Both the position numbers and the translations under genes were made by a program. 64,000 nucleotides of DNA from positions 39,370 to 103,369 of the forward strand of contig DYMN01000004.1 of NCBI GenBank assembly GCA_020740485.1, in the 5' to 3' direction. Within the stretch, counting starts at the first letter, position 1. Every line of letters begins with the position of its first letter. Shown here piece after piece: positions 1 through 64,000 of this stretch. The notes below the pieces were generated by a model. It was not told where the DNA came from, did no database searches, and saw only the letters and a program-made list of their open reading frames with translations. The DNA comes from Polaribacter sp. Lineage in GTDB: Bacteria > Bacteroidota > Bacteroidia > Flavobacteriales > Flavobacteriaceae.

Positions 1-1005
1 CTTTCTATAACCTTTTTAGGGTGTAAGTCCCATCAACCAAAAATCACAACTATTCCGAATAAAAAAACAGATTTTAGTATAGCGTTTGGCTCCGGAAACA
101 ATCAAAATAAAAAAAATCCATTTTGGGAGCAACTCACCGCACAAAAGCCTGATGTTTGGATTTGGGGTGGCGATAACATATATTGTGATACAGAAGATAT
201 GTCTGTTTTAATAAAAAATTATGAGATTTTGCAAAACGACACTGCCTATCAAAATTTCGCAAAGACTACTACCATTTTAGAAGCTTGGGATGATCACGAT
301 TATGGAATGAGCGATGGTGGCGCCTATTATTCAAAGAAAAAAGAATCACAAGAAATTTTTTTAGATTTTTTTAATGTGCCTGCAAACGAAGTTCGCCGAA
401 CGAGAGAAGGAACCTACTACAGTCAAATTGTTGATGTAGATAAACATAAAGTTAAAATAATTATGTTAGATACACGCTATTTTCGCTCTGATTTAGATCC
501 GGATCCGAGTGAGAAAAAAAGGTATTTACCCACTCAAGACACTACAAAAACCATGCTTGGCGAAATGCAATGGCAATGGTTAACCAATGAATTAAATCAT
601 TCAAAAGCCGACTTTAACATCATTTACAGTAGTATTCAAGTTTTATCTTCTCTTCACGGTTTTGAAACATGGGGCAATATGCCACACGAACAAAAAAAAT
701 TAGAAAAAATAATACTCAACAGCAAAGCTAAAAATGTTATACTACTCTCTGGGGATAGACATATTTCAGAAATATCACAAAAGAAAATAGGAGTAAATCA
801 AATCCCACTTACAGATTTCACTTCCAGCGGTCTGACCCATTCTTACGAAGCCTTTTCAGGAGAAGAAAATCCTTATAGAGTGGAAAAGTTAATTAATGTA
901 AAAAGTTATGGCTTGCTAAACTTTGATTTTGAGCATGACACTGTGGAAATGCAAATGTGGGGTGAAAACAACAAACTATTACAAACCTACCGACTTGCAT
1001 TTTAA
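1..1005 (+). CDS. PhoD-like alkaline phosphatase/phosphodiesterase lipoprotein (5' truncated by window edge)
   Basis: The frame is open from base 1, so the true start lies outside the window. The first visible residues end in a lipobox-like ITFLGC, suggesting a lipidated envelope protein. Metallophosphatase motifs of the PhoD family follow in order: FGSGNN, WGGDNIY, WDDHDYG and near the C-terminus SGDRHISE. Family members hydrolyse phosphate monoesters or diesters outside the cytoplasm using bound metals. The position that is normally Cys in the FGSC motif is Gly here, so the metal site may differ from Bacillus PhoD. The first in-frame ATG (199) lies after the GDNIY motif and is not a credible start. 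Family assignment is firm; substrate is unknown. Confidence 0.85.
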   Translation, partial: LSITFLGCKSHQPKITTIPNKKTDFSIAFGSGNNQNKKNPFWEQLTAQKPDVWIWGGDNIYCDTEDMSVLIKNYEILQNDTAYQNFAKTTTILEAWDDHDYGMSDGGAYYSKKKESQEIFLDFFNVPANEVRRTREGTYYSQIVDVDKHKVKIIMLDTRYFRSDLDPDPSEKKRYLPTQDTTKTMLGEMQWQWLTNELNHSKADFNIIYSSIQVLSSLHGFETWGNMPHEQKKLEKIILNSKAKNVILLSGDRHISEISQKKIGVNQIPLTDFTSSGLTHSYEAFSGEENPYRVEKLINVKSYGLLNFDFEHDTVEMQMWGENNKLLQTYRLAF

Positions 1006-1244
1006 TTTGAAAAAATCCCTATTTTAGCAGCCGGAAATAATTGGAAAGCAAAAGTATCAATAGCATCAACACTTCGACACTTCTCCCGATAGACCTGCCA
1101 AGCCAAAGGCATGGTATCGGGATCGCTCAGTGCAGGCAAGCTCAGTGCAAGCAAACAACACTTCGATTTCGCTCAGTGCAAGCAATCAATAGTATCAATA
1201 GTAACAACAGTATTAATAGAATAAACCATTAAATTATATTAACA
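1006..1244. repeat. intergenic repeat patch (TTCGACACTTC / TCAGTGCAGGCAA family)
   Basis: This spacer has no credible gene. It holds short direct repeats: several GCTCAGTGCA(A/G)GCAA copies between about 1125 and 1178, ACTTCGA copies at 1071 and about 1160, and an AT-rich run of AATAGTATCAATAG-like units near 1190-1225. The inverted halves TCCCGATA (1084-1091) and TATCGGGA (1115-1122) flank a 23-base insert. Reverse-complement copies of TTCGACACTTC (1073-1083) and TCAGTGCAGGCAA (1127-1139) occur at 2454-2464 and 2412-2424. A 63-codon ORF across the patch only reflects the repeats. Confidence 0.7.
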
Positions 1245-1661
1245 ATGACCAACAGAACATTTACCATGCTTAAACCCGATGCCGTAGAAAAAGGATATAT
1301 CGGAGCCATTTTAGAAAAAATCAATGCTGCAGGATTTAGAATCGTGGCTATGAAAATGACCCAAATGACCAAAACAGATGCGGAAAATTTTTATGCAGTG
1401 CATAAGGAAAGACCTTTCTTTGGAGAATTAGTGGAATTTATGACACGTGGTCCAATCGTAGCTGCTATATTAGAAAAAGAAAACGCTGTAGAAGATTTCA
1501 GAAAATTGATTGGCGCGACTAATCCTGCCAATGCGGAAGAAGGAACTATCCGAAAATTATACGCTACCTCAATGGGAGAAAATGCAGTTCACGGCTCTGA
1601 CTCTGATGAAAATGCAGCTATTGAAGGCGCATTTCATTTTGCCGGTCGCGAAATGTTTTAA
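1245..1661 (+). CDS. ndk: nucleoside diphosphate kinase
   Basis: Transfers the terminal phosphate of ATP to nucleoside diphosphates to balance NTP pools in the cytosol. The 138-residue product has the usual length of a bacterial Ndk. It begins [10 protein letters not shown], has the conserved RGPIVA segment near residue 70, and carries the phospho-acceptor histidine at H116 in the NAVHGSDS motif. The start at 1245 follows an AT-rich leader and fits the family N-terminus. It stands alone on the + strand, convergent with psd, with a shared bidirectional terminator after it. Assignment is secure. Confidence 0.97.
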
Positions 1662-1676
1662 ATTGAATTTTTACGT

Positions 1677-1722
1677 AAAGACGCAAAGTAGCATAAATTA
1701 ATATATGCTAATTTGCGTCTTT
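1677..1722. terminator. bidirectional terminator between ndk and psd
   Basis: AAAGACGCAAA (1677-1687) pairs with TTTGCGTCTTT (1712-1722), with an inner TAGCATA/TATGCTA stem (1689-1695 with 1704-1710). T-rich sequence follows on the + strand and A-rich sequence precedes it, so it can serve both convergent genes. Confidence 0.85.
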
Positions 1723-1724
1723 TT

Positions 1725-2378
1725 CTATTGCAACTGAGCAATGACTTTTTCACCGCCCTTCACTTTTTCTCCTAACTTGACGTTTATTTTCATATCTAAA
1801 GGCACAAAAATATCCGCTCTGGAACCGAATTTTATAAAACCGGCATCAGTGCCTTGTATAGCCTCCTCACCTACTTTTGCGTAATTGACTATACGTCTGG
1901 CTAAAGCTCCCGCTACTTGACGATAAAGGATATCGCCAACAGTATCATTTTTAACCACAATAGTGGTTCTTTCATTTTCGGTTGATGATTTGGGGTGTGA
2001 AGCTATTAAATATTTTCCTGGATGGTATTCAGAATAAACCACAGTTCCACTAACAGGATAACGTGTAACGTGCACGTTTAACGGAGTCATAAATATAGAA
2101 ATTTGCCTGCGTTTGGCTTTAAAAAATTCAGGTTCTTCTACTTCCTCTATTGCCACCACTTCGCCATCTACAGGAGCTATAATGTGTTGTCCATTTTGAG
2201 CGGTATTACGTTTTGGATTCCTGAAAAATTGTAAAACCAGAACCGTCATTACCAATAATGCAACCTGTATGGTTTTCTGTAGTGCAAAATTATCAATTAG
2301 TTCTCCAGCTAACACAACACCCAATGCCATGATTAGCATAGTACCTAAAATGATTTTATAACCTTCTTTGTGAAACAT
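1725..2378 (-). CDS. psd: phosphatidylserine decarboxylase
   Basis: Converts phosphatidylserine to phosphatidylethanolamine at the inner membrane, the last step of PE synthesis. The 217-residue protein is the short Psd type: two N-terminal membrane segments (about residues 8-27 and 34-52), the core with IFMTPLNVHVTR near residue 95, and the self-cleavage motif FIKFGSRADIF with predicted cleavage between G185 and S186, where the serine would become the pyruvoyl group. It is the last gene of the leftward rsfS-ftsH-LUD-cdsA-psd run, 135 bases after cdsA, so two enzymes of one phospholipid route sit together. Assignment is secure. Confidence 0.95.
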   Translation of the reverse strand: MFHKEGYKIILGTMLIMALGVVLAGELIDNFALQKTIQVALLVMTVLVLQFFRNPKRNTAQNGQHIIAPVDGEVVAIEEVEEPEFFKAKRRQISIFMTPLNVHVTRYPVSGTVVYSEYHPGKYLIASHPKSSTENERTTIVVKNDTVGDILYRQVAGALARRIVNYAKVGEEAIQGTDAGFIKFGSRADIFVPLDMKINVKLGEKVKGGEKVIAQLQ

Positions 2379-2513
2379 AATATATTAATTATTGATTATT
2401 GATCGTTGAGTTTGCCTGCACTGATTTCGGTTGTTGATCGAAGTCGAAACGCCGAAGTGTCGAAACGTTGATTATTGATTGTTGATTATAGATATATAAG
2501 ATTTAATACAATG
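2379..2513. repeat. spacer with TTGATTA-type heptamers and inverted copy of the 1.1-kb repeat
   Basis: TTGATTATTGAT-like repeats flank the patch on both sides (about 2391-2406 and 2468-2490). Between them lie TTGCCTGCACTGA (2412-2424) and GAAGTGTCGAA (2454-2464), which are exact reverse complements of segments at 1127-1139 and 1073-1083. The spacer separates cdsA and psd and holds no gene. Confidence 0.65.
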
Positions 2514-3332
2514 TTATTTCGAAACTATCAATAAATACATAAAAATAAATGGAGCTACAAAAATAACACTATCCATTCTATCTAAAATACCACCATGTCC
2601 CGGAATGATATTTCCTGAATCTTTTACACCAGCTTGACGTTTGAACATCGATTCTATTAAGTCGCCTAACACTCCAAATGTACTTACTATTAAGGCAAAA
2701 ACCAACCAATTATTTAAATTTAACTTTGTAAAGTATTGGGCTAAAAAATACGCCCCAACAAAGGTAAATACCATTCCACCTATAAAGCCTTCCCATGATT
2801 TATTAGGCGAAATTCTCGGTAGTAGTTTGTGTTTGCCAAAGTTACTACCCACCAAATAGGCAAAAGTATCATTGACCCATACTAATATAAAAACTCCTAA
2901 TATTGTAGTGTTTATATAATTGAATTCATTATTAATAAAAGGAATCATCGCAATCAATGTATAAGGCAATGCAATGTAGATAACACTTAAAAACTTTTTG
3001 CCTAATTGTTCAACGGCTTCTTCTTTTTTGGAAAAAAGGATTGAAATAAATGTAGCAAAAACACCTAAGAACAAAGCAATTCCTGCATATTCCGACAATA
3101 ATCGAGATGGTATATCTTTAATGTTTAAAATATTAGCAAATATAAATAACAAATTACCTAACAGATAGGGAAAAAAACTTTGAAATTTTATCAATTTATT
3201 AAATTCGTAAATTGATACATTCATAATAATCCAAAAGAGAATGATAAAAGTAAATTTATTGTATAAAATACTGAAAACCAATATTCCAACATACAATCCT
3301 CCAAAAATAGCCCGCTTCACTAAATTATTCAT
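2514..3332 (-). CDS. cdsA: phosphatidate cytidylyltransferase
   Basis: Makes CDP-diacylglycerol from phosphatidic acid and CTP in the inner membrane and feeds phospholipid synthesis, including the Psd route encoded next door. The 272-residue product is strongly hydrophobic with about seven to eight membrane segments and ends with the family signature region: GDLIESMFKRQAGVKDSG followed by IPGHGGILDRMDS. I place the start at 3332 (MNNLVKRAIFGG) rather than an upstream Met at 3386, because 3386 lies inside the LUD gene and the 3332 ATG follows the LUD stop codon by one base. This spacing suggests translational coupling. Confidence 0.95.
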   Translation of the reverse strand: MNNLVKRAIFGGLYVGILVFSILYNKFTFIILFWIIMNVSIYEFNKLIKFQSFFPYLLGNLLFIFANILNIKDIPSRLLSEYAGIALFLGVFATFISILFSKKEEAVEQLGKKFLSVIYIALPYTLIAMIPFINNEFNYINTTILGVFILVWVNDTFAYLVGSNFGKHKLLPRISPNKSWEGFIGGMVFTFVGAYFLAQYFTKLNLNNWLVFALIVSTFGVLGDLIESMFKRQAGVKDSGNIIPGHGGILDRMDSVIFVAPFIFMYLLIVSK

Positions 3333-3333
3333 A

Positions 3334-3912
3334 CTATAAGTCTTCAAGAAGGAGCAAATATAAGTTTTTTGAATTATTATTGCCATAATTCATAAAGCCG
3401 GCATCTACTTTATTGGGTTGATAATCTTTTACAGCGCTAATATTTGTTGGAATGTTGGATTGATAGCGAAATTTGATACTACTCAGCGCTTTATCTTTAT
3501 CCCTAATCAATTGACTTGTAGTGGCATATACCACAAAATTTGTCGGATATTCTGTTAGCTTTTCTTCTTTAAGTTGCTTTGAAGAAAATAGGATGCTTCC
3601 ATCTTCCACAATTAAATGTTCACATTTAGTAAAAAACACATTTTCTGAATTAACAGCTTGAATATCAACAACTTTTAATTTATCAATTAATTCTTTATCA
3701 ATACATTTTACTTCATTCCAAGCGTTTTCTTCCATAATATTTTTGAGAAAAACTAAAATTTCGCTCCTATCATCACTATAGAGAAACTTACCACCTTTCT
3801 TTTTAAATTGGTCAACAAAATAATTGTCAGGGGGTATACCATCGCTATAAACCTCTACTTGTGGTTTTTCTACCTCTTTCTTTTTCCCGAAAATTTTATC
3901 AAAAATACTCAT
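3334..3912 (-). CDS. LUD (YkgG/LutC-like) domain protein
   Basis: A 192-residue soluble protein resembling the LUD family, to which LutC of the lactate-utilisation system belongs. Supporting segments are the start MSIFDKIFGKKK, KCEHLIVEDGSILFSS in the centre and NFVVYATTSQLIRD towards the C-terminus. No lutA or lutB homologue is nearby. It lies two bases after ftsH and one base before cdsA, so it is part of a tight operon with housekeeping genes. That argues for a role other than lactate oxidation, but the role cannot be told from sequence. The family call is fairly confident and the function unknown. Confidence 0.75.
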   Translation of the reverse strand: MSIFDKIFGKKKEVEKPQVEVYSDGIPPDNYFVDQFKKKGGKFLYSDDRSEILVFLKNIMEENAWNEVKCIDKELIDKLKVVDIQAVNSENVFFTKCEHLIVEDGSILFSSKQLKEEKLTEYPTNFVVYATTSQLIRDKDKALSSIKFRYQSNIPTNISAVKDYQPNKVDAGFMNYGNNNSKNLYLLLLEDL

Positions 3913-3913
3913 T

Positions 3914-5959
3914 TTATGAAGAAGTTGGGGGTTCAGTTTTTATCTCCGTTAAATTTTCACCATCAATAATTTCAGCTTCAATGTCTTCAATCAAAGTAAC
4001 TTCGTGTGGACGTTTTCCGAATATTTTTTCTAAATCATCTTGGAAAATCACTTCACGTTTCAATAATTGTTCTGCCAAAATAGTTAATTTTTCTTTATTC
4101 TCCTCAAGAATTCTGATGGCTCTAAGGTATTGCTCCTCGATGATATGTGAAATTTCATCATCTATTAATTTGGCTGTTTCTTCACTATAAGGTTTTGTAA
4201 ATCCATATTCTTGCCCGGATGAGTCGTAATAGGTAATATTACCCAACTTATCATTCAAACCGTAAATGGTGACCATAGCTTTAGCTTGCTTGGTTACTTT
4301 TTCTAAATCATTTAAAGCTCCTGTAGAAATTTCATTGAAAATTACCTTTTCAGCAGCACGACCGCCTAAAGTAGCACACATTTCATCGAGCATTTGGGCA
4401 CTTTTTACGATCATACGTTCTTCAGGTAAATACCAAGCTGCGCCTAAAGACCTTCCACGTGGTACTATAGTTACCTTGACTAATGGCGCTGCATGTTCTG
4501 TCATCCAACTTACTACTGCATGCCCGGCTTCGTGATAGGCAATAGTTTTCTTTTCTAATTCAGTGATAATCTTATTTTTCTTTTCCAAACCTCCGATAAT
4601 TCGATCAACAGCATCGAGAAAATCCTGATGACGAACGGATTCATGCCCCTTTCTTGCTGCTACAATTGCTGCTTCATTACAAACATTGGCAATGTCAGCT
4701 CCGGAAAAACCGGGTGTCTGCTTAGCTAAAAATTCTAAATCAACATCGGTATCGAGTTTTAAAGGTTTGATGTGTACCTCAAAAATAGAAAATCTTTCAT
4801 TTTTGTCAGGTAAATCTACATAGATTTGACGGTCAAAACGTCCGGCTCTCAATAAAGCTTTATCTAAAATATCAGCACGATTGGTGGCAGCTATAACAAT
4901 AATACTGGTATCGGTTCCAAATCCATCCATCTCAGTCAATAATTGATTAAGTGTATTTTCACGTTCATCATTTCCGCCGGTAATATTGTTTTTGCCTCTT
5001 GCCCTACCAATAGCATCGATCTCATCAATAAATATAATAGCCGGTGATTTTAGTTTGGCTTGCTTAAACAAATCTCTAACACGAGAAGCTCCTACTCCAA
5101 CAAACATCTCCACAAAATCCGAACCAGATAATGAGAAGAAAGGAACATTTGCTTCACCCGCTACAGCTTTGGCAATTAAGGTTTTTCCGGTTCCCGGAGG
5201 ACCTACTAAAAGCGCTCCGCGTGGCGGTTTTCCTCCTAAAGAACTGTATTTTTTTGGATTTTTCAGAAAATCTACTAATTCTTCCATTTCTTCTTTGGCT
5301 CCTTCTAATCCTGCAACATCTTTAAAAGTGATTTTCACTTTTTGGTCTTGGTCAAAAAGTTTTGCGCGTGACTTGCCTATACTGAATATTTGCCCACCTG
5401 GACCTCCTTCTCCACCGGCACCAGACATCCTTCGCATAATGTAAATCCAAACTCCTATGATTAAGATCCAAGGTAGAAAATTAATTAAGCCTACCATCCA
5501 ATCCGGTGTGGCATCAAATCTGTATCGTAATAATTTTCCTTCGGCTTTAGCTTTGTCCAAACTTTCTTGAAAATATTTTATGTCGCCGTAACGAAAAGTG
5601 TAGTAAGATTTTTCGGTTTTATTCATGAAACTGCTTTTTCCGGCATTTTCATGTTCTTTTTTCTGCGAAGCTGCCTTTGTAAGGTATGCTTCGGCTACTT
5701 TCTTCTGATCAAATATAGTTACACTATCAATGTCGCCACTTGCCATATAATTTTCAAATTGGGTAATGGAAATATCTCGTGCGGCCTTACTCGGATCAGA
5801 ATTGTTCATTAAAAGATAACCTAAAAACAAAAAGATAGCCAAGTAAAGCCAATTCATCCCCATTTTTGGCTTTTTAAATTCCGGTTTTGGAAATAAATTT
5901 TTATCTTTTTGTTCGTCGGTTTGCTGATTATCAGCAGGTTTATTATTTTGTTTACTCAT
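3914..5959 (-). CDS. ftsH: ATP-dependent zinc metalloprotease FtsH
   Basis: Membrane-anchored AAA+ protease that extracts and degrades membrane and short-lived proteins. Order of parts in the 681-residue protein: a lysine-rich N-terminal tail, first membrane segment (about 35-51), a periplasmic domain, second membrane segment (about 158-176), the AAA module with Walker A GPPGTGKT (253-260) and Walker B IIFIDEID (308-315), the arginine-finger region LLRAGRFDR, and the zinc site HEAGH (476-480). The length is typical for Bacteroidota FtsH. It sits nine bases after rsfS and abuts the LUD gene. Assignment is secure. Confidence 0.98.
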
Positions 5960-5968
5960 TCTATTGTA

Positions 5969-6340
5969 TTAAACGGTTTGTGAAAAAGTGGTAATTTTGG
6001 CATCGCCCCACAAGCTTTCTAAATCATAATGCTCTCTTACTTGACGCTGAAAAACGTGAACTACCACATCAACATAATCTAATAAAATCCATTGCGACAT
6101 CTCCTCGCCTTCTGTGTGCCAAGCGTGTTCTTTGAGTGATTTGCTCACGTGCTTTTGAATACTTCCCGATATAGAATCTACGTGCGTGTTGGAAGTACCG
6201 GAACATATTATAAAATAATCGCTTATGGAATTTTCGATTTTTCTTAAATCTAACAACTTAATATCCAGACCCTTATTGTTTTCAATCCCTTCGATGATGT
6301 GAGCAATTAGTTGATCTGTTGAATTTTTTGTTTTTGCCAT
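5969..6340 (-). CDS. rsfS: ribosome silencing factor RsfS
   Basis: Binds ribosomal protein L14 on the 50S subunit and blocks subunit joining when nutrients are short. The 123-residue protein matches the family in length and has the conserved segments LDLRKIENSISDYFIICSG, HTEGEEMSQWILLDY and the C-terminal VDVVVHVFQ and REHYDLESLWGDA. It is the first gene of the leftward rsfS-ftsH-LUD-cdsA-psd run and is divergent from birA. A TATGTTTG box on the minus strand (6363-6370) lies about 25 bases upstream of its start. Confidence 0.96.
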   Translation of the reverse strand: MAKTKNSTDQLIAHIIEGIENNKGLDIKLLDLRKIENSISDYFIICSGTSNTHVDSISGSIQKHVSKSLKEHAWHTEGEEMSQWILLDYVDVVVHVFQRQVREHYDLESLWGDAKITTFSQTV

Positions 6341-6362
6341 GAATTAAATTTATATCAATTTA

Positions 6363-6370
6363 CAAACATA
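6363..6370 (-). promoter_or_regulatory. -7 box for rsfS operon (TATGTTTG)
   Basis: The minus strand reads TATGTTTG, an exact match to the Bacteroidota -7 consensus TAnnTTTG, a short distance upstream of rsfS. I do not see a clear TTTG -33 element at the usual spacing, so confidence is moderate. Confidence 0.45.
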
Positions 6371-6432
6371 TTAATTTTTTTCTCTACTTCTTTAGCTTTT
6401 TGATCAAATTTCTCAATACTTTTATCAACAAT

Positions 6433-6463
6433 TTTGAATTGTTAACATGAGACGCTATTTTTG
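6433..6463 (+). promoter_or_regulatory. birA promoter: TTTG-N19-TATTTTTG
   Basis: TTTG at 6433-6436 and TATTTTTG at 6456-6463 are separated by 19 bases, an exact fit to the Bacteroidota sigma-ABfr-type pattern. The predicted leader to the birA ATG is about 25 bases. Confidence 0.65.
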
Positions 6464-6492
6464 TTTCTTTGTAACAATTGCCTTTTCTGTAA

Positions 6493-7221
6493 ATGCATTT
6501 AATCAAGATTCATACCACCGGCTCCACCAATGATGATTTAAAAAAATTAATCAGACAAACTGACGTAGCTCCTTTTACGTGTATTTGGGCAATTCATCAA
6601 ACCAAAGGAAGGGGACAAATGGGCAATACTTGGGAATCAGAATCAGGTAAAAATCTAACTTTCAGTTTTTTACTTCGTTTCTCAACGATGAGCATTCAAC
6701 AACAATTTGATTTAAATAAGCTAATAGCTTTGACATTACACGAATGGTTGAACGGATATTATCCCCATTTCAAAATAAAATGGGCCAACGACATAATGGC
6801 AGACCATCGGAAAATAGCCGGAATTCTGATTGAAAATATCTTAAAAGGTCAGTATATTACTCATTCTGTAGTTGGTATTGGATTAAATGTAAATCAAACT
6901 GACTTTCAACATTTGCCTAATGCTACTTCGCTAAAAAATTTAACCGGAAATGTTTTTGATTTAGAAACATTACTCAGAGCATTTCTTCAGTTAATGAACG
7001 AAAAAATTGAAAAATTCAATGAAAGGGATTTTAATAAAATTCACGTCAACTATTTAGAAAATTTATTGGGCTTTCAAGAAGAAAGAGTATTTACTTTACC
7101 TAATAATTCGACAATTCAAGGGAAAATAATCAATGTAAATCCGGAAGGGAAATTGGTAATTCAAACCCAAGACCTGAAAATACACGCCTTTGGATTGCAA
7201 GAGATCAAATTTGAATATTAG
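6493..7221 (+). CDS. birA: biotin--[acetyl-CoA-carboxylase] ligase
   Basis: Activates biotin as biotinyl-AMP and attaches it to the carrier domain of biotin enzymes. The 242-residue protein has the catalytic domain only; there is no N-terminal DNA-binding domain, so it should not be a biotin-responsive repressor as in E. coli. Motifs: TTGSTNDDL (8-16), the biotin-binding loop GRGQMGNTW (39-47), KWANDIM with the following RKIAGILIEN, and VVGIGLNVNQ. It is transcribed from its own promoter and is divergent from rsfS. Confidence 0.95.
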   Translation: MHLIKIHTTGSTNDDLKKLIRQTDVAPFTCIWAIHQTKGRGQMGNTWESESGKNLTFSFLLRFSTMSIQQQFDLNKLIALTLHEWLNGYYPHFKIKWANDIMADHRKIAGILIENILKGQYITHSVVGIGLNVNQTDFQHLPNATSLKNLTGNVFDLETLLRAFLQLMNEKIEKFNERDFNKIHVNYLENLLGFQEERVFTLPNNSTIQGKIINVNPEGKLVIQTQDLKIHAFGLQEIKFEY

Positions 7222-7269
7222 CTTGTTTGGGTTAAAGCCAATTTATATATTTATCTATTATTCTCCGCC

Positions 7270-7332
7270 CTAAAGGACGGAGCTAAAGGACGGAGCTAAA
7301 GGATGGACCTAAGGAACGAAACCAAGGGATGA
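7270..7332. repeat. 13-bp tandem repeat (CTAAAGGACGGAG)
   Basis: Two perfect copies of CTAAAGGACGGAG (7270-7282, 7283-7295) are followed by progressively diverged units CTAAAGGATGGAC, CTAAGGAACGAAA and a partial CCAAGGGATGA. The array lies between the convergent birA and the SRPBCC gene. Confidence 0.8.
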
Positions 7333-7342
7333 TTTGACTATT

Positions 7343-7732
7343 TTACAATAATCTCATTTTCTCTGCCAGTGTATCTAAGAGATTTTGCAAAGGTTTTTTG
7401 ATCATCATTGCCATCATCATATTGATGTCGCCTTCAAAAAATAATTGGGCTTCACTTTGTTTCTCATCGATTTCCTTGATTTTACAGGTTAAAAAAACAG
7501 GAAACGCATCACTTGCCGCCTTCAATTGCACGGTGTGATTAGGCGATTTTTCAGAATAAACCAATCTAATGGCGGGCATTCCACTCATAGAAAATTTGAA
7601 TGAATCTTCCGAAACTTCAAATCCGGTTAAGTTATCCGGTAAAATTTTCTTGAAATTTTCAGTATTGGTTAAGAATTCATAAAGTTCAGCTGCTGATTTA
7701 TTTACTTTGGATATTTCGCTTTGTTGGTTCAT
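7343..7732 (-). CDS. SRPBCC (START-like) family protein
   Basis: A 129-residue soluble protein that reads as a compact helix-grip fold: SAAELYEFLTNTENFKKILP at the N-terminus, alternating beta segments in the middle and the closing helix LQNLLDTLAEKMRLL. Members of this fold bind hydrophobic ligands or act as coenzyme Q/lipid carriers; the ligand cannot be inferred here. I chose the Met at 7732 (MNQQSEIS) rather than the upstream in-frame Met at 7750, since family proteins begin close to this residue; this choice is not certain. It is followed by a tandem repeat and preceded by the exonuclease gene on the same strand. Confidence 0.7.
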   Translation of the reverse strand: MNQQSEISKVNKSAAELYEFLTNTENFKKILPDNLTGFEVSEDSFKFSMSGMPAIRLVYSEKSPNHTVQLKAASDAFPVFLTCKIKEIDEKQSEAQLFFEGDINMMMAMMIKKPLQNLLDTLAEKMRLL

Positions 7733-7742
7733 TTTAGGAATA

Positions 7743-7793
7743 TTAAGCATTTTACTTCGACTTCGCTCATCTCAAGTGGAGTGGAAAGTCAGG
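7743..7793. repeat. remnant of CTTCGACTTCGCTCA repeat
   Basis: The spacer between the exonuclease and the SRPBCC gene contains CTTCGACTTCGCTCA, closely resembling CTTCGATTTCGCTCA near 1161-1175. It appears to be a third copy of the dispersed intergenic repeat. Confidence 0.5.
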
Positions 7794-8561
7794 TTATTTA
7801 TTAAAATTTCTCAATTTAATTTCGGTTAAGACTTTTTTGGTGTACAGCGGAAACTCTGATTGTTGTATCCAAGCATAGTAACCTTGATCTTTTTCTAAAA
7901 TTTCTGTAACCCGCTTGCCCTTGTATTTTCCGAAAGAAAATATCTCTTCTCCCTTGTCATCAAATAAAATGTAACCAGCAAAATCGGCACGATCTCGGTG
8001 AGAAGAGTATTCGCTCAGCTTTTTCATATCATTTTCCAAATCATCATATCTATCTAATTGCGCTTTCAATACTTCAAAAGTGGCATTGGTGTCTGCTTCA
8101 GCGGAATGTGCATTGTCCAAGTCTTTATCACAATAAAATTTGTAAGCAGCACCTAAAGTTCTTTGCTCTTTTTTGTGAAAAATAGTTTGAACATCGATGG
8201 CTAAACGTCCTTTCATACTAAAATCTACTTCAGCACGCAACATTTCTTCCGCCAACAAGGGAATATCAAACCGGTTGGAATTGAATCCTGCTAAATCGCA
8301 ACCTTTGATCATATCTCTTATTTTAGTCGCCACTTCCTTAAAAGTAGGTTCGTTTAAGAGCATTTCATTGGTAATACCGTGCACAGCTGAAGCCTCTGCC
8401 GGAATTTCTATAATAGGATTGATTCTTTGCGTATAGCGTTCTTCTCTTCCATCAGGATGAATTTTAACGATGGATATTTCTACAATTCTATCCGTAGCAA
8501 TATTAATTCCCGTAGTTTCTAAATCGAAAAAAACGATGGGTTTGGTGAGTTTTAAGTCCAT
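7794..8561 (-). CDS. DnaQ-like DEDDh 3'-5' exonuclease with ExoX-like C-terminal domain
   Basis: A 255-residue exonuclease. The ExoI motif FDLETTG is at residues 12-18, ExoII appears as GFNSNRFDIPLL, and the ExoIII histidine motif as HSAEADTNATFE, placing it in the DEDDh class with proofreading exonucleases and ExoX. After the nuclease domain there is a segment with FGKYKGKRVTEI and GYYAWIQQSEFP, typical of a small C-terminal module found after ExoX-like nucleases (DUF3820-like). It lacks polymerase domains, so it may be a repair/recycling exonuclease rather than the replicative epsilon subunit. Confidence 0.85.
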   Translation of the reverse strand: MDLKLTKPIVFFDLETTGINIATDRIVEISIVKIHPDGREERYTQRINPIIEIPAEASAVHGITNEMLLNEPTFKEVATKIRDMIKGCDLAGFNSNRFDIPLLAEEMLRAEVDFSMKGRLAIDVQTIFHKKEQRTLGAAYKFYCDKDLDNAHSAEADTNATFEVLKAQLDRYDDLENDMKKLSEYSSHRDRADFAGYILFDDKGEEIFSFGKYKGKRVTEILEKDQGYYAWIQQSEFPLYTKKVLTEIKLRNFNK

Positions 8562-8638
8562 TAGATAATGATATTTTATATAACTTTTTGGTTTTTAGGT
8601 TAAAATAAGGTACTAATTTCCTTAGTCAATTTAGCTAT

Positions 8639-8671
8639 AACCCTTTCAGCGTTTAAAACGCTGAAAGGGTT
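8639..8671. terminator. perfect 33-base palindrome (possible terminator or intergenic hairpin)
   Basis: AACCCTTTCAGCGTTT (8639-8654) is the exact reverse complement of the following AAACGCTGAAAGGGTT (8656-8671) around a single central base. It lies just after the stop of the leftward YfhO gene, but no long T-run follows on the minus strand, so termination is likely rather than certain. Confidence 0.55.
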
Positions 8672-8686
8672 TTAACCTGTAAAAAT

Positions 8687-11107
8687 TTATGATGATTTCT
8701 TTTTTAAAAATCTGAATGCCAAAAATACGGCAGTTAGTAGTGCGAAAATAATAAAACTTATCAAACTGATGTTTCCCCCTTTTTTGATAACTTCAGGTTC
8801 AAATTTGAAACTTATTTCGTGTTTTCCGGCAGGCAGCACTAAAGCCCTTAAGATGTAATTGGCTCTGAAAATTTCTGTAGGTTTTCCATCAATAGTTGCT
8901 GTCCAACCCTTTGGATAATACATCTCGGAAAACAAGGCAACTCCGGCTTGCTTCGCATCACTGCGATACACTAATGCATTGGGTTGATAACTTTCTAATT
9001 TAATAGAAGCAGTGGAATCGGTTGGCATTAATTGCTGCGGGATTAACTTTCTAAATTGCTCGTTAATGACAGCTTTTGTTTTAGAAATGGAATCCATTGC
9101 GATCATTTCTTCATTGGCATTTTTTGCCCAAGTGATGTCATTGGCGAACCAAGCGTTCCCAAACACACTATCATTTGCCTGCACTTGAGTTTGTCCGGTT
9201 TTATCGGCTACGATTAAATATTTTGCATTGAGTAGGTCTAAAACTGCGTAATTGCCATTTGCTAATTGATATTCAAAAAGTTCTTGATAACGTCTGGGTT
9301 TGGCAGCGTGATAACCGCCTATAGAATGATGGAAATAAGACGTGCTTCCGTCATTTAAAGGATTTACTGTTAAATTTGCTACTCTGTAATGGCTTTTATC
9401 TTTCAGAATCACTTCATCTACTTGCGTTTTTTCAAAGGGTTCTTTTACTTTAGATGCTCTGACAAAATCATCGTCGTTTACATATCGCTTGGCAACGCCA
9501 AATCCATCATAAATCATTAAAAAGCCAATAAATAGGATTACATACAAGCTCTTAACCTTATCTTTAAGCACCAACCACAAAGCGCCGGCAGACAATAACA
9601 CCAATAGCAGTGAACGTAAACTATCATTAAAAAACATCGTTTTTCTATCTTGCATCAAGGCATCAGCAAAACCCGGAATCATTTTATCGTAATCAGCATC
9701 CATTGGTGATTCAAAACTAAACAGGCTTCTGCCGATTACTACAAACAATAATGCCAAACCACCGGCAATAGCAACAGCGTAGGTCAATGCTTTTTCTTTT
9801 TTCTCAATCGTCAAGTTTTTAGCGAATAAAAATTGCTGTAAAGCCAAAATTGCCATCAAGGGAATGGCTAATTCCATTATAACTTGAATACTGGAAACAG
9901 CTCTAAACTTGGAATACATCGGGAAGTAATCAATAAAGAAATCTGTGAGAAAATTGAGATTTTTACCCCAACTCAGTAGCAATGAAAGTATAATACTCGC
10001 CAACAACCAAAATTTGTAACGGTTAGGAACAATGAAAATTCCCAATACGAATAGAAATATAAGTACCGCACCAATATAAGCCGGCGCCGCTACAATAGGT
10101 TGATTTCCAAAATATCCCGGAGCATTTTTAGCAAAATCTTTGGCATCAGAAATACTGATTTTTTCTTTTAACAAACGATAGGTTTCTGAATTCTTTCCCA
10201 AATTTTCCGCATTACCCCCACCGGTAAATCGGGGAATAAACAAATTAAAAGTTTCTGCTATTCCATAACTGTATTCTGTAATATAATCTTTATCTAAGCC
10301 GGTTGTTATTTCTTTTGGACTTTTATCAGGATTAATAGTCAATTCGCTGGTACTTCTCGTACTTTCTTTAGCGTACTCTTGGGTTGGAAATAAATGATTG
10401 GCATTCATACCGGCAGCCAAAACTGCTGCAACGAGCAAAATACCCACTTCTTTAGCAAAAACAAGATATTCTTTAGATTGAACGGTTTCCCAAAGCTGAT
10501 ATAACCCTATAAAAAATAGCACAAACAACAGATAGTAAGTCATTTGCACGTGTCCGGCTGCAATCTCTAAAGCAGATGCTAATGCGGTTAAGACAAAACC
10601 CCACAGATATTTTTTTTGAAATACCAATAAAACGCCGGCAATAACCAAAGGAAAATAACCGATGGCGTGTGCTTTTGCATTATGTCCTACGCCGAGAATG
10701 ATCATTAAATAAGTGGAAAACCCAAAAGCCAACGAGCCAAAAAAAGCTAATTTCCAATCTACTTTTAAAATACTCAACAAGACAAAGAAGCTCAGAAAAT
10801 AGAGAAATAAATAATTGGCAGGATGTGGAAGAAATCTGAAAAATTGATCTATTTTTCTCACAAAATCATAAGGAAAATAGGTGCTCACTTGGTAAGCCGG
10901 CATTCCACCGAAGGCAGCATCAGTCCAATAGGGTTCGGTTTTGTTTTCTGCTCTAAAATCTTGAATTTCTTTAGACATTCCGGTAAATTGGACAATGTCA
11001 CTTTGCAAGATTTTTTTCCCTTGTAAAACAGGTGAAAAATAAATCAAGGAAATAATTGCAAACCCTATTATTGAAACAAGGTAAGGTGTTATTTTTTTTA
11101 AATTCAT
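8687..11107 (-). CDS. YfhO family integral membrane protein
   Basis: An 806-residue protein with a first membrane segment at about 9-27, a periplasmic loop, about ten to twelve further membrane helices, a large soluble domain from about residue 540, and a final membrane helix followed by RFLKKKSS. The loop after the first helix, with QDFRAENKTEPYWTDAAFGGMPAYQ in pieces, and the C-terminal YYPKGWTATIDGK segment match the YfhO family, which is GT-C-like and linked in Firmicutes to lipid-carrier or lipoteichoic acid glycosylation. The substrate here is unknown. It is seven bases downstream of the cyclotransferase gene and probably cotranscribed with it. Confidence 0.85.
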   Translation of the reverse strand: MNLKKITPYLVSIIGFAIISLIYFSPVLQGKKILQSDIVQFTGMSKEIQDFRAENKTEPYWTDAAFGGMPAYQVSTYFPYDFVRKIDQFFRFLPHPANYLFLYFLSFFVLLSILKVDWKLAFFGSLAFGFSTYLMIILGVGHNAKAHAIGYFPLVIAGVLLVFQKKYLWGFVLTALASALEIAAGHVQMTYYLLFVLFFIGLYQLWETVQSKEYLVFAKEVGILLVAAVLAAGMNANHLFPTQEYAKESTRSTSELTINPDKSPKEITTGLDKDYITEYSYGIAETFNLFIPRFTGGGNAENLGKNSETYRLLKEKISISDAKDFAKNAPGYFGNQPIVAAPAYIGAVLIFLFVLGIFIVPNRYKFWLLASIILSLLLSWGKNLNFLTDFFIDYFPMYSKFRAVSSIQVIMELAIPLMAILALQQFLFAKNLTIEKKEKALTYAVAIAGGLALLFVVIGRSLFSFESPMDADYDKMIPGFADALMQDRKTMFFNDSLRSLLLVLLSAGALWLVLKDKVKSLYVILFIGFLMIYDGFGVAKRYVNDDDFVRASKVKEPFEKTQVDEVILKDKSHYRVANLTVNPLNDGSTSYFHHSIGGYHAAKPRRYQELFEYQLANGNYAVLDLLNAKYLIVADKTGQTQVQANDSVFGNAWFANDITWAKNANEEMIAMDSISKTKAVINEQFRKLIPQQLMPTDSTASIKLESYQPNALVYRSDAKQAGVALFSEMYYPKGWTATIDGKPTEIFRANYILRALVLPAGKHEISFKFEPEVIKKGGNISLISFIIFALLTAVFLAFRFLKKKSS

Positions 11108-11114
11108 TCTTTGC

Positions 11115-12134
11115 TTATTTAATAATTTGAATTTCGAACAATTTGCCCCAATGTTTTCCGGTTACAAAGATGCGATTGTTTTCTTTATCATAAGCTATAC
11201 CATTGAGAACTTCATCTTGATTAACTAAATTTTGGGTTTTTCTCATTTCTTTTTCCAAATCGTTAAAATCGATAATTCCTTCAATCGCTCCATTGATAGG
11301 ATTGAGAATCAATACAATATTTTTTTGATACACATTGGCATAAACCTTACCGTCAATAAATTCTAACTCGTTCAGATTAGGCACATTTTGTTCGTTGGTA
11401 TAAGCTTCGATGTGTTTTAATTCCGCTTGAGATTGCGGGTCTAAAAACCATACTTGGTCCGTTCCGTCCGTTTTAATCAAATTCTGACCATCATTAGTTA
11501 ATCCCCAACCTTCTTTGCTCTTATTGTATTTAAAAGTGTTTAATTGTTTGAAATCTGACAAATTGTACACAAAACCGATGTTATTTTGCCAAGTGAGTTG
11601 GTATATTTTATCCCCAAAAATGGTCATTCCTTCGGAAAAATATTCATTGGGTAAATCTATTTTTTGTACTACTTTCCCTGTTTTCAAATCTACTTTTCTC
11701 AAGGATGATTCCCCGTTTTTTCCGGTACTTTCATAGAGAAATCCCTTGTGATATTCTAAGCCTTGCGTGTAAGCGCCCGTATCGTGCGGATAGACATTAA
11801 CTATTTTATAATGATATACTTGCGGTGCTTTATCGGCAAAGAGATAAAAGGTTTTTACAATCTCTTTTTCTTTATTATCATAGTTTACAAGTGCTTTTAC
11901 CACGTGTTTTCCCAAAACGAAATTACTTAAATCTATTTGATTGGGATTTTCAATTTCTTTCCCGTCGATGAAATAAGTAACTTTGCCAAACGGTAAATTA
12001 TGTTCTTCTTTGATTTGTAGGTTTAATTTCTGAGCTGTATTGACTTTATCGGGAACTTCCAGCACGAATTTATATTTCTTTTCACAAGAGACAATAGCAA
12101 GCGATAAGGTAATAAAAAACAATATTTTACGCAT
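11115..12134 (-). CDS. glutaminyl-peptide cyclotransferase (bacterial beta-propeller type), lipoprotein
   Basis: Cyclises N-terminal glutamine of peptides to pyroglutamate. The 339-residue product starts with a lipoprotein signal ending LAIVSCEKK, so it would be anchored in the envelope. An N-terminal beta-rich domain of about 100 residues precedes the propeller, which carries the family signature HDTGAYTQGLEYHKGFLYES, then TWQNNIGFVY, GWGLTNDGQ, LNELEFIDGKVYANVY and the closing VLNGIAYDKENNRIFVTGK. In Bacteroidota, N-terminal pyroglutamate is common on exported proteins cleaved before Gln, so an envelope location makes sense. It is upstream of and close to the YfhO gene. Confidence 0.88.
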   Translation of the reverse strand: MRKILFFITLSLAIVSCEKKYKFVLEVPDKVNTAQKLNLQIKEEHNLPFGKVTYFIDGKEIENPNQIDLSNFVLGKHVVKALVNYDNKEKEIVKTFYLFADKAPQVYHYKIVNVYPHDTGAYTQGLEYHKGFLYESTGKNGESSLRKVDLKTGKVVQKIDLPNEYFSEGMTIFGDKIYQLTWQNNIGFVYNLSDFKQLNTFKYNKSKEGWGLTNDGQNLIKTDGTDQVWFLDPQSQAELKHIEAYTNEQNVPNLNELEFIDGKVYANVYQKNIVLILNPINGAIEGIIDFNDLEKEMRKTQNLVNQDEVLNGIAYDKENNRIFVTGKHWGKLFEIQIIK

Positions 12135-12181
12135 AAGATACGGATTTTAAAATAAGATTTACAAAATAAATAAAAAGTTTT

Positions 12182-12211
12182 TTTGCGGTTTCAAAAATAG
12201 TATTAAATTTG
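12182..12211 (+). promoter_or_regulatory. rpmE2 promoter: TTTG-N18-TAAATTTG
   Basis: TTTG at 12182-12185 and TAAATTTG at 12204-12211, separated by 18 bases, match the Bacteroidota -33/-7 pattern. The ATG of the L31 gene lies 28 bases beyond the -7 box. Confidence 0.65.
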
Positions 12212-12239
12212 CACACTCTAAAACAAACACGAAATAATA

Positions 12240-12491
12240 ATGAAGAAAGGTATCCATCCTGAAAATTACAGATTAGTTGCATTCAAAGATATGTCAAATG
12301 AAGACGTATTTATCACTAAATCTACTGCCAACACTAAAGAAACTATTACTGTGGATGGTGCTGAATATCCATTGGTAAAATTAGAAATTTCAAGAACTTC
12401 TCATCCCTACTACACCGGTAAACACAAAATGGTGGATACTGCAGGACGTATTGATAAGTTCAAATCAAAATACGAAAAATTCAAAAAATAG
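12240..12491 (+). CDS. rpmE2: 50S ribosomal protein L31 type B
   Basis: Component of the large ribosomal subunit. The 83-residue protein starts [20 protein letters not shown] and contains [20 protein letters not shown], diagnostic of type B L31. It has no cysteines, so it is the zinc-free form. Length is normal. It is a single gene with its own promoter and a strong terminator. Confidence 0.97.
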
Positions 12492-12507
12492 TTTTTTTGT
12501 TTTTTTT

Positions 12508-12542
12508 AAAAAGCCCGTTTCGAATATCGAAACGGGCTTTTT
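12508..12542. terminator. bidirectional terminator between rpmE2 and the response regulator
   Basis: AAAAAGCCCGTTTCGA (12508-12523) pairs perfectly with TCGAAACGGGCTTTTT (12527-12542) around a 3-base loop. Both flanking genes converge on it and both sides have the A/T runs of an intrinsic terminator. Confidence 0.92.
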
Positions 12543-12546
12543 AATT

Positions 12547-13242
12547 TTATTTTTCCACCATTCTGAAACCTTCTCCGTGAATGTTAATAATTTCCACTTT
12601 ATCATCTTTGCTCAAGAATTTTCGCAATTTGGCGATATACACATCCATACTTCGAGATGTAAAATAGTTATCGTCTTTCCAAATTTTAGTCAAAGCTAAT
12701 TCACGCGGCATTAAGTCATTTTTATGTTGTGCCAACATTTTTAAAAGCTTATTTTCTTTCGGGGAAAGCTTTTGCGGTTCTTCATTTTTGTAGGTCAGTT
12801 GGCGTAATTTTGAATTTAAATTAAAATTACCGATTTTAAAATCGATTTCTTCATTGTCTTTGACTACTTCAGTTTCTTTTCTTTGGAAAATAGCCTTAAT
12901 TTTATACAACAAAACATCTGAATCAAATGGTTTAGTGAGATAATCATCCGCCCCAACTTGATAGCCACGCAAAACGTCTTCCTTCATAGATTTTGCTGTC
13001 AGAAAAATAATGGGAATTTGTTTGTTTGTCTTTCTAATATCTTCCGCTAAGGTAAAACCATCCTTACGTGGCATCATTACATCTAAAATACACAAATCGT
13101 ATTCATTATTTTTAAAAAGTACAAAACCTTCGATTCCGTCTTTGGCTAAAGTAACTTCAAAATCGTTTAACTGTAAATAATCACGAAGAACACTTCCGAA
13201 ATTAGGATCGTCTTCTACTAAAAGTATGTGTTTGTCTTTCAT
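12547..13242 (-). CDS. OmpR-family response regulator
   Basis: DNA-binding output of a two-component system. The receiver domain occupies about residues 1-120 with acidic pair D11/D12, phosphorylation site D54 in CILDVMMPRKDGF, and the conserved lysine in DDYLTKPF. The winged-helix domain follows, with LSPKENKLLKMLAQH and the recognition region SRSMDVYIAKLRKFL. It lies 74 bases downstream of the histidine kinase gene on the same strand, so the two are likely one system. The pair resembles the RprX/RprY type of Bacteroides, but I do not assign a symbol. The regulated genes are unknown. Confidence 0.93.
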   Translation of the reverse strand: MKDKHILLVEDDPNFGSVLRDYLQLNDFEVTLAKDGIEGFVLFKNNEYDLCILDVMMPRKDGFTLAEDIRKTNKQIPIIFLTAKSMKEDVLRGYQVGADDYLTKPFDSDVLLYKIKAIFQRKETEVVKDNEEIDFKIGNFNLNSKLRQLTYKNEEPQKLSPKENKLLKMLAQHKNDLMPRELALTKIWKDDNYFTSRSMDVYIAKLRKFLSKDDKVEIINIHGEGFRMVEK

Positions 13243-13316
13243 TTGATAAGAGTTTTAATATATTATATGTTAGTTAATTTTATGATTAAAAAACGTCAAT
13301 AGTGTTAAAATATTGA

Positions 13317-14882
13317 CTAAATTACATTTAATTTGATTGTAAATTCGCTTCCTTTTCCTTTTTCACTTTGCGCTATAACTTTTCCGTGATGTAGATCAAT
13401 GATTTTCTTAACATAAGAAAGTCCCAAACCGTGCCCTTTTACGTTGTGAATATTGCCGGTTTCTTCTCTGTAAAATTCATCAAATATGTGTCGTAGTGCG
13501 GTTTTGCTCATTCCTATTCCTTCATCTTTAATGTGAATAAGAATTGAATTGGCATTGTTTTCAGTGGTTACTTTTATATTTACACGTTCATTTGAATACT
13601 TCACTGCATTATCTAATATATTGATGAGTAAATTCGTAAGATGAAATGAGTTTCCAAAAACTTCAGTTTGAATGGCTTGAAAATTTGTAGTTAAAATACC
13701 ATTTTTACTTTCTATCATCAATCTTATATGATTGATAGCATTATCTAAAATTTCCTGCAAATCAACCACTTCCATATCTAAATTGAGTTGATTTTTTTGC
13801 AACTTTGATATTTGCAATACAGATTCTACTTGAGCGTGCATACGCTTGTTTTCTTCGCGAATCATATTGACATAGTTCAAAATCCGGTCTTTATCGCCAA
13901 TTATTTTGGGGTTTTTAATGGCATCGAGCGCAATATTAATAGTAGCAATCGGAGTTTTAAACTCGTGCGTCATATTATTGATAAAATCTGTTTTAATTTC
14001 CGAAATTTTCTTTTGCTTATTGAGTTGATACAACGTAGTACCGAAAACTCCGGTAATAATCAAAATAAACAACAAAGAAAGTGCCAAATTATCAGCAATT
14101 CCGCTCAGCAAGTAAGTTCTTTTGTCGGGAAAATTCACATACAAATCATAAGGGCTATTCCCGTTAATACCAATAAAAATAGGAATGTGATAGGTTTTCC
14201 CACTTTCTTTTGAGAACAAACCAGACTTCACCGAAGTGAGATTCCCATTATTATACACTGCAAATTTGAAAGGGGTTTTTATTCCCATTGTTTCAAATTG
14301 AAATTTCAATTTATCATACAAATCATTAGCATTTATCCGCCTATGTAAAGGCACTCTTTTGGAGTTTTCGTAATATAATTCTTTTAAATATTCTTTATCT
14401 ATTGTGGTGAGTTCTTCAAAACGACTTTTTTTCTCTTCTTGCGGTAACTTTTTCAAATCATCTTCATTGAAATAATGCTTGGTAATGATGACATCACTTT
14501 TACTAAATGTCTTTTTCAAGGTCAAAGAATCTTCATTCATTAATTCTGTCGGCACTTTATATTGTTGTTCTAAAATAGTGCGTGCATAAGTAAACTTTTC
14601 ATTATTTAAAGTGTCAATCTGCTCATAAATAATACTTTGAATAGCTGCTTGTGTTGCTAATTTAGAATCTTTAGTCAAGTTACTGTATTTGATATAAAAA
14701 TCCATTAACTCTTTATTTTCGATACTTCGGCTTACTACATCCATAGAGCGTAACACATTGCCTGAGAATTGGGATTCAATATTTTGTACAGATTTTTCTA
14801 TCCACGAAATTTGAACGAGAATCGTTCCGACTAATGCAATAGTCATAACTATAATAATGGCGATGAAAGTGGATTTTTTCAT
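13317..14882 (-). CDS. membrane sensor histidine kinase
   Basis: A 521-residue kinase partner of the downstream response regulator. The N-terminus has a membrane helix (about 5-27), a periplasmic sensor region (about 30-262) of no recognised domain, and a second helix (about 266-287). The phospho-acceptor H306 lies in NNMTHEFKTPIATIN. The ATPase domain has the N box around LLINILDNAVKYSN, the G1 box KDEGIGMSKTAL and the G2 box KGHGLGLSYVKK. There is no obvious HAMP domain. A TATTTTTG -7 box sits only four bases upstream of the ATG, which would make the transcript nearly or fully leaderless. Confidence 0.95.
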   Translation of the reverse strand: MKKSTFIAIIIVMTIALVGTILVQISWIEKSVQNIESQFSGNVLRSMDVVSRSIENKELMDFYIKYSNLTKDSKLATQAAIQSIIYEQIDTLNNEKFTYARTILEQQYKVPTELMNEDSLTLKKTFSKSDVIITKHYFNEDDLKKLPQEEKKSRFEELTTIDKEYLKELYYENSKRVPLHRRINANDLYDKLKFQFETMGIKTPFKFAVYNNGNLTSVKSGLFSKESGKTYHIPIFIGINGNSPYDLYVNFPDKRTYLLSGIADNLALSLLFILIITGVFGTTLYQLNKQKKISEIKTDFINNMTHEFKTPIATINIALDAIKNPKIIGDKDRILNYVNMIREENKRMHAQVESVLQISKLQKNQLNLDMEVVDLQEILDNAINHIRLMIESKNGILTTNFQAIQTEVFGNSFHLTNLLINILDNAVKYSNERVNIKVTTENNANSILIHIKDEGIGMSKTALRHIFDEFYREETGNIHNVKGHGLGLSYVKKIIDLHHGKVIAQSEKGKGSEFTIKLNVI

Positions 14883-14886
14883 TATT

Positions 14887-14894
14887 CAAAAATA
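14887..14894 (-). promoter_or_regulatory. -7 box (TATTTTTG) adjacent to the kinase start
   Basis: The minus strand reads TATTTTTG followed by AATA and the ATG of the histidine kinase. The match to TAnnTTTG is exact. A start of transcription at the normal distance would fall on or beside the start codon. Confidence 0.45.
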
Positions 14895-15053
14895 CGATAT
14901 TGCTTCAAACAGACTTGCAATTATTAGATATTTTTAACTCAAAAAGCGTGCTATTAACTATATTTTAAGATAAATTATTAAAAAAAATACAAAATTTTAT
15001 CAAAAAGCACTTCATAAGAAACAGATGTATTCCTTTTTATGCATAAAATAATG

Positions 15054-15061
15054 TAATTTTG
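15054..15061 (+). promoter_or_regulatory. -7 box (TAATTTTG) adjacent to the M1-like gene start
   Basis: TAATTTTG ends six bases before the ATG at 15068, an exact TAnnTTTG match. No convincing TTTG is seen at -33. If used, the mRNA would have almost no leader. Confidence 0.45.
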
Positions 15062-15067
15062 TGAAAT

Positions 15068-17851
15068 ATGGCTCAATTTATATCAAACCTTAAATTTTCT
15101 ATACTTTTCACTTTTTTTATTTTGCAAATCAACGGGCAAAATGATAAAATTAGTATGAATGTAGTGCTTTCTTCTGAAAACAAAACACTTCTTATTTCCG
15201 AAAAAATTACTTATTACAACCGAAGTCAAACCCCGCTTAATACTATTTATTTTCACGATTGGAATCACGCTTTTTCAGACGTGAACTCACCCTTAGGAAA
15301 GCGTTTTTTAGAAAATTATAACAACAAATTTTTCTTTAGCGCTGAAAAAAATCGTGGCTATACTAACATAAAAAATTTCTTAATCAATGGAGAATCCGTT
15401 ATTTGGAAAAGAGAACCACATCACATAGATCAAATTGAAATTCAACTCTCCAATCTATTGCAACCTAATGAAAGTATTGAATTTCAAATAGATTACGTTG
15501 TAAAAATTCCCGATGACAAATTCACAAAATATGGCGTGGGGAACGATGCGTTCAACCTAAAATATTGGTATATACTTCCCGCGGTTTATCGCGATGGATG
15601 GCAACTGCAATCGCATTTGAATCTCGACAATTTGTACACTAACACAACGGATTATTCTATAAATTTACATTTGGACTCCCCTTATGATGTTCAATCAAAT
15701 TTAAATATTGAGAAAAATGACAGTTTAAATTTTGAACTGACCGGAAAAGATGTAACTGATTTAGAGTTAATTCTTTCGAAAACAAAAGAACTTGAAACCT
15801 TTTATGCAGCTAATTTAGAAATCGTTACCAATTTAAATGGTTTTGAAATCGGAAATCAGTTAAAAACGGATTTATTGACAAGACAAATCAATTTTATCTC
15901 TGATTATTTAGGGAAATTTCCGCATCACAAAATTTTAGTCAATAAGATTGTGTATGAAAAAAATCCTATTTATGGGTTCAATCAAGTCCCCAACTTTTTA
16001 AGACCATTCCCTGATGTATTTGAGTGGGATATCAGAATGTTGCAAACCCTATCAAAATCTTTTTTAGATCAAAGCATTCAAACCAACACCATAAGAAACA
16101 ATTGGTTACGAGAAGGCATCCCTTATTATATTCTATATGATTACGTGCAAAAATTTTATCCTGAAAAAAAATTAATTGGTACTATTTCAAAAATTTGGGG
16201 GATAAAATCTTTTTATTTTTCTCAATTGGGATTTAATGACCGGTACTTATTAGGAGCCCAATACAGCACACATTACAATATGAATCAACCCCTAAACACT
16301 CCGATGGATTCTTTGACGAATTTTAATAGAGAAGTTGCCAATCGATTTAAAACTGTGCTATTAATGAAGTATTTAGACGAATATTTGGGGGACAGCATTG
16401 TAAAAAATGGAGTTAAATCCTTTTTTGAAAAAAATAAAATTAATGAAAAGGATAATGAGGCATTTAAGCATTATTTAGCAGAAAATACAAGCAAAAATGT
16501 AGATTGGTTTTTTTTGGATTTAATCAATTCAAAGAAAAAAATTGATTTGAAAATTAATAAAATAAAATTAGATAAAGATTCTCTGCAAATTCAGTTTAAG
16601 AGTAATTGTGAAAAATTACCAATATCTTTAACCGGAATTAATACTGAAAACAAAAAATCCGTATACTGGATAGAAAATTTTGATTCGAGAACATTAAAAT
16701 TACCTTTTAAAAATGAACATACTTGGTGTTTGAATTGTGATCAATTAATCCCTGAAGAAAATTTCAAAAACAATTACAAAAGAGATAAAGCAAAGAAAAT
16801 AAGAATAAATCTTATAAATGATTTTGAAGACCCTGAGAAAAATCAAATATTGTTAGAGTTTAAAACCTTTTACAATTATTATGACGGCATCACATTAGGT
16901 GCCAGCTTTAGTAATAAAAACATATTTCGCAAGCCTTTAGAAGTGAGAATTAGTCCTTCCTACAGCACTAAAAGTAATGATTTGACCGGTTCTTTTTCAG
17001 TGAATTATACAAAATATTTCGATAATTTATATCTCAATTACATTAATTCCGGGACCTCAGGAAGCTATTATCACTACAAACCTGATTTAGCTTATAGAAG
17101 TCTTTCTTTTTGGGGCAATCTTAACTTTAAATCAGACAATGTCAGACAACCTACTTATAACAATTTAGGTTATACCCTTTTGTTAATAGATAAAGAGATA
17201 GAACTAAGTGCTTCGGAAGTAAATAAGTACAATATTTTACTACTTAAATACAATTACAACAGACCTAGAATGGTTGAAAACTTTTCATTTAATACAGAAA
17301 TTGAGATAGAAAAGAGTTTTTCAAAACTGAGTTCTGAACTAAAATTTAGAAGACTCATTGGTGAAAACCAACAATTTGAAATGAGATTATTTATAGGCTC
17401 TTTTTTACACAATTCTACAAATGGAGATTACTTTAGTTTTGCTACTAACAGACCTACCGATTATCTATTTAGATACAATTACATAGGACAATCTGAATCT
17501 TCAGGGCTATTAAGTCAACAATTTATAATGAACGATGGGGGTTTTAAATCAGAAATGCCGGTAAAATTTGCCAATCAATGGATGACTTCTATGAATTTGA
17601 GTATTGGACTTTGGAAATGGTTTGAGTCATACACAGATTTAGGATTTGCTAAAAACAAAAACACGAATACCTATTTTTTACACGATAATGGGATCAGATT
17701 TAACTTTATTCAAAATTACGTTGAACTCTATTTTCCGGTATATTCTAACAACGGCTGGGAAATAGGGCAAGACGATTATCTTAAAAAAATAAGATTTGTT
17801 TTGACCGCTGATTTAAAATCTATAATTGGGTATTTTAGGAGAGGTAGTTAA
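15068..17851 (+). CDS. M1-like (gluzincin-fold) protein lacking HExxH, with a predicted C-terminal outer-membrane barrel
   Basis: A 927-residue exported protein with a signal peptide (about 1-23). The N-terminal half follows the M1 aminopeptidase plan: a beta domain with NTIYFHDWNHAFSD, then a catalytic-like domain with NWLREG, where E349 matches the third zinc ligand of M1 enzymes. The segment that should hold HExxH, about 20 residues earlier, reads MLQTLSKSFLDQ, and I find no HExxH anywhere, so zinc catalysis is unlikely. From about residue 560 the sequence alternates hydrophobic and polar residues with aromatic ends, as in outer-membrane strands, and ends TADLKSIIGYFRRGS. The function is unknown: it could be a surface receptor or chaperone built from a dead peptidase. 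Confidence 0.7.
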   Translation: MAQFISNLKFSILFTFFILQINGQNDKISMNVVLSSENKTLLISEKITYYNRSQTPLNTIYFHDWNHAFSDVNSPLGKRFLENYNNKFFFSAEKNRGYTNIKNFLINGESVIWKREPHHIDQIEIQLSNLLQPNESIEFQIDYVVKIPDDKFTKYGVGNDAFNLKYWYILPAVYRDGWQLQSHLNLDNLYTNTTDYSINLHLDSPYDVQSNLNIEKNDSLNFELTGKDVTDLELILSKTKELETFYAANLEIVTNLNGFEIGNQLKTDLLTRQINFISDYLGKFPHHKILVNKIVYEKNPIYGFNQVPNFLRPFPDVFEWDIRMLQTLSKSFLDQSIQTNTIRNNWLREGIPYYILYDYVQKFYPEKKLIGTISKIWGIKSFYFSQLGFNDRYLLGAQYSTHYNMNQPLNTPMDSLTNFNREVANRFKTVLLMKYLDEYLGDSIVKNGVKSFFEKNKINEKDNEAFKHYLAENTSKNVDWFFLDLINSKKKIDLKINKIKLDKDSLQIQFKSNCEKLPISLTGINTENKKSVYWIENFDSRTLKLPFKNEHTWCLNCDQLIPEENFKNNYKRDKAKKIRINLINDFEDPEKNQILLEFKTFYNYYDGITLGASFSNKNIFRKPLEVRISPSYSTKSNDLTGSFSVNYTKYFDNLYLNYINSGTSGSYYHYKPDLAYRSLSFWGNLNFKSDNVRQPTYNNLGYTLLLIDKEIELSASEVNKYNILLLKYNYNRPRMVENFSFNTEIEIEKSFSKLSSELKFRRLIGENQQFEMRLFIGSFLHNSTNGDYFSFATNRPTDYLFRYNYIGQSESSGLLSQQFIMNDGGFKSEMPVKFANQWMTSMNLSIGLWKWFESYTDLGFAKNKNTNTYFLHDNGIRFNFIQNYVELYFPVYSNNGWEIGQDDYLKKIRFVLTADLKSIIGYFRRGS

Positions 17852-17912
17852 AAAATAAAGCTGTTATAAATGTTTGTTATTACGACGGCTTCATTTATCA
17901 TTTTAAAAAAAA

Positions 17913-20879
17913 TTATATCTTACTTATTTTTAAGGTCTTTGAGAGATTTCCCAACTTAAATTTAAGCAAATAAACTCCGGATTGATAATTTTCAAAGTTA
18001 ATACTTCCGCTTAATGAAGAGGAATTGGAAATACTATCTTTTTTCAATAATCTACCCGTTATGTCATAAAGTTCAATTTTTAAATCTTCATTTTGGTCAC
18101 TTTCCACTTCGAAATATAATTTATCTGATGTAGGATTAGGCCCAAAAGTAACATTCCCCAATTCTTTTTCAACGTTAGACAAGGTGATATTTTTACAAAG
18201 TATGAGATCCCATTTATTAAGTGATCCTCCATCATTGTTCCAAGGATCTTGCACTTTTAGTGTCCAAACACCTGCTGGATTTTGCCCATTAAATTCTCCA
18301 AGATTGCCTTCCGGTTTAACTGTACCTGCAATGGCGGGCGGTGTAGCAGAACAAACTAGATCAGTTCCAAAATCACTGTAAACTACGTTAAAGTTTTTAT
18401 ATTCCTTCGCACTACAGGTTCCGGATGAATGCAATCTAACTTCTGTTCCTTGTGGTGAAACGATGTCAATGTTTAAATCGCCCACCCAAGTATGGGTTAT
18501 ATCCAATCCTAACATTACTCTGTCTATAGGTTCTGTCGTAGCAATATCTTGCGTAGACAGATAGGGAGTTTCACTTGCTGTAGTAGGAATTGTGATGACA
18601 TCTGTGTCAACAAAGCTGTTACAAGAATAATCAGCTGTTTTAAAATTGTAAATACTTGAATAAGCTCCTTCGCTACAATTATTAATAGGCTTTACCCTCC
18701 AATAGTAAGTTGTGTTGTCTTGTAATTGTCCCATTGTTTCTGAATTAATAGTATTAATCGTAGTAGTTTTAGTTCCTATGATACTATTGAAAGCAACATC
18801 TGTGGCTAATTGAACTGTGTATGTTTGTGCATTCGGGTTACTATCCCAATTTAGTGTGACCGGTCTTACTTGTCCTATACTGTTATCAATAGGAGTTGAT
18901 AAGTTCAACATGCTAAAGGTATTGTGAAGAACCCAAAGTACTAAATCTTTATACTTTGTATTACCTGCATTAGTTGCTGCAATTTTAAGTGTATATATTC
19001 CTGGTGTTACATTTTGTAAATTACTCACAGTTAAATTAAACGATCCATTTGCAGCAATTGAAGTTTGAGACAATACTGCATTTGCTCCGACAGGAATGTC
19101 CTGAACAGATAAACTAGTATTTCCGCTATAGCCATTTCCAGATAAAAATTCAAAATTATACTGAGCATTATTAGGGGCGCAAACTGCTTTATTATTACCA
19201 TTTGTAGAATTTATTGCAAATTGTGCTAAAACTCCTGTTACAACTAATGAAACAACCTGCTTATTGTTTCTTAGAGTTCCTTTGTGATTTACAGTTATAG
19301 TATAACTGCCAGATGGATTGAGTACTTCTACTTTTTCCATTGTATCAACTAAATTATCTCCTTTTATTGCTGCTGCTGCTGCTGCTGAAGTAGTTATAGG
19401 AGGTTGTAATTTCCAAGGAAAATTTTCAGATCCATTCTGAGTAACTCTAATATCCAAGTCATTAACAAGGGAAGGAATAGGATTATCCAACATTTCCCCT
19501 TCGATTGCTGAAATAAAAACTTCTCCGGCAGGATCGGTCCAACAAATAGAAGCCATAAGCGTTTGGGTAGGGTCAGCTTCCACTTGTAAAGTATAAGAGC
19601 CCCCATTAGAAATTTCAATTTCTTCAATTATTGAATTTAGTCCTCTATCTTTAATTACAATTGCAGCCTTTTCTGCGTTCATCAATCCCCATCCATATTT
19701 AAAATCAGGTCCCGGGTTACTTCCTGCTTCATCCGCTGTATGTAATGCTAATCCCTTAACTGTAGAGCTTCGCATAAATGAACCGTACTTTTCACTGTAA
19801 AATTGCTGAAGCAATGTCAAAGAACCGGTAATACCTGGTGCAGCCATAGAAGTTCCTGTATAAGTATCATAATCGTAATCACCTGTTGAAACAGCAGAAG
19901 TTACATTTATGGCTTGTGTTGAAATATCCGGCTTGATTCTTCCATCATCAGCTCCTCCCCAATTGCTTGCACTATAAGAGGTTACACTCGATGGGCTTGT
20001 GTAATTTACCACCTTATTAGTGCCTCCAACGCATATCCCATTTTTGGTTAATGAATTAGAAAGTAACATATCATAGCCTAACTTATTGGTCGCATTTTCA
20101 GACTGTTGTCTGTTATTTCCAGCTGCATCAATCGCTAAATAATAAGGTGCATTGTACATAATTTCATCCCATTTTTTTGTACCGGCTTCATATTTCCCGA
20201 ACCATAAAACATCAATTATAAGCTGTCCGCTTGAATCAAATGGATTGATCCCGTAGGAATGGTTTGAAAGTAATAATCCTTGAGCTGCTTCCTGTGCCAT
20301 CTCCACATCATCATCTGTCCATTCATGAGCCCAAAGGTTTGCTTGGTAAGCAATCCCTTTTGCACTTGCAGCTCCTTGATCACTCCCCATCATTGTGCCT
20401 GATACGTGAATTGCATGATTTGAACCATCAGTAGCACCTGAAAAAACTGCATTATCTCTTTGAGAAACCCTTCCTTGGACTAATTCGTGCGTTTGACGAA
20501 TGGCCCCACCATCCCAAATTCCAACTGTCATATTCTGTCCATTGATATTTAATCCCAATGAACCACCAGTATTCAGTCTATTGGCTCTTGACGTTGCTGA
20601 AGCCCCGGTATTTTCAGTTACATAATATATGGGTTGATCAAAAATATTAAGTTTTTGTAATTGCATTACTCTACCATCTGTTAAAATAATAAATTCCTTA
20701 AAACCTAATTTTAATGCTTTTTCTTTCGAATATTTATTGAATAATTTATATTCATTACTTAAACTAATAAGGTTTGATACATTAGTTTTTTTTAGAATTT
20801 CGTTTGTTTGTTGCTTTGTTTGTGCATTGCCATTAGCAAACATTAATAGCAATAAAGAAAAAAGTATAATTTTTTTCAT
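17913..20879 (-). CDS. secreted S8 (subtilisin-like) serine protease with P domain and T9SS sorting tail
   Basis: A 988-residue extracellular protease. Order of parts: signal peptide (1-20), short propeptide, S8 catalytic domain with D123 (VGIWDGG), H158 (NHAIHVSGTM) and S344 (TGTSMAAPG), an oxyanion-region Asn near 255, a beta region, a fibronectin-III-like domain (about 665-745, with TYYWRVKPINN), a proprotein-convertase P domain (about 755-890, with HTWVGDLNIDIVSPQG), and a type A T9SS C-terminal signal from about 905 (FGPNPTSDKLYFEV, ending LKFKLGNLSKTLKISKI). It should leave the cell through the PorU/PorV-dependent system encoded in this window. It lies downstream of a terminator that closes the SusCD operon, so it is transcribed separately. 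Confidence 0.94.
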   Translation of the reverse strand: MKKIILFSLLLLMFANGNAQTKQQTNEILKKTNVSNLISLSNEYKLFNKYSKEKALKLGFKEFIILTDGRVMQLQKLNIFDQPIYYVTENTGASATSRANRLNTGGSLGLNINGQNMTVGIWDGGAIRQTHELVQGRVSQRDNAVFSGATDGSNHAIHVSGTMMGSDQGAASAKGIAYQANLWAHEWTDDDVEMAQEAAQGLLLSNHSYGINPFDSSGQLIIDVLWFGKYEAGTKKWDEIMYNAPYYLAIDAAGNNRQQSENATNKLGYDMLLSNSLTKNGICVGGTNKVVNYTSPSSVTSYSASNWGGADDGRIKPDISTQAINVTSAVSTGDYDYDTYTGTSMAAPGITGSLTLLQQFYSEKYGSFMRSSTVKGLALHTADEAGSNPGPDFKYGWGLMNAEKAAIVIKDRGLNSIIEEIEISNGGSYTLQVEADPTQTLMASICWTDPAGEVFISAIEGEMLDNPIPSLVNDLDIRVTQNGSENFPWKLQPPITTSAAAAAAIKGDNLVDTMEKVEVLNPSGSYTITVNHKGTLRNNKQVVSLVVTGVLAQFAINSTNGNNKAVCAPNNAQYNFEFLSGNGYSGNTSLSVQDIPVGANAVLSQTSIAANGSFNLTVSNLQNVTPGIYTLKIAATNAGNTKYKDLVLWVLHNTFSMLNLSTPIDNSIGQVRPVTLNWDSNPNAQTYTVQLATDVAFNSIIGTKTTTINTINSETMGQLQDNTTYYWRVKPINNCSEGAYSSIYNFKTADYSCNSFVDTDVITIPTTASETPYLSTQDIATTEPIDRVMLGLDITHTWVGDLNIDIVSPQGTEVRLHSSGTCSAKEYKNFNVVYSDFGTDLVCSATPPAIAGTVKPEGNLGEFNGQNPAGVWTLKVQDPWNNDGGSLNKWDLILCKNITLSNVEKELGNVTFGPNPTSDKLYFEVESDQNEDLKIELYDITGRLLKKDSISNSSSLSGSINFENYQSGVYLLKFKLGNLSKTLKISKI

Positions 20880-20973
20880 ATTATAATTGATTAAATTAAA
20901 AAAAGTAAATTAACATACAAACGTACATTTTATTTTTATAATATAGGTTTAATTGTATATTTTTTAACAAAAA

Positions 20974-20997
20974 AAAGATGGTTTTACAACCATCTTT
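20974..20997 (-). terminator. terminator of the susC1-susD1-lipoprotein operon
   Basis: AAAGATGGTT (20974-20983) pairs perfectly with AACCATCTTT (20988-20997) around a 4-base loop. On the minus strand it is followed by a long T-run. It lies after the last lipoprotein gene and before the S8 protease. Confidence 0.9.
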
Positions 20998-21022
20998 CTT
21001 TAAATATATATTTTTTACTCTC

Positions 21023-21928
21023 TTATGGAAGAGTTGCTACTGTGAATGAAACTACACCATCGGTAGTAGTTTTAGTAACTTTTAATACTTCATACATAGG
21101 TTCTCCAAATATATCAGAATAATCAATATCTAAAGTATAACCATCCATAGTTGTTAAATCTGCATAAACACCTTCTTTTAACTGCATAGTGGTATAATCG
21201 GGTTTAGAATTAACGAAATATTTAAAGCCAACATTGTTTGGGCTATCGTTTGTCCAAATACCCATCAATACTTTATACTCACCATCAGGTTTTGTGCTAA
21301 GAATTTGTACTTGCTCATATCTAGATCCTGTTAATGAATAGGCAATTAAATCTCCAGCTGGATCAAGTAATGCTAAGTCCAAATCATTGTCTGCAGGATA
21401 CATCCAATCAAATAATATTTTGATCGTTCCATTATCAATAGCTATACTTCCAGTTTGAGTAGTGGTAGGTATAGGCAATTTATCATAAGCTTTAAAATTA
21501 ATAGTATTAGAAACAGCATTATACTTTGTTCCGGGAGTACCTTCAGGCATTACTAACCCTACAGCCGTCATATTGAAAACAAAAGGTGGTTCAAAGTTAG
21601 TATAGCCATCATTAGGAACTAAAAAATCAGCTGTAATACTAGTTTGTCCTGCTTCAAGTACATAATCTTTGATGGCTTCCACATAATTTCCACCATTTAA
21701 TAAAATTCTAAAATTTGCATTAGTGGTAAATGATCTTGAAAAAGTAGCTGTAAATTTCAAAATGTTTCCTTTTTGCCCCATTCCTGCCGGAGCAGAAAGA
21801 GTAACATTAACATTCTCAGCAGTTGCATCAATAACACCTTCTTTGTCGTAGATGTATTCTCTGTCTTTATCACATGAAGATAAAAACAACGCCGTTCCGG
21901 CTAATAATATTATAAATATTTTTTTCAT
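21023..21928 (-). CDS. hypothetical surface lipoprotein of the SusCD operon
   Basis: A 301-residue lipoprotein with signal and lipobox ending FLSSCDKDRE (Cys19). I do not recognise a named family. The body is beta-rich; the first half (to about residue 150) resembles an Ig-like domain and the second half, with FDWMYPADNDLDLALLDPAG, resembles a beta-sandwich with an acidic, possibly calcium-binding loop. It is the last gene of the susC1 operon, 25 bases after another lipoprotein. By analogy to SusE/SusF it may help bind substrate at the surface; that is inference from position only. Confidence 0.75.
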   Translation of the reverse strand: MKKIFIILLAGTALFLSSCDKDREYIYDKEGVIDATAENVNVTLSAPAGMGQKGNILKFTATFSRSFTTNANFRILLNGGNYVEAIKDYVLEAGQTSITADFLVPNDGYTNFEPPFVFNMTAVGLVMPEGTPGTKYNAVSNTINFKAYDKLPIPTTTQTGSIAIDNGTIKILFDWMYPADNDLDLALLDPAGDLIAYSLTGSRYEQVQILSTKPDGEYKVLMGIWTNDSPNNVGFKYFVNSKPDYTTMQLKEGVYADLTTMDGYTLDIDYSDIFGEPMYEVLKVTKTTTDGVVSFTVATLP

Positions 21929-21953
21929 CTTTATTAATTAAAATTTTTAATTA

Positions 21954-22841
21954 CTATTGTTTTACGGCAATAAATGAAGTGTTAGAAAAATAACCTGCAG
22001 CAACACGATGCCTCAAAGACATGGAAATAGTACCGGAACATGAAAACACAAAACCGTTTGATGAAACAGCATCAAGCCATACTAATCCATAAGTAGGATG
22101 GTTCCAGACGTATTGTTTAGGGTCTTCAACTATAGTTGCTATACCACTATTGGGATCTACATCGATCGCTACATCATAAAAACCGGCTGGCTGACCATCT
22201 GCTGCTTCCTGACCATAAAAATCTTTTACTATAATTTGGTCACCAGTTCCTGCAACTACTTCAATAGTTCTTCCAGGTTCTTCCCACCATCCATCTACTT
22301 CTACAGTGTATAAACCGGCAGATTGTGAAGCTGAAAATGGACAAGACACCCAAGCTTGGAAAGAATAAGATTGCTTTTGAGCAGGTTCTGACTGATAATC
22401 AGCATCCAATGAATTGATAGTAATAACTCTTCCATCTGTTCCAACACTTTCACCTCTAAATTGGATTAAATCACCTGCATATATTTCATTTAATTGAATA
22501 CCCAAAGCAGAAGCAACAGTACCCGGAGTTATACTAAAATTGTAGGGTAAAGTGGTTGTAGTAAATAAATCAGCATAAGCGGTTACTGCTCCTCCTGATA
22601 CTTTACGCACTTTCAATTTATAAGAAGCAACATTATTGCTAGGCGCATACAATGAGCCGGAAATTTTTGACCCGGCTAAGTTAGCCACATTAAAGAGCGG
22701 CGAGGCGTCGAAATCTACTAGAACCATAGGAGCTTCATATAGAGGTGCTGATGGAACTCTTAAGTCCGCATCCTTTACACAACTTTGAAACAAAACAGCT
22801 GTAGAAAACATTATTCCAAGAATAAAAAATAATTTTTTCAT
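21954..22841 (-). CDS. hypothetical surface lipoprotein of the SusCD operon
   Basis: A 295-residue lipoprotein with a signal and lipobox ending VLFQSCVKDAD (Cys21). It is beta-rich with small domains: residues about 40-165 look like an Ig/FN3-like unit and about 170-295 a second unit that includes YTVEVDGWWEEPGRT and QYVWNHPTYGLVWLDAV. Several exposed-type Trp and Tyr residues would suit ligand binding. It lies 55 bases after susD1 and before the other lipoprotein. No named family is recognised; a SusE/F-like accessory role is a positional inference. Confidence 0.75.
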   Translation of the reverse strand: MKKLFFILGIMFSTAVLFQSCVKDADLRVPSAPLYEAPMVLVDFDASPLFNVANLAGSKISGSLYAPSNNVASYKLKVRKVSGGAVTAYADLFTTTTLPYNFSITPGTVASALGIQLNEIYAGDLIQFRGESVGTDGRVITINSLDADYQSEPAQKQSYSFQAWVSCPFSASQSAGLYTVEVDGWWEEPGRTIEVVAGTGDQIIVKDFYGQEAADGQPAGFYDVAIDVDPNSGIATIVEDPKQYVWNHPTYGLVWLDAVSSNGFVFSCSGTISMSLRHRVAAGYFSNTSFIAVKQ

Positions 22842-22896
22842 TTGTTTAAATTTAGTTTATATCAGCTGAGAATTTATCTCAGCTGATTATTTTAGA

Positions 22897-24528
22897 TTAA
22901 TTTAATGGTTGATTATAGGTATCCCAAAATACAGGTTGTGTTAAATTGGGTTTTTGATTTACTGAAGTATTCAGCGTAGCTGTCTCAATAGTATAATATA
23001 AAGATTTAGGGAAAGCTCCTGCTGAAGCGCCACCTAACATAGGTTGCATATTGGCAGGTTTTCCTGTCCTTCTGTATAAATTGTAGGCTTCATAACCGTT
23101 TCCATACAAGGCTATCCAATATTCCTTACCAACCAAACTCATTTTGTCATCTGTTGATGATGCAGTATCAAATGCATTTACAACATAAGTAATGTAATTA
23201 TTAATTTGAGTTGTAGAAGGAACGTATGTTGATGAACCTGCACCTGCGGCACTAAAATCTTTTACAAAATTAATAGATTTAGTAACCCCGTTTTGTAAAT
23301 AAGTTGCTGCATTTCCTCCTGTAAGATTGTGTTTCAAGATGGCTTCTGCTATCATAAAATCAACAAAACTTGACATCATGATTGGGCTGATACCTGCACC
23401 CATATACCCCATGCTTTCAGTAACAGATTGTTTTTGATTGCCATCGAAACGACCTCCTGCAGGATATATGCCATAAGTAGCTCTTAAATTTCCATCCGGT
23501 GGAATTCCATCACCATTGCCATGATCTCTTCCCCAATAGCCTGAAGGTAATGCACAGAATGGAATACCGGGCTGAGTATATGGATAAGGGTCGTCTGAAC
23601 AAGGTAAAGCATCAACTAACGATGGAATATCTGTAGAACTCGGATAACTATTACGTTGTCTGTATATATAATACCTAACTCTTGGATCCGTCACGGACTT
23701 TTCATATAACATAGTCCACATTAAATAATTAGATGCATATGTTCCAATTGGTGATCTCGCTATGTAATAAGTAAAATTGGGATGTCTGGAATCAGGAGTT
23801 GTTGTACTATTGTATTTCCAATAAAAATCATCACCGATACCTAACATATCATTTTCAGTCAATAAAGTTTGAAGTTCGGTAGCGTTGCCAATATTGAGAT
23901 AATACTTAAATTTAAGTGATTTGGCTAATTTTCTCCATTTATTAGCATCTCCATTATAAAAATGGTCGTTATAAAGACTCATATTAGGATTTTGACTCAA
24001 TAAACCAATTGCTTCATTTAATTCTGCTAATGCTGCAGCATAAACTTTACTTCCCGGATCCACTGCTGGATTTAAATTGGCAACTCCTTCCATTGCTTGA
24101 CTATAAGGGACATCTCCCCATACATCAACTAAAAGCATTAAAGTGTAAGCTTTTAAAATTTTTAACATTGCAATAGGTTCAGTTTTTTCATCTGTTTCAC
24201 ATTTGCTTATTAACAGCTTAATCTCCGGTATAATTCTTGTATAGGCATCATCCCATGCATCACGGGCAGTGCCTGGAGTCATACCTTCCGCATAGGTCCA
24301 TGCAACCATAGCTTCTAAACGGGTAAGCTCAGCCCCGGCATCTTGCGCACTTTCAAACATGTCTGCAACAGCAAACTGCACATTACTTATCCCTGCATTA
24401 ATATCGATTGCTTCTGGTGCTAATTTATTCGGATCGGTCAATAAATCCTCGTAACTTTTGTCTAAACAGGAAACGGTACTAAAGAGCAACGCTAAAACTG
24501 TTATAATGTATAAATTAAATTTTTTCAT
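22897..24528 (-). CDS. SusD/RagB family nutrient-binding lipoprotein
   Basis: Surface lipoprotein that caps the SusC transporter and captures substrate. The 543-residue protein has the signal and lipobox FSTVSCLDKS (Cys21), an N-terminal DLLTDPNKLAPE start typical of the SusD_2-type branch, TPR-like helices with MLLVDVWGDVPYSQAMEG near residue 140, NKWRKLAKSLKFKYYLNIGN near 210, and a C-terminal KEYWIALYGNGYEAYNLYRRTG. It begins 21 bases after the SusC stop, as usual for SusCD pairs. The substrate is not identifiable from sequence. Confidence 0.93.
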   Translation of the reverse strand: MKKFNLYIITVLALLFSTVSCLDKSYEDLLTDPNKLAPEAIDINAGISNVQFAVADMFESAQDAGAELTRLEAMVAWTYAEGMTPGTARDAWDDAYTRIIPEIKLLISKCETDEKTEPIAMLKILKAYTLMLLVDVWGDVPYSQAMEGVANLNPAVDPGSKVYAAALAELNEAIGLLSQNPNMSLYNDHFYNGDANKWRKLAKSLKFKYYLNIGNATELQTLLTENDMLGIGDDFYWKYNSTTTPDSRHPNFTYYIARSPIGTYASNYLMWTMLYEKSVTDPRVRYYIYRQRNSYPSSTDIPSLVDALPCSDDPYPYTQPGIPFCALPSGYWGRDHGNGDGIPPDGNLRATYGIYPAGGRFDGNQKQSVTESMGYMGAGISPIMMSSFVDFMIAEAILKHNLTGGNAATYLQNGVTKSINFVKDFSAAGAGSSTYVPSTTQINNYITYVVNAFDTASSTDDKMSLVGKEYWIALYGNGYEAYNLYRRTGKPANMQPMLGGASAGAFPKSLYYTIETATLNTSVNQKPNLTQPVFWDTYNQPLN

Positions 24529-24549
24529 GTCTTTAAATTATTTAGTATT

Positions 24550-27500
24550 TTAGAATGTTAATTTGACATTAAATCCATACCTTCTTGAATTCCAAGAAGT
24601 TAAAAAGTCGAAACCTTGACCGTTACCAATTCCAAGTGAATTAATTTCAGGGTCGTAATTTACACCTTCAGGAACATTAAATGCTTTAACAAATAAATTG
24701 TTTGCACTGAATCCGACTGTAATATTTCCAAAAGGTAATTTTTCCAAGTTCTTCTTGCTTATACTATAAGATAAACTTACTTCACGTATTCGTAAGTTTG
24801 TAGCATCAAAAACCGCAAATTCATCTGCTCCTTGCAGTGCATAATTATCAAAGAAATAATCAGTGGCGGATATTACAACATCATTGGGTAATCCTGTGTT
24901 TTCATTCACACCCGGCAAAATAAAACCACCTTCACGATTAAATTCTGTATCGGTTGTCAAACCCCGACCTACTAAGGTTCCTATTGCAGTTGAATAAATA
25001 TCTCCACCTTGTTGATATTCTAGTTGCGCTGATAATCTGAAGTTATGCCATGATAAATCATTAACTAATGATGTAGTAAACTCAGGGTTTGGATCACCAA
25101 TTATTTTCACTTCAGGGTCAACCACATAATTACCTTCATCATTTACAATCATATTTCCGTTAATATCTCTTGCAACACTTGATCCCATAATAACCCCAAA
25201 AGGCTCCCCTTCAATCGCAAAATTACCTAAGTTAGTAAATCCGGCAATTGGTATAATTTGACCTTCTGTGTCTTGAACAATGTTTTTGTTTTTATTGAAA
25301 CTTGAACTTAATTCCCAAGTAAACATGCCTTTACCATAATCTTTGAAAGGAATAAAAGTTACTCCTAACTCAATTCCTTTATTACTTACAGAGCCAAAGT
25401 TTGTTGTATATAAATCATATCCTGTTTCAGAAGGTAACCGTCTATCTAATATTTGATTACTAGTAATCTTATCATAATATGTTAAATCAATATTCAATCT
25501 GTTTTTCAATAATTTTGCTTCCAAACCAAATTCCTTTTCTTTTGAAACTTCAGGTTTCAAATTAGGATTAGGCAATAAATTAGGGATATAGTTTGTTTGA
25601 TATAAAGTAGACTCACCTAAAGGATTAAAATTATAGAATGCATTTGCATTAACTCCAAGATATGTTCTAGTACCATAAGGGTCAGCGCCTAACCCGGGAG
25701 CTTCTCCATAATTAGCTCTTAATTTTAAATAATTTAAAAAGTTTTTACCTTTTAAACTTTCAAACATTGCTGTTGGGATTAAAGATAAACTTGCGCTTTT
25801 TGTGTAAACTGTATTATTATTAATATCAAAAACAGATGACTTATCCCTACGACCTGATAATGTTAAAAACAAATAATTATTATAACCCAAGGCAGCTTGT
25901 GCATAAAATGCTTCATTTTTCGCTAATTCAGTATAATTTGATACTGTGTCATCAGTAAAGTATTGATGGTTGAAGTAACCAAAAGCATTATCTATTTGTT
26001 TTTCACTTATTTGATAAAATGATTCTTTATCTTTATAGAAATAATTATAACCGGCATCTAAATTTAAATTGAATTTCTCTGTTAAATCTTTATTGTAATT
26101 CAAAATCAAAGAGTTATCTATAAGAGCATTATTAAACTCTGATGTTCTTAAATAACCATTAATATAATCACCATCTCCTGCCCCTTTTTGCACCCCTCTT
26201 AATCCATTATCATTATACCAATCCAAACCAAATCGGTAAGATGCTGTCAGATATTCAGTTAAGTCATAAGAAAGGTTTAAATTTCCGAATACACGATGAG
26301 TTTTGTTATTATCAGCAGAATATTCAGTAATCCATAAAGGATTAGTTCTATCATTACCAGAACGATACCATACGCTTTCATGGGTTATAGGATGTTCATA
26401 AGGATATCCCAATAAATCAACACTTGTAGGTAAATAAAGTACATTCCAAACAGAACCAATTCCTTGATATACGTCACTACCAAAACTGGCATCCGTTACC
26501 GGAGAAACTTTAGTGGACTTTGTAAAATTTAATTTACCCGTAACTTTGAATTTGTTTGTTAAATCAATATTACCTCCTAATGATAATGAGTTTCTAGTAA
26601 ATGCATTATTAGGCAAAAAAGAATCATCTTTTGAATAACCGTAATTGGCTGTATAACTCGCTTTATCACTTGCGCCTGCAAAACCAATAAATGTACTTAA
26701 AATACCACCAGTATCAAAATAATTTTTTTGACTGTTATGGGGTTTATAATCAATATAATCAGCATCCAAATCAGTTCTACCTGCCCAAATTTCTGATGGT
26801 AATTGACCAAAATTAGTCAAGGCCATACTCTTGAAAAAGTTAGGCACCTGATCCAATGAATCATATGCTGCTCCCCAGTTACTAAAGAATGGTCCATAAT
26901 CATTATAGAAACCTGCCCCATATTTTTGAGTATAGTCCGGTAGCACAACTTCATTAAAGAAATAGGAAGTGCTAATGGTAACTTCATTCTTGGTTGCTAA
27001 TTTATTACCAGTTTTAGTAGTAATTAAGATCACTCCGTTTCTACCTGCTTCACCATACAATGTGGTAGCACTTAAACCCTTTAAAATACTCAAACTTTGA
27101 ATGTTGTTCGGATCAATATCTTGAAATCTCGAAGCTGCATTCGAACTTTGTAAGAAAGATGAATTGTTTTCACTTACCGAAGAATCAAAAGGTACGCCAT
27201 CGACAACAAATAAGGGTTGGTTATTTCCATTGATAGAAGAATAACCTCTCACAATAATATTAGTACCTGAACCTGACAGCCCCCCTGTTTGTGATATTTT
27301 AACCCCAGGCGATTTACCGGTCAAAAGACGGGCAATATCGGTTTGTGGTTTAGCTTCCAATTCTTCAGCACTCACATTCGTAACCGCGTATCCAAGTGCT
27401 TTTTTCTCTTTAGAAATACCCTGTGCCGTAATCACAACCTCTTCTAATATATTAGAATCGTCTTCCATCACTACATCGATTACACTTGCAGCACCTACTT

Positions 27501-27744
27501 GTTTTTCTACAGTAACTTTTCCTACGTAACTAAATACAAGAACCTCACCTTGTTTAGCTTGTAATGAATACTTACCATCAAAATCTGTTTCTGCACCAGT
27601 TTTAGTACCTTTAATAAGTACGCTTACTCCCGGAAGTGGTCCGGAATCATCAGATACAGTTCCTGAAACTGTTTTTTGTGCAAAAACAAATTGCACAGAC
27701 AACGCTATGAGCAGCGTTAGAATTCCATTAAACTTTGCTTTCAT
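24550..27744 (-). CDS. SusC/RagA family TonB-dependent outer-membrane transporter (copy 1)
   Basis: A 1064-residue outer-membrane importer energised through TonB. Signal peptide 1-22; a carboxypeptidase-regulatory-like domain (about 23-100, VSGTVSDDSGPLPGVSV); a plug domain with IIVRGYSSINGNNQPLFVVDG and GRNGVILITTKTG; then the 22-strand barrel ending in SWNSRRYGFNVKLTF. It heads an operon with susD1 and two lipoproteins. The first 35 or so residues and the leader are almost identical in DNA to copy 2 at 32863, while the rest differs widely. Its promoter spacer contains an 11-bp tandem repeat and may be switchable. Confidence 0.95.
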   Translation of the reverse strand: MKAKFNGILTLLIALSVQFVFAQKTVSGTVSDDSGPLPGVSVLIKGTKTGAETDFDGKYSLQAKQGEVLVFSYVGKVTVEKQVGAASVIDVVMEDDSNILEEVVITAQGISKEKKALGYAVTNVSAEELEAKPQTDIARLLTGKSPGVKISQTGGLSGSGTNIIVRGYSSINGNNQPLFVVDGVPFDSSVSENNSSFLQSSNAASRFQDIDPNNIQSLSILKGLSATTLYGEAGRNGVILITTKTGNKLATKNEVTISTSYFFNEVVLPDYTQKYGAGFYNDYGPFFSNWGAAYDSLDQVPNFFKSMALTNFGQLPSEIWAGRTDLDADYIDYKPHNSQKNYFDTGGILSTFIGFAGASDKASYTANYGYSKDDSFLPNNAFTRNSLSLGGNIDLTNKFKVTGKLNFTKSTKVSPVTDASFGSDVYQGIGSVWNVLYLPTSVDLLGYPYEHPITHESVWYRSGNDRTNPLWITEYSADNNKTHRVFGNLNLSYDLTEYLTASYRFGLDWYNDNGLRGVQKGAGDGDYINGYLRTSEFNNALIDNSLILNYNKDLTEKFNLNLDAGYNYFYKDKESFYQISEKQIDNAFGYFNHQYFTDDTVSNYTELAKNEAFYAQAALGYNNYLFLTLSGRRDKSSVFDINNNTVYTKSASLSLIPTAMFESLKGKNFLNYLKLRANYGEAPGLGADPYGTRTYLGVNANAFYNFNPLGESTLYQTNYIPNLLPNPNLKPEVSKEKEFGLEAKLLKNRLNIDLTYYDKITSNQILDRRLPSETGYDLYTTNFGSVSNKGIELGVTFIPFKDYGKGMFTWELSSSFNKNKNIVQDTEGQIIPIAGFTNLGNFAIEGEPFGVIMGSSVARDINGNMIVNDEGNYVVDPEVKIIGDPNPEFTTSLVNDLSWHNFRLSAQLEYQQGGDIYSTAIGTLVGRGLTTDTEFNREGGFILPGVNENTGLPNDVVISATDYFFDNYALQGADEFAVFDATNLRIREVSLSYSISKKNLEKLPFGNITVGFSANNLFVKAFNVPEGVNYDPEINSLGIGNGQGFDFLTSWNSRRYGFNVKLTF

Positions 27745-27771
27745 TTGTTAATTGTTTGAATTAATTAAATG

Positions 27772-27836
27772 CAAATATCATAAAAATATCATAAAAATAT
27801 CATAAAAATATCATAAAATTATCTTAAATTACAAAA
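27772..27836 (-). promoter_or_regulatory. susC1 promoter region with repeat-expanded spacer
   Basis: On the minus strand the sequence GATATTTG (27772-27779) is identical to the -7 box of susC2. The nearest TTTG (27832-27835) is 52 bases away instead of 19, the difference being exactly three 11-bp units. The outermost repeat copy carries GATATTTT placed 19 bases from the TTTG, so a weaker alternative -7 may exist there. Confidence 0.5.
27775..27818. repeat. 11-bp tandem repeat, four perfect copies of ATATCATAAAA
   Basis: Copies at 27775-27785, 27786-27796, 27797-27807 and 27808-27818 are identical; a degenerate fifth continues to about 27829. The array sits between the probable -7 and -33 elements of the susC1 promoter. 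Confidence 0.9.
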
Positions 27837-28058
27837 TATTTTCTTTTAATATAACATATGAATTACTATATTTTAATGAAAAAATATTAAAAACCAAACA
27901 CAAAATTATTATCAATATAATGTTTTAATGCTTTTTGATTACTTTATTGTACTAATACTTGTTTTTTAATAGTTAATTGACCTAATTAATAATTATTTAA
28001 CATTTAGAAATTTTAAACAATCAATAGATAAATTTATCTAAATAATCATTAAAATAAA

Positions 28059-28080
28059 AAAGACCGCCGAAGCGGTCTTT
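28059..28080 (-). terminator. terminator of the susC2-susD2 operon
   Basis: AAAGACCGC (28059-28067) pairs with GCGGTCTTT (28072-28080) around CGAA. The minus strand continues with a T-run, giving a standard intrinsic terminator 26 bases after the susD2 stop. Confidence 0.9.
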
Positions 28081-28105
28081 CTTTTGATTAATTAATTTTA
28101 ATTTA

Positions 28106-29560
28106 TTAATTTACATCCCAGAAAACTTTTGTTGAAGGTAAATCTCCTCCAATTGCTGCGGCTGCAGCTGTAAGACTAGGACCATTTAATGTTGCTTCAG
28201 ATATGGGATAAATCATTCTAACAGGGATATCAGAATAATTCATACCTGAAGGTGGAGTTAACATTGTAAAATCTAATCTTCTCCATATACTCCAACCGTC
28301 AAAACCTTGATTAAATTGAGATAGCCAATGTTGTACCCCAATTTTTTGTTTCCAATCAGTAGATAATGAATAATCTACACCAGGTAAGTAAGCGTTATAA
28401 TCAGCTTCAGTCCCCCCCCATTCTAATATAGATGCTTTTATTCCTGCTTCATAATGCCCTTTCGCAGTTCCACCAACAGAATATCCACGTTCAACTGCTT
28501 CAGCTAAATTAAATTCTACTTCAGCAAAATTTAAAATTGTACCTTTTAAATCGGGCATTTCTAAAGGAAATGTAACTGTAGAAGCGTCACCATCGTGAAA
28601 ATGTGAATATGCAGAATATGCGTTTGCATCACCATAAATTCCACCAGTGTAGTTTCCACTTGAAGCCAAAGAAAACCAAAGATGACGTCTTGGATCTTGT
28701 TTAGAATTCATATAATCAACAAGTGTATTAGCTGGCACAAAATCTTTTCTCCCACTTTGTATTAAATCAACCCAGATAGGATTAGTATTTGGTGTTGTAG
28801 CATAGTAAGTCATAGAGCAATTGTCAGCATTTGAAGTAAAAACCCCACTTGCAACAGCACTCTCTGCCAACTGTTTTGCCTTAGCATTATCTATATCTGC
28901 TATTCTTAATGCAAGTCTCAATTTGAGTGAATTAGCAAATTTTTTCCACTCTTTAACATCTCCACCATAGACCGGATCTTCGCTTGCAGAAAAAGCGCTA
29001 CTACTGACATTCAACATATTAATTTCATTATTTAATTTATCAATCAAAGATAGGTATATGTCAGTATCATTGTCATATTTTGGCAAAACATTATCGGGAT
29101 TTAAAGCTTCTGAATAAGGCACATCTCCAAAAACATCAACCAAAACATGATAAGTGTAAACCTCCATAATTCCAATAATTGAAAGTTTGTTTTGTCTTAC
29201 AATATTGGCTTGTGCATTTGTGACGTCTTGACTGAGTAATAATTTTTTAGATTCATCATAATCTTTTAAAACATCTCTGTATAACGTTCTAAATATACCA
29301 TCAGGTATAGATCTGGTAGTCATATTATACTGACTTTCATCAGGATAGGTACATTGAGCCCAATATTGTGCGTATAATCTAAATACATTACTATTAACAT
29401 TAATGCTTTGCATTCTGTCAAATAAGTTACGAGTAGCATCAGTAAACAAAGGCTCTGCCGGAATACTAGTGGGTGATTTAGGATCTGTATTCAACTCATC
29501 AAAATCTGAACACGAACCCAGTAGAATTATTCCAATAATAAGATATAATAATTTTTTCAT
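28106..29560 (-). CDS. SusD/RagB family nutrient-binding lipoprotein
   Basis: Partner of SusC copy 2. The 484-residue lipoprotein has a short signal with lipobox ILLGSCSDFD (Cys17), then NTDPKSPTSIPAEPLFTDA as in SusD_2-type proteins, a TPR-like region with YHVLVDVFGDVPYSEALN near residue 145 and KEWKKFANSLKLRLALRIAD near 210, and a C-terminal WSIWRRLDFTMLTPPSG followed by the conserved PVRMIYP segment. It begins 21 bases after its susC and is closed by a strong terminator. Its relationship to susD1 is that of a paralogue, not a recent copy. Confidence 0.93.
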   Translation of the reverse strand: MKKLLYLIIGIILLGSCSDFDELNTDPKSPTSIPAEPLFTDATRNLFDRMQSINVNSNVFRLYAQYWAQCTYPDESQYNMTTRSIPDGIFRTLYRDVLKDYDESKKLLLSQDVTNAQANIVRQNKLSIIGIMEVYTYHVLVDVFGDVPYSEALNPDNVLPKYDNDTDIYLSLIDKLNNEINMLNVSSSAFSASEDPVYGGDVKEWKKFANSLKLRLALRIADIDNAKAKQLAESAVASGVFTSNADNCSMTYYATTPNTNPIWVDLIQSGRKDFVPANTLVDYMNSKQDPRRHLWFSLASSGNYTGGIYGDANAYSAYSHFHDGDASTVTFPLEMPDLKGTILNFAEVEFNLAEAVERGYSVGGTAKGHYEAGIKASILEWGGTEADYNAYLPGVDYSLSTDWKQKIGVQHWLSQFNQGFDGWSIWRRLDFTMLTPPSGMNYSDIPVRMIYPISEATLNGPSLTAAAAAIGGDLPSTKVFWDVN

Positions 29561-29581
29561 GGTTAAAAGTTATGTTATGAA

Positions 29582-32500
29582 TTATAAACCTAATTTAATA
29601 TTGAACCCATAGGTTTTGGTAGTAGGATAGGAACCTGATAGATAGCCTTGTGTATTTCCTGCAGCTAAACCAGATTCTGGGTCAGCATAAGGTACATTCT
29701 TAGAAATTATCCAAAGATTACTTCCCGTAAATGAAATAGACATGTCTGTGAAATATTTACCAATAAATTTGTTTGGAATTTTATAAGACAATGCTACTTC
29801 CCTTAATTTCACATAAGAGGCATCATACACCGTTAATTGTCCGGGATTTCTTGAAGAATTACCCCAATAAAATACCCCTCCATAATAACCAGCACTAACC
29901 CGTTTTGTGTTGGGTGTGCCATCTGCGTTTACTCCTTCAAGAATAATTCCTCCCGAAGTATTATCAGATGTCAATGGATCTCTAATTGGATTTCCTAAGT
30001 CATTAGTCCCCACAGTATTAGCAACAACACCGGTACCTTGTCCATAGTGCATATCTAAAGAATATACGTCACCACCTTGTTGCATGTCAATTAAGAAATT
30101 TAAACTTAAATTTTTATAAGTCAAAGTGTTATTTATACCACCGATCCAATCAGGATTTGGATTTCCTATAATTTGATCACTTACCGCTACATAATAACCG
30201 CTTGAGTTAACAATTCTTTGTCCATTTTCATGGTATTGAAATCCTGTTCCTCTGAGAACGCCGTAAGGTTCACCAAGTGTAGCATTAATCGATACACCAC
30301 CTTGAAAACTACCCAATGTTAAATTTTTCAAAGGTTCTCCGGTAGCGGGATTATTATAAAGTTCAACTACCTTACTAATGTTTTTACTCCAGTTTATATT
30401 TGTTGCCCAAGTAAAATTATCGTTTTTTACAATTTTAGCATTTAAACTGATTTCTAAACCTTTATTGTCAATTTGACCTGCGTTTACCCATTTGCTGGAA
30501 AAACCAGTGGCAGGAGTAATATTAGATGGAAGTAATTGATTAAAAGTGTTTGTTTTGTATGCTGCAAAGTCAAGTCCCAATCTATTGTTAAACATACTTA
30601 ATTCAAAACCTCCTTCAATACTCTTTGTTATTTCGGGTTTCAAATCAGAGTTATTTTTAGTTGAAGGAACGGTAAATAATGTTGCATCTCCAAAATTTTC
30701 AAGTTTCACATAAGTATCTGTTATATTATACAAACCAGTGTCATTACCAACTTGAGCATAATTAAATCTGATTTTACCTAAATTTAACCATTCAGCTTGA
30801 GCTAATTTAGAGAATACTATACTTGTAGAAGCTGACCAATAGTTATAAGTATTGTTTTCCTTTGGAAGTGTCGAACTTTGGTCAATTCTATCTGTCAATT
30901 CTAAGAATATCAAATCATTATATCCAATTGTGGCATTACCAAATACACTATTTACTTGTTTGGTTCCATAAAAATCACTAGGAGTAGGACTTGCCCCCGT
31001 AGAATTACTCAAAGCAAATAAATTTGGTACAACAATTCCACCATTTGTAGATGCTCTAACAGAACTAATAGTATTTCTTCTGATATTGCCTCCTAACAAA
31101 CCGGTAAATGACATTTTTTCGCTAAAATCATTGTTGAAATTGAATAGTAAGTCGTAGTTATATTCTTTATAATCACGGTTATAAAGCATGTAACCAGAAG
31201 CATCTTCCTGCCCGTTGGTCAAACCTAAAATCCCAAATCTTACCGGAACACTACCAATTTCTCTTCTTTCTTCTTGCACATCATTGTATTTGTCTAAGGA
31301 AAACTTTGTAGTTACACTTGCCCAGTCCATAAGCTTGTAGGTAAGACCTACATTACCAAAAATTCTATTTCTACTATCAGATTCATAATTTTCGAATCTA
31401 GTCCAATAGGGATTATCCCAATATAATGGGTAATCATCACCTGCCCAAGGGGCACCACCATTCCAAGACACATTTCTCTTTGTAAGGTGATACAACCTTT
31501 CTTGTTCTTTAACATCAACATTGACTTGCCACCACTGTCTAAAAGTTGACATTAAATTGTCATTATATCCTGTAGAATTTCTTCCTAATGCATCTTGATA
31601 GGAATAATTAAAAGATATATCAGAACTCAACTTATCGTTAAATTTGGTGTTTCCGTTGAAGCTCACGTTATGTTTAGCTAATTTTGAGTTTGGTAAAATA
31701 CCTGTGGTGTTGTAGTAGGTATACCCCACTCTATATGCAGCATTTTCAGTAACCTTTGAAAAGTCAATGCTATTGTTACTTGTTAAACCTGTTTGAAAAA
31801 AAGACCCGGGCCCGTTTTCAGCAGCCATATAAGGATATTTTTTCATATAATTAGGAGATTCAGGTACAAAAGAATCCCATTGGTATACCAATAAATTGGG
31901 GCTAAAAGCAGCACCATAGGAAGCATCATCGTATGTAGGAACAACTAAATCTAAATTACCATCTCCATCTACATCATAATCTTCAAAATAACCTGTTGAT
32001 CCATAATAAGGTCCATACCCAGCTCCATATTCATTTTGATATTCTGCAAAAGTTGATTTATCATACACTCCAAATGTAACTCCTGAGTTAACCGTAATAC
32101 CTAAACCATCCCGTTTTTTTCCTTTTTTGGTGGTAATCACAATAACCCCATTTGCAGCTCTTGCTCCATACAATGCAGAAGCTGATGCTCCTTTCAGCAC
32201 ATTCATTGACTCAATATCATTTGGGTTGATATCGCTGATTGCATTACCATAGTCATAACCAGTTCCACCTGCTCTTTGTTGTGAGGTATTTGTTACTGAG
32301 TTATCAAGTGGCACGCCATCAACAACAAACAGAACCTGATTCGAACTTGTGAGCGATTTATTACCTCTCATAACAACATTTGTAGAGCCTCCAAAATTGT
32401 TATTTGTTCTAATTTGAACTCCGGAAACCTTACCTGAAAGAGAATTTACAAAGTTATTTTGTTTCACGTTTGTAAGCTCATCACTTTTCACTTCCTGGGA

Positions 32501-32863
32501 GGAATAGCCTAACGCTTTCTTTTCTTTTTTAACTCCTAAAGCAGTAACCACCACCTCATCTAGAACATTTTCTGAAGATGCTACCATCACCACATCAATA
32601 ACATTACTGGCTCCCACTGTTTTCTCAGCAGTCTCCAATCCTACATAACTAAATACAAGCACATCTCCTTGCTTGGCTTGTAGTGCGTATTTACCGTCAA
32701 AATCAGTTTCTGTACCTGTTTTAGTGCCTTTGATCATGACACTGGCGCCGGGAAGAGAACCGGATTCATCAGATACAGTTCCTGAAACTGTTTTTTGTGC
32801 AAAAACAAATTGCACAGACAACGCTATGAGTAGCGTTAAAATTCCATTAAACTTTGCTTTCAT
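29582..32863 (-). CDS. SusC/RagA family TonB-dependent outer-membrane transporter (copy 2)
   Basis: A 1093-residue TonB-dependent importer. Signal peptide 1-22, carboxypeptidase-regulatory-like domain (about 23-100), TonB-box region ENVLDEVVVTALG, plug with NVVMRGNKSLTSSNQVLFVV and ARAANGVIVITTKKG, then a large barrel ending TYGFNIKLGL. It is followed by its susD partner and preceded by a clear Bacteroidota promoter. Substrate is unknown; no carbohydrate enzyme lies nearby. Confidence 0.95.
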   Translation of the reverse strand: MKAKFNGILTLLIALSVQFVFAQKTVSGTVSDESGSLPGASVMIKGTKTGTETDFDGKYALQAKQGDVLVFSYVGLETAEKTVGASNVIDVVMVASSENVLDEVVVTALGVKKEKKALGYSSQEVKSDELTNVKQNNFVNSLSGKVSGVQIRTNNNFGGSTNVVMRGNKSLTSSNQVLFVVDGVPLDNSVTNTSQQRAGGTGYDYGNAISDINPNDIESMNVLKGASASALYGARAANGVIVITTKKGKKRDGLGITVNSGVTFGVYDKSTFAEYQNEYGAGYGPYYGSTGYFEDYDVDGDGNLDLVVPTYDDASYGAAFSPNLLVYQWDSFVPESPNYMKKYPYMAAENGPGSFFQTGLTSNNSIDFSKVTENAAYRVGYTYYNTTGILPNSKLAKHNVSFNGNTKFNDKLSSDISFNYSYQDALGRNSTGYNDNLMSTFRQWWQVNVDVKEQERLYHLTKRNVSWNGGAPWAGDDYPLYWDNPYWTRFENYESDSRNRIFGNVGLTYKLMDWASVTTKFSLDKYNDVQEERREIGSVPVRFGILGLTNGQEDASGYMLYNRDYKEYNYDLLFNFNNDFSEKMSFTGLLGGNIRRNTISSVRASTNGGIVVPNLFALSNSTGASPTPSDFYGTKQVNSVFGNATIGYNDLIFLELTDRIDQSSTLPKENNTYNYWSASTSIVFSKLAQAEWLNLGKIRFNYAQVGNDTGLYNITDTYVKLENFGDATLFTVPSTKNNSDLKPEITKSIEGGFELSMFNNRLGLDFAAYKTNTFNQLLPSNITPATGFSSKWVNAGQIDNKGLEISLNAKIVKNDNFTWATNINWSKNISKVVELYNNPATGEPLKNLTLGSFQGGVSINATLGEPYGVLRGTGFQYHENGQRIVNSSGYYVAVSDQIIGNPNPDWIGGINNTLTYKNLSLNFLIDMQQGGDVYSLDMHYGQGTGVVANTVGTNDLGNPIRDPLTSDNTSGGIILEGVNADGTPNTKRVSAGYYGGVFYWGNSSRNPGQLTVYDASYVKLREVALSYKIPNKFIGKYFTDMSISFTGSNLWIISKNVPYADPESGLAAGNTQGYLSGSYPTTKTYGFNIKLGL

Positions 32864-32889
32864 TTGTTAATTGTTTGTATTAATTATTG

Positions 32890-32920
32890 CAAATATCTAA
32901 AAAAAAAGTTAAGGTGCAAA
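32890..32920 (-). promoter_or_regulatory. susC2 promoter: TTTG-N19-GATATTTG
   Basis: The minus strand has TTTG (32917-32920), a 19-base spacer rich in T, and GATATTTG (32890-32897), followed by C. Only the first base departs from TAnnTTTG. The distance to the start codon is 26 bases. Confidence 0.6.
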
Positions 32921-33006
32921 CATTTTTTAACATAATTTACACATTTACTTAACTTAATATTAATTATTAAATAGATACCAAAAAAAATGAAAGTTGCGTA
33001 AGGAGT

Positions 33007-34650
33007 TTAGAATTTTTGAGAAAAATTTAAATACAGAAATGAATTGTTAAAGGAAATAGGCAAACTTGCTTGATTTCCAATAAAATATATAATACTAAAT
33101 TGATTGTTTTTAATTAAGGTAGAGTAACCTAACCCTAAACTATACAAAAATTCTTTTGCATCGTATTGATTCTTTAAATATACATTATCAGATAATAATT
33201 CAAAAAAATTAAATTTAGAGGTTGCATACCTATAATTAATTCCAACAAATGTATAATGAGTAGCATCAATACTCTTGTATTTAAAACCCCTTATCGAGTT
33301 AATTCCTCCTAACTTGAATACTTCACTACTGTAATAGCGATCTGATTGTAAAATAGCTGTTTCATTTTTAATAATTAAATTACCGGAATAGGTCAGCTTA
33401 AATACGTACTGGATACTGTTTTTAAATTTCCATTGTTTGGATAATTCTCGTGCTCCTGTTTGGATTTCATTTTCAATTTGAAGTTTATACGGTAAAAATA
33501 AGTCGGAAGAGGTTATGTTATATTCATATGTTATACCGAAAAAATTTGATTTTATATTTTTCAATTCATAAAGGTCTGACTGATTGATATTAGATCGGAA
33601 AAAACTGTAATTTAAACCTATAGCGTGATTACTTTTTACCTTATACAAGAAAGTGATTTTCTCTTCTAAGTTAAAGTGAGTGGTATCTTTTTTATAAAAC
33701 TCCAATTCATTATCAATGGAAATTGGGGTGCTTAGTATATAAGGTATCATTATTTTGTTGCTAAAATTTTGCGAAAGTTCCCCATCTGAAAACCAATTGA
33801 TTTTTAAAGATTCTCCCTGGTCTAAAACATTATGCAACAGCAAATTAAAATTTCCATTCAGCAGGATTCCCTTTTTTTGTTTTGCATTGGAAAGTCCAAT
33901 AATCCCATCTATTTCGTTATTTTTCAATTTCTCTAAAAATATAAACACATAAGTGGTATCTTGTGTAAAAAAAACTTCCGGCTTTTTAATCTCTTTTACG
34001 AAAGGAAACAATGCTATTTTATTTGATATTTGTTCCGTTTTATTACGACTGTACAATTGATTTTCCTGGAGATCAAGAGTGTTTTTAATAAATTTTCTCG
34101 GAAATTTTTCATAACCGGTAACAATGATTTTATCAATTTTCTTCTCATCTCCTTTATCTAAATCCATATTTACATAAAGTGTGTCACCTGCTAAGTGATA
34201 ATTTGATAAAATCAATTTTGAGAAGGGATAGCCGTTGTTAGTACAAGTATTGATGATTTCATCCTTCAAATTACGCGATTTTTCAAAGGGAATAACACCA
34301 GTATTTTTATTGATCCACTTTATATAATTTATATTTTCCAATTCTTCCTTTTTCGAAAAATTAAAAACTAAGAAATTGGTCTTTTTCTGTAAATCAACTC
34401 TCGTAGTGATAAGTGTATCTGAAAAAGTGTGCTGAAATTGCGGATTCAAATAGCCTTGGGTTTGATAAAATTGTTTTAAATTTTCGAGTTCTCTATAAAA
34501 AACAGAATCTTTTTGAATCGTTCTGACCATTTTGTTCTCGTTTTGAAAAGTATCTTTGCTGACAACAATCCATTTGATTTGCTGCTGCGCTAGCAAATCA
34601 GTCCACAAAAACATAAAAACAACCCCTATTGTATACTTGTATATTGACAT
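33007..34650 (-). CDS. Omp85 superfamily (BamA/TamA-like) outer-membrane protein
   Basis: A 547-residue protein with a signal peptide (1-21). The N-terminal half contains POTRA-like beta-alpha units: one around residues 80-160 (YIKWINKNTGVIPFEKSR, CTNNGYPFSKLILSNY) and one around 165-240 (KIIVTGYEKFPRKFIKN). The second half alternates strands of an outer-membrane barrel and contains the family motif KLGGINSIRGF near residue 450, whose Arg inserts into the barrel. At this size it is shorter than BamA and closer to TamA or two-partner-secretion transporters. No partner gene is adjacent, so the cargo is unknown. Confidence 0.82.
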   Translation of the reverse strand: MSIYKYTIGVVFMFLWTDLLAQQQIKWIVVSKDTFQNENKMVRTIQKDSVFYRELENLKQFYQTQGYLNPQFQHTFSDTLITTRVDLQKKTNFLVFNFSKKEELENINYIKWINKNTGVIPFEKSRNLKDEIINTCTNNGYPFSKLILSNYHLAGDTLYVNMDLDKGDEKKIDKIIVTGYEKFPRKFIKNTLDLQENQLYSRNKTEQISNKIALFPFVKEIKKPEVFFTQDTTYVFIFLEKLKNNEIDGIIGLSNAKQKKGILLNGNFNLLLHNVLDQGESLKINWFSDGELSQNFSNKIMIPYILSTPISIDNELEFYKKDTTHFNLEEKITFLYKVKSNHAIGLNYSFFRSNINQSDLYELKNIKSNFFGITYEYNITSSDLFLPYKLQIENEIQTGARELSKQWKFKNSIQYVFKLTYSGNLIIKNETAILQSDRYYSSEVFKLGGINSIRGFKYKSIDATHYTFVGINYRYATSKFNFFELLSDNVYLKNQYDAKEFLYSLGLGYSTLIKNNQFSIIYFIGNQASLPISFNNSFLYLNFSQKF

Positions 34651-34805
34651 TCGTTTAAATCCTATTTTACTTAACGAAAAAAATGATTTATTCTTACAAA
34701 AATAGATTTTTTAGGGGTTAATTTGGTTATAAAAAATATGAAAATAGAATAATAACATTGGTAAGTACCGGAACACAGCGATTTATTTTAAATTGTAATA
34801 AATGC

Positions 34806-34845
34806 AAAAACCCCGCAAAGTTTTAAAACGATGCGGGTTTTTTTT
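34806..34845 (-). terminator. terminator of the MazF-like toxin operon
   Basis: CCCGC (34812-34816) pairs with GCGGG (34833-34837), flanked by an A-run on one side and a T-run on the other; a base bulge interrupts the longer stem. It lies just after the toxin stop codon. Confidence 0.75.
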
Positions 34846-34850
34846 ATGCT

Positions 34851-35198
34851 TTATAACAATGCTACTTCGTAGATACGGTTGTGTAGTCTGTTTACGGCTT
34901 CAGGTTTTAGTCTATTAAGAGGATAGCGGTTTAGTATGTGTTTTTCTACTATATAAGTAATCAGATGACAACGCGCTTGACTAAATGCTTTGTTATTGGT
35001 TCGTTCCAACATGTCCTGTGTGATTTTGAAACTCATCAAATCTATCTTAGTTGAAGATGTCATCATTACACAAACATAACTTTCATCTAAATCATAGACA
35101 TTTTCATTTGAAATAATGATTGCGGGGTGTGTTTTGGTTTCTTTGGAATGTGGTAAATCAAAAAAAACTTCTACTATATCTCCTTTTTCAAATATCAT
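34851..35198 (-). CDS. PemK/MazF-like toxin
   Basis: A 115-residue protein with the MazF/PemK fold, a family of mRNA endoribonucleases. It starts MIFEKGDIVEVFFDLP, continues HPAIIISNENV, then MMTSSTKID and FSQARCHLITYIVEKHIL, which match the beta-barrel core and the last family strand. The Arg normally in RPAVVLS is His here, although the Thr of the TS motif is kept; some PemK-type members also vary at this Arg. I chose 35198 rather than the upstream Met at 35228 because it overlaps the preceding gene by 11 bases (ATGATATTTGA) and begins at the family N-terminus. It is coupled to an unrecognised upstream protein, a probable antitoxin. Confidence 0.78.
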   Translation of the reverse strand: MIFEKGDIVEVFFDLPHSKETKTHPAIIISNENVYDLDESYVCVMMTSSTKIDLMSFKITQDMLERTNNKAFSQARCHLITYIVEKHILNRYPLNRLKPEAVNRLHNRIYEVALL

Positions 35199-35646
35199 TA
35201 AGCAAAAGTTTTTGAGTGTAAAGCGCATTCATTCGCATTATTCCGGTTCTAATATCTTCAGGTGTTTTTTCAAAAGACTTGGAAGAATAAACTTTTTTGT
35301 GCAAACGGCTTTCAATTGTGTAGAGACACTGCAACATATAATTGTAATTGGTCTCAAACTCCTTATTGTCAAAATAATTAATTTTTTTCCAATCACTGTT
35401 CATTTTATCAAACACTTTGATTGCTTTTTCTATTTCTCGCAAGCCCTTTTCTGCTTGTAATTTATCTATTTCATCAATTCTTTGCAAAACACCTTCCAAA
35501 GTAAAAATAAGCGTGTTGATGTGCAGAAAATAGCGTTTTATTAATCTATTACTAAAACGCTCTAATACACCTGTAAAAAAAGAAACCAACCTTGTTTCTT
35601 TAATAACAGGTTGAGTAATATTCTGTATGTTGAGTGTTAAATACAT
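35188..35646 (-). CDS. unrecognised helical protein, putative antitoxin partner of the MazF-like toxin
   Basis: A 152-residue protein that I do not recognise. It has no AbrB/MazE, ribbon-helix-helix or HTH motif that I can see. It looks largely alpha-helical and charged, with possible amphipathic helices around residues 50-85 (LEGVLQRIDEIDKLQAEKG, IEKAIKVFDKMNSDWKK) and 90-110, and a C-terminal TGIMRMNALYTQKLLLNDI. Its stop overlaps the toxin start by 11 bases. I prefer the start at 35646 (MYLTLNIQ): a long dyad lies just upstream of this ATG, and it would fall inside the gene if the Met at 35700 were used. An antitoxin role is inferred from the gene order. Confidence 0.6.
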   Translation of the reverse strand: MYLTLNIQNITQPVIKETRLVSFFTGVLERFSNRLIKRYFLHINTLIFTLEGVLQRIDEIDKLQAEKGLREIEKAIKVFDKMNSDWKKINYFDNKEFETNYNYMLQCLYTIESRLHKKVYSSKSFEKTPEDIRTGIMRMNALYTQKLLLNDI

Positions 35647-35648
35647 GG

Positions 35649-35681
35649 GTAACTTTGTTCTAAATATGGGAACAAAATTAC
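35649..35681. promoter_or_regulatory. 33-base dyad (candidate operator) at the start of the toxin-antitoxin-like pair
   Basis: TTTGTTC (35654-35660) and GAACAAA (35670-35676) form a perfect 7-bp inverted repeat around nine bases. The symmetry extends outward to GTAA (35649-35652) and TTAC (35678-35681) with one mismatched pair. It lies directly upstream of the 35646 start, where autoregulatory operators of toxin-antitoxin operons are usually found. Confidence 0.5.
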
Positions 35682-35750
35682 ATTTTTTTTTGATTTGCAA
35701 TATTTTTATTCTATTTAACTGTAAATATCGTTTAAATCGTATTTTTTATG

Positions 35751-35758
35751 TAGGTTTG
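35751..35758 (+). promoter_or_regulatory. -7 box of nrnA (TAGGTTTG)
   Basis: TAGGTTTG matches TAnnTTTG exactly and is 17 bases upstream of the nrnA ATG. No clear -33 TTTG is seen at the standard distance. The leader would be about 12 bases. Confidence 0.5.
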
Positions 35759-35775
35759 TCGCCAATTAATTGGGG

Positions 35776-36807
35776 ATGAATTCTGAACAATTTAAAGAAT
35801 TAAAAGATTTACTTTCTCATCCGAGAAGAATTGTAGTGATTCCGCACAAAAATGCGGATGGTGATGCTATGGGCTCTGTGTTGGCTGCCTATCATCTTTT
35901 AACCAAAATGGGACACAATACCAGCGTAATCAGTCCTAATGATTATCCGGAATTTCTAAAATGGTTGCCCGGTTCAGATAAAGTTTTGAAATTTGATTCC
36001 CAAAACATTCAATCGAAAAGAAAATTAGATCGCGCTGAGTTTATTTTTTTAATGGATTTCAACGATTTGAGTCGAGTGGGTGACGATATGCAAAAAACTT
36101 TAGAAGCATTCAAAGGTACTTTTATTATGATAGACCATCATATAGATCCTAAGCCTTTGACTCCCTTTCTCTTTTCTGACACAAAAGTTTGTTCTACAGC
36201 TCAAATGTTTTATCATTTTTTAGAAAAAATGGATGCCATTCATTTTATTGATGAAAATATGGCAACTTGTCTATACACCGGCATTCTCACTGATACGGGC
36301 TCCTTTCGATTCCCTACAACCACTCCTACCACCCATAGAATCGTAGCGGAGTTAATAGAAAAAGGGGCTAATAATTCTGAAATTTACGACCAAGTTTTTG
36401 ATCAAAATTCATATCATCGCATGCAACTAATGGGAAGTGCATTAGAAAAAATGGTTGTTTTGCCGGAATTTGCTGCTGCCTATATGACCATAAGCAAAGA
36501 ACAAAAATCTATATTCAATTTTCAAAAAGGCGATACCGAAGGGTTTGTGAATTACACCTTGTCTATAAAAAACATTAACTTTGGTGTCATCTTTATAGAG
36601 GATGAAGACCAAGATATGATTCGAATTTCATTGCGTTCTAAGGGTAGTTTTTCCGTGAATCAATTTTCTAGAAATCATTTTGAAGGTGGTGGTCATAACA
36701 ATGCTGCCGGTGGTAAATCAAAACTTTCCCTACAAGAAACAATTGAAAAGTTCATTAATCTCTTACCCCAATACAAAAATCAGATCATTGATGGATATAA
36801 GTTTTAG
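35776..36807 (+). CDS. nrnA: bifunctional oligoribonuclease/pAp phosphatase NrnA (DHH-DHHA1)
   Basis: Degrades very short RNA oligomers to mononucleotides and dephosphorylates 3'-phosphoadenosine 5'-phosphate. The 343-residue cytosolic protein has the DHH domain motifs HKNADGDAMGS (N-terminal), FLMDFNDLSRVGD and DHHIDP, then the DHHA1 domain with the substrate-binding FEGGGHNNAAGG near residue 305. I chose the ATG at 35776; a TTG in frame at 35770 is possible but unnecessary. It overlaps gldI by 17 bases. Confidence 0.95.
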   Translation: MNSEQFKELKDLLSHPRRIVVIPHKNADGDAMGSVLAAYHLLTKMGHNTSVISPNDYPEFLKWLPGSDKVLKFDSQNIQSKRKLDRAEFIFLMDFNDLSRVGDDMQKTLEAFKGTFIMIDHHIDPKPLTPFLFSDTKVCSTAQMFYHFLEKMDAIHFIDENMATCLYTGILTDTGSFRFPTTTPTTHRIVAELIEKGANNSEIYDQVFDQNSYHRMQLMGSALEKMVVLPEFAAAYMTISKEQKSIFNFQKGDTEGFVNYTLSIKNINFGVIFIEDEDQDMIRISLRSKGSFSVNQFSRNHFEGGGHNNAAGGKSKLSLQETIEKFINLLPQYKNQIIDGYKF

Positions 36808-37333
36808 ATACGCAGTTACACTGTTACTCCTACTTTTGCTTTCCAATTGTTCTAGCCCTAAGGCGAGAAATCCGGTTAGTTATGGCACGGGATTTGATCA
36901 ATCTGAATCTATTATTTTCAATAAAAAATTATACTCAAACGAGTCTGATGTCATCAAAAATTATATAAAAAACGATTCTTTACATCAATATATTGATTCA
37001 AAACACGGTTTTTGGTATGCCTATATCAATGAAGTAAAAAACGATACTATTTTTCCTGTCAAAGGCAACAAAGCTGTAATTCAATACCATATTATTGATT
37101 TTAATGAGAATGAAATTTATTCTAAAAATGAAATTGGCACTCAAAAATACAAAGTAGATCAAGAGGAAATAATTCAAGGATTAAGGGAAGGCATAAAATG
37201 GATGAACAAAGGGGAGGAAGTTAAATTTTTATTTCCTTCACATAAAGCTTACGCTTATCACGGTGATGAAAATAAAATCGGACCAAATATGCCAATTATT
37301 GTGACTTTGAAATTAATAAATATTGAAGATTAG
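36791..37333 (+). CDS. gldI: gliding motility lipoprotein GldI (FKBP-type peptidyl-prolyl isomerase)
   Basis: A 180-residue lipoprotein required in flavobacteria for gliding and secretion, thought to help fold envelope proteins. The signal ends in LLLLSNCSSP (lipid-anchored Cys). The body is an FKBP domain with KGNKAVIQYHIIDFNENEIY, VDQEEIIQGLREGIKWMNKG and FLFPSHKAYAYHGDENKIG, closing with PIIVTLKLINI. The start codon at 36791 lies inside the end of nrnA (17-base overlap), giving the correct signal peptide; the longer ORF from 36680 only adds antisense-like residues. The nrnA-gldI order is also seen in Flavobacterium. Confidence 0.9.
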   Translation: MDISFRYAVTLLLLLLLSNCSSPKARNPVSYGTGFDQSESIIFNKKLYSNESDVIKNYIKNDSLHQYIDSKHGFWYAYINEVKNDTIFPVKGNKAVIQYHIIDFNENEIYSKNEIGTQKYKVDQEEIIQGLREGIKWMNKGEEVKFLFPSHKAYAYHGDENKIGPNMPIIVTLKLINIED

Positions 37334-37449
37334 CTCATTACAAATTAGGATTCATAAAATGCAATTTACGAAATAGAAAAATAATTAAAAATCTATAAAC
37401 CCTCCCGATATTTTTCGGGGAAACTCAATTAACTTAAATTTTTTTTTAA

Positions 37450-38574
37450 ATGAAAATCATTAAAATACTTATTGTTTTATTTGTTGTTTTGGGATTCCAG
37501 TCTTGTAAGAGCCAATCTAAAAGTGACCTGAAAGACGGACTTTATGCAAAAATAACTACAGACAAGGGAACTATTTTAGCAGCCTTAGATTACCAAAAAA
37601 CTCCGATTACTGTAGCTAACTTTGTTTCATTAGCCGAAGGAACCAATAAAAATGTGGAAGAAAAATACAAAGGAAAAAAGTTTTATGATGGTCTGAACTT
37701 TCATCGAGTGGTGCCTAATTTTGTAATCCAAGGTGGAGATCCAATGGGCAATGGAAGCGGTGATCCCGGTTATAAATTTGAAGATGAATTTCCTAAGGAT
37801 GCAAACGGAAATTTATTGTTAAAACATGATAGCGCCGGCATTTTATCTATGGCTAATTCCGGAAAAGAAACCAACGGCAGTCAATTTTTTATTACGCACA
37901 ATGCCACACCGCATTTGGACGGTCGTCATACTGTTTTTGGAAAAGTAATTGAAGGCTTGGATGTGGTGAATCAAATAGCGCAAGGTGATGCAATAAAAAA
38001 AGTAGAAATAATAAAAGTAGGAAAAGACGCTAAAAAATTCAATGCTGCAAGTGTTTTTGATAAAGCACTTACTGCCTTTAATGCTAAAACTCAAAAAACT
38101 TTAGAAGAAGCCAAAGCTGTTCAACAAAACCTACCACAAACAGAAAGTGCTCAAAAACAATATTTTGAAGAACAAAAAGCCAAAGCTAAGACATTGCCTT
38201 CAGGATTGAAAATGACTGTAACTCAAAAAGGCGCCGGTGAAAAACCCGCTGCCGGAAGTAAGGTACTCATCAATTATGCCGGCTATTTTGAAAATGGAAA
38301 ATTGTTTGATTCCAACTGGGTAGAAATAGCAAAGAAAAATGCTCAATATGATGCCTTGCGAGATAGTCAAATGGGTTATATGCCCTTTGAGATGGTTTAC
38401 AGCAACGAAGCAGGCTTAATTCCCGGATTTAAAGAAGGAATGCTCAACATGAATTATGGAGATAAAGCCTTGTTATTTATTCCGGCTCATTTGGCCTATG
38501 GCGAACAAGGCGCCGGCAATGTAATTCCTCCTAATTCAAATTTAGTCTTTGAAGTTGAAGTATTAAAGAAATAA
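37450..38574 (+). CDS. cyclophilin-FKBP dual-domain peptidyl-prolyl isomerase lipoprotein
   Basis: A 374-residue envelope protein combining two unrelated isomerase folds. The lipobox is LGFQSCKSQS. The cyclophilin domain (about 30-195) has FHRVVPNFVIQGGDP, NGSQFFITHNATPHLDG and HTVFGKVIEGLDVV. A linker rich in Ala, Lys and Gln (about 200-255) follows. The FKBP domain (about 258-374) has VLINYAGYFENGKLFDSN, LIPGFKEGMLNMNYGDKA and LAYGEQGAGNVIPPNS. Both active-site regions look intact. It is 116 bases downstream of gldI on the same strand; a small CCCGA/TCGGG hairpin lies in that gap (37404-37419). The role is probably periplasmic or outer-membrane protein folding. Confidence 0.9.
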   Translation: MKIIKILIVLFVVLGFQSCKSQSKSDLKDGLYAKITTDKGTILAALDYQKTPITVANFVSLAEGTNKNVEEKYKGKKFYDGLNFHRVVPNFVIQGGDPMGNGSGDPGYKFEDEFPKDANGNLLLKHDSAGILSMANSGKETNGSQFFITHNATPHLDGRHTVFGKVIEGLDVVNQIAQGDAIKKVEIIKVGKDAKKFNAASVFDKALTAFNAKTQKTLEEAKAVQQNLPQTESAQKQYFEEQKAKAKTLPSGLKMTVTQKGAGEKPAAGSKVLINYAGYFENGKLFDSNWVEIAKKNAQYDALRDSQMGYMPFEMVYSNEAGLIPGFKEGMLNMNYGDKALLFIPAHLAYGEQGAGNVIPPNSNLVFEVEVLKK

Positions 38575-38593
38575 TTGAAATAGCCTCATTATC

Positions 38594-38622
38594 AAAGCTC
38601 TGACTCAATGAATCAGGGCTTT
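38594..38622 (+). terminator. terminator after the dual isomerase gene
   Basis: AAAGCTCTGA (38594-38603) pairs with TCAGGGCTTT (38613-38622), allowing one U-G pair, followed by a T-run. Confidence 0.85.
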
Positions 38623-38634
38623 TTTGTTTGTTGT

Positions 38635-39627
38635 TCAATGAGGTTCAATTTCTACTAACCTCCATAAAAAATTCGCTGCATCGTAAGGTGTAATTTTGTT
38701 TTCTTTTATCAAGTTTAATTGATTAGCAATCGATTCTTTGACTGATTTATTATCGTAAAATTTATTTTTAATAGTTTGATCCAACACTTCATAAAACCAA
38801 TCATCTCGTTGTTTTTTTCTCTTAATATAAAAACTTTGATTGGATTTCATGATATCAACATATTGTTGTATAAGTAGCCAAATATCAATTATTCCTCTAT
38901 TTTCTAAAGCACTGCAAGTTAGCACTTTGGTTTGCCACAGCTCATTCGCTGTATTGGATAGATGTAGTGCATTTTCTAATATTTGTTTGGTTTGCAACGT
39001 ATTTGACACATTAGCTCCATCCGATTTATTCACAACTATAGCATCACTTATTTCCATGATGCCCTTTTTAATTCCTTGCAATTCATCACCTGCTCCGGCT
39101 ACTTGCACATACAAAAAGAAATCGACCATAGAATGAACCATAATCTCGCTCTGTCCCACCCCAACTGTTTCGACTATTATGATGTCAAATCCGGCAACTT
39201 CACATAAAAAAATAGTTTCTCGGGTTTTGCTTGCAACCCCTCCAAGATGTTCTCCCGTTGCAGTAGGACGGATGAAAACGTTAGGATTTTGAACTAATTT
39301 TTCCATACGGGTTTTATCGCCAAGGATACTCCCTTTGGTTTTACTACTACTCGGATCTATTGTCAGAATTGCAATTTTATGATTTCTCGAAAGCAGTTCA
39401 GCCCCAAGCGACTCGATTAAACTACTCTTACCCGCACCGGGAACTCCGGAAATTCCAATACGAATACTTTTGCCGGTATTCGGCAGGCATTTTTTCAACA
39501 GCTCGTCTGCAATAATTTGATTATCAGACAATTTACTCTCAATTATAGTAATCGCTTTACTCAAAACTACTATATTGCCATTTGATAGACCTTCAAATAA
39601 ATCGTCAATATTTTGTTTTGACATCAT
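38635..39627 (-). CDS. meaB: MeaB/ArgK family GTPase (methylmalonyl-CoA mutase chaperone)
   Basis: G3E-type GTPase that protects and reloads methylmalonyl-CoA mutase with its B12 cofactor. The 330-residue product has Walker A GVPGAGKSSLIESLG, LTIDPSSSKTKGSILGDKTR, FIRPTATGEHLGGVASKTRE, VETVGVGQSE and the base-recognition NKSDGAN, all characteristic of MeaB. The mutase genes are not in this window. The start is at one of two adjacent ATGs (39627 or 39624); a longer form from 39651 is less likely. It is divergent from the glycosyltransferase gene. Confidence 0.93.
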   Translation of the reverse strand: MMSKQNIDDLFEGLSNGNIVVLSKAITIIESKLSDNQIIADELLKKCLPNTGKSIRIGISGVPGAGKSSLIESLGAELLSRNHKIAILTIDPSSSKTKGSILGDKTRMEKLVQNPNVFIRPTATGEHLGGVASKTRETIFLCEVAGFDIIIVETVGVGQSEIMVHSMVDFFLYVQVAGAGDELQGIKKGIMEISDAIVVNKSDGANVSNTLQTKQILENALHLSNTANELWQTKVLTCSALENRGIIDIWLLIQQYVDIMKSNQSFYIKRKKQRDDWFYEVLDQTIKNKFYDNKSVKESIANQLNLIKENKITPYDAANFLWRLVEIEPH

Positions 39628-39694
39628 TTTTAAACCTAAAATTAGGGACAAATATCGAAAAAATATAATTAGATGTTAATAAATAATTCCTATT

Positions 39695-39727
39695 ATACTT
39701 AGCATTTCTTTTTCATTTGCTAAGTAT
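39695..39727. promoter_or_regulatory. 10-bp perfect inverted repeat in the meaB/glycosyltransferase divergent region
   Basis: ATACTTAGCA (39695-39704) and TGCTAAGTAT (39718-39727) are exact reverse complements separated by 13 bases. The dyad ends three bases before a TAATTTTG -7 box, so it overlaps where the -33 region would be. Confidence 0.5.
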
Positions 39728-39730
39728 TGT

Positions 39731-39738
39731 TAATTTTG
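39731..39738 (+). promoter_or_regulatory. -7 box of the glycosyltransferase gene (TAATTTTG)
   Basis: Exact TAnnTTTG match 44 bases upstream of the start codon. The -33 region is occupied by the dyad at 39695-39727 rather than by a clear TTTG. Confidence 0.45.
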
Positions 39739-39782
39739 CATCTTGTTTTAAAACCTAAAACAATCTTTATTTTTTTTATTAT

Positions 39783-41042
39783 ATGTCAAAGAAAGTCCTC
39801 ATTATTACTTATTATTGGCCTCCAGCTGGTGGAAGTGGTGTTCAACGTTGGCTCTATTTTGTTAAATATTTAAGAAATTTTGGAGTTGAACCAATAGTAT
39901 TTACAGTAGACAAAAAAAATTATCCAATTACCGACAAATCTTTGGTAACCCAAATACCTGAAAAAATTGAAGTTATTAAACAGAAAATTTTTGAACCTGG
40001 ACAAACGGTTTCCAAAAATAATTCATCCGGATTTTTATCGAAAAACCCGTCATTTTTTCAGAGATTTAAAAATTATATCCGAGCAAATTTTTTTATACCG
40101 GACGCTAAAATGTTCTGGATAAGACCCTCTACCAAAAAAATAATTAATTATATTAAAAAAAATCCGGTAGATTTCATAATTTCTACGGGACCGCCTCATT
40201 CTGTTCATTTGATTGCCAAAAAAGTAAAAGAAAAAACCGGAGTTAAGTGGTTGGCTGATTTTAGAGATCCTTGGACGGAAATAGATTATTTTCATCATCT
40301 CCCGCTCACAAAAAAAAGCATAAATAAACACCTAAAATTAGAAAAAGAAGTTTTAGAAAATGCCGACATAGTGACTGTCATTAGCAAAACTATGAAGCTG
40401 AATTATGATAAATTCAATGCCAATGTCCATGTAATAACAAATGGTTATGATGATGCTGTTTTATCTAAAATTCCGGATATGGATAAATCTTTTACCATAA
40501 CACATATTGGCTTAATCAATTCGGATAGAAATCCTTTAATGTTTTGGAAAGTAATTGCAGAAATTATAGAAGAAAACGAAATCTTTGAACAAAAAGTACA
40601 GATTAATTTAGTAGGAACTATTGCCGACGAAGTAAGAAATAATATTCGTGAATTGGAGTTGGAGAAGTATGTTAATTACACACAATATATTCCTAATCAA
40701 TCTGTTGCTTCTTTTCAAATGAAAAGCCAAGTATTACTTTTATTGGTAAATCATGTGCCTAGTGCCAAAAATATAGTAACAGGGAAAGTTTATGAATATC
40801 TCAGAGCAAAAAGACCCATTTTGGCTATTGCTCCTATCGATGGTGATTTAGCGGAAATTATTGACGAAACCCAATCAGGATTAGTCATTGATTTTGAAGA
40901 TTACGAAGGCTTAAAAAAAGCTATACTAATTTATTTCAAGCACTTTCTAATGGGTGAATTAAATATTGAATCCGAAAATATAGAAAAATATCACCGCAAA
41001 CATCTTACAGAACAACTCGTAAATCTTATCAATAACAATTAA
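39783..41042 (+). CDS. glycosyltransferase family 4-like protein
   Basis: A 419-residue cytosolic or peripheral GT-B enzyme. The N-terminal domain begins YYWPPAGGSGVQRWLYF, the glycine-rich acceptor-site loop of GT4-like enzymes, and contains DFIISTGPPHSVHLIA and WLADFRDPWTEID. The C-terminal nucleotide-sugar domain contains VITNGYDDA, ITHIGLINSDRNPL and GKVYEYLRAKRPILAI, the latter being the donor-binding region. The acceptor and sugar are unknown; surface polysaccharide or glycoprotein synthesis is likely. It is 15 bases upstream of the TPR-like membrane protein. Confidence 0.88.
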   Translation: MSKKVLIITYYWPPAGGSGVQRWLYFVKYLRNFGVEPIVFTVDKKNYPITDKSLVTQIPEKIEVIKQKIFEPGQTVSKNNSSGFLSKNPSFFQRFKNYIRANFFIPDAKMFWIRPSTKKIINYIKKNPVDFIISTGPPHSVHLIAKKVKEKTGVKWLADFRDPWTEIDYFHHLPLTKKSINKHLKLEKEVLENADIVTVISKTMKLNYDKFNANVHVITNGYDDAVLSKIPDMDKSFTITHIGLINSDRNPLMFWKVIAEIIEENEIFEQKVQINLVGTIADEVRNNIRELELEKYVNYTQYIPNQSVASFQMKSQVLLLLVNHVPSAKNIVTGKVYEYLRAKRPILAIAPIDGDLAEIIDETQSGLVIDFEDYEGLKKAILIYFKHFLMGELNIESENIEKYHRKHLTEQLVNLINNN

Positions 41043-41057
41043 TTAAATTTAGAAATT

Positions 41058-41573
41058 ATGTTTCACAAATACATAAAATTAGGATTAACAGCACTTATTA
41101 CAGCTTGGGCAGTTTATGAATTTTCGCAAGGGCATATTGGTAATGGAATTATGCTTTTATTGCTTGCCGGACTTGTTTTATTTTTATATTTCAAAAATGA
41201 ATTTCTACTTTTAGCTTTTCTAAAAGTTAGAAAACAGGATTTTGCCGGTGCTAACAAATGGTTGAATATGATTAAAAACCCTAGTAGCGCTTTAATCAGA
41301 AAACAAGAAGGTTACTACAACCTGATGAAAGGTATAATGACTTCGCAAACCAACTTAAATGAGAGTGAAAAATATTTGAAGAAAGCACTTCAATTAGGGT
41401 TGAGTATGAATCACGACATTGCGATGGCTAAGCTACAATTGGCAGGAATTGCCATGACCAAACGTCGTAAACTCGAGGCTACTCAATTACTAAACGAAGC
41501 TAAAAAATTGGACAAATATAATATGTTGACCGACCAAATTAAATTATTCAAAGAGCAACTTAAAAAATTATAA
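41058..41573 (+). CDS. small membrane protein with TPR-like C-terminal region
   Basis: A 171-residue protein with two N-terminal membrane helices (about 5-22 and 30-50) followed by a soluble helical part. The latter, from KVRKQDFAGANKWLNMIKN to AKKLDKYNMLTDQIKLF, has the spacing of three TPR-like helical hairpins, with NLNESEKYLKKALQLGLSM the clearest. I do not know a function. It follows the glycosyltransferase by 15 bases and is probably cotranscribed. It looks like a conserved flavobacterial protein rather than an orphan. Confidence 0.72.
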   Translation: MFHKYIKLGLTALITAWAVYEFSQGHIGNGIMLLLLAGLVLFLYFKNEFLLLAFLKVRKQDFAGANKWLNMIKNPSSALIRKQEGYYNLMKGIMTSQTNLNESEKYLKKALQLGLSMNHDIAMAKLQLAGIAMTKRRKLEATQLLNEAKKLDKYNMLTDQIKLFKEQLKKL

Positions 41574-41602
41574 AAAATCAAGACCTTAGTATCGTCATTT
41601 TT

Positions 41603-42862
41603 TTAAAAGAGTTCCGATACACGTTCTAATGCCATACCTCGCGAACCTTTGATCAAAATCGTTTTATCTTTAAAGTTTGACTTTTCGAAAGAATTTTTAA
41701 AATCTTCAAAGTTTTTAAATTTCAAAAAACCAGCTGAATCAGTAGCATAAAATCGTTCACCAATCAAATAAACCTCATTAACATTCTTATTTTTTAGTTG
41801 ATTCACAATATTTTGGTGTTCTACTGCACTGTATTTTCCCAATTCAAACATATCACCCAATATAAACACTCTATTTGCTTTTCCTGACTTGATAAAATTA
41901 TCGATGGCTGCTCGCATACTGGTAGGGTTAGCATTATAGGCATCGAGAATGATTTTACTATCATTTTTCTCAATAAATTGAGAGCGCTTATTATCCGGTT
42001 GGTAGGACTCTAATGCTACTTTAATGTCATGCAAAGGCACATTAAAATATTTTCCTAAAGTGACCGCTGCATTCATATTCGGCAAATTATAAATACCTAC
42101 TAAATGCGTTTGAATGACCTGATCTTTGTATTTAACGGAAATAAAATCTGAATCAGAGTCTATAAGTTCCAAATCTTCGAGAAAAATTCGCTGTTGGCTT
42201 TCAGTACCTTTAACTTGATTCTCGTCTTTGTGATTTACAAAAGTGACCCCATTATGTATTCTAAGAAAATCATACAACTCTGATTTTGATTTTATTACAC
42301 CCTCAAAAGAGCCAAATCCTTCTAAATGAGCCATTCCAAAATTGGTAATATAACCAAAATCCGGTTCGCAAATGGCGCATAACGAGGCTATTTCACCGGG
42401 ATGATTAGCTCCCATTTCAACGATTCCAACTTCAGTTTTATGATTCATCTTGAGAATAGTCAATGGAACTCCGATATGATTATTAAGATTCCCAAATGTA
42501 GCAGAAGTTTGGTATTTTTTTGATAACACTGCATTTATCAGTTCCTTAGTAGTTGTCTTTCCATTACTTCCGGTTAAACCAATTACAGGAAATTTAAAAG
42601 TTTTTCTATGAAAATTAGCTAAATCTTGAAGTGTTTTGAGCACATCATCAACTAAAAAATAATCTTTATCGTTTTTAAAATATTCTTTTTGGTCGATTAC
42701 TGATAAAATAGCTCCCTTAGACAAAGCCTCTTCTGCGAAAACATTTGCATCAAAATTGTCCCCTTTTAACGCAAAAAAAATTGAATTGGGAATTATATTT
42801 CTTGTGTCCGTTGAGATATAGGGGTGATTTTTAAAAACGGAATATATTTTTTCTATTGACAT
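41603..42862 (-). CDS. murF: UDP-N-acetylmuramoyl-tripeptide--D-alanyl-D-alanine ligase
   Basis: Adds D-Ala-D-Ala to the UDP-MurNAc tripeptide, completing the cytosolic peptidoglycan precursor. The 419-residue protein has the N-terminal uridine-binding domain (STDTRNIIPNSIFFALKG), the ATP-binding motif GLTGSNGKTTTKELI, EMGANHPGEIASLC, HLEGFGSFEGVIKSKSEL and the C-terminal DAYNANPTSMRAAI and GDMFELG. I place the start at 42862 (MSIEKIYS); an in-frame Met at 42892 would lie within the gldJ terminator. It is directly downstream of gldJ. Confidence 0.96.
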   Translation of the reverse strand: MSIEKIYSVFKNHPYISTDTRNIIPNSIFFALKGDNFDANVFAEEALSKGAILSVIDQKEYFKNDKDYFLVDDVLKTLQDLANFHRKTFKFPVIGLTGSNGKTTTKELINAVLSKKYQTSATFGNLNNHIGVPLTILKMNHKTEVGIVEMGANHPGEIASLCAICEPDFGYITNFGMAHLEGFGSFEGVIKSKSELYDFLRIHNGVTFVNHKDENQVKGTESQQRIFLEDLELIDSDSDFISVKYKDQVIQTHLVGIYNLPNMNAAVTLGKYFNVPLHDIKVALESYQPDNKRSQFIEKNDSKIILDAYNANPTSMRAAIDNFIKSGKANRVFILGDMFELGKYSAVEHQNIVNQLKNKNVNEVYLIGERFYATDSAGFLKFKNFEDFKNSFEKSNFKDKTILIKGSRGMALERVSELF

Positions 42863-42880
42863 TAGGTTATGTTTATAAAA

Positions 42881-42911
42881 AAACCTCATCAATTTAATTG
42901 TGATGAGGTTT
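42881..42911 (-). terminator. terminator of gldJ
   Basis: AAACCTCATCA (42881-42891) pairs perfectly with TGATGAGGTTT (42901-42911) around nine bases; a T-run follows on the minus strand. It separates gldJ from murF and supports the murF start at 42862. Confidence 0.9.
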
Positions 42912-42929
42912 AGTTTTATTTAAAAAAAA

Positions 42930-44618
42930 TTATTTTTTTGCTTTGACCGGAAAGGGTTTCCTTTTGTCTTCCTTCATTGGGCCTAATCTGTCCATTGCGC
43001 ATCTAAAGCCAATAGAGTTTGTAGCTGAATATTGAGGCAAGTATCTTCTTTGAGCGGGATCTAACCAATATTCACGATCTTTCCATGAGCCACCTTTATA
43101 AACTCTGGTTTTATCACTAACTAAAGTTCTTCTTTCTTGTGTATCATAAATCTGTCTTCTTAGACCACCTTCTCCAATTTCTTTTGGGATAATAGGATGA
43201 TTGTACATTCTCCAAGTCATCACATCCATTTCGTCTTCATTATCGTTAAAATACTTAGTTGATGCAAGATCTCCATCTTTAAAATCCACATTATATGATT
43301 TTTCGTAGTTGTTTCTCATAAATGCATCGCGTTTGGTAACGGGGACATACATTATTTCTCCCGGCAAATCAGAAGGAACAATCTTACCATTGTCTAATGT
43401 ATCATAATTAATTGATGCGTAGTCAGCAATTACTACCCTTCCATCACGATTGATTTTAGGTTTCATAAATGTATTTCCACGAAAATAATTAAAATCATTT
43501 GCTTCTGTATCTATAATAGGTCTGTATACATCGGCTACCCATTCGGCAACATTTCCGGCCATATCATATAGTCCAAAAGAATTCGGAGGATATGATTTTA
43601 CAGCTATAGTAATATCTCCACCGTCATTAGACCATCCGGAAAGACCGCTATAATCTCCTTTTGCTAATTTAAAGTTTGCTAGCTGATCGCCTTGACTTTT
43701 TGATGATTTGTTACGAGTGTAACGACCATCCCAAGGGAATTTCTTTCTTCCTTCCAAATTATTGAATTCTCTTTTTTCTGAATTAGCCTTTGCCGCAAAT
43801 TCCCATTCAGCCTCAGTAGGTAGTCTGAATTTAGGCATAAGCAAACCATCTGAGGTTTTTACGTGTCTTCCTTGGAATTGACCTCTTTGGGGTCTGGCAT
43901 CTCCTCTTTTGCGAGGTTCTTTTGAAGGTAACCCTTTTTTATAAATGGTAGAATCTCCATCAAACAAGTAAGTGGGATCTAACAAATAAGTTTCAGTTAC
44001 AAAATGGTCTTTCCCTTCTGATTTTATTGAATCAAGATTGAAAAGATTTTTAATGATTCCTTTATCCATTAATATTTTTTCATTTACACGATCTGTTCTC
44101 CAATTACAATATTCAACGGCTTGAATCCAACTAACCCCAACCAAAGGATAATCAGCATAAGATGGTGATCTGAGATAGGTTTCTGTTAAAGATTCATTGT
44201 AACCTAAACGGTCTCTCCACACTAAAGTATCAGGAAGTGCAGATTCATAAATAAATTCATAATTTTCGTTATCTTTCGGAAATACTTTTTCTAACCATTC
44301 TAGATAAAAAATGTATTCTTGGTTGGTAACTTCAGTCTGATCCATATAAAAGGAACGAACTTGTATTCTGTGAGGAGTTGTATTCCAATCAAACATTACA
44401 TCATCTTGAACATGGCCCATTGTAAATGTGCCTCCTTCGACTAAAGCCATACCCGGAGGTGTTTTTTGGCCCTTGTAATTATTTTCCGTTGAAAAACCTG
44501 CTGCAGCCTTATCCTTATTGCTCCATCCGGTTAGCGAACTACTATTCGATTTTCCTCCGCAACTTGATAAAACAACAGCAACTAAGGCAAAAATAGTCAA
44601 TTTGTTTAAAAAATTCAT
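42930..44618 (-). CDS. gldJ: gliding motility lipoprotein GldJ
   Basis: Outer-membrane lipoprotein essential for flavobacterial gliding and needed for GldK stability in the T9SS. The 562-residue protein has lipobox AVVLSSCGGK (Cys20) and the fold of the formylglycine-generating (FGE-sulfatase) family: MALVEGGTFTMGHVQDDV, MDQTEVTNQEYIFYLEW, LVGVSWIQAVEYCNWR, FRLPTEAEWEFAAKA, DMAGNVAEWVADVYRP and the C-terminal YKGGSWKDR and NSIGFRCAMD. Divergence from porU matches the known gldJ-porU-porV neighbourhood of Flavobacterium. It has its own terminator. Confidence 0.95.
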   Translation of the reverse strand: MNFLNKLTIFALVAVVLSSCGGKSNSSSLTGWSNKDKAAAGFSTENNYKGQKTPPGMALVEGGTFTMGHVQDDVMFDWNTTPHRIQVRSFYMDQTEVTNQEYIFYLEWLEKVFPKDNENYEFIYESALPDTLVWRDRLGYNESLTETYLRSPSYADYPLVGVSWIQAVEYCNWRTDRVNEKILMDKGIIKNLFNLDSIKSEGKDHFVTETYLLDPTYLFDGDSTIYKKGLPSKEPRKRGDARPQRGQFQGRHVKTSDGLLMPKFRLPTEAEWEFAAKANSEKREFNNLEGRKKFPWDGRYTRNKSSKSQGDQLANFKLAKGDYSGLSGWSNDGGDITIAVKSYPPNSFGLYDMAGNVAEWVADVYRPIIDTEANDFNYFRGNTFMKPKINRDGRVVIADYASINYDTLDNGKIVPSDLPGEIMYVPVTKRDAFMRNNYEKSYNVDFKDGDLASTKYFNDNEDEMDVMTWRMYNHPIIPKEIGEGGLRRQIYDTQERRTLVSDKTRVYKGGSWKDREYWLDPAQRRYLPQYSATNSIGFRCAMDRLGPMKEDKRKPFPVKAKK

Positions 44619-44948
44619 ATGTCTAAATATTGATTTATTTTAAAGGTATAAATAATAATCGATCCTGTAAAAATAACTGTACATTTTCTTAATAACGGAT
44701 TAATATTTACATTATTGTGTGACAGTTATTAGATGTATTTTTGAGTGCCGCAATTTACAACAAATCTTTTTCTTTGCAAGTATTTTTAATATTATAATTT
44801 GATTATCCTTTTTTTGAAATATTTTTATTGTATTTACATACTAATCACATTAAGATAGTCACAGCGCAATATAATATTTTATGAAAGTAATCGTTACTAA
44901 GTTTATAATATTTTATCTTTAAAAATTAAATAATTTATTCCTATATAA
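44619..44948. promoter_or_regulatory. 330-base divergent gldJ/porU intergenic region
   Basis: AT-rich and gene-free. It contains AATAACTGT (44672-44680) and ACAGTTATT (44722-44730), an exact 9-bp inverted pair 41 bases apart on the gldJ side, and a weak -7-like TATCTTTA near 44920 before porU. No RNA gene or further ORF is seen. Confidence 0.45.
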
Positions 44949-47900
44949 ATGATATACAGACTACTAATTATTTTAACTTTTGGATTTTCTTTTTTCAAAA
45001 ATTATGCACAATACGATGAATTAAAGCAGTTTCATATAAAATGGCAACCCGCTAAGGAATTTAAGAAATTTGAGAATCAAAGCATCAAAACCTCATACAT
45101 TGAAAATCAAAGTATTGATTTTGAAAAAGAAATTCCTGAATTTTCTACAAATTGGAAAGTAGAACCTAATACGAATGTCACAAATTATGAAATTTCAAAT
45201 ATCATTTTTGAAGCCATAGATTTAAGCGAATTTAAAGACGTAAATTTAGACAATATACCTTCTGAAATAACTTCTGAATTCCAATTTGTTACAAATCGAG
45301 ATGAAAATTATGCCGTTTTTTCGATTATTCCACTTATTAAGCAACAAAACACCATTAAAAAAATAATCTCTTTTGAAGTTAAATACAACACAAAACCTGA
45401 TGTTTTTTTAAATAAAAGATCAATGAGTTCCACATCCGTTCTGTCATCAGGCGAATGGTATAAAATACAAATTGACACTACGGGTGTTTTTAAAATTGAT
45501 CAGAATTTTTTAAAAAATTTAGGGCTTAACACGAATAATATCAACCCAAAATACATTCAGATTTATGGCAATGGCGGCGCATTGTTGCCCTACAAAATTG
45601 GTGACTTTCGTTATGATGATCTCACCGAAAACGCCATTTATATTGAAGGTGAAAGTGATGAAAAATTTGATGCAAATGATTATATTCTCTTCTATGCTAA
45701 AGGGCCTGAATCGTGGAAACACAAAAATAGCGCATCCTCATTAAAACACGTGCGTAATATCTATTCAGACCATGCTTACTATTTTATTCATATTGGCAAC
45801 ACATTAGGAAAAAGAATTGAAAACCAAACTATTATTGAAGGGACACCTATTGAAACCTATCCAGTTTTTGATGATTATTTAGTCTACGAAAAAGATGAAA
45901 TTAATTTAACTAATGCAGGACAGTTGTGGTTTGGCGAATCATTTTTTATAAACAATCAAAAAACTTTTACTTTTAATTTCTCTTATGCTGATTATAATAA
46001 TCCTATCACAATAAAAACTGCTTTTGCTGCTATTGCATCTACAAATACGCAATTTACTGTTAGTGTAAATAACCAACTTATTAATACATTGACATTAGAT
46101 CCAATCAATCCTCATGATTATGATTTGGCAAAATTAGCTTTTGGAAATGGAACAACTAACATAAACTCGGGCTTAATAAATGTTCAAATCTCATATAATA
46201 ACAATGGTAATTCTGCCGCAAAATCGTATTTAGATTATATTGAAATCATTGGCAAAAAGAAATTAATCGCCGGAGATAAACAATTTTCATTTAGAAATTT
46301 TGATGCGCTACACCAGTCTGGTATTATTGCCTATGAAATTCAAAATGCAAGCAGTATATATTCTGTTTGGAATGTGACCGATTTTATCAATCCTAAAAAA
46401 ATCACAAACCAAAGCTCCGGAAACATATTTGAGTTTAATGCTATTGGGGGTACATTACAGGAATATATCGTATTGAATGCTCAAAATTTTTACACACCCG
46501 TCAAGCCTAATGATTTTAAAGTGGGAAATCAAAATTTGCACGGATTAACCGATGTAGATTATCTTATAATTACCCAGCCTGAATTCGTGAGCAATGCAGA
46601 AACATTGGCTCAATATCACAGAGCTCAAAATGGTTTTAAAGTTGAAATAGTGCCGTTATATCAAATATACAATGAATTTGGTTCAGGCTCACCGGACATA
46701 ACAGCAATTAGAGATTTTGTACGCCACGTGTATTTACAATCCAATAACCGATTGAAATATTTGTTACTTTACGGCGATGCCAGTTTTGATTTTAAAGGAA
46801 TAGAAACCGATGCCGGTATTGTACCCACCTTTCAATCGGTTAAAAGTATCAACTTGGCAAATACTTTTTCCACAGATGATTTTTTTGGTATTGTAAGTGA
46901 TGTTAATGAAGGGGATTTAGATGTTGCTTATTCTACACAATTAATCGATGTTGCAACAGGAAGAATACCCTTTAATACTGCAACAGAGGCAAATCAGATC
47001 AACAATAAAATTTTAAACTACCATAATACTGCTTCATTTGGTGACTGGCACAATGACGTTTTAATGATTGCAGATGACTCAGATAAAAGAACGGACAATG
47101 ATTTACAAACTAATCAAGAGTTATTAGCTGATATTATTACTAACAACATTCCTTTGATTAATTTAAAAAAACTTTGGGCGGATGCCTATCAGCAAGTAAT
47201 AGGCGCTAGTGGTCCTATCTATCCTGAACCCATAAAAATTATTAATAATACTGTAGAAAAAGGCACCCTATTGATTGATTACTTCGGACACGGAGGTGAA
47301 GCCGGACTCTCTGCGGAAAAATTAGTAACTACAACTCAAATCAATGCATGGAATAATTTTGATCGGTTGAATACTTTTGTAGTAATATCTTGCGAATTTG
47401 CCCGTTTTGACAACCCTAAAAGACCCAATACTGCGGGAGAAGCTGTAATTAGAAATCCGAATGGCGGTGCTGTAATGGAAATAGCAACCACCAGAGAAAT
47501 TTATATTTCCATCGGAAAAGATTTAAATATAACACTAATTCCCAGATTATTAGAGGCCAACCAAGAAGAAGTAAGTGTTGCAGATTATTTGAGAAAAATC
47601 AAAAACGCTTTTACAAACTACGAGCAGCGGTTCTTTGTTTATTTTTTTGGAGATCCTGCTACAAAATTAGCTTTACCTAAGAAGAATATCAAATTAACGG
47701 AGATGAATGGCAAGCCCATAACACAGCCAATGGACACTATAAAAGCTTTATCCAAAATCAATTTTAAAGGAATTATAACCGATTCCAATGATGTAATAGA
47801 CCCAAACTTCAACGGAGAAGTTTTCTTAACCGTTTATGATAAACCGCAAGATAAGCAAACCTTAAACAATGATGGATACGCACCAATTATGACCTTTGAT

Positions 47901-48761
47901 ACACAAGATTCAAAGCTATTTAGAGGAAGAGCTACGGTAGTCAATGGACAATTTCAAATAGAATTTATAGCTCCCAGAGACATAAGAATAGCTTATGGAA
48001 AGGGAAAATTGAGTTTTTATGCTGAGAACAATCTAGTTGAAAAAGGAGGATATAACAAAGAGATAGTTATCGGGGGTATTAACTATGACGCTCCCGAAGA
48101 TAACGTGGGTCCACAAATAAAACTATACATGAATGACACATCATTTATTGATGGAGGGAATACCAATCAATCTCCTGTATTATTGGCTTTTTTCGAAGAT
48201 GAAAATGGAATCAATACCTCCTTTTCTGCGGTTGACCACGATATAACGGCAGTCTTAGATGGCGACCAACAAAATCCAATGATATTAAATGAATATTATA
48301 TCACGGACGTAAATAATTACACAAAAGGAAATTTAGAATTTAAATTGAGAGATTTAAGTGTCGGTCATCATATTTTAGAACTTAAAGCCTATGACACCTA
48401 TAACAATATCGGAAATGCCGGCATTAATTTCGTGGTGGTAGATGATGCCAAATTGATGTTAGAACACGTGCTTAATTATCCTAATCCTTTTGTGAATTAC
48501 ACCGAGTTTTGGTTTAATCACAATAAACCAAACGAGTTATTAAGCGTTCAAATTCAAATACTTACTGTTTCCGGAAAATTAGTCAAAACTATAAACCAAA
48601 ATGTACAAAGCGCAGGGAGTTTATCTCGCGAGATAACTTGGAACGGTTTAGATGATTTTGGACAAAAAATAGGAAAGGGTGTTTATATTTTTAAACTTCA
48701 AGTTAAGGCTCAAAATAACTTGAAAGCCGAAAAAATTGAAAAATTAGTTATACTTCAATAA
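44949..48761 (+). CDS. porU: type IX secretion system sortase PorU
   Basis: Cell-surface cysteine protease that removes the C-terminal signal of T9SS cargo and attaches the cargo to lipopolysaccharide. The 1270-residue protein has a signal peptide (1-20), a long N-terminal beta region, a gingipain-like C25 domain from about residue 530, with LKYLLLYGDASFDF, IDYFGHGGEAGLS (catalytic His781) and VVISCEFARFDNP (catalytic Cys815), an Ig-like region, and a C-terminal beta domain beginning NYPNPFVNYTEFWF and ending FKLQVKAQNNLKAEKIEK, itself like a T9SS tail. Length is normal. It is followed by porV, its partner in the attachment complex. Confidence 0.95.
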   Translation: MIYRLLIILTFGFSFFKNYAQYDELKQFHIKWQPAKEFKKFENQSIKTSYIENQSIDFEKEIPEFSTNWKVEPNTNVTNYEISNIIFEAIDLSEFKDVNLDNIPSEITSEFQFVTNRDENYAVFSIIPLIKQQNTIKKIISFEVKYNTKPDVFLNKRSMSSTSVLSSGEWYKIQIDTTGVFKIDQNFLKNLGLNTNNINPKYIQIYGNGGALLPYKIGDFRYDDLTENAIYIEGESDEKFDANDYILFYAKGPESWKHKNSASSLKHVRNIYSDHAYYFIHIGNTLGKRIENQTIIEGTPIETYPVFDDYLVYEKDEINLTNAGQLWFGESFFINNQKTFTFNFSYADYNNPITIKTAFAAIASTNTQFTVSVNNQLINTLTLDPINPHDYDLAKLAFGNGTTNINSGLINVQISYNNNGNSAAKSYLDYIEIIGKKKLIAGDKQFSFRNFDALHQSGIIAYEIQNASSIYSVWNVTDFINPKKITNQSSGNIFEFNAIGGTLQEYIVLNAQNFYTPVKPNDFKVGNQNLHGLTDVDYLIITQPEFVSNAETLAQYHRAQNGFKVEIVPLYQIYNEFGSGSPDITAIRDFVRHVYLQSNNRLKYLLLYGDASFDFKGIETDAGIVPTFQSVKSINLANTFSTDDFFGIVSDVNEGDLDVAYSTQLIDVATGRIPFNTATEANQINNKILNYHNTASFGDWHNDVLMIADDSDKRTDNDLQTNQELLADIITNNIPLINLKKLWADAYQQVIGASGPIYPEPIKIINNTVEKGTLLIDYFGHGGEAGLSAEKLVTTTQINAWNNFDRLNTFVVISCEFARFDNPKRPNTAGEAVIRNPNGGAVMEIATTREIYISIGKDLNITLIPRLLEANQEEVSVADYLRKIKNAFTNYEQRFFVYFFGDPATKLALPKKNIKLTEMNGKPITQPMDTIKALSKINFKGIITDSNDVIDPNFNGEVFLTVYDKPQDKQTLNNDGYAPIMTFDTQDSKLFRGRATVVNGQFQIEFIAPRDIRIAYGKGKLSFYAENNLVEKGGYNKEIVIGGINYDAPEDNVGPQIKLYMNDTSFIDGGNTNQSPVLLAFFEDENGINTSFSAVDHDITAVLDGDQQNPMILNEYYITDVNNYTKGNLEFKLRDLSVGHHILELKAYDTYNNIGNAGINFVVVDDAKLMLEHVLNYPNPFVNYTEFWFNHNKPNELLSVQIQILTVSGKLVKTINQNVQSAGSLSREITWNGLDDFGQKIGKGVYIFKLQVKAQNNLKAEKIEKLVILQ

Positions 48762-48840
48762 TTTTATAGATATTTGAAGCGAAAACTATACTATTTAAAT
48801 TATTGATTCGTTTTAAATAAATTAATTAAAGCCGTACTAG

Positions 48841-49971
48841 ATGAAAATCAACTCTAAAGAACTATTCACATTTGTCTTATCAACACTATTCTATATATCA
48901 TTCATTGCTCAAGAACCAGAATTTAACGCTATAACAACTGCAGCGCCCTTTTTGATGATAACTCCAGATGCGCGTGCCGGTGGAATGGGAGATATAGGAG
49001 TAGCCACAAGTCCTGATGCTAATAATCAGCACCACAATCCGGCAAAGGCTGCTTTTAACAATAACGCCTTATCTATTGGTGTGAATTTTACGCCATGGCT
49101 CAATAATTTAGTTAATGATGTCTATTTGGGTGGTGTATCAGCTACCGGATTAATCAACGAAAGAAGTGCATGGGCTGCAAGTTTTAAATATTTTACCTTA
49201 GGTCAAATTAATCTAACTGATTACTTGGGGAAGCCAATAGGTGATGTAAAACCCAACGAATTATCACTTGACGGGACCTATGCTCTAAAATTGAGCGAAG
49301 GTTTTGCTATGGGTGTATCTTTAAGATATATAAGATCTGATTTCCGATTAGGGTTAGCCACCAGCGAAGGTATTACAAAATCAGTAAATACATTTGGAGT
49401 AGATTTGTCAGGATATTATGAATCATTAGTGAGTAACTTTGGGGACTTCAACGGATTGTTCAGAGCCGGATTTAACATTTCAAATATAGGCCCTAAGGTG
49501 ACTTATGTTGATGGAGGTAAAGAAAGTTTTCTTCCTACCAATCTTAAATTAGGAGGCGGTTTTGATTTTATTTTTGATGATTATAATAAAATAGGCTTAA
49601 CAATAGAAACTAACAAGCTCTTAGTTCCTACGCCCCCTGCTGATTTTGACAATAATATTGGCTTTGTTGAGGGCATATTTTCATCATTTGGAGATGCTCC
49701 TGGAGGATTCAACGAGGAATTGAAAGAATTCACGTGGGCTGCCGGAACAGAATATTTGTACAATGAAGTATTTGCTTTAAGAGCCGGATATTTTCACGAA
49801 AGTAGACTGAAAGGAGCAAGACAGTTTTTTACATTGGGTGCGGGCTTTAATTTTAAAGCAACAAACATTGATATTTCCTATTTATTAAATGCTTCTGACA
49901 TTAATAACCCATTAGAAAATACTTTAAGATTTTCGCTCGGATTTAATCTGGGTGAAGATTTTGGATTCTAA
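48841..49971 (+). CDS. porV: type IX secretion outer-membrane protein PorV (LptO)
   Basis: Outer-membrane beta-barrel of the FadL family that shuttles cargo from the SprA translocon to PorU. The 376-residue protein has a signal peptide (1-23) and the PorV start TAAPFLMITPDARAGGMGD, where the TPDARAGGMG motif is highly conserved. The remainder has alternating strands ending LRFSLGFNLGEDFGF, with a terminal Phe suited to BAM-dependent insertion. It lies 79 bases after porU and is followed by a terminator. Confidence 0.95.
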   Translation: MKINSKELFTFVLSTLFYISFIAQEPEFNAITTAAPFLMITPDARAGGMGDIGVATSPDANNQHHNPAKAAFNNNALSIGVNFTPWLNNLVNDVYLGGVSATGLINERSAWAASFKYFTLGQINLTDYLGKPIGDVKPNELSLDGTYALKLSEGFAMGVSLRYIRSDFRLGLATSEGITKSVNTFGVDLSGYYESLVSNFGDFNGLFRAGFNISNIGPKVTYVDGGKESFLPTNLKLGGGFDFIFDDYNKIGLTIETNKLLVPTPPADFDNNIGFVEGIFSSFGDAPGGFNEELKEFTWAAGTEYLYNEVFALRAGYFHESRLKGARQFFTLGAGFNFKATNIDISYLLNASDINNPLENTLRFSLGFNLGEDFGF

Positions 49972-49980
49972 CCTCTTTAC

Positions 49981-50002
49981 AACCAACCTTTACGAGTTGG
50001 TT
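49981..50002 (+). terminator. terminator after porV
   Basis: AACCAAC (49981-49987) pairs with GTTGGTT (49996-50002) around eight bases, followed by a T-run. Confidence 0.85.
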
Positions 50003-50023
50003 TTTTTTATTAAAGTAAAATAG

Positions 50024-50053
50024 TTTGTCAAATCAATAAAAGGTTTAAATTTG
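50024..50053 (+). promoter_or_regulatory. cdd promoter: TTTG-N18-TAAATTTG
   Basis: TTTG (50024-50027) and TAAATTTG (50046-50053) with an 18-base spacer match the same pattern as rpmE2. The predicted leader of about 57 bases contains the hairpin at 50059-50076. Confidence 0.65.
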
Positions 50054-50058
50054 TTGTC

Positions 50059-50076
50059 CGCTATTGTGAAATAGCG
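50059..50076 (+). promoter_or_regulatory. leader hairpin with GNRA-type loop upstream of cdd
   Basis: CGCTATT (50059-50065) pairs with AATAGCG (50070-50076), capped by GTGA, which is a GNRA tetraloop in RNA. It lies in the predicted cdd leader, 40 bases before the start. Function is unknown; a transcript-stabilising structure is possible. Confidence 0.4.
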
Positions 50077-50116
50077 CTGAGTTATTTGATTTTATAATCA
50101 ATCAAAACATATTAGA

Positions 50117-50599
50117 GTGGAACAAAGAACATTCAATACCCAATTTACCCTTTTTGAGAACATCAACGATCTTCCTTCAGAAGATTTCAATTTGATGCAA
50201 TCAGCTAGAAATGCCATAGCTAATTCCTATGCTCCTTACTCCCAATTTCACGTGGGAGCTGCTATTTTGTTAGCTAACGGTAAAATAGTGACAGGAAACA
50301 ATCAGGAAAATGCCGCTTATCCTTCCGGGATGTGCGCTGAAAGAGTCGCTATTTGGGCTGCTTCTTCGCAATATCCCAATGAAGTTGTAAAAAAAATAGC
50401 CATTTCTGTAAAATCTTCTATAAAAATGGTGGAAAAACCGGTTTCACCTTGTGGTGCTTGCAGACAAACGCTTTTAGAATATGAGGTAAAACAAAAAGAG
50501 CCCATTGAAGTGTTTTTTACCGGTGAAGTAGGTATAGTGGTCAAAGCACATTCGCTTGTTGATTTGTTGCCCTTTGCTTTTGACCAATCTTTTTTATAA
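50117..50599 (+). CDS. cdd: cytidine deaminase
   Basis: Deaminates cytidine and deoxycytidine in pyrimidine salvage. The 160-residue tetramer-type enzyme has the substrate-binding SYAPYSQFHVGAA, the zinc and catalytic CAE motif (C73-E75) and the second zinc pair in SPCGAC (C112, C115). The start codon is GTG at 50117; no ATG upstream would fit. It has its own promoter and heads a co-directional group that includes the aldehyde dehydrogenase, although those genes need not share its transcript. Confidence 0.95.
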   Translation: MEQRTFNTQFTLFENINDLPSEDFNLMQSARNAIANSYAPYSQFHVGAAILLANGKIVTGNNQENAAYPSGMCAERVAIWAASSQYPNEVVKKIAISVKSSIKMVEKPVSPCGACRQTLLEYEVKQKEPIEVFFTGEVGIVVKAHSLVDLLPFAFDQSFL

Positions 50600-50668
50600 T
50601 CTTCAATTAAAGTAAAATTTTAAATAAGTTTTATTATTTGTAAATTTACTGCATAAATTTGGCAGTAT

Positions 50669-51958
50669 ATGAATCAACTTATCCAAACCGCTTATAGTGC
50701 ATTTCTCAATTGGCGCAACACTTCTTTTTCAAAAAGAAAAGGCTTAGCTTTATCTTTAAGTGAGCAATTGAGAAAAAATACGTTTCAATATGCTCAAATC
50801 ATTACCGATGAGATGTTTAAACCCATTACCCAATCAATATCCGAAGTAGAAAAATGTGCTTGGGTGAGCGAATTTTACGCTGAGAACTTTGAAACATTTT
50901 TAGCGAAACAAATCATCAAAACAGATGCAGAAGAAAGTTTTGTCACGTATGAACCTCTGGGAGTAATTCTTGGGGTTATGCCGTGGAACTTTCCATTTTG
51001 GCAAGTCTTTAGATTCGCTGTTCCCACTTTATTAGCAGGAAACACAGTGGTAGTGAAACACGCATCCAATGTTCCGAAAAGTGCTCAACTCTTGCAAGAA
51101 ATATTTGAACGTGCCGGATTTCCTAAAGGTAGTTATACCAATCTACCGATAAAAAGTAATGAAGTTGCAGCCATTATTGCTCATCCATTTGTAAAAGGCG
51201 TTTCGCTTACCGGAAGTGAATCTGCGGGAAAAGCCGTTGCTATTGAAGCCGGAAAACATTTAAAAAAATGCGTTTTGGAATTAGGCGGTAACAATGCATT
51301 TATAGTTTGCAAAGACGCTAATTTAGAGAAAACTGTTGGCATTGCCATAAATGCTCGCATGCAAAACGCAGGACAAAGTTGTATAGCGGCTAAACGATTT
51401 CTAATTGACCAAAGCATTGAAAATGAATTTACAGAATTATATGTCAATGCCATTAAAAAACTAAAAATAGGTGATAGTAAAGACTTTGATACACAAATAG
51501 GCCCTTTAGCTCGAACCGATTTAGCCATAGAATTAGAAATTCAAGTTCAAAAATCAATTGAGATGGGAGCCCAACTGATATTAGGCGGAACGAGAACTGA
51601 TAATTTTTACGAGCCTACGGTTTTAACTAAAATAACCCCTGAGATGCCGGTTTTTAAAGAGGAAACCTTTGGACCGGTAGTAGCTATGTCATCATTTAAA
51701 ACTATTGAAGAAGCCATATCATTGAGCAATCAATCTGAATTTGGTCTGGGTGTTTCGATTTTTACCAAAGATAGCAACGCTATAAAAAAATACATTTCGC
51801 TTTTTGACGAAGGAGCCGTTTTTATCAATGAACTGGTCAAATCCGACCCGAGATTGCCTTTTGGTGGTGTAAAAAAATCGGGCTACGGAAGAGAATTGGC
51901 TAAAAATGGAATCATGGAATTTGTAAATGTAAAAACCATATATATCAAATCACTTTAG
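50669..51958 (+). CDS. aldehyde dehydrogenase, probably NAD(P)-dependent succinate-semialdehyde type
   Basis: Oxidises an aldehyde to an acid with a nicotinamide cofactor. The 429-residue protein is a little shorter than most family members (about 450-480). Motifs: GVMPWNFPFWQVFR, KHASNVPKSAQ, SLTGSESAGKAV, the general base E204 in LELGGNNAF and the nucleophile C238 in NAGQSCIAAKRF, then EETFGPVVA and the C-terminal PFGGVKKSGYGRELA. The best match by motifs is the succinate-semialdehyde dehydrogenase group; substrate is an inference. It ends two bases before the next gene, so they are coupled. Confidence 0.85.
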   Translation: MNQLIQTAYSAFLNWRNTSFSKRKGLALSLSEQLRKNTFQYAQIITDEMFKPITQSISEVEKCAWVSEFYAENFETFLAKQIIKTDAEESFVTYEPLGVILGVMPWNFPFWQVFRFAVPTLLAGNTVVVKHASNVPKSAQLLQEIFERAGFPKGSYTNLPIKSNEVAAIIAHPFVKGVSLTGSESAGKAVAIEAGKHLKKCVLELGGNNAFIVCKDANLEKTVGIAINARMQNAGQSCIAAKRFLIDQSIENEFTELYVNAIKKLKIGDSKDFDTQIGPLARTDLAIELEIQVQKSIEMGAQLILGGTRTDNFYEPTVLTKITPEMPVFKEETFGPVVAMSSFKTIEEAISLSNQSEFGLGVSIFTKDSNAIKKYISLFDEGAVFINELVKSDPRLPFGGVKKSGYGRELAKNGIMEFVNVKTIYIKSL

Positions 51959-51959
51959 A

Positions 51960-52994
51960 ATGCGTTACAGTTTTAAAAACGATTACAGTGAAGGAGGGCA
52001 TCCGCGTATTATAGAATTATTAGCATCGTTAACTGATGAACAACAAGAAGGATACGGTAATGACCACTATTCAACAAAAGCCAAAAACCTCATCAAAGAA
52101 AAAATCGATGATTTTGAAGCTGAAGTTCACTTTGTATCAGGTGGAACACAAGCAAATTTGATAGTTATCGCAGCAGCATTAAGACCCTATGAATCCGTTA
52201 TTGCTGCCGAAACCGGACATATTCACGTACACGAAACCGGCTCTATAGAAGCTACCGGACATAAAATAAATACGGTAGCTACAGACAATGGGAAACTGAG
52301 TGTTCAAGCCATTCAAAAAGTATTAGAGGATCATAACGACGTTCCTCACATGGTAGTTCCTAAACTGGTCTATATTTCGAATGGCACTGAATTAGGCACT
52401 ATTTACAAAAAAACAGAACTTCAAGAGCTTTATGAATTTTGCATCTCTAAAGAATTATTTCTCTTTTTGGATGGCGCCCGCTTGGGAAGTGCTTTGGCTT
52501 CAAGCGAAAATGACCTTACCTTGCAGGACTTAGCAAAACACACTGATGTCTTTTACATCGGCGGTACTAAAAATGGGGCTTTATTGGGTGAAGCTATTGT
52601 GATAACCCATCCTCAACTGAAAGAAATATTACCTTTTCATATCAAACAACGAGGAGGAATGCTTGCCAAGGGAAGTGTTTTAGGAATTCAATTTTTAGGA
52701 CTTTTTGAAAACAATTATTTTATTGAATTAGCAAAACACGCTAATGCGATGAGTAAAATTTTAATTGATGCGCTGCAAAAAAATGAATTTCCTTTTTTGA
52801 TTGCACCGGTTACGAATCAACTCTTTCCCATTCTTCCCAATCACATGATAGAAGATTTATTAAAAGAATACGATTTTCATCTATGGAAAAAAATCAACGC
52901 AAGCCATACTGCCATCAGACTTGTCACCTCGTGGAAAACACCTGAAAACAAGACAAGGGAATTAGCAAATAAAATATCAAAATATACACCGTAA
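51960..52994 (+). CDS. threonine aldolase-like PLP enzyme (beta-eliminating lyase family)
   Basis: A fold-type I PLP enzyme of 344 residues that probably cleaves threonine or allo-threonine to glycine and acetaldehyde. Motifs: FKNDYSEGGHPRIIELL, the GNDHYST loop, FVSGGTQANLIV, HIHVHETGSIEATGHK, LFLFLDGARLGSAL (D171, R174) and the PLP lysine K204 in FYIGGTKNGALLGEA. The gene starts at 51960, two bases after the aldehyde dehydrogenase. Acetaldehyde formed by this enzyme could be used by the coupled dehydrogenase, an inference from adjacency. Confidence 0.85.
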   Translation: MRYSFKNDYSEGGHPRIIELLASLTDEQQEGYGNDHYSTKAKNLIKEKIDDFEAEVHFVSGGTQANLIVIAAALRPYESVIAAETGHIHVHETGSIEATGHKINTVATDNGKLSVQAIQKVLEDHNDVPHMVVPKLVYISNGTELGTIYKKTELQELYEFCISKELFLFLDGARLGSALASSENDLTLQDLAKHTDVFYIGGTKNGALLGEAIVITHPQLKEILPFHIKQRGGMLAKGSVLGIQFLGLFENNYFIELAKHANAMSKILIDALQKNEFPFLIAPVTNQLFPILPNHMIEDLLKEYDFHLWKKINASHTAIRLVTSWKTPENKTRELANKISKYTP

Positions 52995-53015
52995 ATTGCC
53001 AAAAAGCGATATACA

Positions 53016-53498
53016 ATGGAAGTCAACATCAGAAAAATAGAAAAAAGAGATAATAAAGCATTAGCCCAAATGATACGAGGGGTTTTTATAGAGCACGCTG
53101 CACCTCAAGAAGGAACTGTATATACTGACCCCACGACGGATCATCTCTATACGTTATTTCAACAACCTAAATCGGTCTTATGGGTTGCTGAAATAGATGG
53201 AGAACCTTTAGGCTGTTGCGGGATTTATCCAACTGAGGGATTACCGGAACAATGTGTTGAATTAGTGAAATTTTATATTGATAAAAAAGCAAGAGGATTA
53301 GGCATTGGGAAGCAATTAATGGACAAAAGTGTAACTACTGCCCAAAATATGGGCTATCGAAAAATATATATTGAGAGCTTACCGGCGTTTGAAAAAGCCG
53401 TAAATATATATGAAAAACAAGGTTTTAAAACACTAAGCAATCCATTAGGCAATACGGGACATTCCGGTTGCAATATATGGATGCTAAAAGAATTATAA
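53016..53498 (+). CDS. GNAT family N-acetyltransferase
   Basis: A 160-residue acetyl-CoA-dependent acetyltransferase. It has the N-terminal RKIEKRDNKALAQMIRGVF, the core strand VLWVAEIDGEPLGCCGIYP, the motif A loop ARGLGIGKQLMDKSV that binds acetyl-CoA, and the motif B region KAVNIYEKQGFKTL. The substrate cannot be inferred. It follows the aldolase-like gene by 21 bases. Confidence 0.9.
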   Translation: MEVNIRKIEKRDNKALAQMIRGVFIEHAAPQEGTVYTDPTTDHLYTLFQQPKSVLWVAEIDGEPLGCCGIYPTEGLPEQCVELVKFYIDKKARGLGIGKQLMDKSVTTAQNMGYRKIYIESLPAFEKAVNIYEKQGFKTLSNPLGNTGHSGCNIWMLKEL

Positions 53499-53561
53499 CC
53501 TTCAGCACTTACACTAATTATTCTAAAATAATATTAAAAAAATCAAATTCTACTACATTCA

Positions 53562-54353
53562 TTGGAAGCATTTTTAACCGAATACAATCTTTCTATCTTG
53601 AATCTTCTGATTTTAGGTTTGTTTGCTTTTTTTGCCGGATTTATTGATGCAGTAGTAGGTGGTGGCGGACTAATACAATTACCTGCTTTACTAATTCAAT
53701 TTCCGCAAACAACCATTGCCACCTTGTTTGGGACTAATAAGATAGCTGCTTTTTCAGGAACGCTGACATCAGCAATTCAGTATGGCAAACGCATCAAATT
53801 TGATTTGAAATTAATCGGAACTATCGGCTTGTTTGCCGCCGGTTTTTCCTATTTGGGCGCCAAATTAGTAAGTCGGGTGAACGTAACGCTGTTAAAACCA
53901 TTTATCCTTATTATCTTGGTTTTAATTCTGGTTTATACCGTTTTAAAAAAGAATTTGGGCAATAGCGCTGCCCGTGTGGTACAGCCTAAACTACAATATA
54001 TTTATGGGAGTTTACTTGCGTCTCTTTTGGGCTTTTACGACGGATTTTTCGGACCGGGCACCGGAAGTTTTTTTGTATTAGGTTTTGTTTTGTTTTTGGG
54101 ATTTGATTTTTTGAATGCTTCGGCTTATGCTAAAGTAGTGAACAGCATTACCAATATTTCCGCCTTGCTTGTCTTCCTGTTACAGGGCAACTTTATTTTT
54201 TCTATAGCCCTAATCATGGCTTTTTTTAATATAATCGGAAATATTATAGGCACCCACATGGCATTCAAAAAAGGAAATGCTTTCATCCGCTTGATATTTA
54301 TATTGGTGGTCAGTTTATTGATTTTACGATATAGTTATGATGTTTTTAAATAG
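53562..54353 (+). CDS. TSUP (TauE/SafE) family transporter
   Basis: An inner-membrane protein of 263 residues with about eight membrane helices. The two halves carry the pseudo-repeat motifs of the family: DAVVGGGGLIQLPALL near residue 30 and FYDGFFGPGTGSFFVLG near residue 158. Members move sulfite, sulfoacetate or other organosulfur anions; the substrate here is unknown. The start appears to be TTG at 53562, because no in-frame ATG precedes the first helix. Confidence 0.88.
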   Translation: MEAFLTEYNLSILNLLILGLFAFFAGFIDAVVGGGGLIQLPALLIQFPQTTIATLFGTNKIAAFSGTLTSAIQYGKRIKFDLKLIGTIGLFAAGFSYLGAKLVSRVNVTLLKPFILIILVLILVYTVLKKNLGNSAARVVQPKLQYIYGSLLASLLGFYDGFFGPGTGSFFVLGFVLFLGFDFLNASAYAKVVNSITNISALLVFLLQGNFIFSIALIMAFFNIIGNIIGTHMAFKKGNAFIRLIFILVVSLLILRYSYDVFK

Positions 54354-54549
54354 ACATATATCTCACTTTAAATATTTTACAACATATTTAAACATAAAAA
54401 TATATTTTGAAATTTAAAATAATTCAAAAAATCAATTAAATCATTGAATTTTTTTTTATTTATTTTTTAAAAGTCTTACTTTCGCTTAACCAAAAATTGA
54501 GTTTTTAAAATAGAAAAATTCATCAAGTAATCAATTAAAATTCCTAAAT

Positions 54550-55623
54550 ATGTTAGTTACTAACTCAATCATAACAGGCACAGGCTCTTATGTTCCGGAT
54601 GTAATCAAAAAAAATGTAGATTTTTTGAATGATGTATTTCTCAATGAAGATGGGAGTCCGTTCAATAGTGACAATACAACGATTATTCAAAAATTCAAGG
54701 ACATCACCGGTATTGAAGAAAGGCGTTATGCTCCCATTGAAATGAACTCCTCTGATTTAGGATTCATGGCAGCGGAAGCCGCCATTGTCGATGCAGGTAT
54801 TGACCGTGAAACCATAGATTACATCATTGTGGCACACAACTTTGGAGATGTGAAAAGTGCTGCCATTCAAAGTGATATTTTACCCAGTTTATCCTCTCGT
54901 ATCAAACAGCGATTGGAAATAAAAAATCCCAGTTGTGTAGCGTATGACATTCTATTTGGTTGTCCGGGTTGGATAGAAGGAGTTATTCAAGGTCATGCTT
55001 TTATCAAAGCCGGCATTGCAAAAAAAGTGCTGGTCATCGGTACTGAAACCTTGTCTAGAGTATTAGACCCTCACGACAGAGATTCTATGATCTATTCCGA
55101 CGGTGCCGGGGCGTGCGTGATTGAAGCTAAAGAAGAACACGTAAAACGCGGTATTTTAAGTCACGCTACGCGCACAGATACTTTGGATGAAGCATATTAT
55201 TTGTTTTTTGGGGGCTCCTACAATAAAAACCTAGATTCCGATGTGCGCTACATCAAAATGTTAGGTCGTAAGATCTATGAATATGCAGTAACGAATGTGC
55301 CGAGTGCTATGAAAGAAGCATTGGAAAGTTCAGCCGTAGATATTCATAACTTAAAAAAGATATTTATCCATCAAGCCAACGAAAAAATGGATGAAGCCAT
55401 CATCAAACGTTTTTACAAACTGTATAACATGCCTACTCCGGAATTGATTATGCCGATGAGCATACATCTGTTTGGCAATTCATCAGTGGCTACCATTCCT
55501 ACCCTATTTGATAGGGTATTAAAAGAAAAAATAGAGAACCAAAAAGTGGAAAAGGATGATGTGATTATGTTTAGTTCCGTTGGATCCGGAATGAACATCA
55601 ATGCGATTGTTTATAAGATGTAA
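54550..55623 (+). CDS. FabH-like 3-oxoacyl-ACP synthase III family protein
   Basis: A 357-residue condensing enzyme of the ketoacyl synthase III class. The catalytic triad is visible: C138 in DILFGCPGWIEG, H274 in KIFIHQANEKM and N310 in HLFGNSSVATIP. The FGCPG context around the Cys differs from NAACSGF of standard FabH, so this is probably a specialised starter or second KAS III found in flavobacteria rather than the housekeeping enzyme. No acyl carrier protein or other fatty acid gene is adjacent. It stands alone with a strong terminator. Confidence 0.85.
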   Translation: MLVTNSIITGTGSYVPDVIKKNVDFLNDVFLNEDGSPFNSDNTTIIQKFKDITGIEERRYAPIEMNSSDLGFMAAEAAIVDAGIDRETIDYIIVAHNFGDVKSAAIQSDILPSLSSRIKQRLEIKNPSCVAYDILFGCPGWIEGVIQGHAFIKAGIAKKVLVIGTETLSRVLDPHDRDSMIYSDGAGACVIEAKEEHVKRGILSHATRTDTLDEAYYLFFGGSYNKNLDSDVRYIKMLGRKIYEYAVTNVPSAMKEALESSAVDIHNLKKIFIHQANEKMDEAIIKRFYKLYNMPTPELIMPMSIHLFGNSSVATIPTLFDRVLKEKIENQKVEKDDVIMFSSVGSGMNINAIVYKM

Positions 55624-55632
55624 TAAAATATA

Positions 55633-55667
55633 AAGACGCCAAAACAAGGAAATTTTTTTGGCGTCTT
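55633..55667. terminator. bidirectional terminator between the FabH-like gene and OsmC
   Basis: AAGACGCCAAAA (55633-55644) pairs with TTTTGGCGTCTT (55656-55667). The T-rich tail follows on the + strand, and A-rich sequence precedes it for the leftward osmC gene. Confidence 0.88.
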
Positions 55668-55686
55668 CTTTTTATCGAATGCGTAT

Positions 55687-56109
55687 TTATTCTTCGTGAA
55701 CCACTATTTCTGAGGTAATTTCCATAGCTTTTTTATAAGAAACACTTACCCCACAGTATCTTTCCTCCGATAAGTTAATAGCTTTTTCAAGTTTGTCCAT
55801 AGGTAAATCTTTGCCCCAAAACTCATATTTTACCACCATTTTGTAAAAATGTTTGGGATGTTCTTCGGTCAAATCGCCGGTTACGCTTACTTTAAAATCT
55901 TTTAGTTCTACTCTCATTTTTGCAAGAATAGACACTACATCCATACCCGTACAACCCGCAAGTGCTACGAGCATAAAAGGTTTTGGACGTGGACCTCTGT
56001 CTTTTCCGCCTACTGATTCTACGGCATCTATAATGATTTTGTGTCCATTTACTTCGGCTTCAAAAGCCATATTATCTAACCATTTTACGGCTACGGTTTC
56101 TTGAGACAT
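55687..56109 (-). CDS. OsmC/Ohr family peroxiredoxin-like protein
   Basis: A 140-residue protein of the OsmC family, which reduces organic peroxides with two cysteines. The motifs KPFMLVALAGCTGMDVVSIL and EERYCGVSVSYKKA supply the two active-site cysteines. I take the ATG at 56109 (MSQETVAVKW) as start; an upstream Met at 56175 would add residues unlike the family. It is separate from the purine cluster, with 168 bases to purF. The physiological peroxide is unknown. Confidence 0.88.
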   Translation of the reverse strand: MSQETVAVKWLDNMAFEAEVNGHKIIIDAVESVGGKDRGPRPKPFMLVALAGCTGMDVVSILAKMRVELKDFKVSVTGDLTEEHPKHFYKMVVKYEFWGKDLPMDKLEKAINLSEERYCGVSVSYKKAMEITSEIVVHEE

Positions 56110-56277
56110 TTGATGTGTTTTTAAATTGTTATTGAAATTATTTTCAGTAATAGAAAGACAAAAAATTGAAATCAATTACTATATCTTTCCTTAGTTGAGA
56201 GAAGGGTTAATATAAAATATCTCTCTAACTATCTATAATCGGACAAATGTAAAATATTTCTTTTTATTATATAACTT

Positions 56278-57705
56278 TTATCTCATTTCTTCCTTTTCTT
56301 CTGCTATATCTTTCAAAATAGATTTGATGTTTCCCGTGGGATACTCTCCTGTAAAACAGGCTTTACATACCGGAAATTGAGTGAAAATTTGATCTAAATC
56401 TTCGGGTTTTAAATAAAATAGTGCATCTGCACCTATATATTTTCTAATTTCTTCCTGCGTTTTGTTGGCGGCAATCAATTCGGTAGTAACGGACATATCG
56501 ATACCATACACGCAAGTATTAATCACCGGTGGTGCCGAAGAAACAAAGTAGATTTCTTTGGCTCCTGCTTCTTTTAATGTCTGAACTATACGCTTAGAAG
56601 TGGTGCCACGTACAATGGAATCATCGACCACTACTACTTTTTTATCGCGAATGGCTTTTTTAATGGGATTGAGTTTTTGACGTACAATATTTTCTCGCTC
56701 CGTTTGATGGGGTGCAATAAAACTTCGCCCTATGTAATTGCTCTTAAAAAGTCCTCTGTGGTAGGGAACGCCTAATTTTTCCGCCAAGCCCGAAGCCGCA
56801 AAATACCCTGACGAAGGCACATCAATAACCACATCGGGTTGCAAACCTGATGCTTTGATTTGCTCTGCGATGAATTGTCCCAAACGCACACGACTACCTG
56901 CCACATTCTTATTGTAAAAAACAGCATCTTCTCGTGCAAAATAAATAAACTCAAATACGCAAAAGGCTTGTTTTTTTTCGTATCCAATGGATGAATGTAA
57001 TTGATAATCTTCATCAATGTAAATGATCTCACCGGGTTTCAAATCACGAATTACTTCATAACCTAAATGGTCAAATGTAACACTTTCGGATGCTAAACCA
57101 TACACAATGCCGTTCTCGGTTTCTTTTTTCCCCAACACCAAAGGTCTGATGCCATTTGGATCTAAAAATGCTAACAATCCATGATTAGCAATGACTGAAA
57201 TCACGGCATAAGCCCCTTCAATTTTCTGTTGCGTGGCTTTGACCGAAGCAAAAATTTCATCGACTTTTATCTGCTTTAAATCAAACTTTTTGAGTTCGGT
57301 TGCCAACGTATATAGTATAATTTCCAAGTCATTGGATGAAGTAGGCAATACGTGATAATCCTCATACAAGGCTCTGTTCATCTCTTTGAAATTAGTTACG
57401 TTGCCATTGTGCACCATCGCAATTCCAAACGGATAATTGGTAGTGATGGGTTGAGCGTTTTCTATGTTTTTAGTCCCGTGGGTGGTGTAGCGAACGTGTC
57501 CCAAACCAATACTGCCCTCTAATCGGTCAAAATGTTTGTTTTCAAACACTTCATTGACCAATCCGATGCCTTTTTTGAGTTTGAAATTGTTTTTAAAGGT
57601 AACAATTCCCGCAGAATCCTGCCCCCTGTGTTGCAAGGTCAATAAGCCTGAAAGTATGTCATATACTACTTTTTCGTTTCCGGTAAATCCTACTATTCCG
57701 CACAT
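56278..57705 (-). CDS. purF: amidophosphoribosyltransferase
   Basis: First committed step of purine synthesis: PRPP and glutamine to phosphoribosylamine. The 475-residue enzyme starts with the nucleophile Cys2 after Met (MCGIVGFTG), has HRGQDSAGI and HVRYTTHG in the glutaminase domain and the PRPP loop VVVVDDSIVRGTTS (357-370). Four cysteines C249, C398, C447 and C450 match the [4Fe-4S] ligands of the B. subtilis type. It is the last gene of the leftward purine cluster. Three AGTTTGA heptamers lie just upstream (57715-57735). Confidence 0.97.
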   Translation of the reverse strand: MCGIVGFTGNEKVVYDILSGLLTLQHRGQDSAGIVTFKNNFKLKKGIGLVNEVFENKHFDRLEGSIGLGHVRYTTHGTKNIENAQPITTNYPFGIAMVHNGNVTNFKEMNRALYEDYHVLPTSSNDLEIILYTLATELKKFDLKQIKVDEIFASVKATQQKIEGAYAVISVIANHGLLAFLDPNGIRPLVLGKKETENGIVYGLASESVTFDHLGYEVIRDLKPGEIIYIDEDYQLHSSIGYEKKQAFCVFEFIYFAREDAVFYNKNVAGSRVRLGQFIAEQIKASGLQPDVVIDVPSSGYFAASGLAEKLGVPYHRGLFKSNYIGRSFIAPHQTERENIVRQKLNPIKKAIRDKKVVVVDDSIVRGTTSKRIVQTLKEAGAKEIYFVSSAPPVINTCVYGIDMSVTTELIAANKTQEEIRKYIGADALFYLKPEDLDQIFTQFPVCKACFTGEYPTGNIKSILKDIAEEKEEMR

Positions 57706-57795
57706 GCTATAAAAAGTTTGAAGTTTGAAGTTTGAATGTTTTGAGTTTCATGTTTACTATAAAATTTTTCCTTTATTTAATTTAAAGTTATACAT
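57706..57795. repeat. heptamer repeat AGTTTGA in the purN-purF gap
   Basis: Three perfect AGTTTGA copies at 57715-57735 followed by related GAGTTTCA. The gap holds no gene. Confidence 0.7.
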
Positions 57796-58374
57796 TTAAA
57801 ATTCAAAACCACAAAATAATTGATACAGCGTTTCGGGATAGAATTGGTGTTCTACCGCCAAACCGCGTTGTTCTACTTCTTCTAATGCTTTAACCCCTTT
57901 TAAATCAACAGTTTTTTGGGCAATGATTTTTCCGGTATCCAAACCAACGTCTACAAAATGGATAGTGATTTTGGTTTCTACTAAATGATTTTCAAACGCC
58001 CACTCGTAACCGTGCAATCCTTGATGCTGTGTGGTATCCGCAGGATGAATGTTGATGATTTTATTCGGAAATTGTTGAATAAATGTGTTGCTCAAAATTC
58101 GCATATAACCGGCTAAAACAATGAAATCAAATTCGTAATCTTCTATAAATTCTCTAATTTCTCGGTCATATGCTGCGCGATTTCTCCCTTTTGAAGGAAT
58201 TGTGTGCGTTTTTACACCCATTTTTTGGGCAATCTCCAAACCTTTTGCATCAGGTTGGTTGGAAAACACTAAAACACACGCACCCACTCCTTTCAAAATT
58301 CCATTTTGAGTAGCCTGAAGGATGGATTCCATATTGGAACCTCTACCGGATATGAAAATTATAAATTTCTTCAT
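57796..58374 (-). CDS. purN: phosphoribosylglycinamide formyltransferase (atypical sequence)
   Basis: Transfers a formyl group from 10-formyl-THF to GAR. The 192-residue protein has the PRPP-site start IFISGRGSNMESIL and the catalytic residues N108, H110 and D146 in IINIHP and VGLDTGKIIAQ. Between them it reads HPADTTQHQGLHGYEWA instead of the usual HPSLLPxxxGLHTYE, and the C-terminal part LEEVEQRGLAVEHQFYPETL also looks atypical. The key residues are kept, so it should be active. It belongs to the purine cluster between purD and purF. Confidence 0.9.
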   Translation of the reverse strand: MKKFIIFISGRGSNMESILQATQNGILKGVGACVLVFSNQPDAKGLEIAQKMGVKTHTIPSKGRNRAAYDREIREFIEDYEFDFIVLAGYMRILSNTFIQQFPNKIINIHPADTTQHQGLHGYEWAFENHLVETKITIHFVDVGLDTGKIIAQKTVDLKGVKALEEVEQRGLAVEHQFYPETLYQLFCGFEF

Positions 58375-58555
58375 TTTATGGAATACGAATGATTATAATT
58401 ACGTTCCGATAGTTATCGGAAGATGAATTACGATTGACGAATTACGATTTATAAATTACGGATTAAAAATTACGGATTGCGAATTAGGTATTAGGAATTT
58501 TAACCTCATAAATTACAATTACTAAATAAAAAAATCAGATTATTAAACATTCTAA
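58375..58555. repeat. degenerate GAATTACG-type repeats and a CCGATA palindrome in the purD-purN gap
   Basis: GAATTACGATT-like units recur about every 15 bases (about 58426-58490). TTCCGATA (58404-58411) and TATCGGAA (58414-58421) form a perfect palindrome around two bases. No gene is seen. Confidence 0.65.
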
Positions 58556-59806
58556 CTAAAAATTCTCGTTTTTTCTTCTGCCAATGTCTTTTCGGTAATT
58601 CATTCCTTCAAAATGGATTTTATCAATCTGATTGTACACTTTTTGCAAACTCTCGTCTAAGGTCGCTCCGTGACCCACAATATTCAAAACTCGACCACCG
58701 TCGGTTAGCAATACATCATTTATTTTTTTAGTTCCTGCGTGAAAAATAAGGATGTCTTTGTTCACATTTTCCAATCCTGAAATAGGCAAACCTTTTGCGT
58801 ATTTTTGGGGATAACCTCTTGATACTAAAACTACATCTGCGAAAAATCCAGTTTCAAATTCCAATTCCAAATCACTGAGATTTCCGTTGAGACAGGCATC
58901 AACAATAGTAACTAAATCGGTTTTCAATGCAGGCAAAAGCACTTCGGTTTCGGGATCTCCAAATCGTGCATTGTATTCCAACAAATAAGGAATGCCATTT
59001 TCTACCATAATCCCAAAATAAATCATGCCTTTGTAGTCCATTTGTTCTTCACTTATCCCTTGCAAAGTCGGTTTGATAATACGCAAGTGAATTTTTTTCA
59101 TCAATACCGGATCAATCCCTTCAATGGGACTAAACGCACCCATTCCACCTGTGTTGGGCCCTTTGTCGCCTTCCAATAATTGCTTGTGATCTTGGGATGC
59201 TTGAAGCAATTTAACCGATTTCCCATCGGTAAATCCAATAATAGAAATTTCGTCTCCCTCCAAACGTTGCTCCACAATCAAAGACACATTTTCACCATAA
59301 GTAACGAGAATTTCATCAAATGCAGCGGCCAATTCCGATAGATTTCCACATACAAAAACGCCTTTACCGGCAGCCAGCCCGTCGAATTTTATCACGCAAA
59401 ATCCATCTAATGTGTTAGCGTATTTCTTTGCTTCGGTAATGCTTTGAAAGGTTTTAAATCTCGCCGTGGACACTTCATATTTTTGCATAAAATATTTGGC
59501 AAAAACTTTGGATGCTTCCAATTGCGCTGCTTTTTGGGTCGGACCAAAAATTTTAATTTCTGTTTTGCGAAAATAATCTACCATTCCTGCCGCCAAAGGT
59601 TGTTCGGGTCCTACAAAAATCATTGAAATATCATGTTGGATGCAAAATGCTTTTACTGCGTCAAAATCCATGATATTGATAGGGAAACTGTTCGGAATGC
59701 CACCATTGCCGGGCAAAGTGAAAACGTTATCCCATCCCCTGGATTGGGCAAATTTCCACGCCAAAGCGTGCTCTCGACCACCACTACCTATGACTGCTAT
59801 TTTCAT
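58556..59806 (-). CDS. purD: phosphoribosylamine--glycine ligase
   Basis: ATP-grasp ligase that joins glycine to phosphoribosylamine. The 416-residue enzyme has the N-terminal GSGGREHALAWKFAQS, the FVGPEQPLAAGMVD motif, the ATP-grasp lysine in VIKFDGLAAGKGVFVC, GDKGPNTGGMGAFSPI and the metal-binding EYNARFGDPETEV. Length is typical. It follows purCE in the leftward purine cluster after a 143-base repeat-rich gap. Confidence 0.96.
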   Translation of the reverse strand: MKIAVIGSGGREHALAWKFAQSRGWDNVFTLPGNGGIPNSFPINIMDFDAVKAFCIQHDISMIFVGPEQPLAAGMVDYFRKTEIKIFGPTQKAAQLEASKVFAKYFMQKYEVSTARFKTFQSITEAKKYANTLDGFCVIKFDGLAAGKGVFVCGNLSELAAAFDEILVTYGENVSLIVEQRLEGDEISIIGFTDGKSVKLLQASQDHKQLLEGDKGPNTGGMGAFSPIEGIDPVLMKKIHLRIIKPTLQGISEEQMDYKGMIYFGIMVENGIPYLLEYNARFGDPETEVLLPALKTDLVTIVDACLNGNLSDLELEFETGFFADVVLVSRGYPQKYAKGLPISGLENVNKDILIFHAGTKKINDVLLTDGGRVLNIVGHGATLDESLQKVYNQIDKIHFEGMNYRKDIGRRKNENF

Positions 59807-59949
59807 TATTTGGTTATTAGACCTCCCCCTGCCCCTCCAAAGGAGGGGAGTTGAAAGTGTTATTGAGTTATTTGGTTATTGGGTTATTAGGTTATTGGTT
59901 ATTAACATATTAACACATTAGCAAATTAGCAAATTAGCAAATTGGCTAA
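59807..59949. repeat. short tandem repeats and a CCCCTCC/GGAGGGG hairpin in the purCE-purD gap
   Basis: CCCCTCC (59832-59838) pairs with GGAGGGG (59842-59848). GGTTATT-like heptamers follow (about 59864-59903), then GCAAATTA octamers (59921-59928, 59929-59936 and a partial third to 59943). The gap holds no gene. Confidence 0.75.
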
Positions 59950-61332
59950 TTAGTTAATTAAATCATTATCATCTTCAATTAAATCCAATTTCATTTGTTT
60001 GATTTCCTCAGTCATTTGCGCTCTTAACGATGGAACATTCAGCACTCTAACGGCTGCCAACGCTGCATTTTCAGGATGGATCACGGTCATGGCAGGCGTA
60101 AACGAAGGCATCATCAAGGATGAATTCACATTGACCAAGATGTCTGCTGCATCTTTAAACGGTGGACAATTAATCACAGGAACATTCAGATTGGCTGCCA
60201 AAGCGCCTCCCAATCCATTACTGCGTCCTGCAATGGCAATTACTGCCACAGGCTCTATGCTGTTATTAAGTAAGTTCGCTAAATCTACGATGCGTTCTCC
60301 GTTTTTGTGGGCTGAAATCAGACGCATCTGGGTTTTAATAGCATATTTTTCTAAATAGTCCATGATTATTTCAGCATGCGGAACATCTGATTTTGAACCC
60401 ATTAGCAAAGCGATGTAACCACTTTTTATCAATCTTTTACGAACCAAATTATTGTAGATACGGGTTTTTATATCCATCTCTGATGTCAAATATTTTTCAC
60501 CGGTGATGATTTCATATATCTCACGATAACGTTTGGATGTTTCATTTACCACCTCTTCCGGTAATAACAAGGGAATTTTTCCCTCTATTTTGTGTGCCAG
60601 CATCCATTGACGAACAAATTCCTTGTCAATTTGTTCTGCTTTTTCTGCATTTTTTTCATAATCTGCTTTGCTCCAAAAACGCGATGAATCGGGTGTGTGA
60701 ATTTCATCAATCAAAATTAATTTTCCATTGTAAAACCCAAATTCATATTTGGTATCGACCAAAATAATACCTTTTTCAGCCATATATTCTGAACCAAATT
60801 TGAATAGTTGCAATGCTTTTTGTTTCATAATTTGATACGTGTCACTATCCACTAAACCACGTGCAATAATTTCACTTTCAGTGATTTCGGTATCGTCTGC
60901 ATCTTTGGTGGTGGGTGTCAAAATGGGTTCGGGAAACTTATTATTGAAAGTCAAACCCTCATTGACCGGAACGCCACAAAATTCGCGTTGCCCTTCTTGG
61001 TAACCACGCCACATTGAACCGGTCAGGTAGCCACGAACAATCATTTCCACTTTAATAGGTTCACATTCTTTTACCATACTCACATTGTCATCAATTTGTT
61101 CTATCAAGTGATTTTCAATAATATGCTCTGTTTGTTTAAACCAAAAATTAGTCAACGTATTCAAAACACCACCTTTGTAGGGAATGGCGTTAATGAGATT
61201 TTTATTAAAGGCGGAAATGCGGTCTGTAACTACAATCAAGCGACTTTTTTTGTCAATTGCAATGCTGTCGCGTACTTTTCCCGCGTGAATTTTTTTCAGT
61301 TGCGGACTCTCGAAATGATAAAGTGTGTTCAT
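59950..61332 (-). CDS. PurC-PurE fusion: SAICAR synthetase plus class II AIR carboxylase
   Basis: A 460-residue bifunctional purine enzyme. Residues 1-300 are SAICAR synthetase (PurC): HAGKVRDSIAI, VVTDRISAFN, VRGYLTGSMWRGYQ, PEPILTPTTKDADDTEIT and LIDEIHTPDSSRFW. Residues about 305-460 are a PurE-type domain: LLMGSKSDVPHAE (GSKSD 312-316), SAHK (340-343) and AIAGRSNGLGGALAANL. The SAHK and AGRSNGLGG motifs are those of class II PurE (AIR carboxylase), which uses CO2 directly, as in animals and some spirochaetes; class I has SAHR and AGGAAHLPGM. The order matches vertebrate PAICS. No purK is seen nearby, as expected if class II. Confidence 0.88.
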   Translation of the reverse strand: MNTLYHFESPQLKKIHAGKVRDSIAIDKKSRLIVVTDRISAFNKNLINAIPYKGGVLNTLTNFWFKQTEHIIENHLIEQIDDNVSMVKECEPIKVEMIVRGYLTGSMWRGYQEGQREFCGVPVNEGLTFNNKFPEPILTPTTKDADDTEITESEIIARGLVDSDTYQIMKQKALQLFKFGSEYMAEKGIILVDTKYEFGFYNGKLILIDEIHTPDSSRFWSKADYEKNAEKAEQIDKEFVRQWMLAHKIEGKIPLLLPEEVVNETSKRYREIYEIITGEKYLTSEMDIKTRIYNNLVRKRLIKSGYIALLMGSKSDVPHAEIIMDYLEKYAIKTQMRLISAHKNGERIVDLANLLNNSIEPVAVIAIAGRSNGLGGALAANLNVPVINCPPFKDAADILVNVNSSLMMPSFTPAMTVIHPENAALAAVRVLNVPSLRAQMTEEIKQMKLDLIEDDNDLIN

Positions 61333-61430
61333 TTTAGTTAAAAGTTTGTAAAGTTTGTAAAGTTTAAAGTTTAAGGTTCAAAAAAGTCTTACGTCTTGAA
61401 GTCTTATGTCTTAAAGTCAAAAATATCAAT
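61333..61430. repeat. AGTTTGTAA and AGTCTTAxGTCTT repeats in the purH-purCE gap
   Basis: AAGTTTGTAA-like units recur around 61341-61372, followed by GTCTTACGTCTTGAAGTCTT-like units. No gene is seen. Confidence 0.65.
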
Positions 61431-63038
61431 TTAATGTTTAAAATGTCTAATTCCCGTAAATACCATATTGATTTTTAATTCGTTACATTTTTCAATAACG
61501 GATTTATCTCTGATGCTTCCTCCGGGTTGTACAATGGTTTTAATGCCTTTTTCGAATGCCATTTCCACATTGTCTGCAAAGGGAAAAAAAGCATCGGAAA
61601 TCAAAATGGCTTTGCCTATTTCGGCTTGATAATAGTTAGGGAAATCATTATCAGAACCGTTGAATTCGGCTTTTAGAAAACTTTCTGCTTTGCGTAAAGC
61701 AAGTTCTGTGGAAATCAAACGATTGGGTTGTCCTGCTCCCATTCCCATCAAAAAATATTGATTATGGCGTATTCCTACTACCGCAATGGCATTGGATTTA
61801 ATGTTTTTGATGGCTTTTAATCCAAAGGCAATCAATTCTTTATATTGTTCTAAATCAAATATTTGATTGGTAACAACTTCCATTTTTTCAAACAAAACTC
61901 GGTCATAATCTTGACGTAACAGTGTTCCGTTGATGTAACGTAAATCCTTGTTTTCAGGAAGATTTTCAGGTTGGTATTTTAAAATGCGTAAGTCCTTGTG
62001 ATTTTGCATATATGCCAATGCTTCCGGCTCATAATCGGGCCCGATGATTACTTCAATGAACTTTCTTTTGGTTTTATCTTCGTGAGTCAGTTCAAAGAAT
62101 TGTGCCGTTGCCAAACTCACTTTTTGGTTGAAAGCAATGATAGACCCAAAGGCAGAAATGGGATCGGCTTGCCAAGCCGTTTCTAATGTTTTTCTTTGGT
62201 TTTCGCCTTGCGCCAAACCGCACGGATTAGAATGTTTGATGATGCTGCAAGCGGAATCAGCGAGTTCTTTTACGGAATTTACTGCACCGGAAATATCTAA
62301 TATATTATTGTAGGACAACTCTTTGCCGTGTAATATTTCCATATCGTGAAAAGTGTTCTCTACTCCTTTTTCACGGTAGAAAATAGCATTTTGATGTGAA
62401 TTTTCGCCATAACGCAAGGTTTTTCCATTTTCAAATGCCAAACGCAACGATTCTTTTCCTAATGATTTATCCATCGTTTGGGCAATCAAAGCGTCGTAAT
62501 CGGCAGTATGATTGAAGGCTTTTGCCATCATAAACTTTCTAAAATCATAAGTGGTTGCGCCATTATTTGCCGTAAATTCATTTATAAATAAATCGTAATC
62601 AGTAGGTTGCGTTAGCGTAACTACATATTTAAAGTTTTTGGCTGCTGCTCTGAGCATCGTGGGTCCGCCAATGTCAATATTTTCAATGAGCGTTTCAAAA
62701 TCAGCGCCTTGACTCAGCACTTTTGCAAATGGATAAAGATTGCAAACCACCAAGTCAATGGGTGCGATTTGCAAGTTTTGGGCTTCCATCGCATCTTTTT
62801 CACGATCAAAAAGCAATGCGGATTCTATTTGAAACGAAATAGTTTTCATTCTCCCGCCAAATGCTTCGGGGTTTCCGGTAACTTTTGAAATATCGGTAAC
62901 GGGGATTCCTGCATCTTCCAATACGGTTTTCGTACCACCTGTCGAGATGATTTCAACCCCTTTTTGGGTGAGAAATTGGGCTAAATGTACAATTCCGCTT
63001 TTGTCGGAAACGCTGAGTAGGGCTTTTTTTATTTGCAT
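61431..63038 (-). CDS. purH: bifunctional AICAR transformylase/IMP cyclohydrolase
   Basis: Carries out the last two steps to IMP. The 535-residue protein has the N-terminal cyclohydrolase domain (KKALLSVSDKSGIVHLAQFL, FGGRMKTISF, NIDIGGPTMLRAAAKN) and the C-terminal transformylase domain, with the conserved Lys-His pair in SIIKHSNPCGLAQG, then ADPISAFGSIIAFN and ending AFEKGIKTIVQPGGSIRD and NMVFTGIRHFKH. I chose the Met at 63038 (MQIKKALLSV), six residues after an upstream Met, because it fits the family start. Confidence 0.96.
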   Translation of the reverse strand: MQIKKALLSVSDKSGIVHLAQFLTQKGVEIISTGGTKTVLEDAGIPVTDISKVTGNPEAFGGRMKTISFQIESALLFDREKDAMEAQNLQIAPIDLVVCNLYPFAKVLSQGADFETLIENIDIGGPTMLRAAAKNFKYVVTLTQPTDYDLFINEFTANNGATTYDFRKFMMAKAFNHTADYDALIAQTMDKSLGKESLRLAFENGKTLRYGENSHQNAIFYREKGVENTFHDMEILHGKELSYNNILDISGAVNSVKELADSACSIIKHSNPCGLAQGENQRKTLETAWQADPISAFGSIIAFNQKVSLATAQFFELTHEDKTKRKFIEVIIGPDYEPEALAYMQNHKDLRILKYQPENLPENKDLRYINGTLLRQDYDRVLFEKMEVVTNQIFDLEQYKELIAFGLKAIKNIKSNAIAVVGIRHNQYFLMGMGAGQPNRLISTELALRKAESFLKAEFNGSDNDFPNYYQAEIGKAILISDAFFPFADNVEMAFEKGIKTIVQPGGSIRDKSVIEKCNELKINMVFTGIRHFKH

Positions 63039-63056
63039 TGCTATTGGTTTGAACAC

Positions 63057-63217
63057 GAATTACACAAATTGAACTAATTTTCACTAATTTATTTATTATT
63101 AATAATTTATGTGGAAATTTAAAATTCTATATCTAAACTAAAAGATTTATCCTTTTCTATTTTTCTATATTTTAGTTTGAACTGTTGCAAAAAATGCAAC
63201 AGTTGAAATTTTATTAT
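63057..63217. other. purQ/L-purH gap with two inverted repeats
   Basis: AACTGTTGCA (63180-63189) and TGCAACAGTT (63195-63204) form a perfect hairpin with a five-base loop but no clear T-run for the leftward gene. AAACTAAAA (63135-63143) and TTTTAGTTT (63170-63178) form a second inverted pair between it and purH. No gene is seen. Confidence 0.6.
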
Positions 63218-64000
63218 TTATTTTGATAAAAACGTAACAATATTATCAAAAATCACTTGTCCGGTTTGGCGTCTTTCTAAGGTTATTCCTTTGGCTTTCA
63301 AATCATTCCAAGCAGGATGATTGTAAAAACTCGTAAAGGCTTCGGGATGTGGCATCAATCCAAAAACTTGACCGGTGGCGTTTACCAACCCTGCAATTGC
63401 CAAATCTGCTCCATTGGGATTGAGTGGATATTCAGATGTGGGATTGCCAGTAGCATCTACATATTGCATCGCAATCAACTGATTTTCTATGATTTGCTGT
63501 TTAGTTTTTGCGTCTTTGATAATCAATTTTCCTTCGCCGTGTCGCACCGGAAGCGAGAGCATTTCAATCCCTTTCAAAAAAGGACTTTGGGTGTTGGAAT
63601 TAATTTTTAATTGCACCCAACGATCTTCATATTTGCCGGAATCGTTTTTTTCCAAAGACGTTTCGGGGGTAAAATTGCCTTGAATATTAGGTAATAATCC
63701 TAATTGTACCAACATTTGAAATCCATTGCACACCCCCATAATAAAATTCCCATTTTTTAAAAATAGGTCAATTTCTTCGATGAAAGTGTTGCCGTTTTCC
63801 ATCGTTTTGTACTTAATTTTATTGGACATCACCTTTCCCGAAGCAATGTCATCACCAAAAGAAAATCCACCCGGAAAATTGAGAATTTGATAGTCGTGTA
63901 AAGACACTTTACCTGCAATCAAATCATTGAAATGCACAATTTTAACTTCGGCACCGGCATTGCGATATGCCGTACCCATTTCAACTTCGCAGTTGATTCC
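63218..64000 (-). CDS. phosphoribosylformylglycinamidine synthase, glutaminase part (PurQ or PurL C-terminus), truncated at window edge
   Basis: Supplies ammonia from glutamine for FGAM synthesis. The frame is open to base 64000, with GINCEVE before the first Met in view, so the start lies outside. The visible 260 residues are a class I glutamine amidotransferase domain: LNFPGGFSFGDDIASG, the nucleophile Cys in MGVCNGFQMLVQLG, VRHGEGKLII and the His-Glu dyad in GLMPHPEAF. I cannot tell whether it is a free PurQ subunit or the C-terminal domain of a large PurL. It heads the visible purine cluster. Confidence 0.9.
   Translation of the reverse strand, partial: GINCEVEMGTAYRNAGAEVKIVHFNDLIAGKVSLHDYQILNFPGGFSFGDDIASGKVMSNKIKYKTMENGNTFIEEIDLFLKNGNFIMGVCNGFQMLVQLGLLPNIQGNFTPETSLEKNDSGKYEDRWVQLKINSNTQSPFLKGIEMLSLPVRHGEGKLIIKDAKTKQQIIENQLIAMQYVDATGNPTSEYPLNPNGADLAIAGLVNATGQVFGLMPHPEAFTSFYNHPAWNDLKAKGITLERRQTGQVIFDNIVTFLSK

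Follow-up and report, generated by a model that had tools for sequence, protein, structure and literature searches.

Introduction

SusC-type genes are known targets of promoter inversions of the Bacteroides type. In Neisseria meningitidis and Haemophilus influenzae, the poly-G tract of porA and the TA repeats of hifA/hifB lie between promoter elements, where, as outlined in passages of PMC3899988, steps of 1 or 2 bp shift the spacing around an optimum. In Helicobacter pylori the T-tract of sabA, described in extracts of PMC4081817, is a rheostat that adjoins the -35 element and has many graded steps. The housekeeping promoters of Bacteroidota (sigma-ABfr) have the form TTTG / TAnnTTTG, and in F. 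johnsoniae transcription starts 4-5 nt after the -7 box, as set out in parts of PMC6847099 and PMC7366714; the former also describes, for F. johnsoniae, a weak -33 motif and AT-rich motifs at -18 and -28. Arrays of the heptamer TAACTGA are depicted in sections of PMC4679880 as many, short, intergenic and often just upstream of start codons. Among the matches listed in a limited search of the open-licence literature, no title described a repeat switch in a Bacteroidota promoter.

The promoter of susC1, a SusC/TonB-dependent receptor gene in the 64,000-nucleotide stretch of DNA analysed here (the window), resembles these systems in part. As in the accounts of porA and hifA/hifB, the gene encodes a surface protein and a tandem repeat separates the two elements that RNA polymerase contacts, here predicted and in the order TTTTG, array, GATATTTG. 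Unlike the 1- or 2-bp steps at those genes, however, the susC1 unit is 11 bp long and copies the -7 segment, and the usual spacing and the usual box would come together only at one copy. As in the account of sabA, a promoter-proximal repeat could alter RNA polymerase binding through DNA shape or phasing, but the 11-bp unit keeps the helical phase and the family promoter profile predicts no grading.

In this paper we compare the susC1 promoter with its relatives, which are Flavobacteriaceae by title or genus and not Bacteroides. If the array switches susC1, it would constitute a slippage route to surface-receptor variation in Bacteroidota beside DNA inversion, with the unusual logic that only one copy is ON; even without switching, the comparison reveals a conserved SusC promoter class and a genome that is dense in arrays in its sampled part, which is a natural setting for asking how slippage reshapes promoters.

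Materials and methods

Genome contigs were scanned for SusC leaders, which gave 76 stretches titled Flavobacteriaceae, Flavobacteriia or single genera, some of which we take to belong to Flavobacteriaceae. Pooled with the loci of the genus, these stretches gave 77 distinct upstream regions, one of them that of susC1; L083, with only 10 nt of upstream DNA, was dropped before counts were made. The promoter profile was built from 66 of the 76 upstream regions other than that of susC1, the remaining 10 falling below a 6-bit cut. One genus leader, L041 (G003:C59), was missed by the leader regex and stands outside the set of 76; it was read by eye and is counted as the exception among the genus leaders. 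Short weak leader matches (L043-L047) were excluded from the leader count.

Results

Anatomy of the susC1 promoter

The features of the locus, all on the minus strand, are as follows.

27832..27836 (-), predicted -33 element TTTTG (sequence and family profile)
27823..27827 (-), spacer box TTAAG, which fits the family TTAA[CG], one helical turn before copy 1 (family profile)
27773..27816 (-), array in promoter register, 4 x TTATGATATTT, with predicted -7 boxes GATATTTT, GATATTTT, GATATTTT and GATATTTG
27805..27812 (-), copy 1 -7 box GATATTTT, at the family spacing of 19, with a last base (T) found in 0 of 66 family promoters
27772..27779 (-), copy 4 -7 box GATATTTG, with the family sequence and the family distance to ATG (27), 52 bp from TTTG
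27745..27771 (-), conserved SusC leader (5' untranslated part) up to the start codon
24550..27744 (-), susC1, an intact SusC/TonB-dependent receptor of 1064 aa
22897..24528 (-), susD1 (PF12771, PF12741)
32890..32920 (-), susC2 promoter TTTG-19-GATATTTG, which serves as the one-copy reference
28056..28083 (-), terminator-like hairpin with T run, after susD2

The array consists of four perfect ATATCATAAAA units at 27775-27818 and a degenerate fifth at 27819-27829, in all 55 bp with a unit of 11 bp. TRF counted 5.1 copies and scored the array at 98, the top of 21 rows in the window. The longest matching run at periods 7-15 in the 361-bp intergenic stretch was 35 bases, whereas none of 2000 dinucleotide shuffles gave a run above 15; the array is real and far above chance. 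A two-unit pattern (at most 2 mismatches) was found at one place in the susC1 genome, and a pattern of nearly three units (32 bases, at most 3 mismatches) in one of 299 family genomes; that one was the susC1 genome itself, which rules out an array common to these relatives.

Read on the minus strand toward susC1, TTTTG is followed by 19 bases, GATATTTT, three further 11-bp steps that end in GATATTTG, 27 bases and ATG, so that copies 1 to 4 lie 19, 30, 41 and 52 bases from TTTG. The array is thus a tandem multiplication of a segment with a predicted -7 box (TTATGATATTT on the minus strand) and not a random insert in the spacer. The original prediction had named four perfect 11-bp copies, GATATTTG at 27772-27779(-) and TTTG at 27832-27835(-) with a gap of 52, and had set them beside susC2, where TTTG (32917-32920(-)) and GATATTTG (32890-32897(-)) are 19 bases apart; both sets of coordinates were confirmed. 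Its sum, 52 - 19 = 33 or three units, is correct, and is exactly three units because the unit carries the -7 box. The box that it saw at 19 bases in the outermost repeat (copy 1) is likewise present, as GATATTTT, with T and not G as its last base.

An ATG lies inside every unit (27773-27816(-)); were transcription to begin at copy 1, susC1 would be preceded on the transcript by short upstream frames that are out of frame with it (ATG ATA TTT TTA TGA).

Downstream of susC1 lie susD1, two proteins without a Pfam match, a gap, and a subtilase with a type IX sorting domain. Given the terminator-like hairpin after susD2, susC1 probably relies on its own promoter. A known RNA element at 27500-28200 was rejected, as the nine Rfam matches there were weak and none reached the gathering score.

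A conserved SusC promoter class

Like the sigma-ABfr promoters as described in parts of the sources cited above, the promoters of SusC genes in the family have a -33 TTTG and a -7 box ending in TTTG; they differ in that the first -7 base is G and not T (62/66) and in a conserved spacer box TTAA[CG], present in 55/66 as against 3 of 92 generic TAHHTTTG promoters from the susC1 genome and seven related genomes. TTG is present in 51 of the 66, at one or other of two adjacent positions, and GAYWTTTG in 52; the last -7 base is G in 63, A in 3 and T in none. Of 120 family genomes, 72 contain the exact composite TTG-N5-TTAAS-N10-GAYWTTTG, with 82 occurrences altogether; the reversed pattern has 5. 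The composite is absent from the susC1 genome (G000) because the spacing at susC2 is one base shorter. Within the genus, the shorter pattern TTAAS-N10-GAYWTTTG occurs at 8 places (5 for the control), six of them SusC leaders. When 30 composite places were fetched, 27 were followed by a frame of 300 codons or more and 24 fitted a simple SusC signal-peptide pattern. Relatives of susC1 in four genomes (G009, G011, G015 and G021) have the composite just upstream of the start; the best susC1 match, in G012, has no composite place just upstream of its start.

The promoters of this class are also self-similar. When the 11-mer at the -7 box was compared with the 11-mer 11 bp upstream, the family mean was 7.05 of 11 matches, versus 3.50-5.38 at offsets of 7-10 and 12-15; the susC1 self-match is 9 of 11. 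The predicted SusC promoter class TTG-N5-TTAA[CG]-N10-GAYWTTTG, with its built-in 11-bp repeat, is sharply conserved in the family.

One-copy leaders in the genus

The SusC leader (untranslated part and signal peptide) occurs once more in the susC1 genome, at susC2, and seven times in three congeners, with an identity to the susC1 leader of 96% and 78-90%, respectively. All eight have a single -7 box, and seven of the eight have TTTG-19-GAYATTTG, 26-28 nt from ATG. The exception is L041, which has GATATTTG, no TTG at 19-20 bp and only one at 12 bp, and has kept its gene; on this account the -33 element may be dispensable. The susC1 promoter sits upstream of the conserved SusC leader, yet no register of it holds TTG, TTAA[CG] and GAYWTTTG together, once, at the set distances of the class. 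Copy 1 has TTG, TTAAG and GATATTTT; a hypothetical one-copy susC1 promoter would hold all three class elements, in the arrangement of the seven regular genus leaders.

Over some 137 bp (window 27650-27786) the susC1 and susC2 leaders share 96% identity though the proteins are 37% identical, a likeness that would reflect either gene conversion or strong constraint on the leader. In two congener contigs (G001:C103 and G002:C12), two or three SusC leaders stand in tandem about 5 kb apart, each with its own promoter of the class.

Predicted effect of copy number on the promoter

Against the 66-promoter profile, in which bits measure resemblance to the family and not strength, the present susC1 promoter reaches 14.4 bits in the copy 1 register and 12.6 in that of copy 4. 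The family ranges from 11.5 to 48.8 with a median of 36.0, and the present state of susC1 lies below 64 of the 66. A one-copy susC1 would score 31.2 bits. For any copy number from two to six, the score stays at 14.4 for copy 1 and lies between 10.1 and 14.2 for the last copy. Only a single copy is therefore predicted to restore a family promoter, and the spacing would not be tunable; a graded spacing switch was rejected since two to six copies score alike. The proposal that changes in copy number restore or break promoter spacing thus stands for the step to one copy, which would give the arrangement of 7/8 genus leaders and a rise from 14.4 to 31.2 bits, and falls for stepwise tuning of the kind described for porA and hifA: the only contrast that could count is between one copy and many.

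Upstream of 185 free-standing genes of the susC1 genome, TAHHTTTG was enriched (57, versus 8.7 in shuffles and 5 reversed) and TAHHTTTT was not (36, versus 31.4 and 45), so that the lack of a final G in copy 1 is expected to have an effect. Even so, the T form need not be inactive, as GAHHTTTT, the form of copy 1, occurred upstream of 18 of the 185 genes (9.2 in shuffles, 8 reversed, 13 in reverse complement) and GATATTTT upstream of 5 (1.6 in shuffles), susC1 itself being counted. GAHHTTTG was found at 8 of the 185 (2.6 in shuffles), not clearly above the reversed control of 7, and taken with the GAHHTTTT count this control does not decide for boxes that begin with G. Enrichment of TTG 17-20 bp ahead of generic -7 boxes was only mild (15 counts, 57 boxes). 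The T tracts of the array lie one turn apart upstream of copy 4 and would, by analogy with F. johnsoniae, supply it with AT-rich motifs of the -18/-28 type; copy 4 may thus be functional as a promoter.

Probable slippage and an array-rich genome

In a sample of 369.5 kb, or 17% of G000, made up of the window and contigs chosen by convenience and not at random, the intergenic part (45.4 kb) held 46 arrays and the coding part 14. Seven relatives had 5 arrays in 42.0 kb of intergenic DNA (p 7.5e-9 against G000) and the two congeners sampled had 3 in 13.6 kb (p 0.003), so that the sampled intergenic density of G000 is about 8 times that of the relatives. Two relatives have a much higher G+C (0.45-0.46); G009, G001 and G002, near 0.33-0.34, are array-poor too. 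By score the susC1 array is 11th of the 46, and the 46 occur without regard to promoters. In a genome so rich in arrays, one array in one SusC promoter would be unsurprising by itself and would be weak evidence of selection.

Like the TAACTGA arrays as they appear in sections of PMC4679880, the arrays of G000 are many, short and intergenic, and many have a 7-bp unit; unlike them, the 7-bp units are of many sequences, and the susC1 unit is 11 bp and promoter-derived. Within the sample (window and L135-L150), 11 of the 46 arrays have period 7, for example GGTTTAA x 20.6 (L144) and GTAATTC x 19.6 (L142), and several intergenic arrays lie within 20 bp of a start codon. Short arrays precede four consecutive minus-strand genes (57714-57741, 58425-58499, 59859-59968, 61341-61365 and 61383-61418).

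In the SusC promoter class itself, L106 carries an 11-bp segment twice in perfect copies, and degenerate period-11 arrays are present in L078 and L110; a comparable perfect array at the -7 box was found in none of the 76 other family leaders. Slippage could plausibly have begun from the direct repeat, one helical turn long, that the class has built in.

Discussion

The four tandem -7-box segments of susC1, where eight relatives have one, were probably made by slippage and are predicted to weaken the promoter, because no copy joins the family -7 sequence with the family distance to the -33 box. The 11-bp direct repeat built into the promoter class would have seeded an expansion by replication slippage, and RNA polymerase would make poor use of copy 1 or copy 4. 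The promoter would be regained if the three extra copies were lost, while gains or losses that leave at least two copies would have little effect, which would make any switch lopsided. Our confidence in this account is held at a moderate level because copy 4 may work.

It is possible, if doubtful, that the array is tolerated and near-neutral, with transcription starting from copy 4, from copy 1 (with a leader longer by 33 nt) or from another upstream site; in the first case a proper -7 box and the phased T tracts upstream would suffice and the -33 element would be unneeded. L041 does without that element, the -33 motif of F. johnsoniae is weak as described in part of PMC6847099, and TTG is enriched only mildly in the susC1 genome. 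The density of arrays in that genome and the intact state of susC1 fit such tolerance, as does an exact TAATTTTG at 27901-27908(-), which has no TTG 17-22 bp upstream. On the other hand, both susC1 registers stand at the bottom of the family scores, and TTG, TTAA[CG] and GAYWTTTG are kept together in the SusC class across the family.

A phase switch at susC1 is possible judging from the sequence. In its selected form, a stronger version of down-tuning by slippage, slippage would toggle susC1 between one-copy ON and many-copy low in part of the population; this we consider unlikely. It is suggested by perfect repeats within the core promoter of an intact surface receptor, by a family profile that one copy restores, and by a tandem neighbour, susC2, whose near-identical leader has the one-copy form. 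However, intergenic arrays are frequent in the susC1 genome irrespective of promoters, three units would have to be lost to get from four copies to one while steps between two and six leave the profile score unchanged, and the other family leaders (0/76) have no comparable perfect -7-box array. The first of these points, together with the GATATTTG of L041 that has no TTG at 19-20 bp, weakens the spacing switch of the original prediction. It is likewise unlikely that Bacteroidota have here a one-copy-ON contingency promoter, in which multiplication of the -7 segment turns a conserved SusC receptor down and slippage to one copy re-awakens it, in a lineage with abundant tandem arrays between its genes.

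Response regulators of the PhoB type read direct repeats head-to-tail on one helix face. That a regulator reads the 11-bp repeat of susC1 in this manner, or that the repeat bends the DNA, and that the array strengthens such a site, is highly improbable. In the family TTAA[CG] does lie exactly one turn before TTA[AT]GA, and the period-11 copies of L106, L078 and L110 are consistent with a multiplied site; yet the array units read TTATG, whereas T stands in the fourth place of the family spacer box in only 2/66, and the candidate sites overlap the -7 box.

An invertible promoter like those of Bacteroides, with the repeat incidental, is scarcely credible and was rejected even though SusC-type genes are known inversion targets, as no inverted repeat pair brackets the susC1 promoter, near which only a palindrome (28010-28055), an AT-rich pair (27882-27974), the terminator hairpin and an imperfect 19-nt AT-rich pair 3.9 kb apart were found.

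Signal-peptide codons

Separately from the promoter, the signal-peptide codons of SusC genes (window 27650-27744(-) and 32770-32863(-); L059-L134 and L171-L200) contain an inverted repeat, AACGCT-N6-AGCGTT, present in 58 of 75 distinct leaders and in 16 of 27 picked by promoter alone. The signal-peptide Ala codon is GCG in 74/74 leader-picked and 23/23 promoter-picked sequences, and the Thr codon is ACG in 23 of 25 promoter-picked leaders. In AT-rich genomes, this inverted repeat and codon bias point to selection on DNA or RNA.
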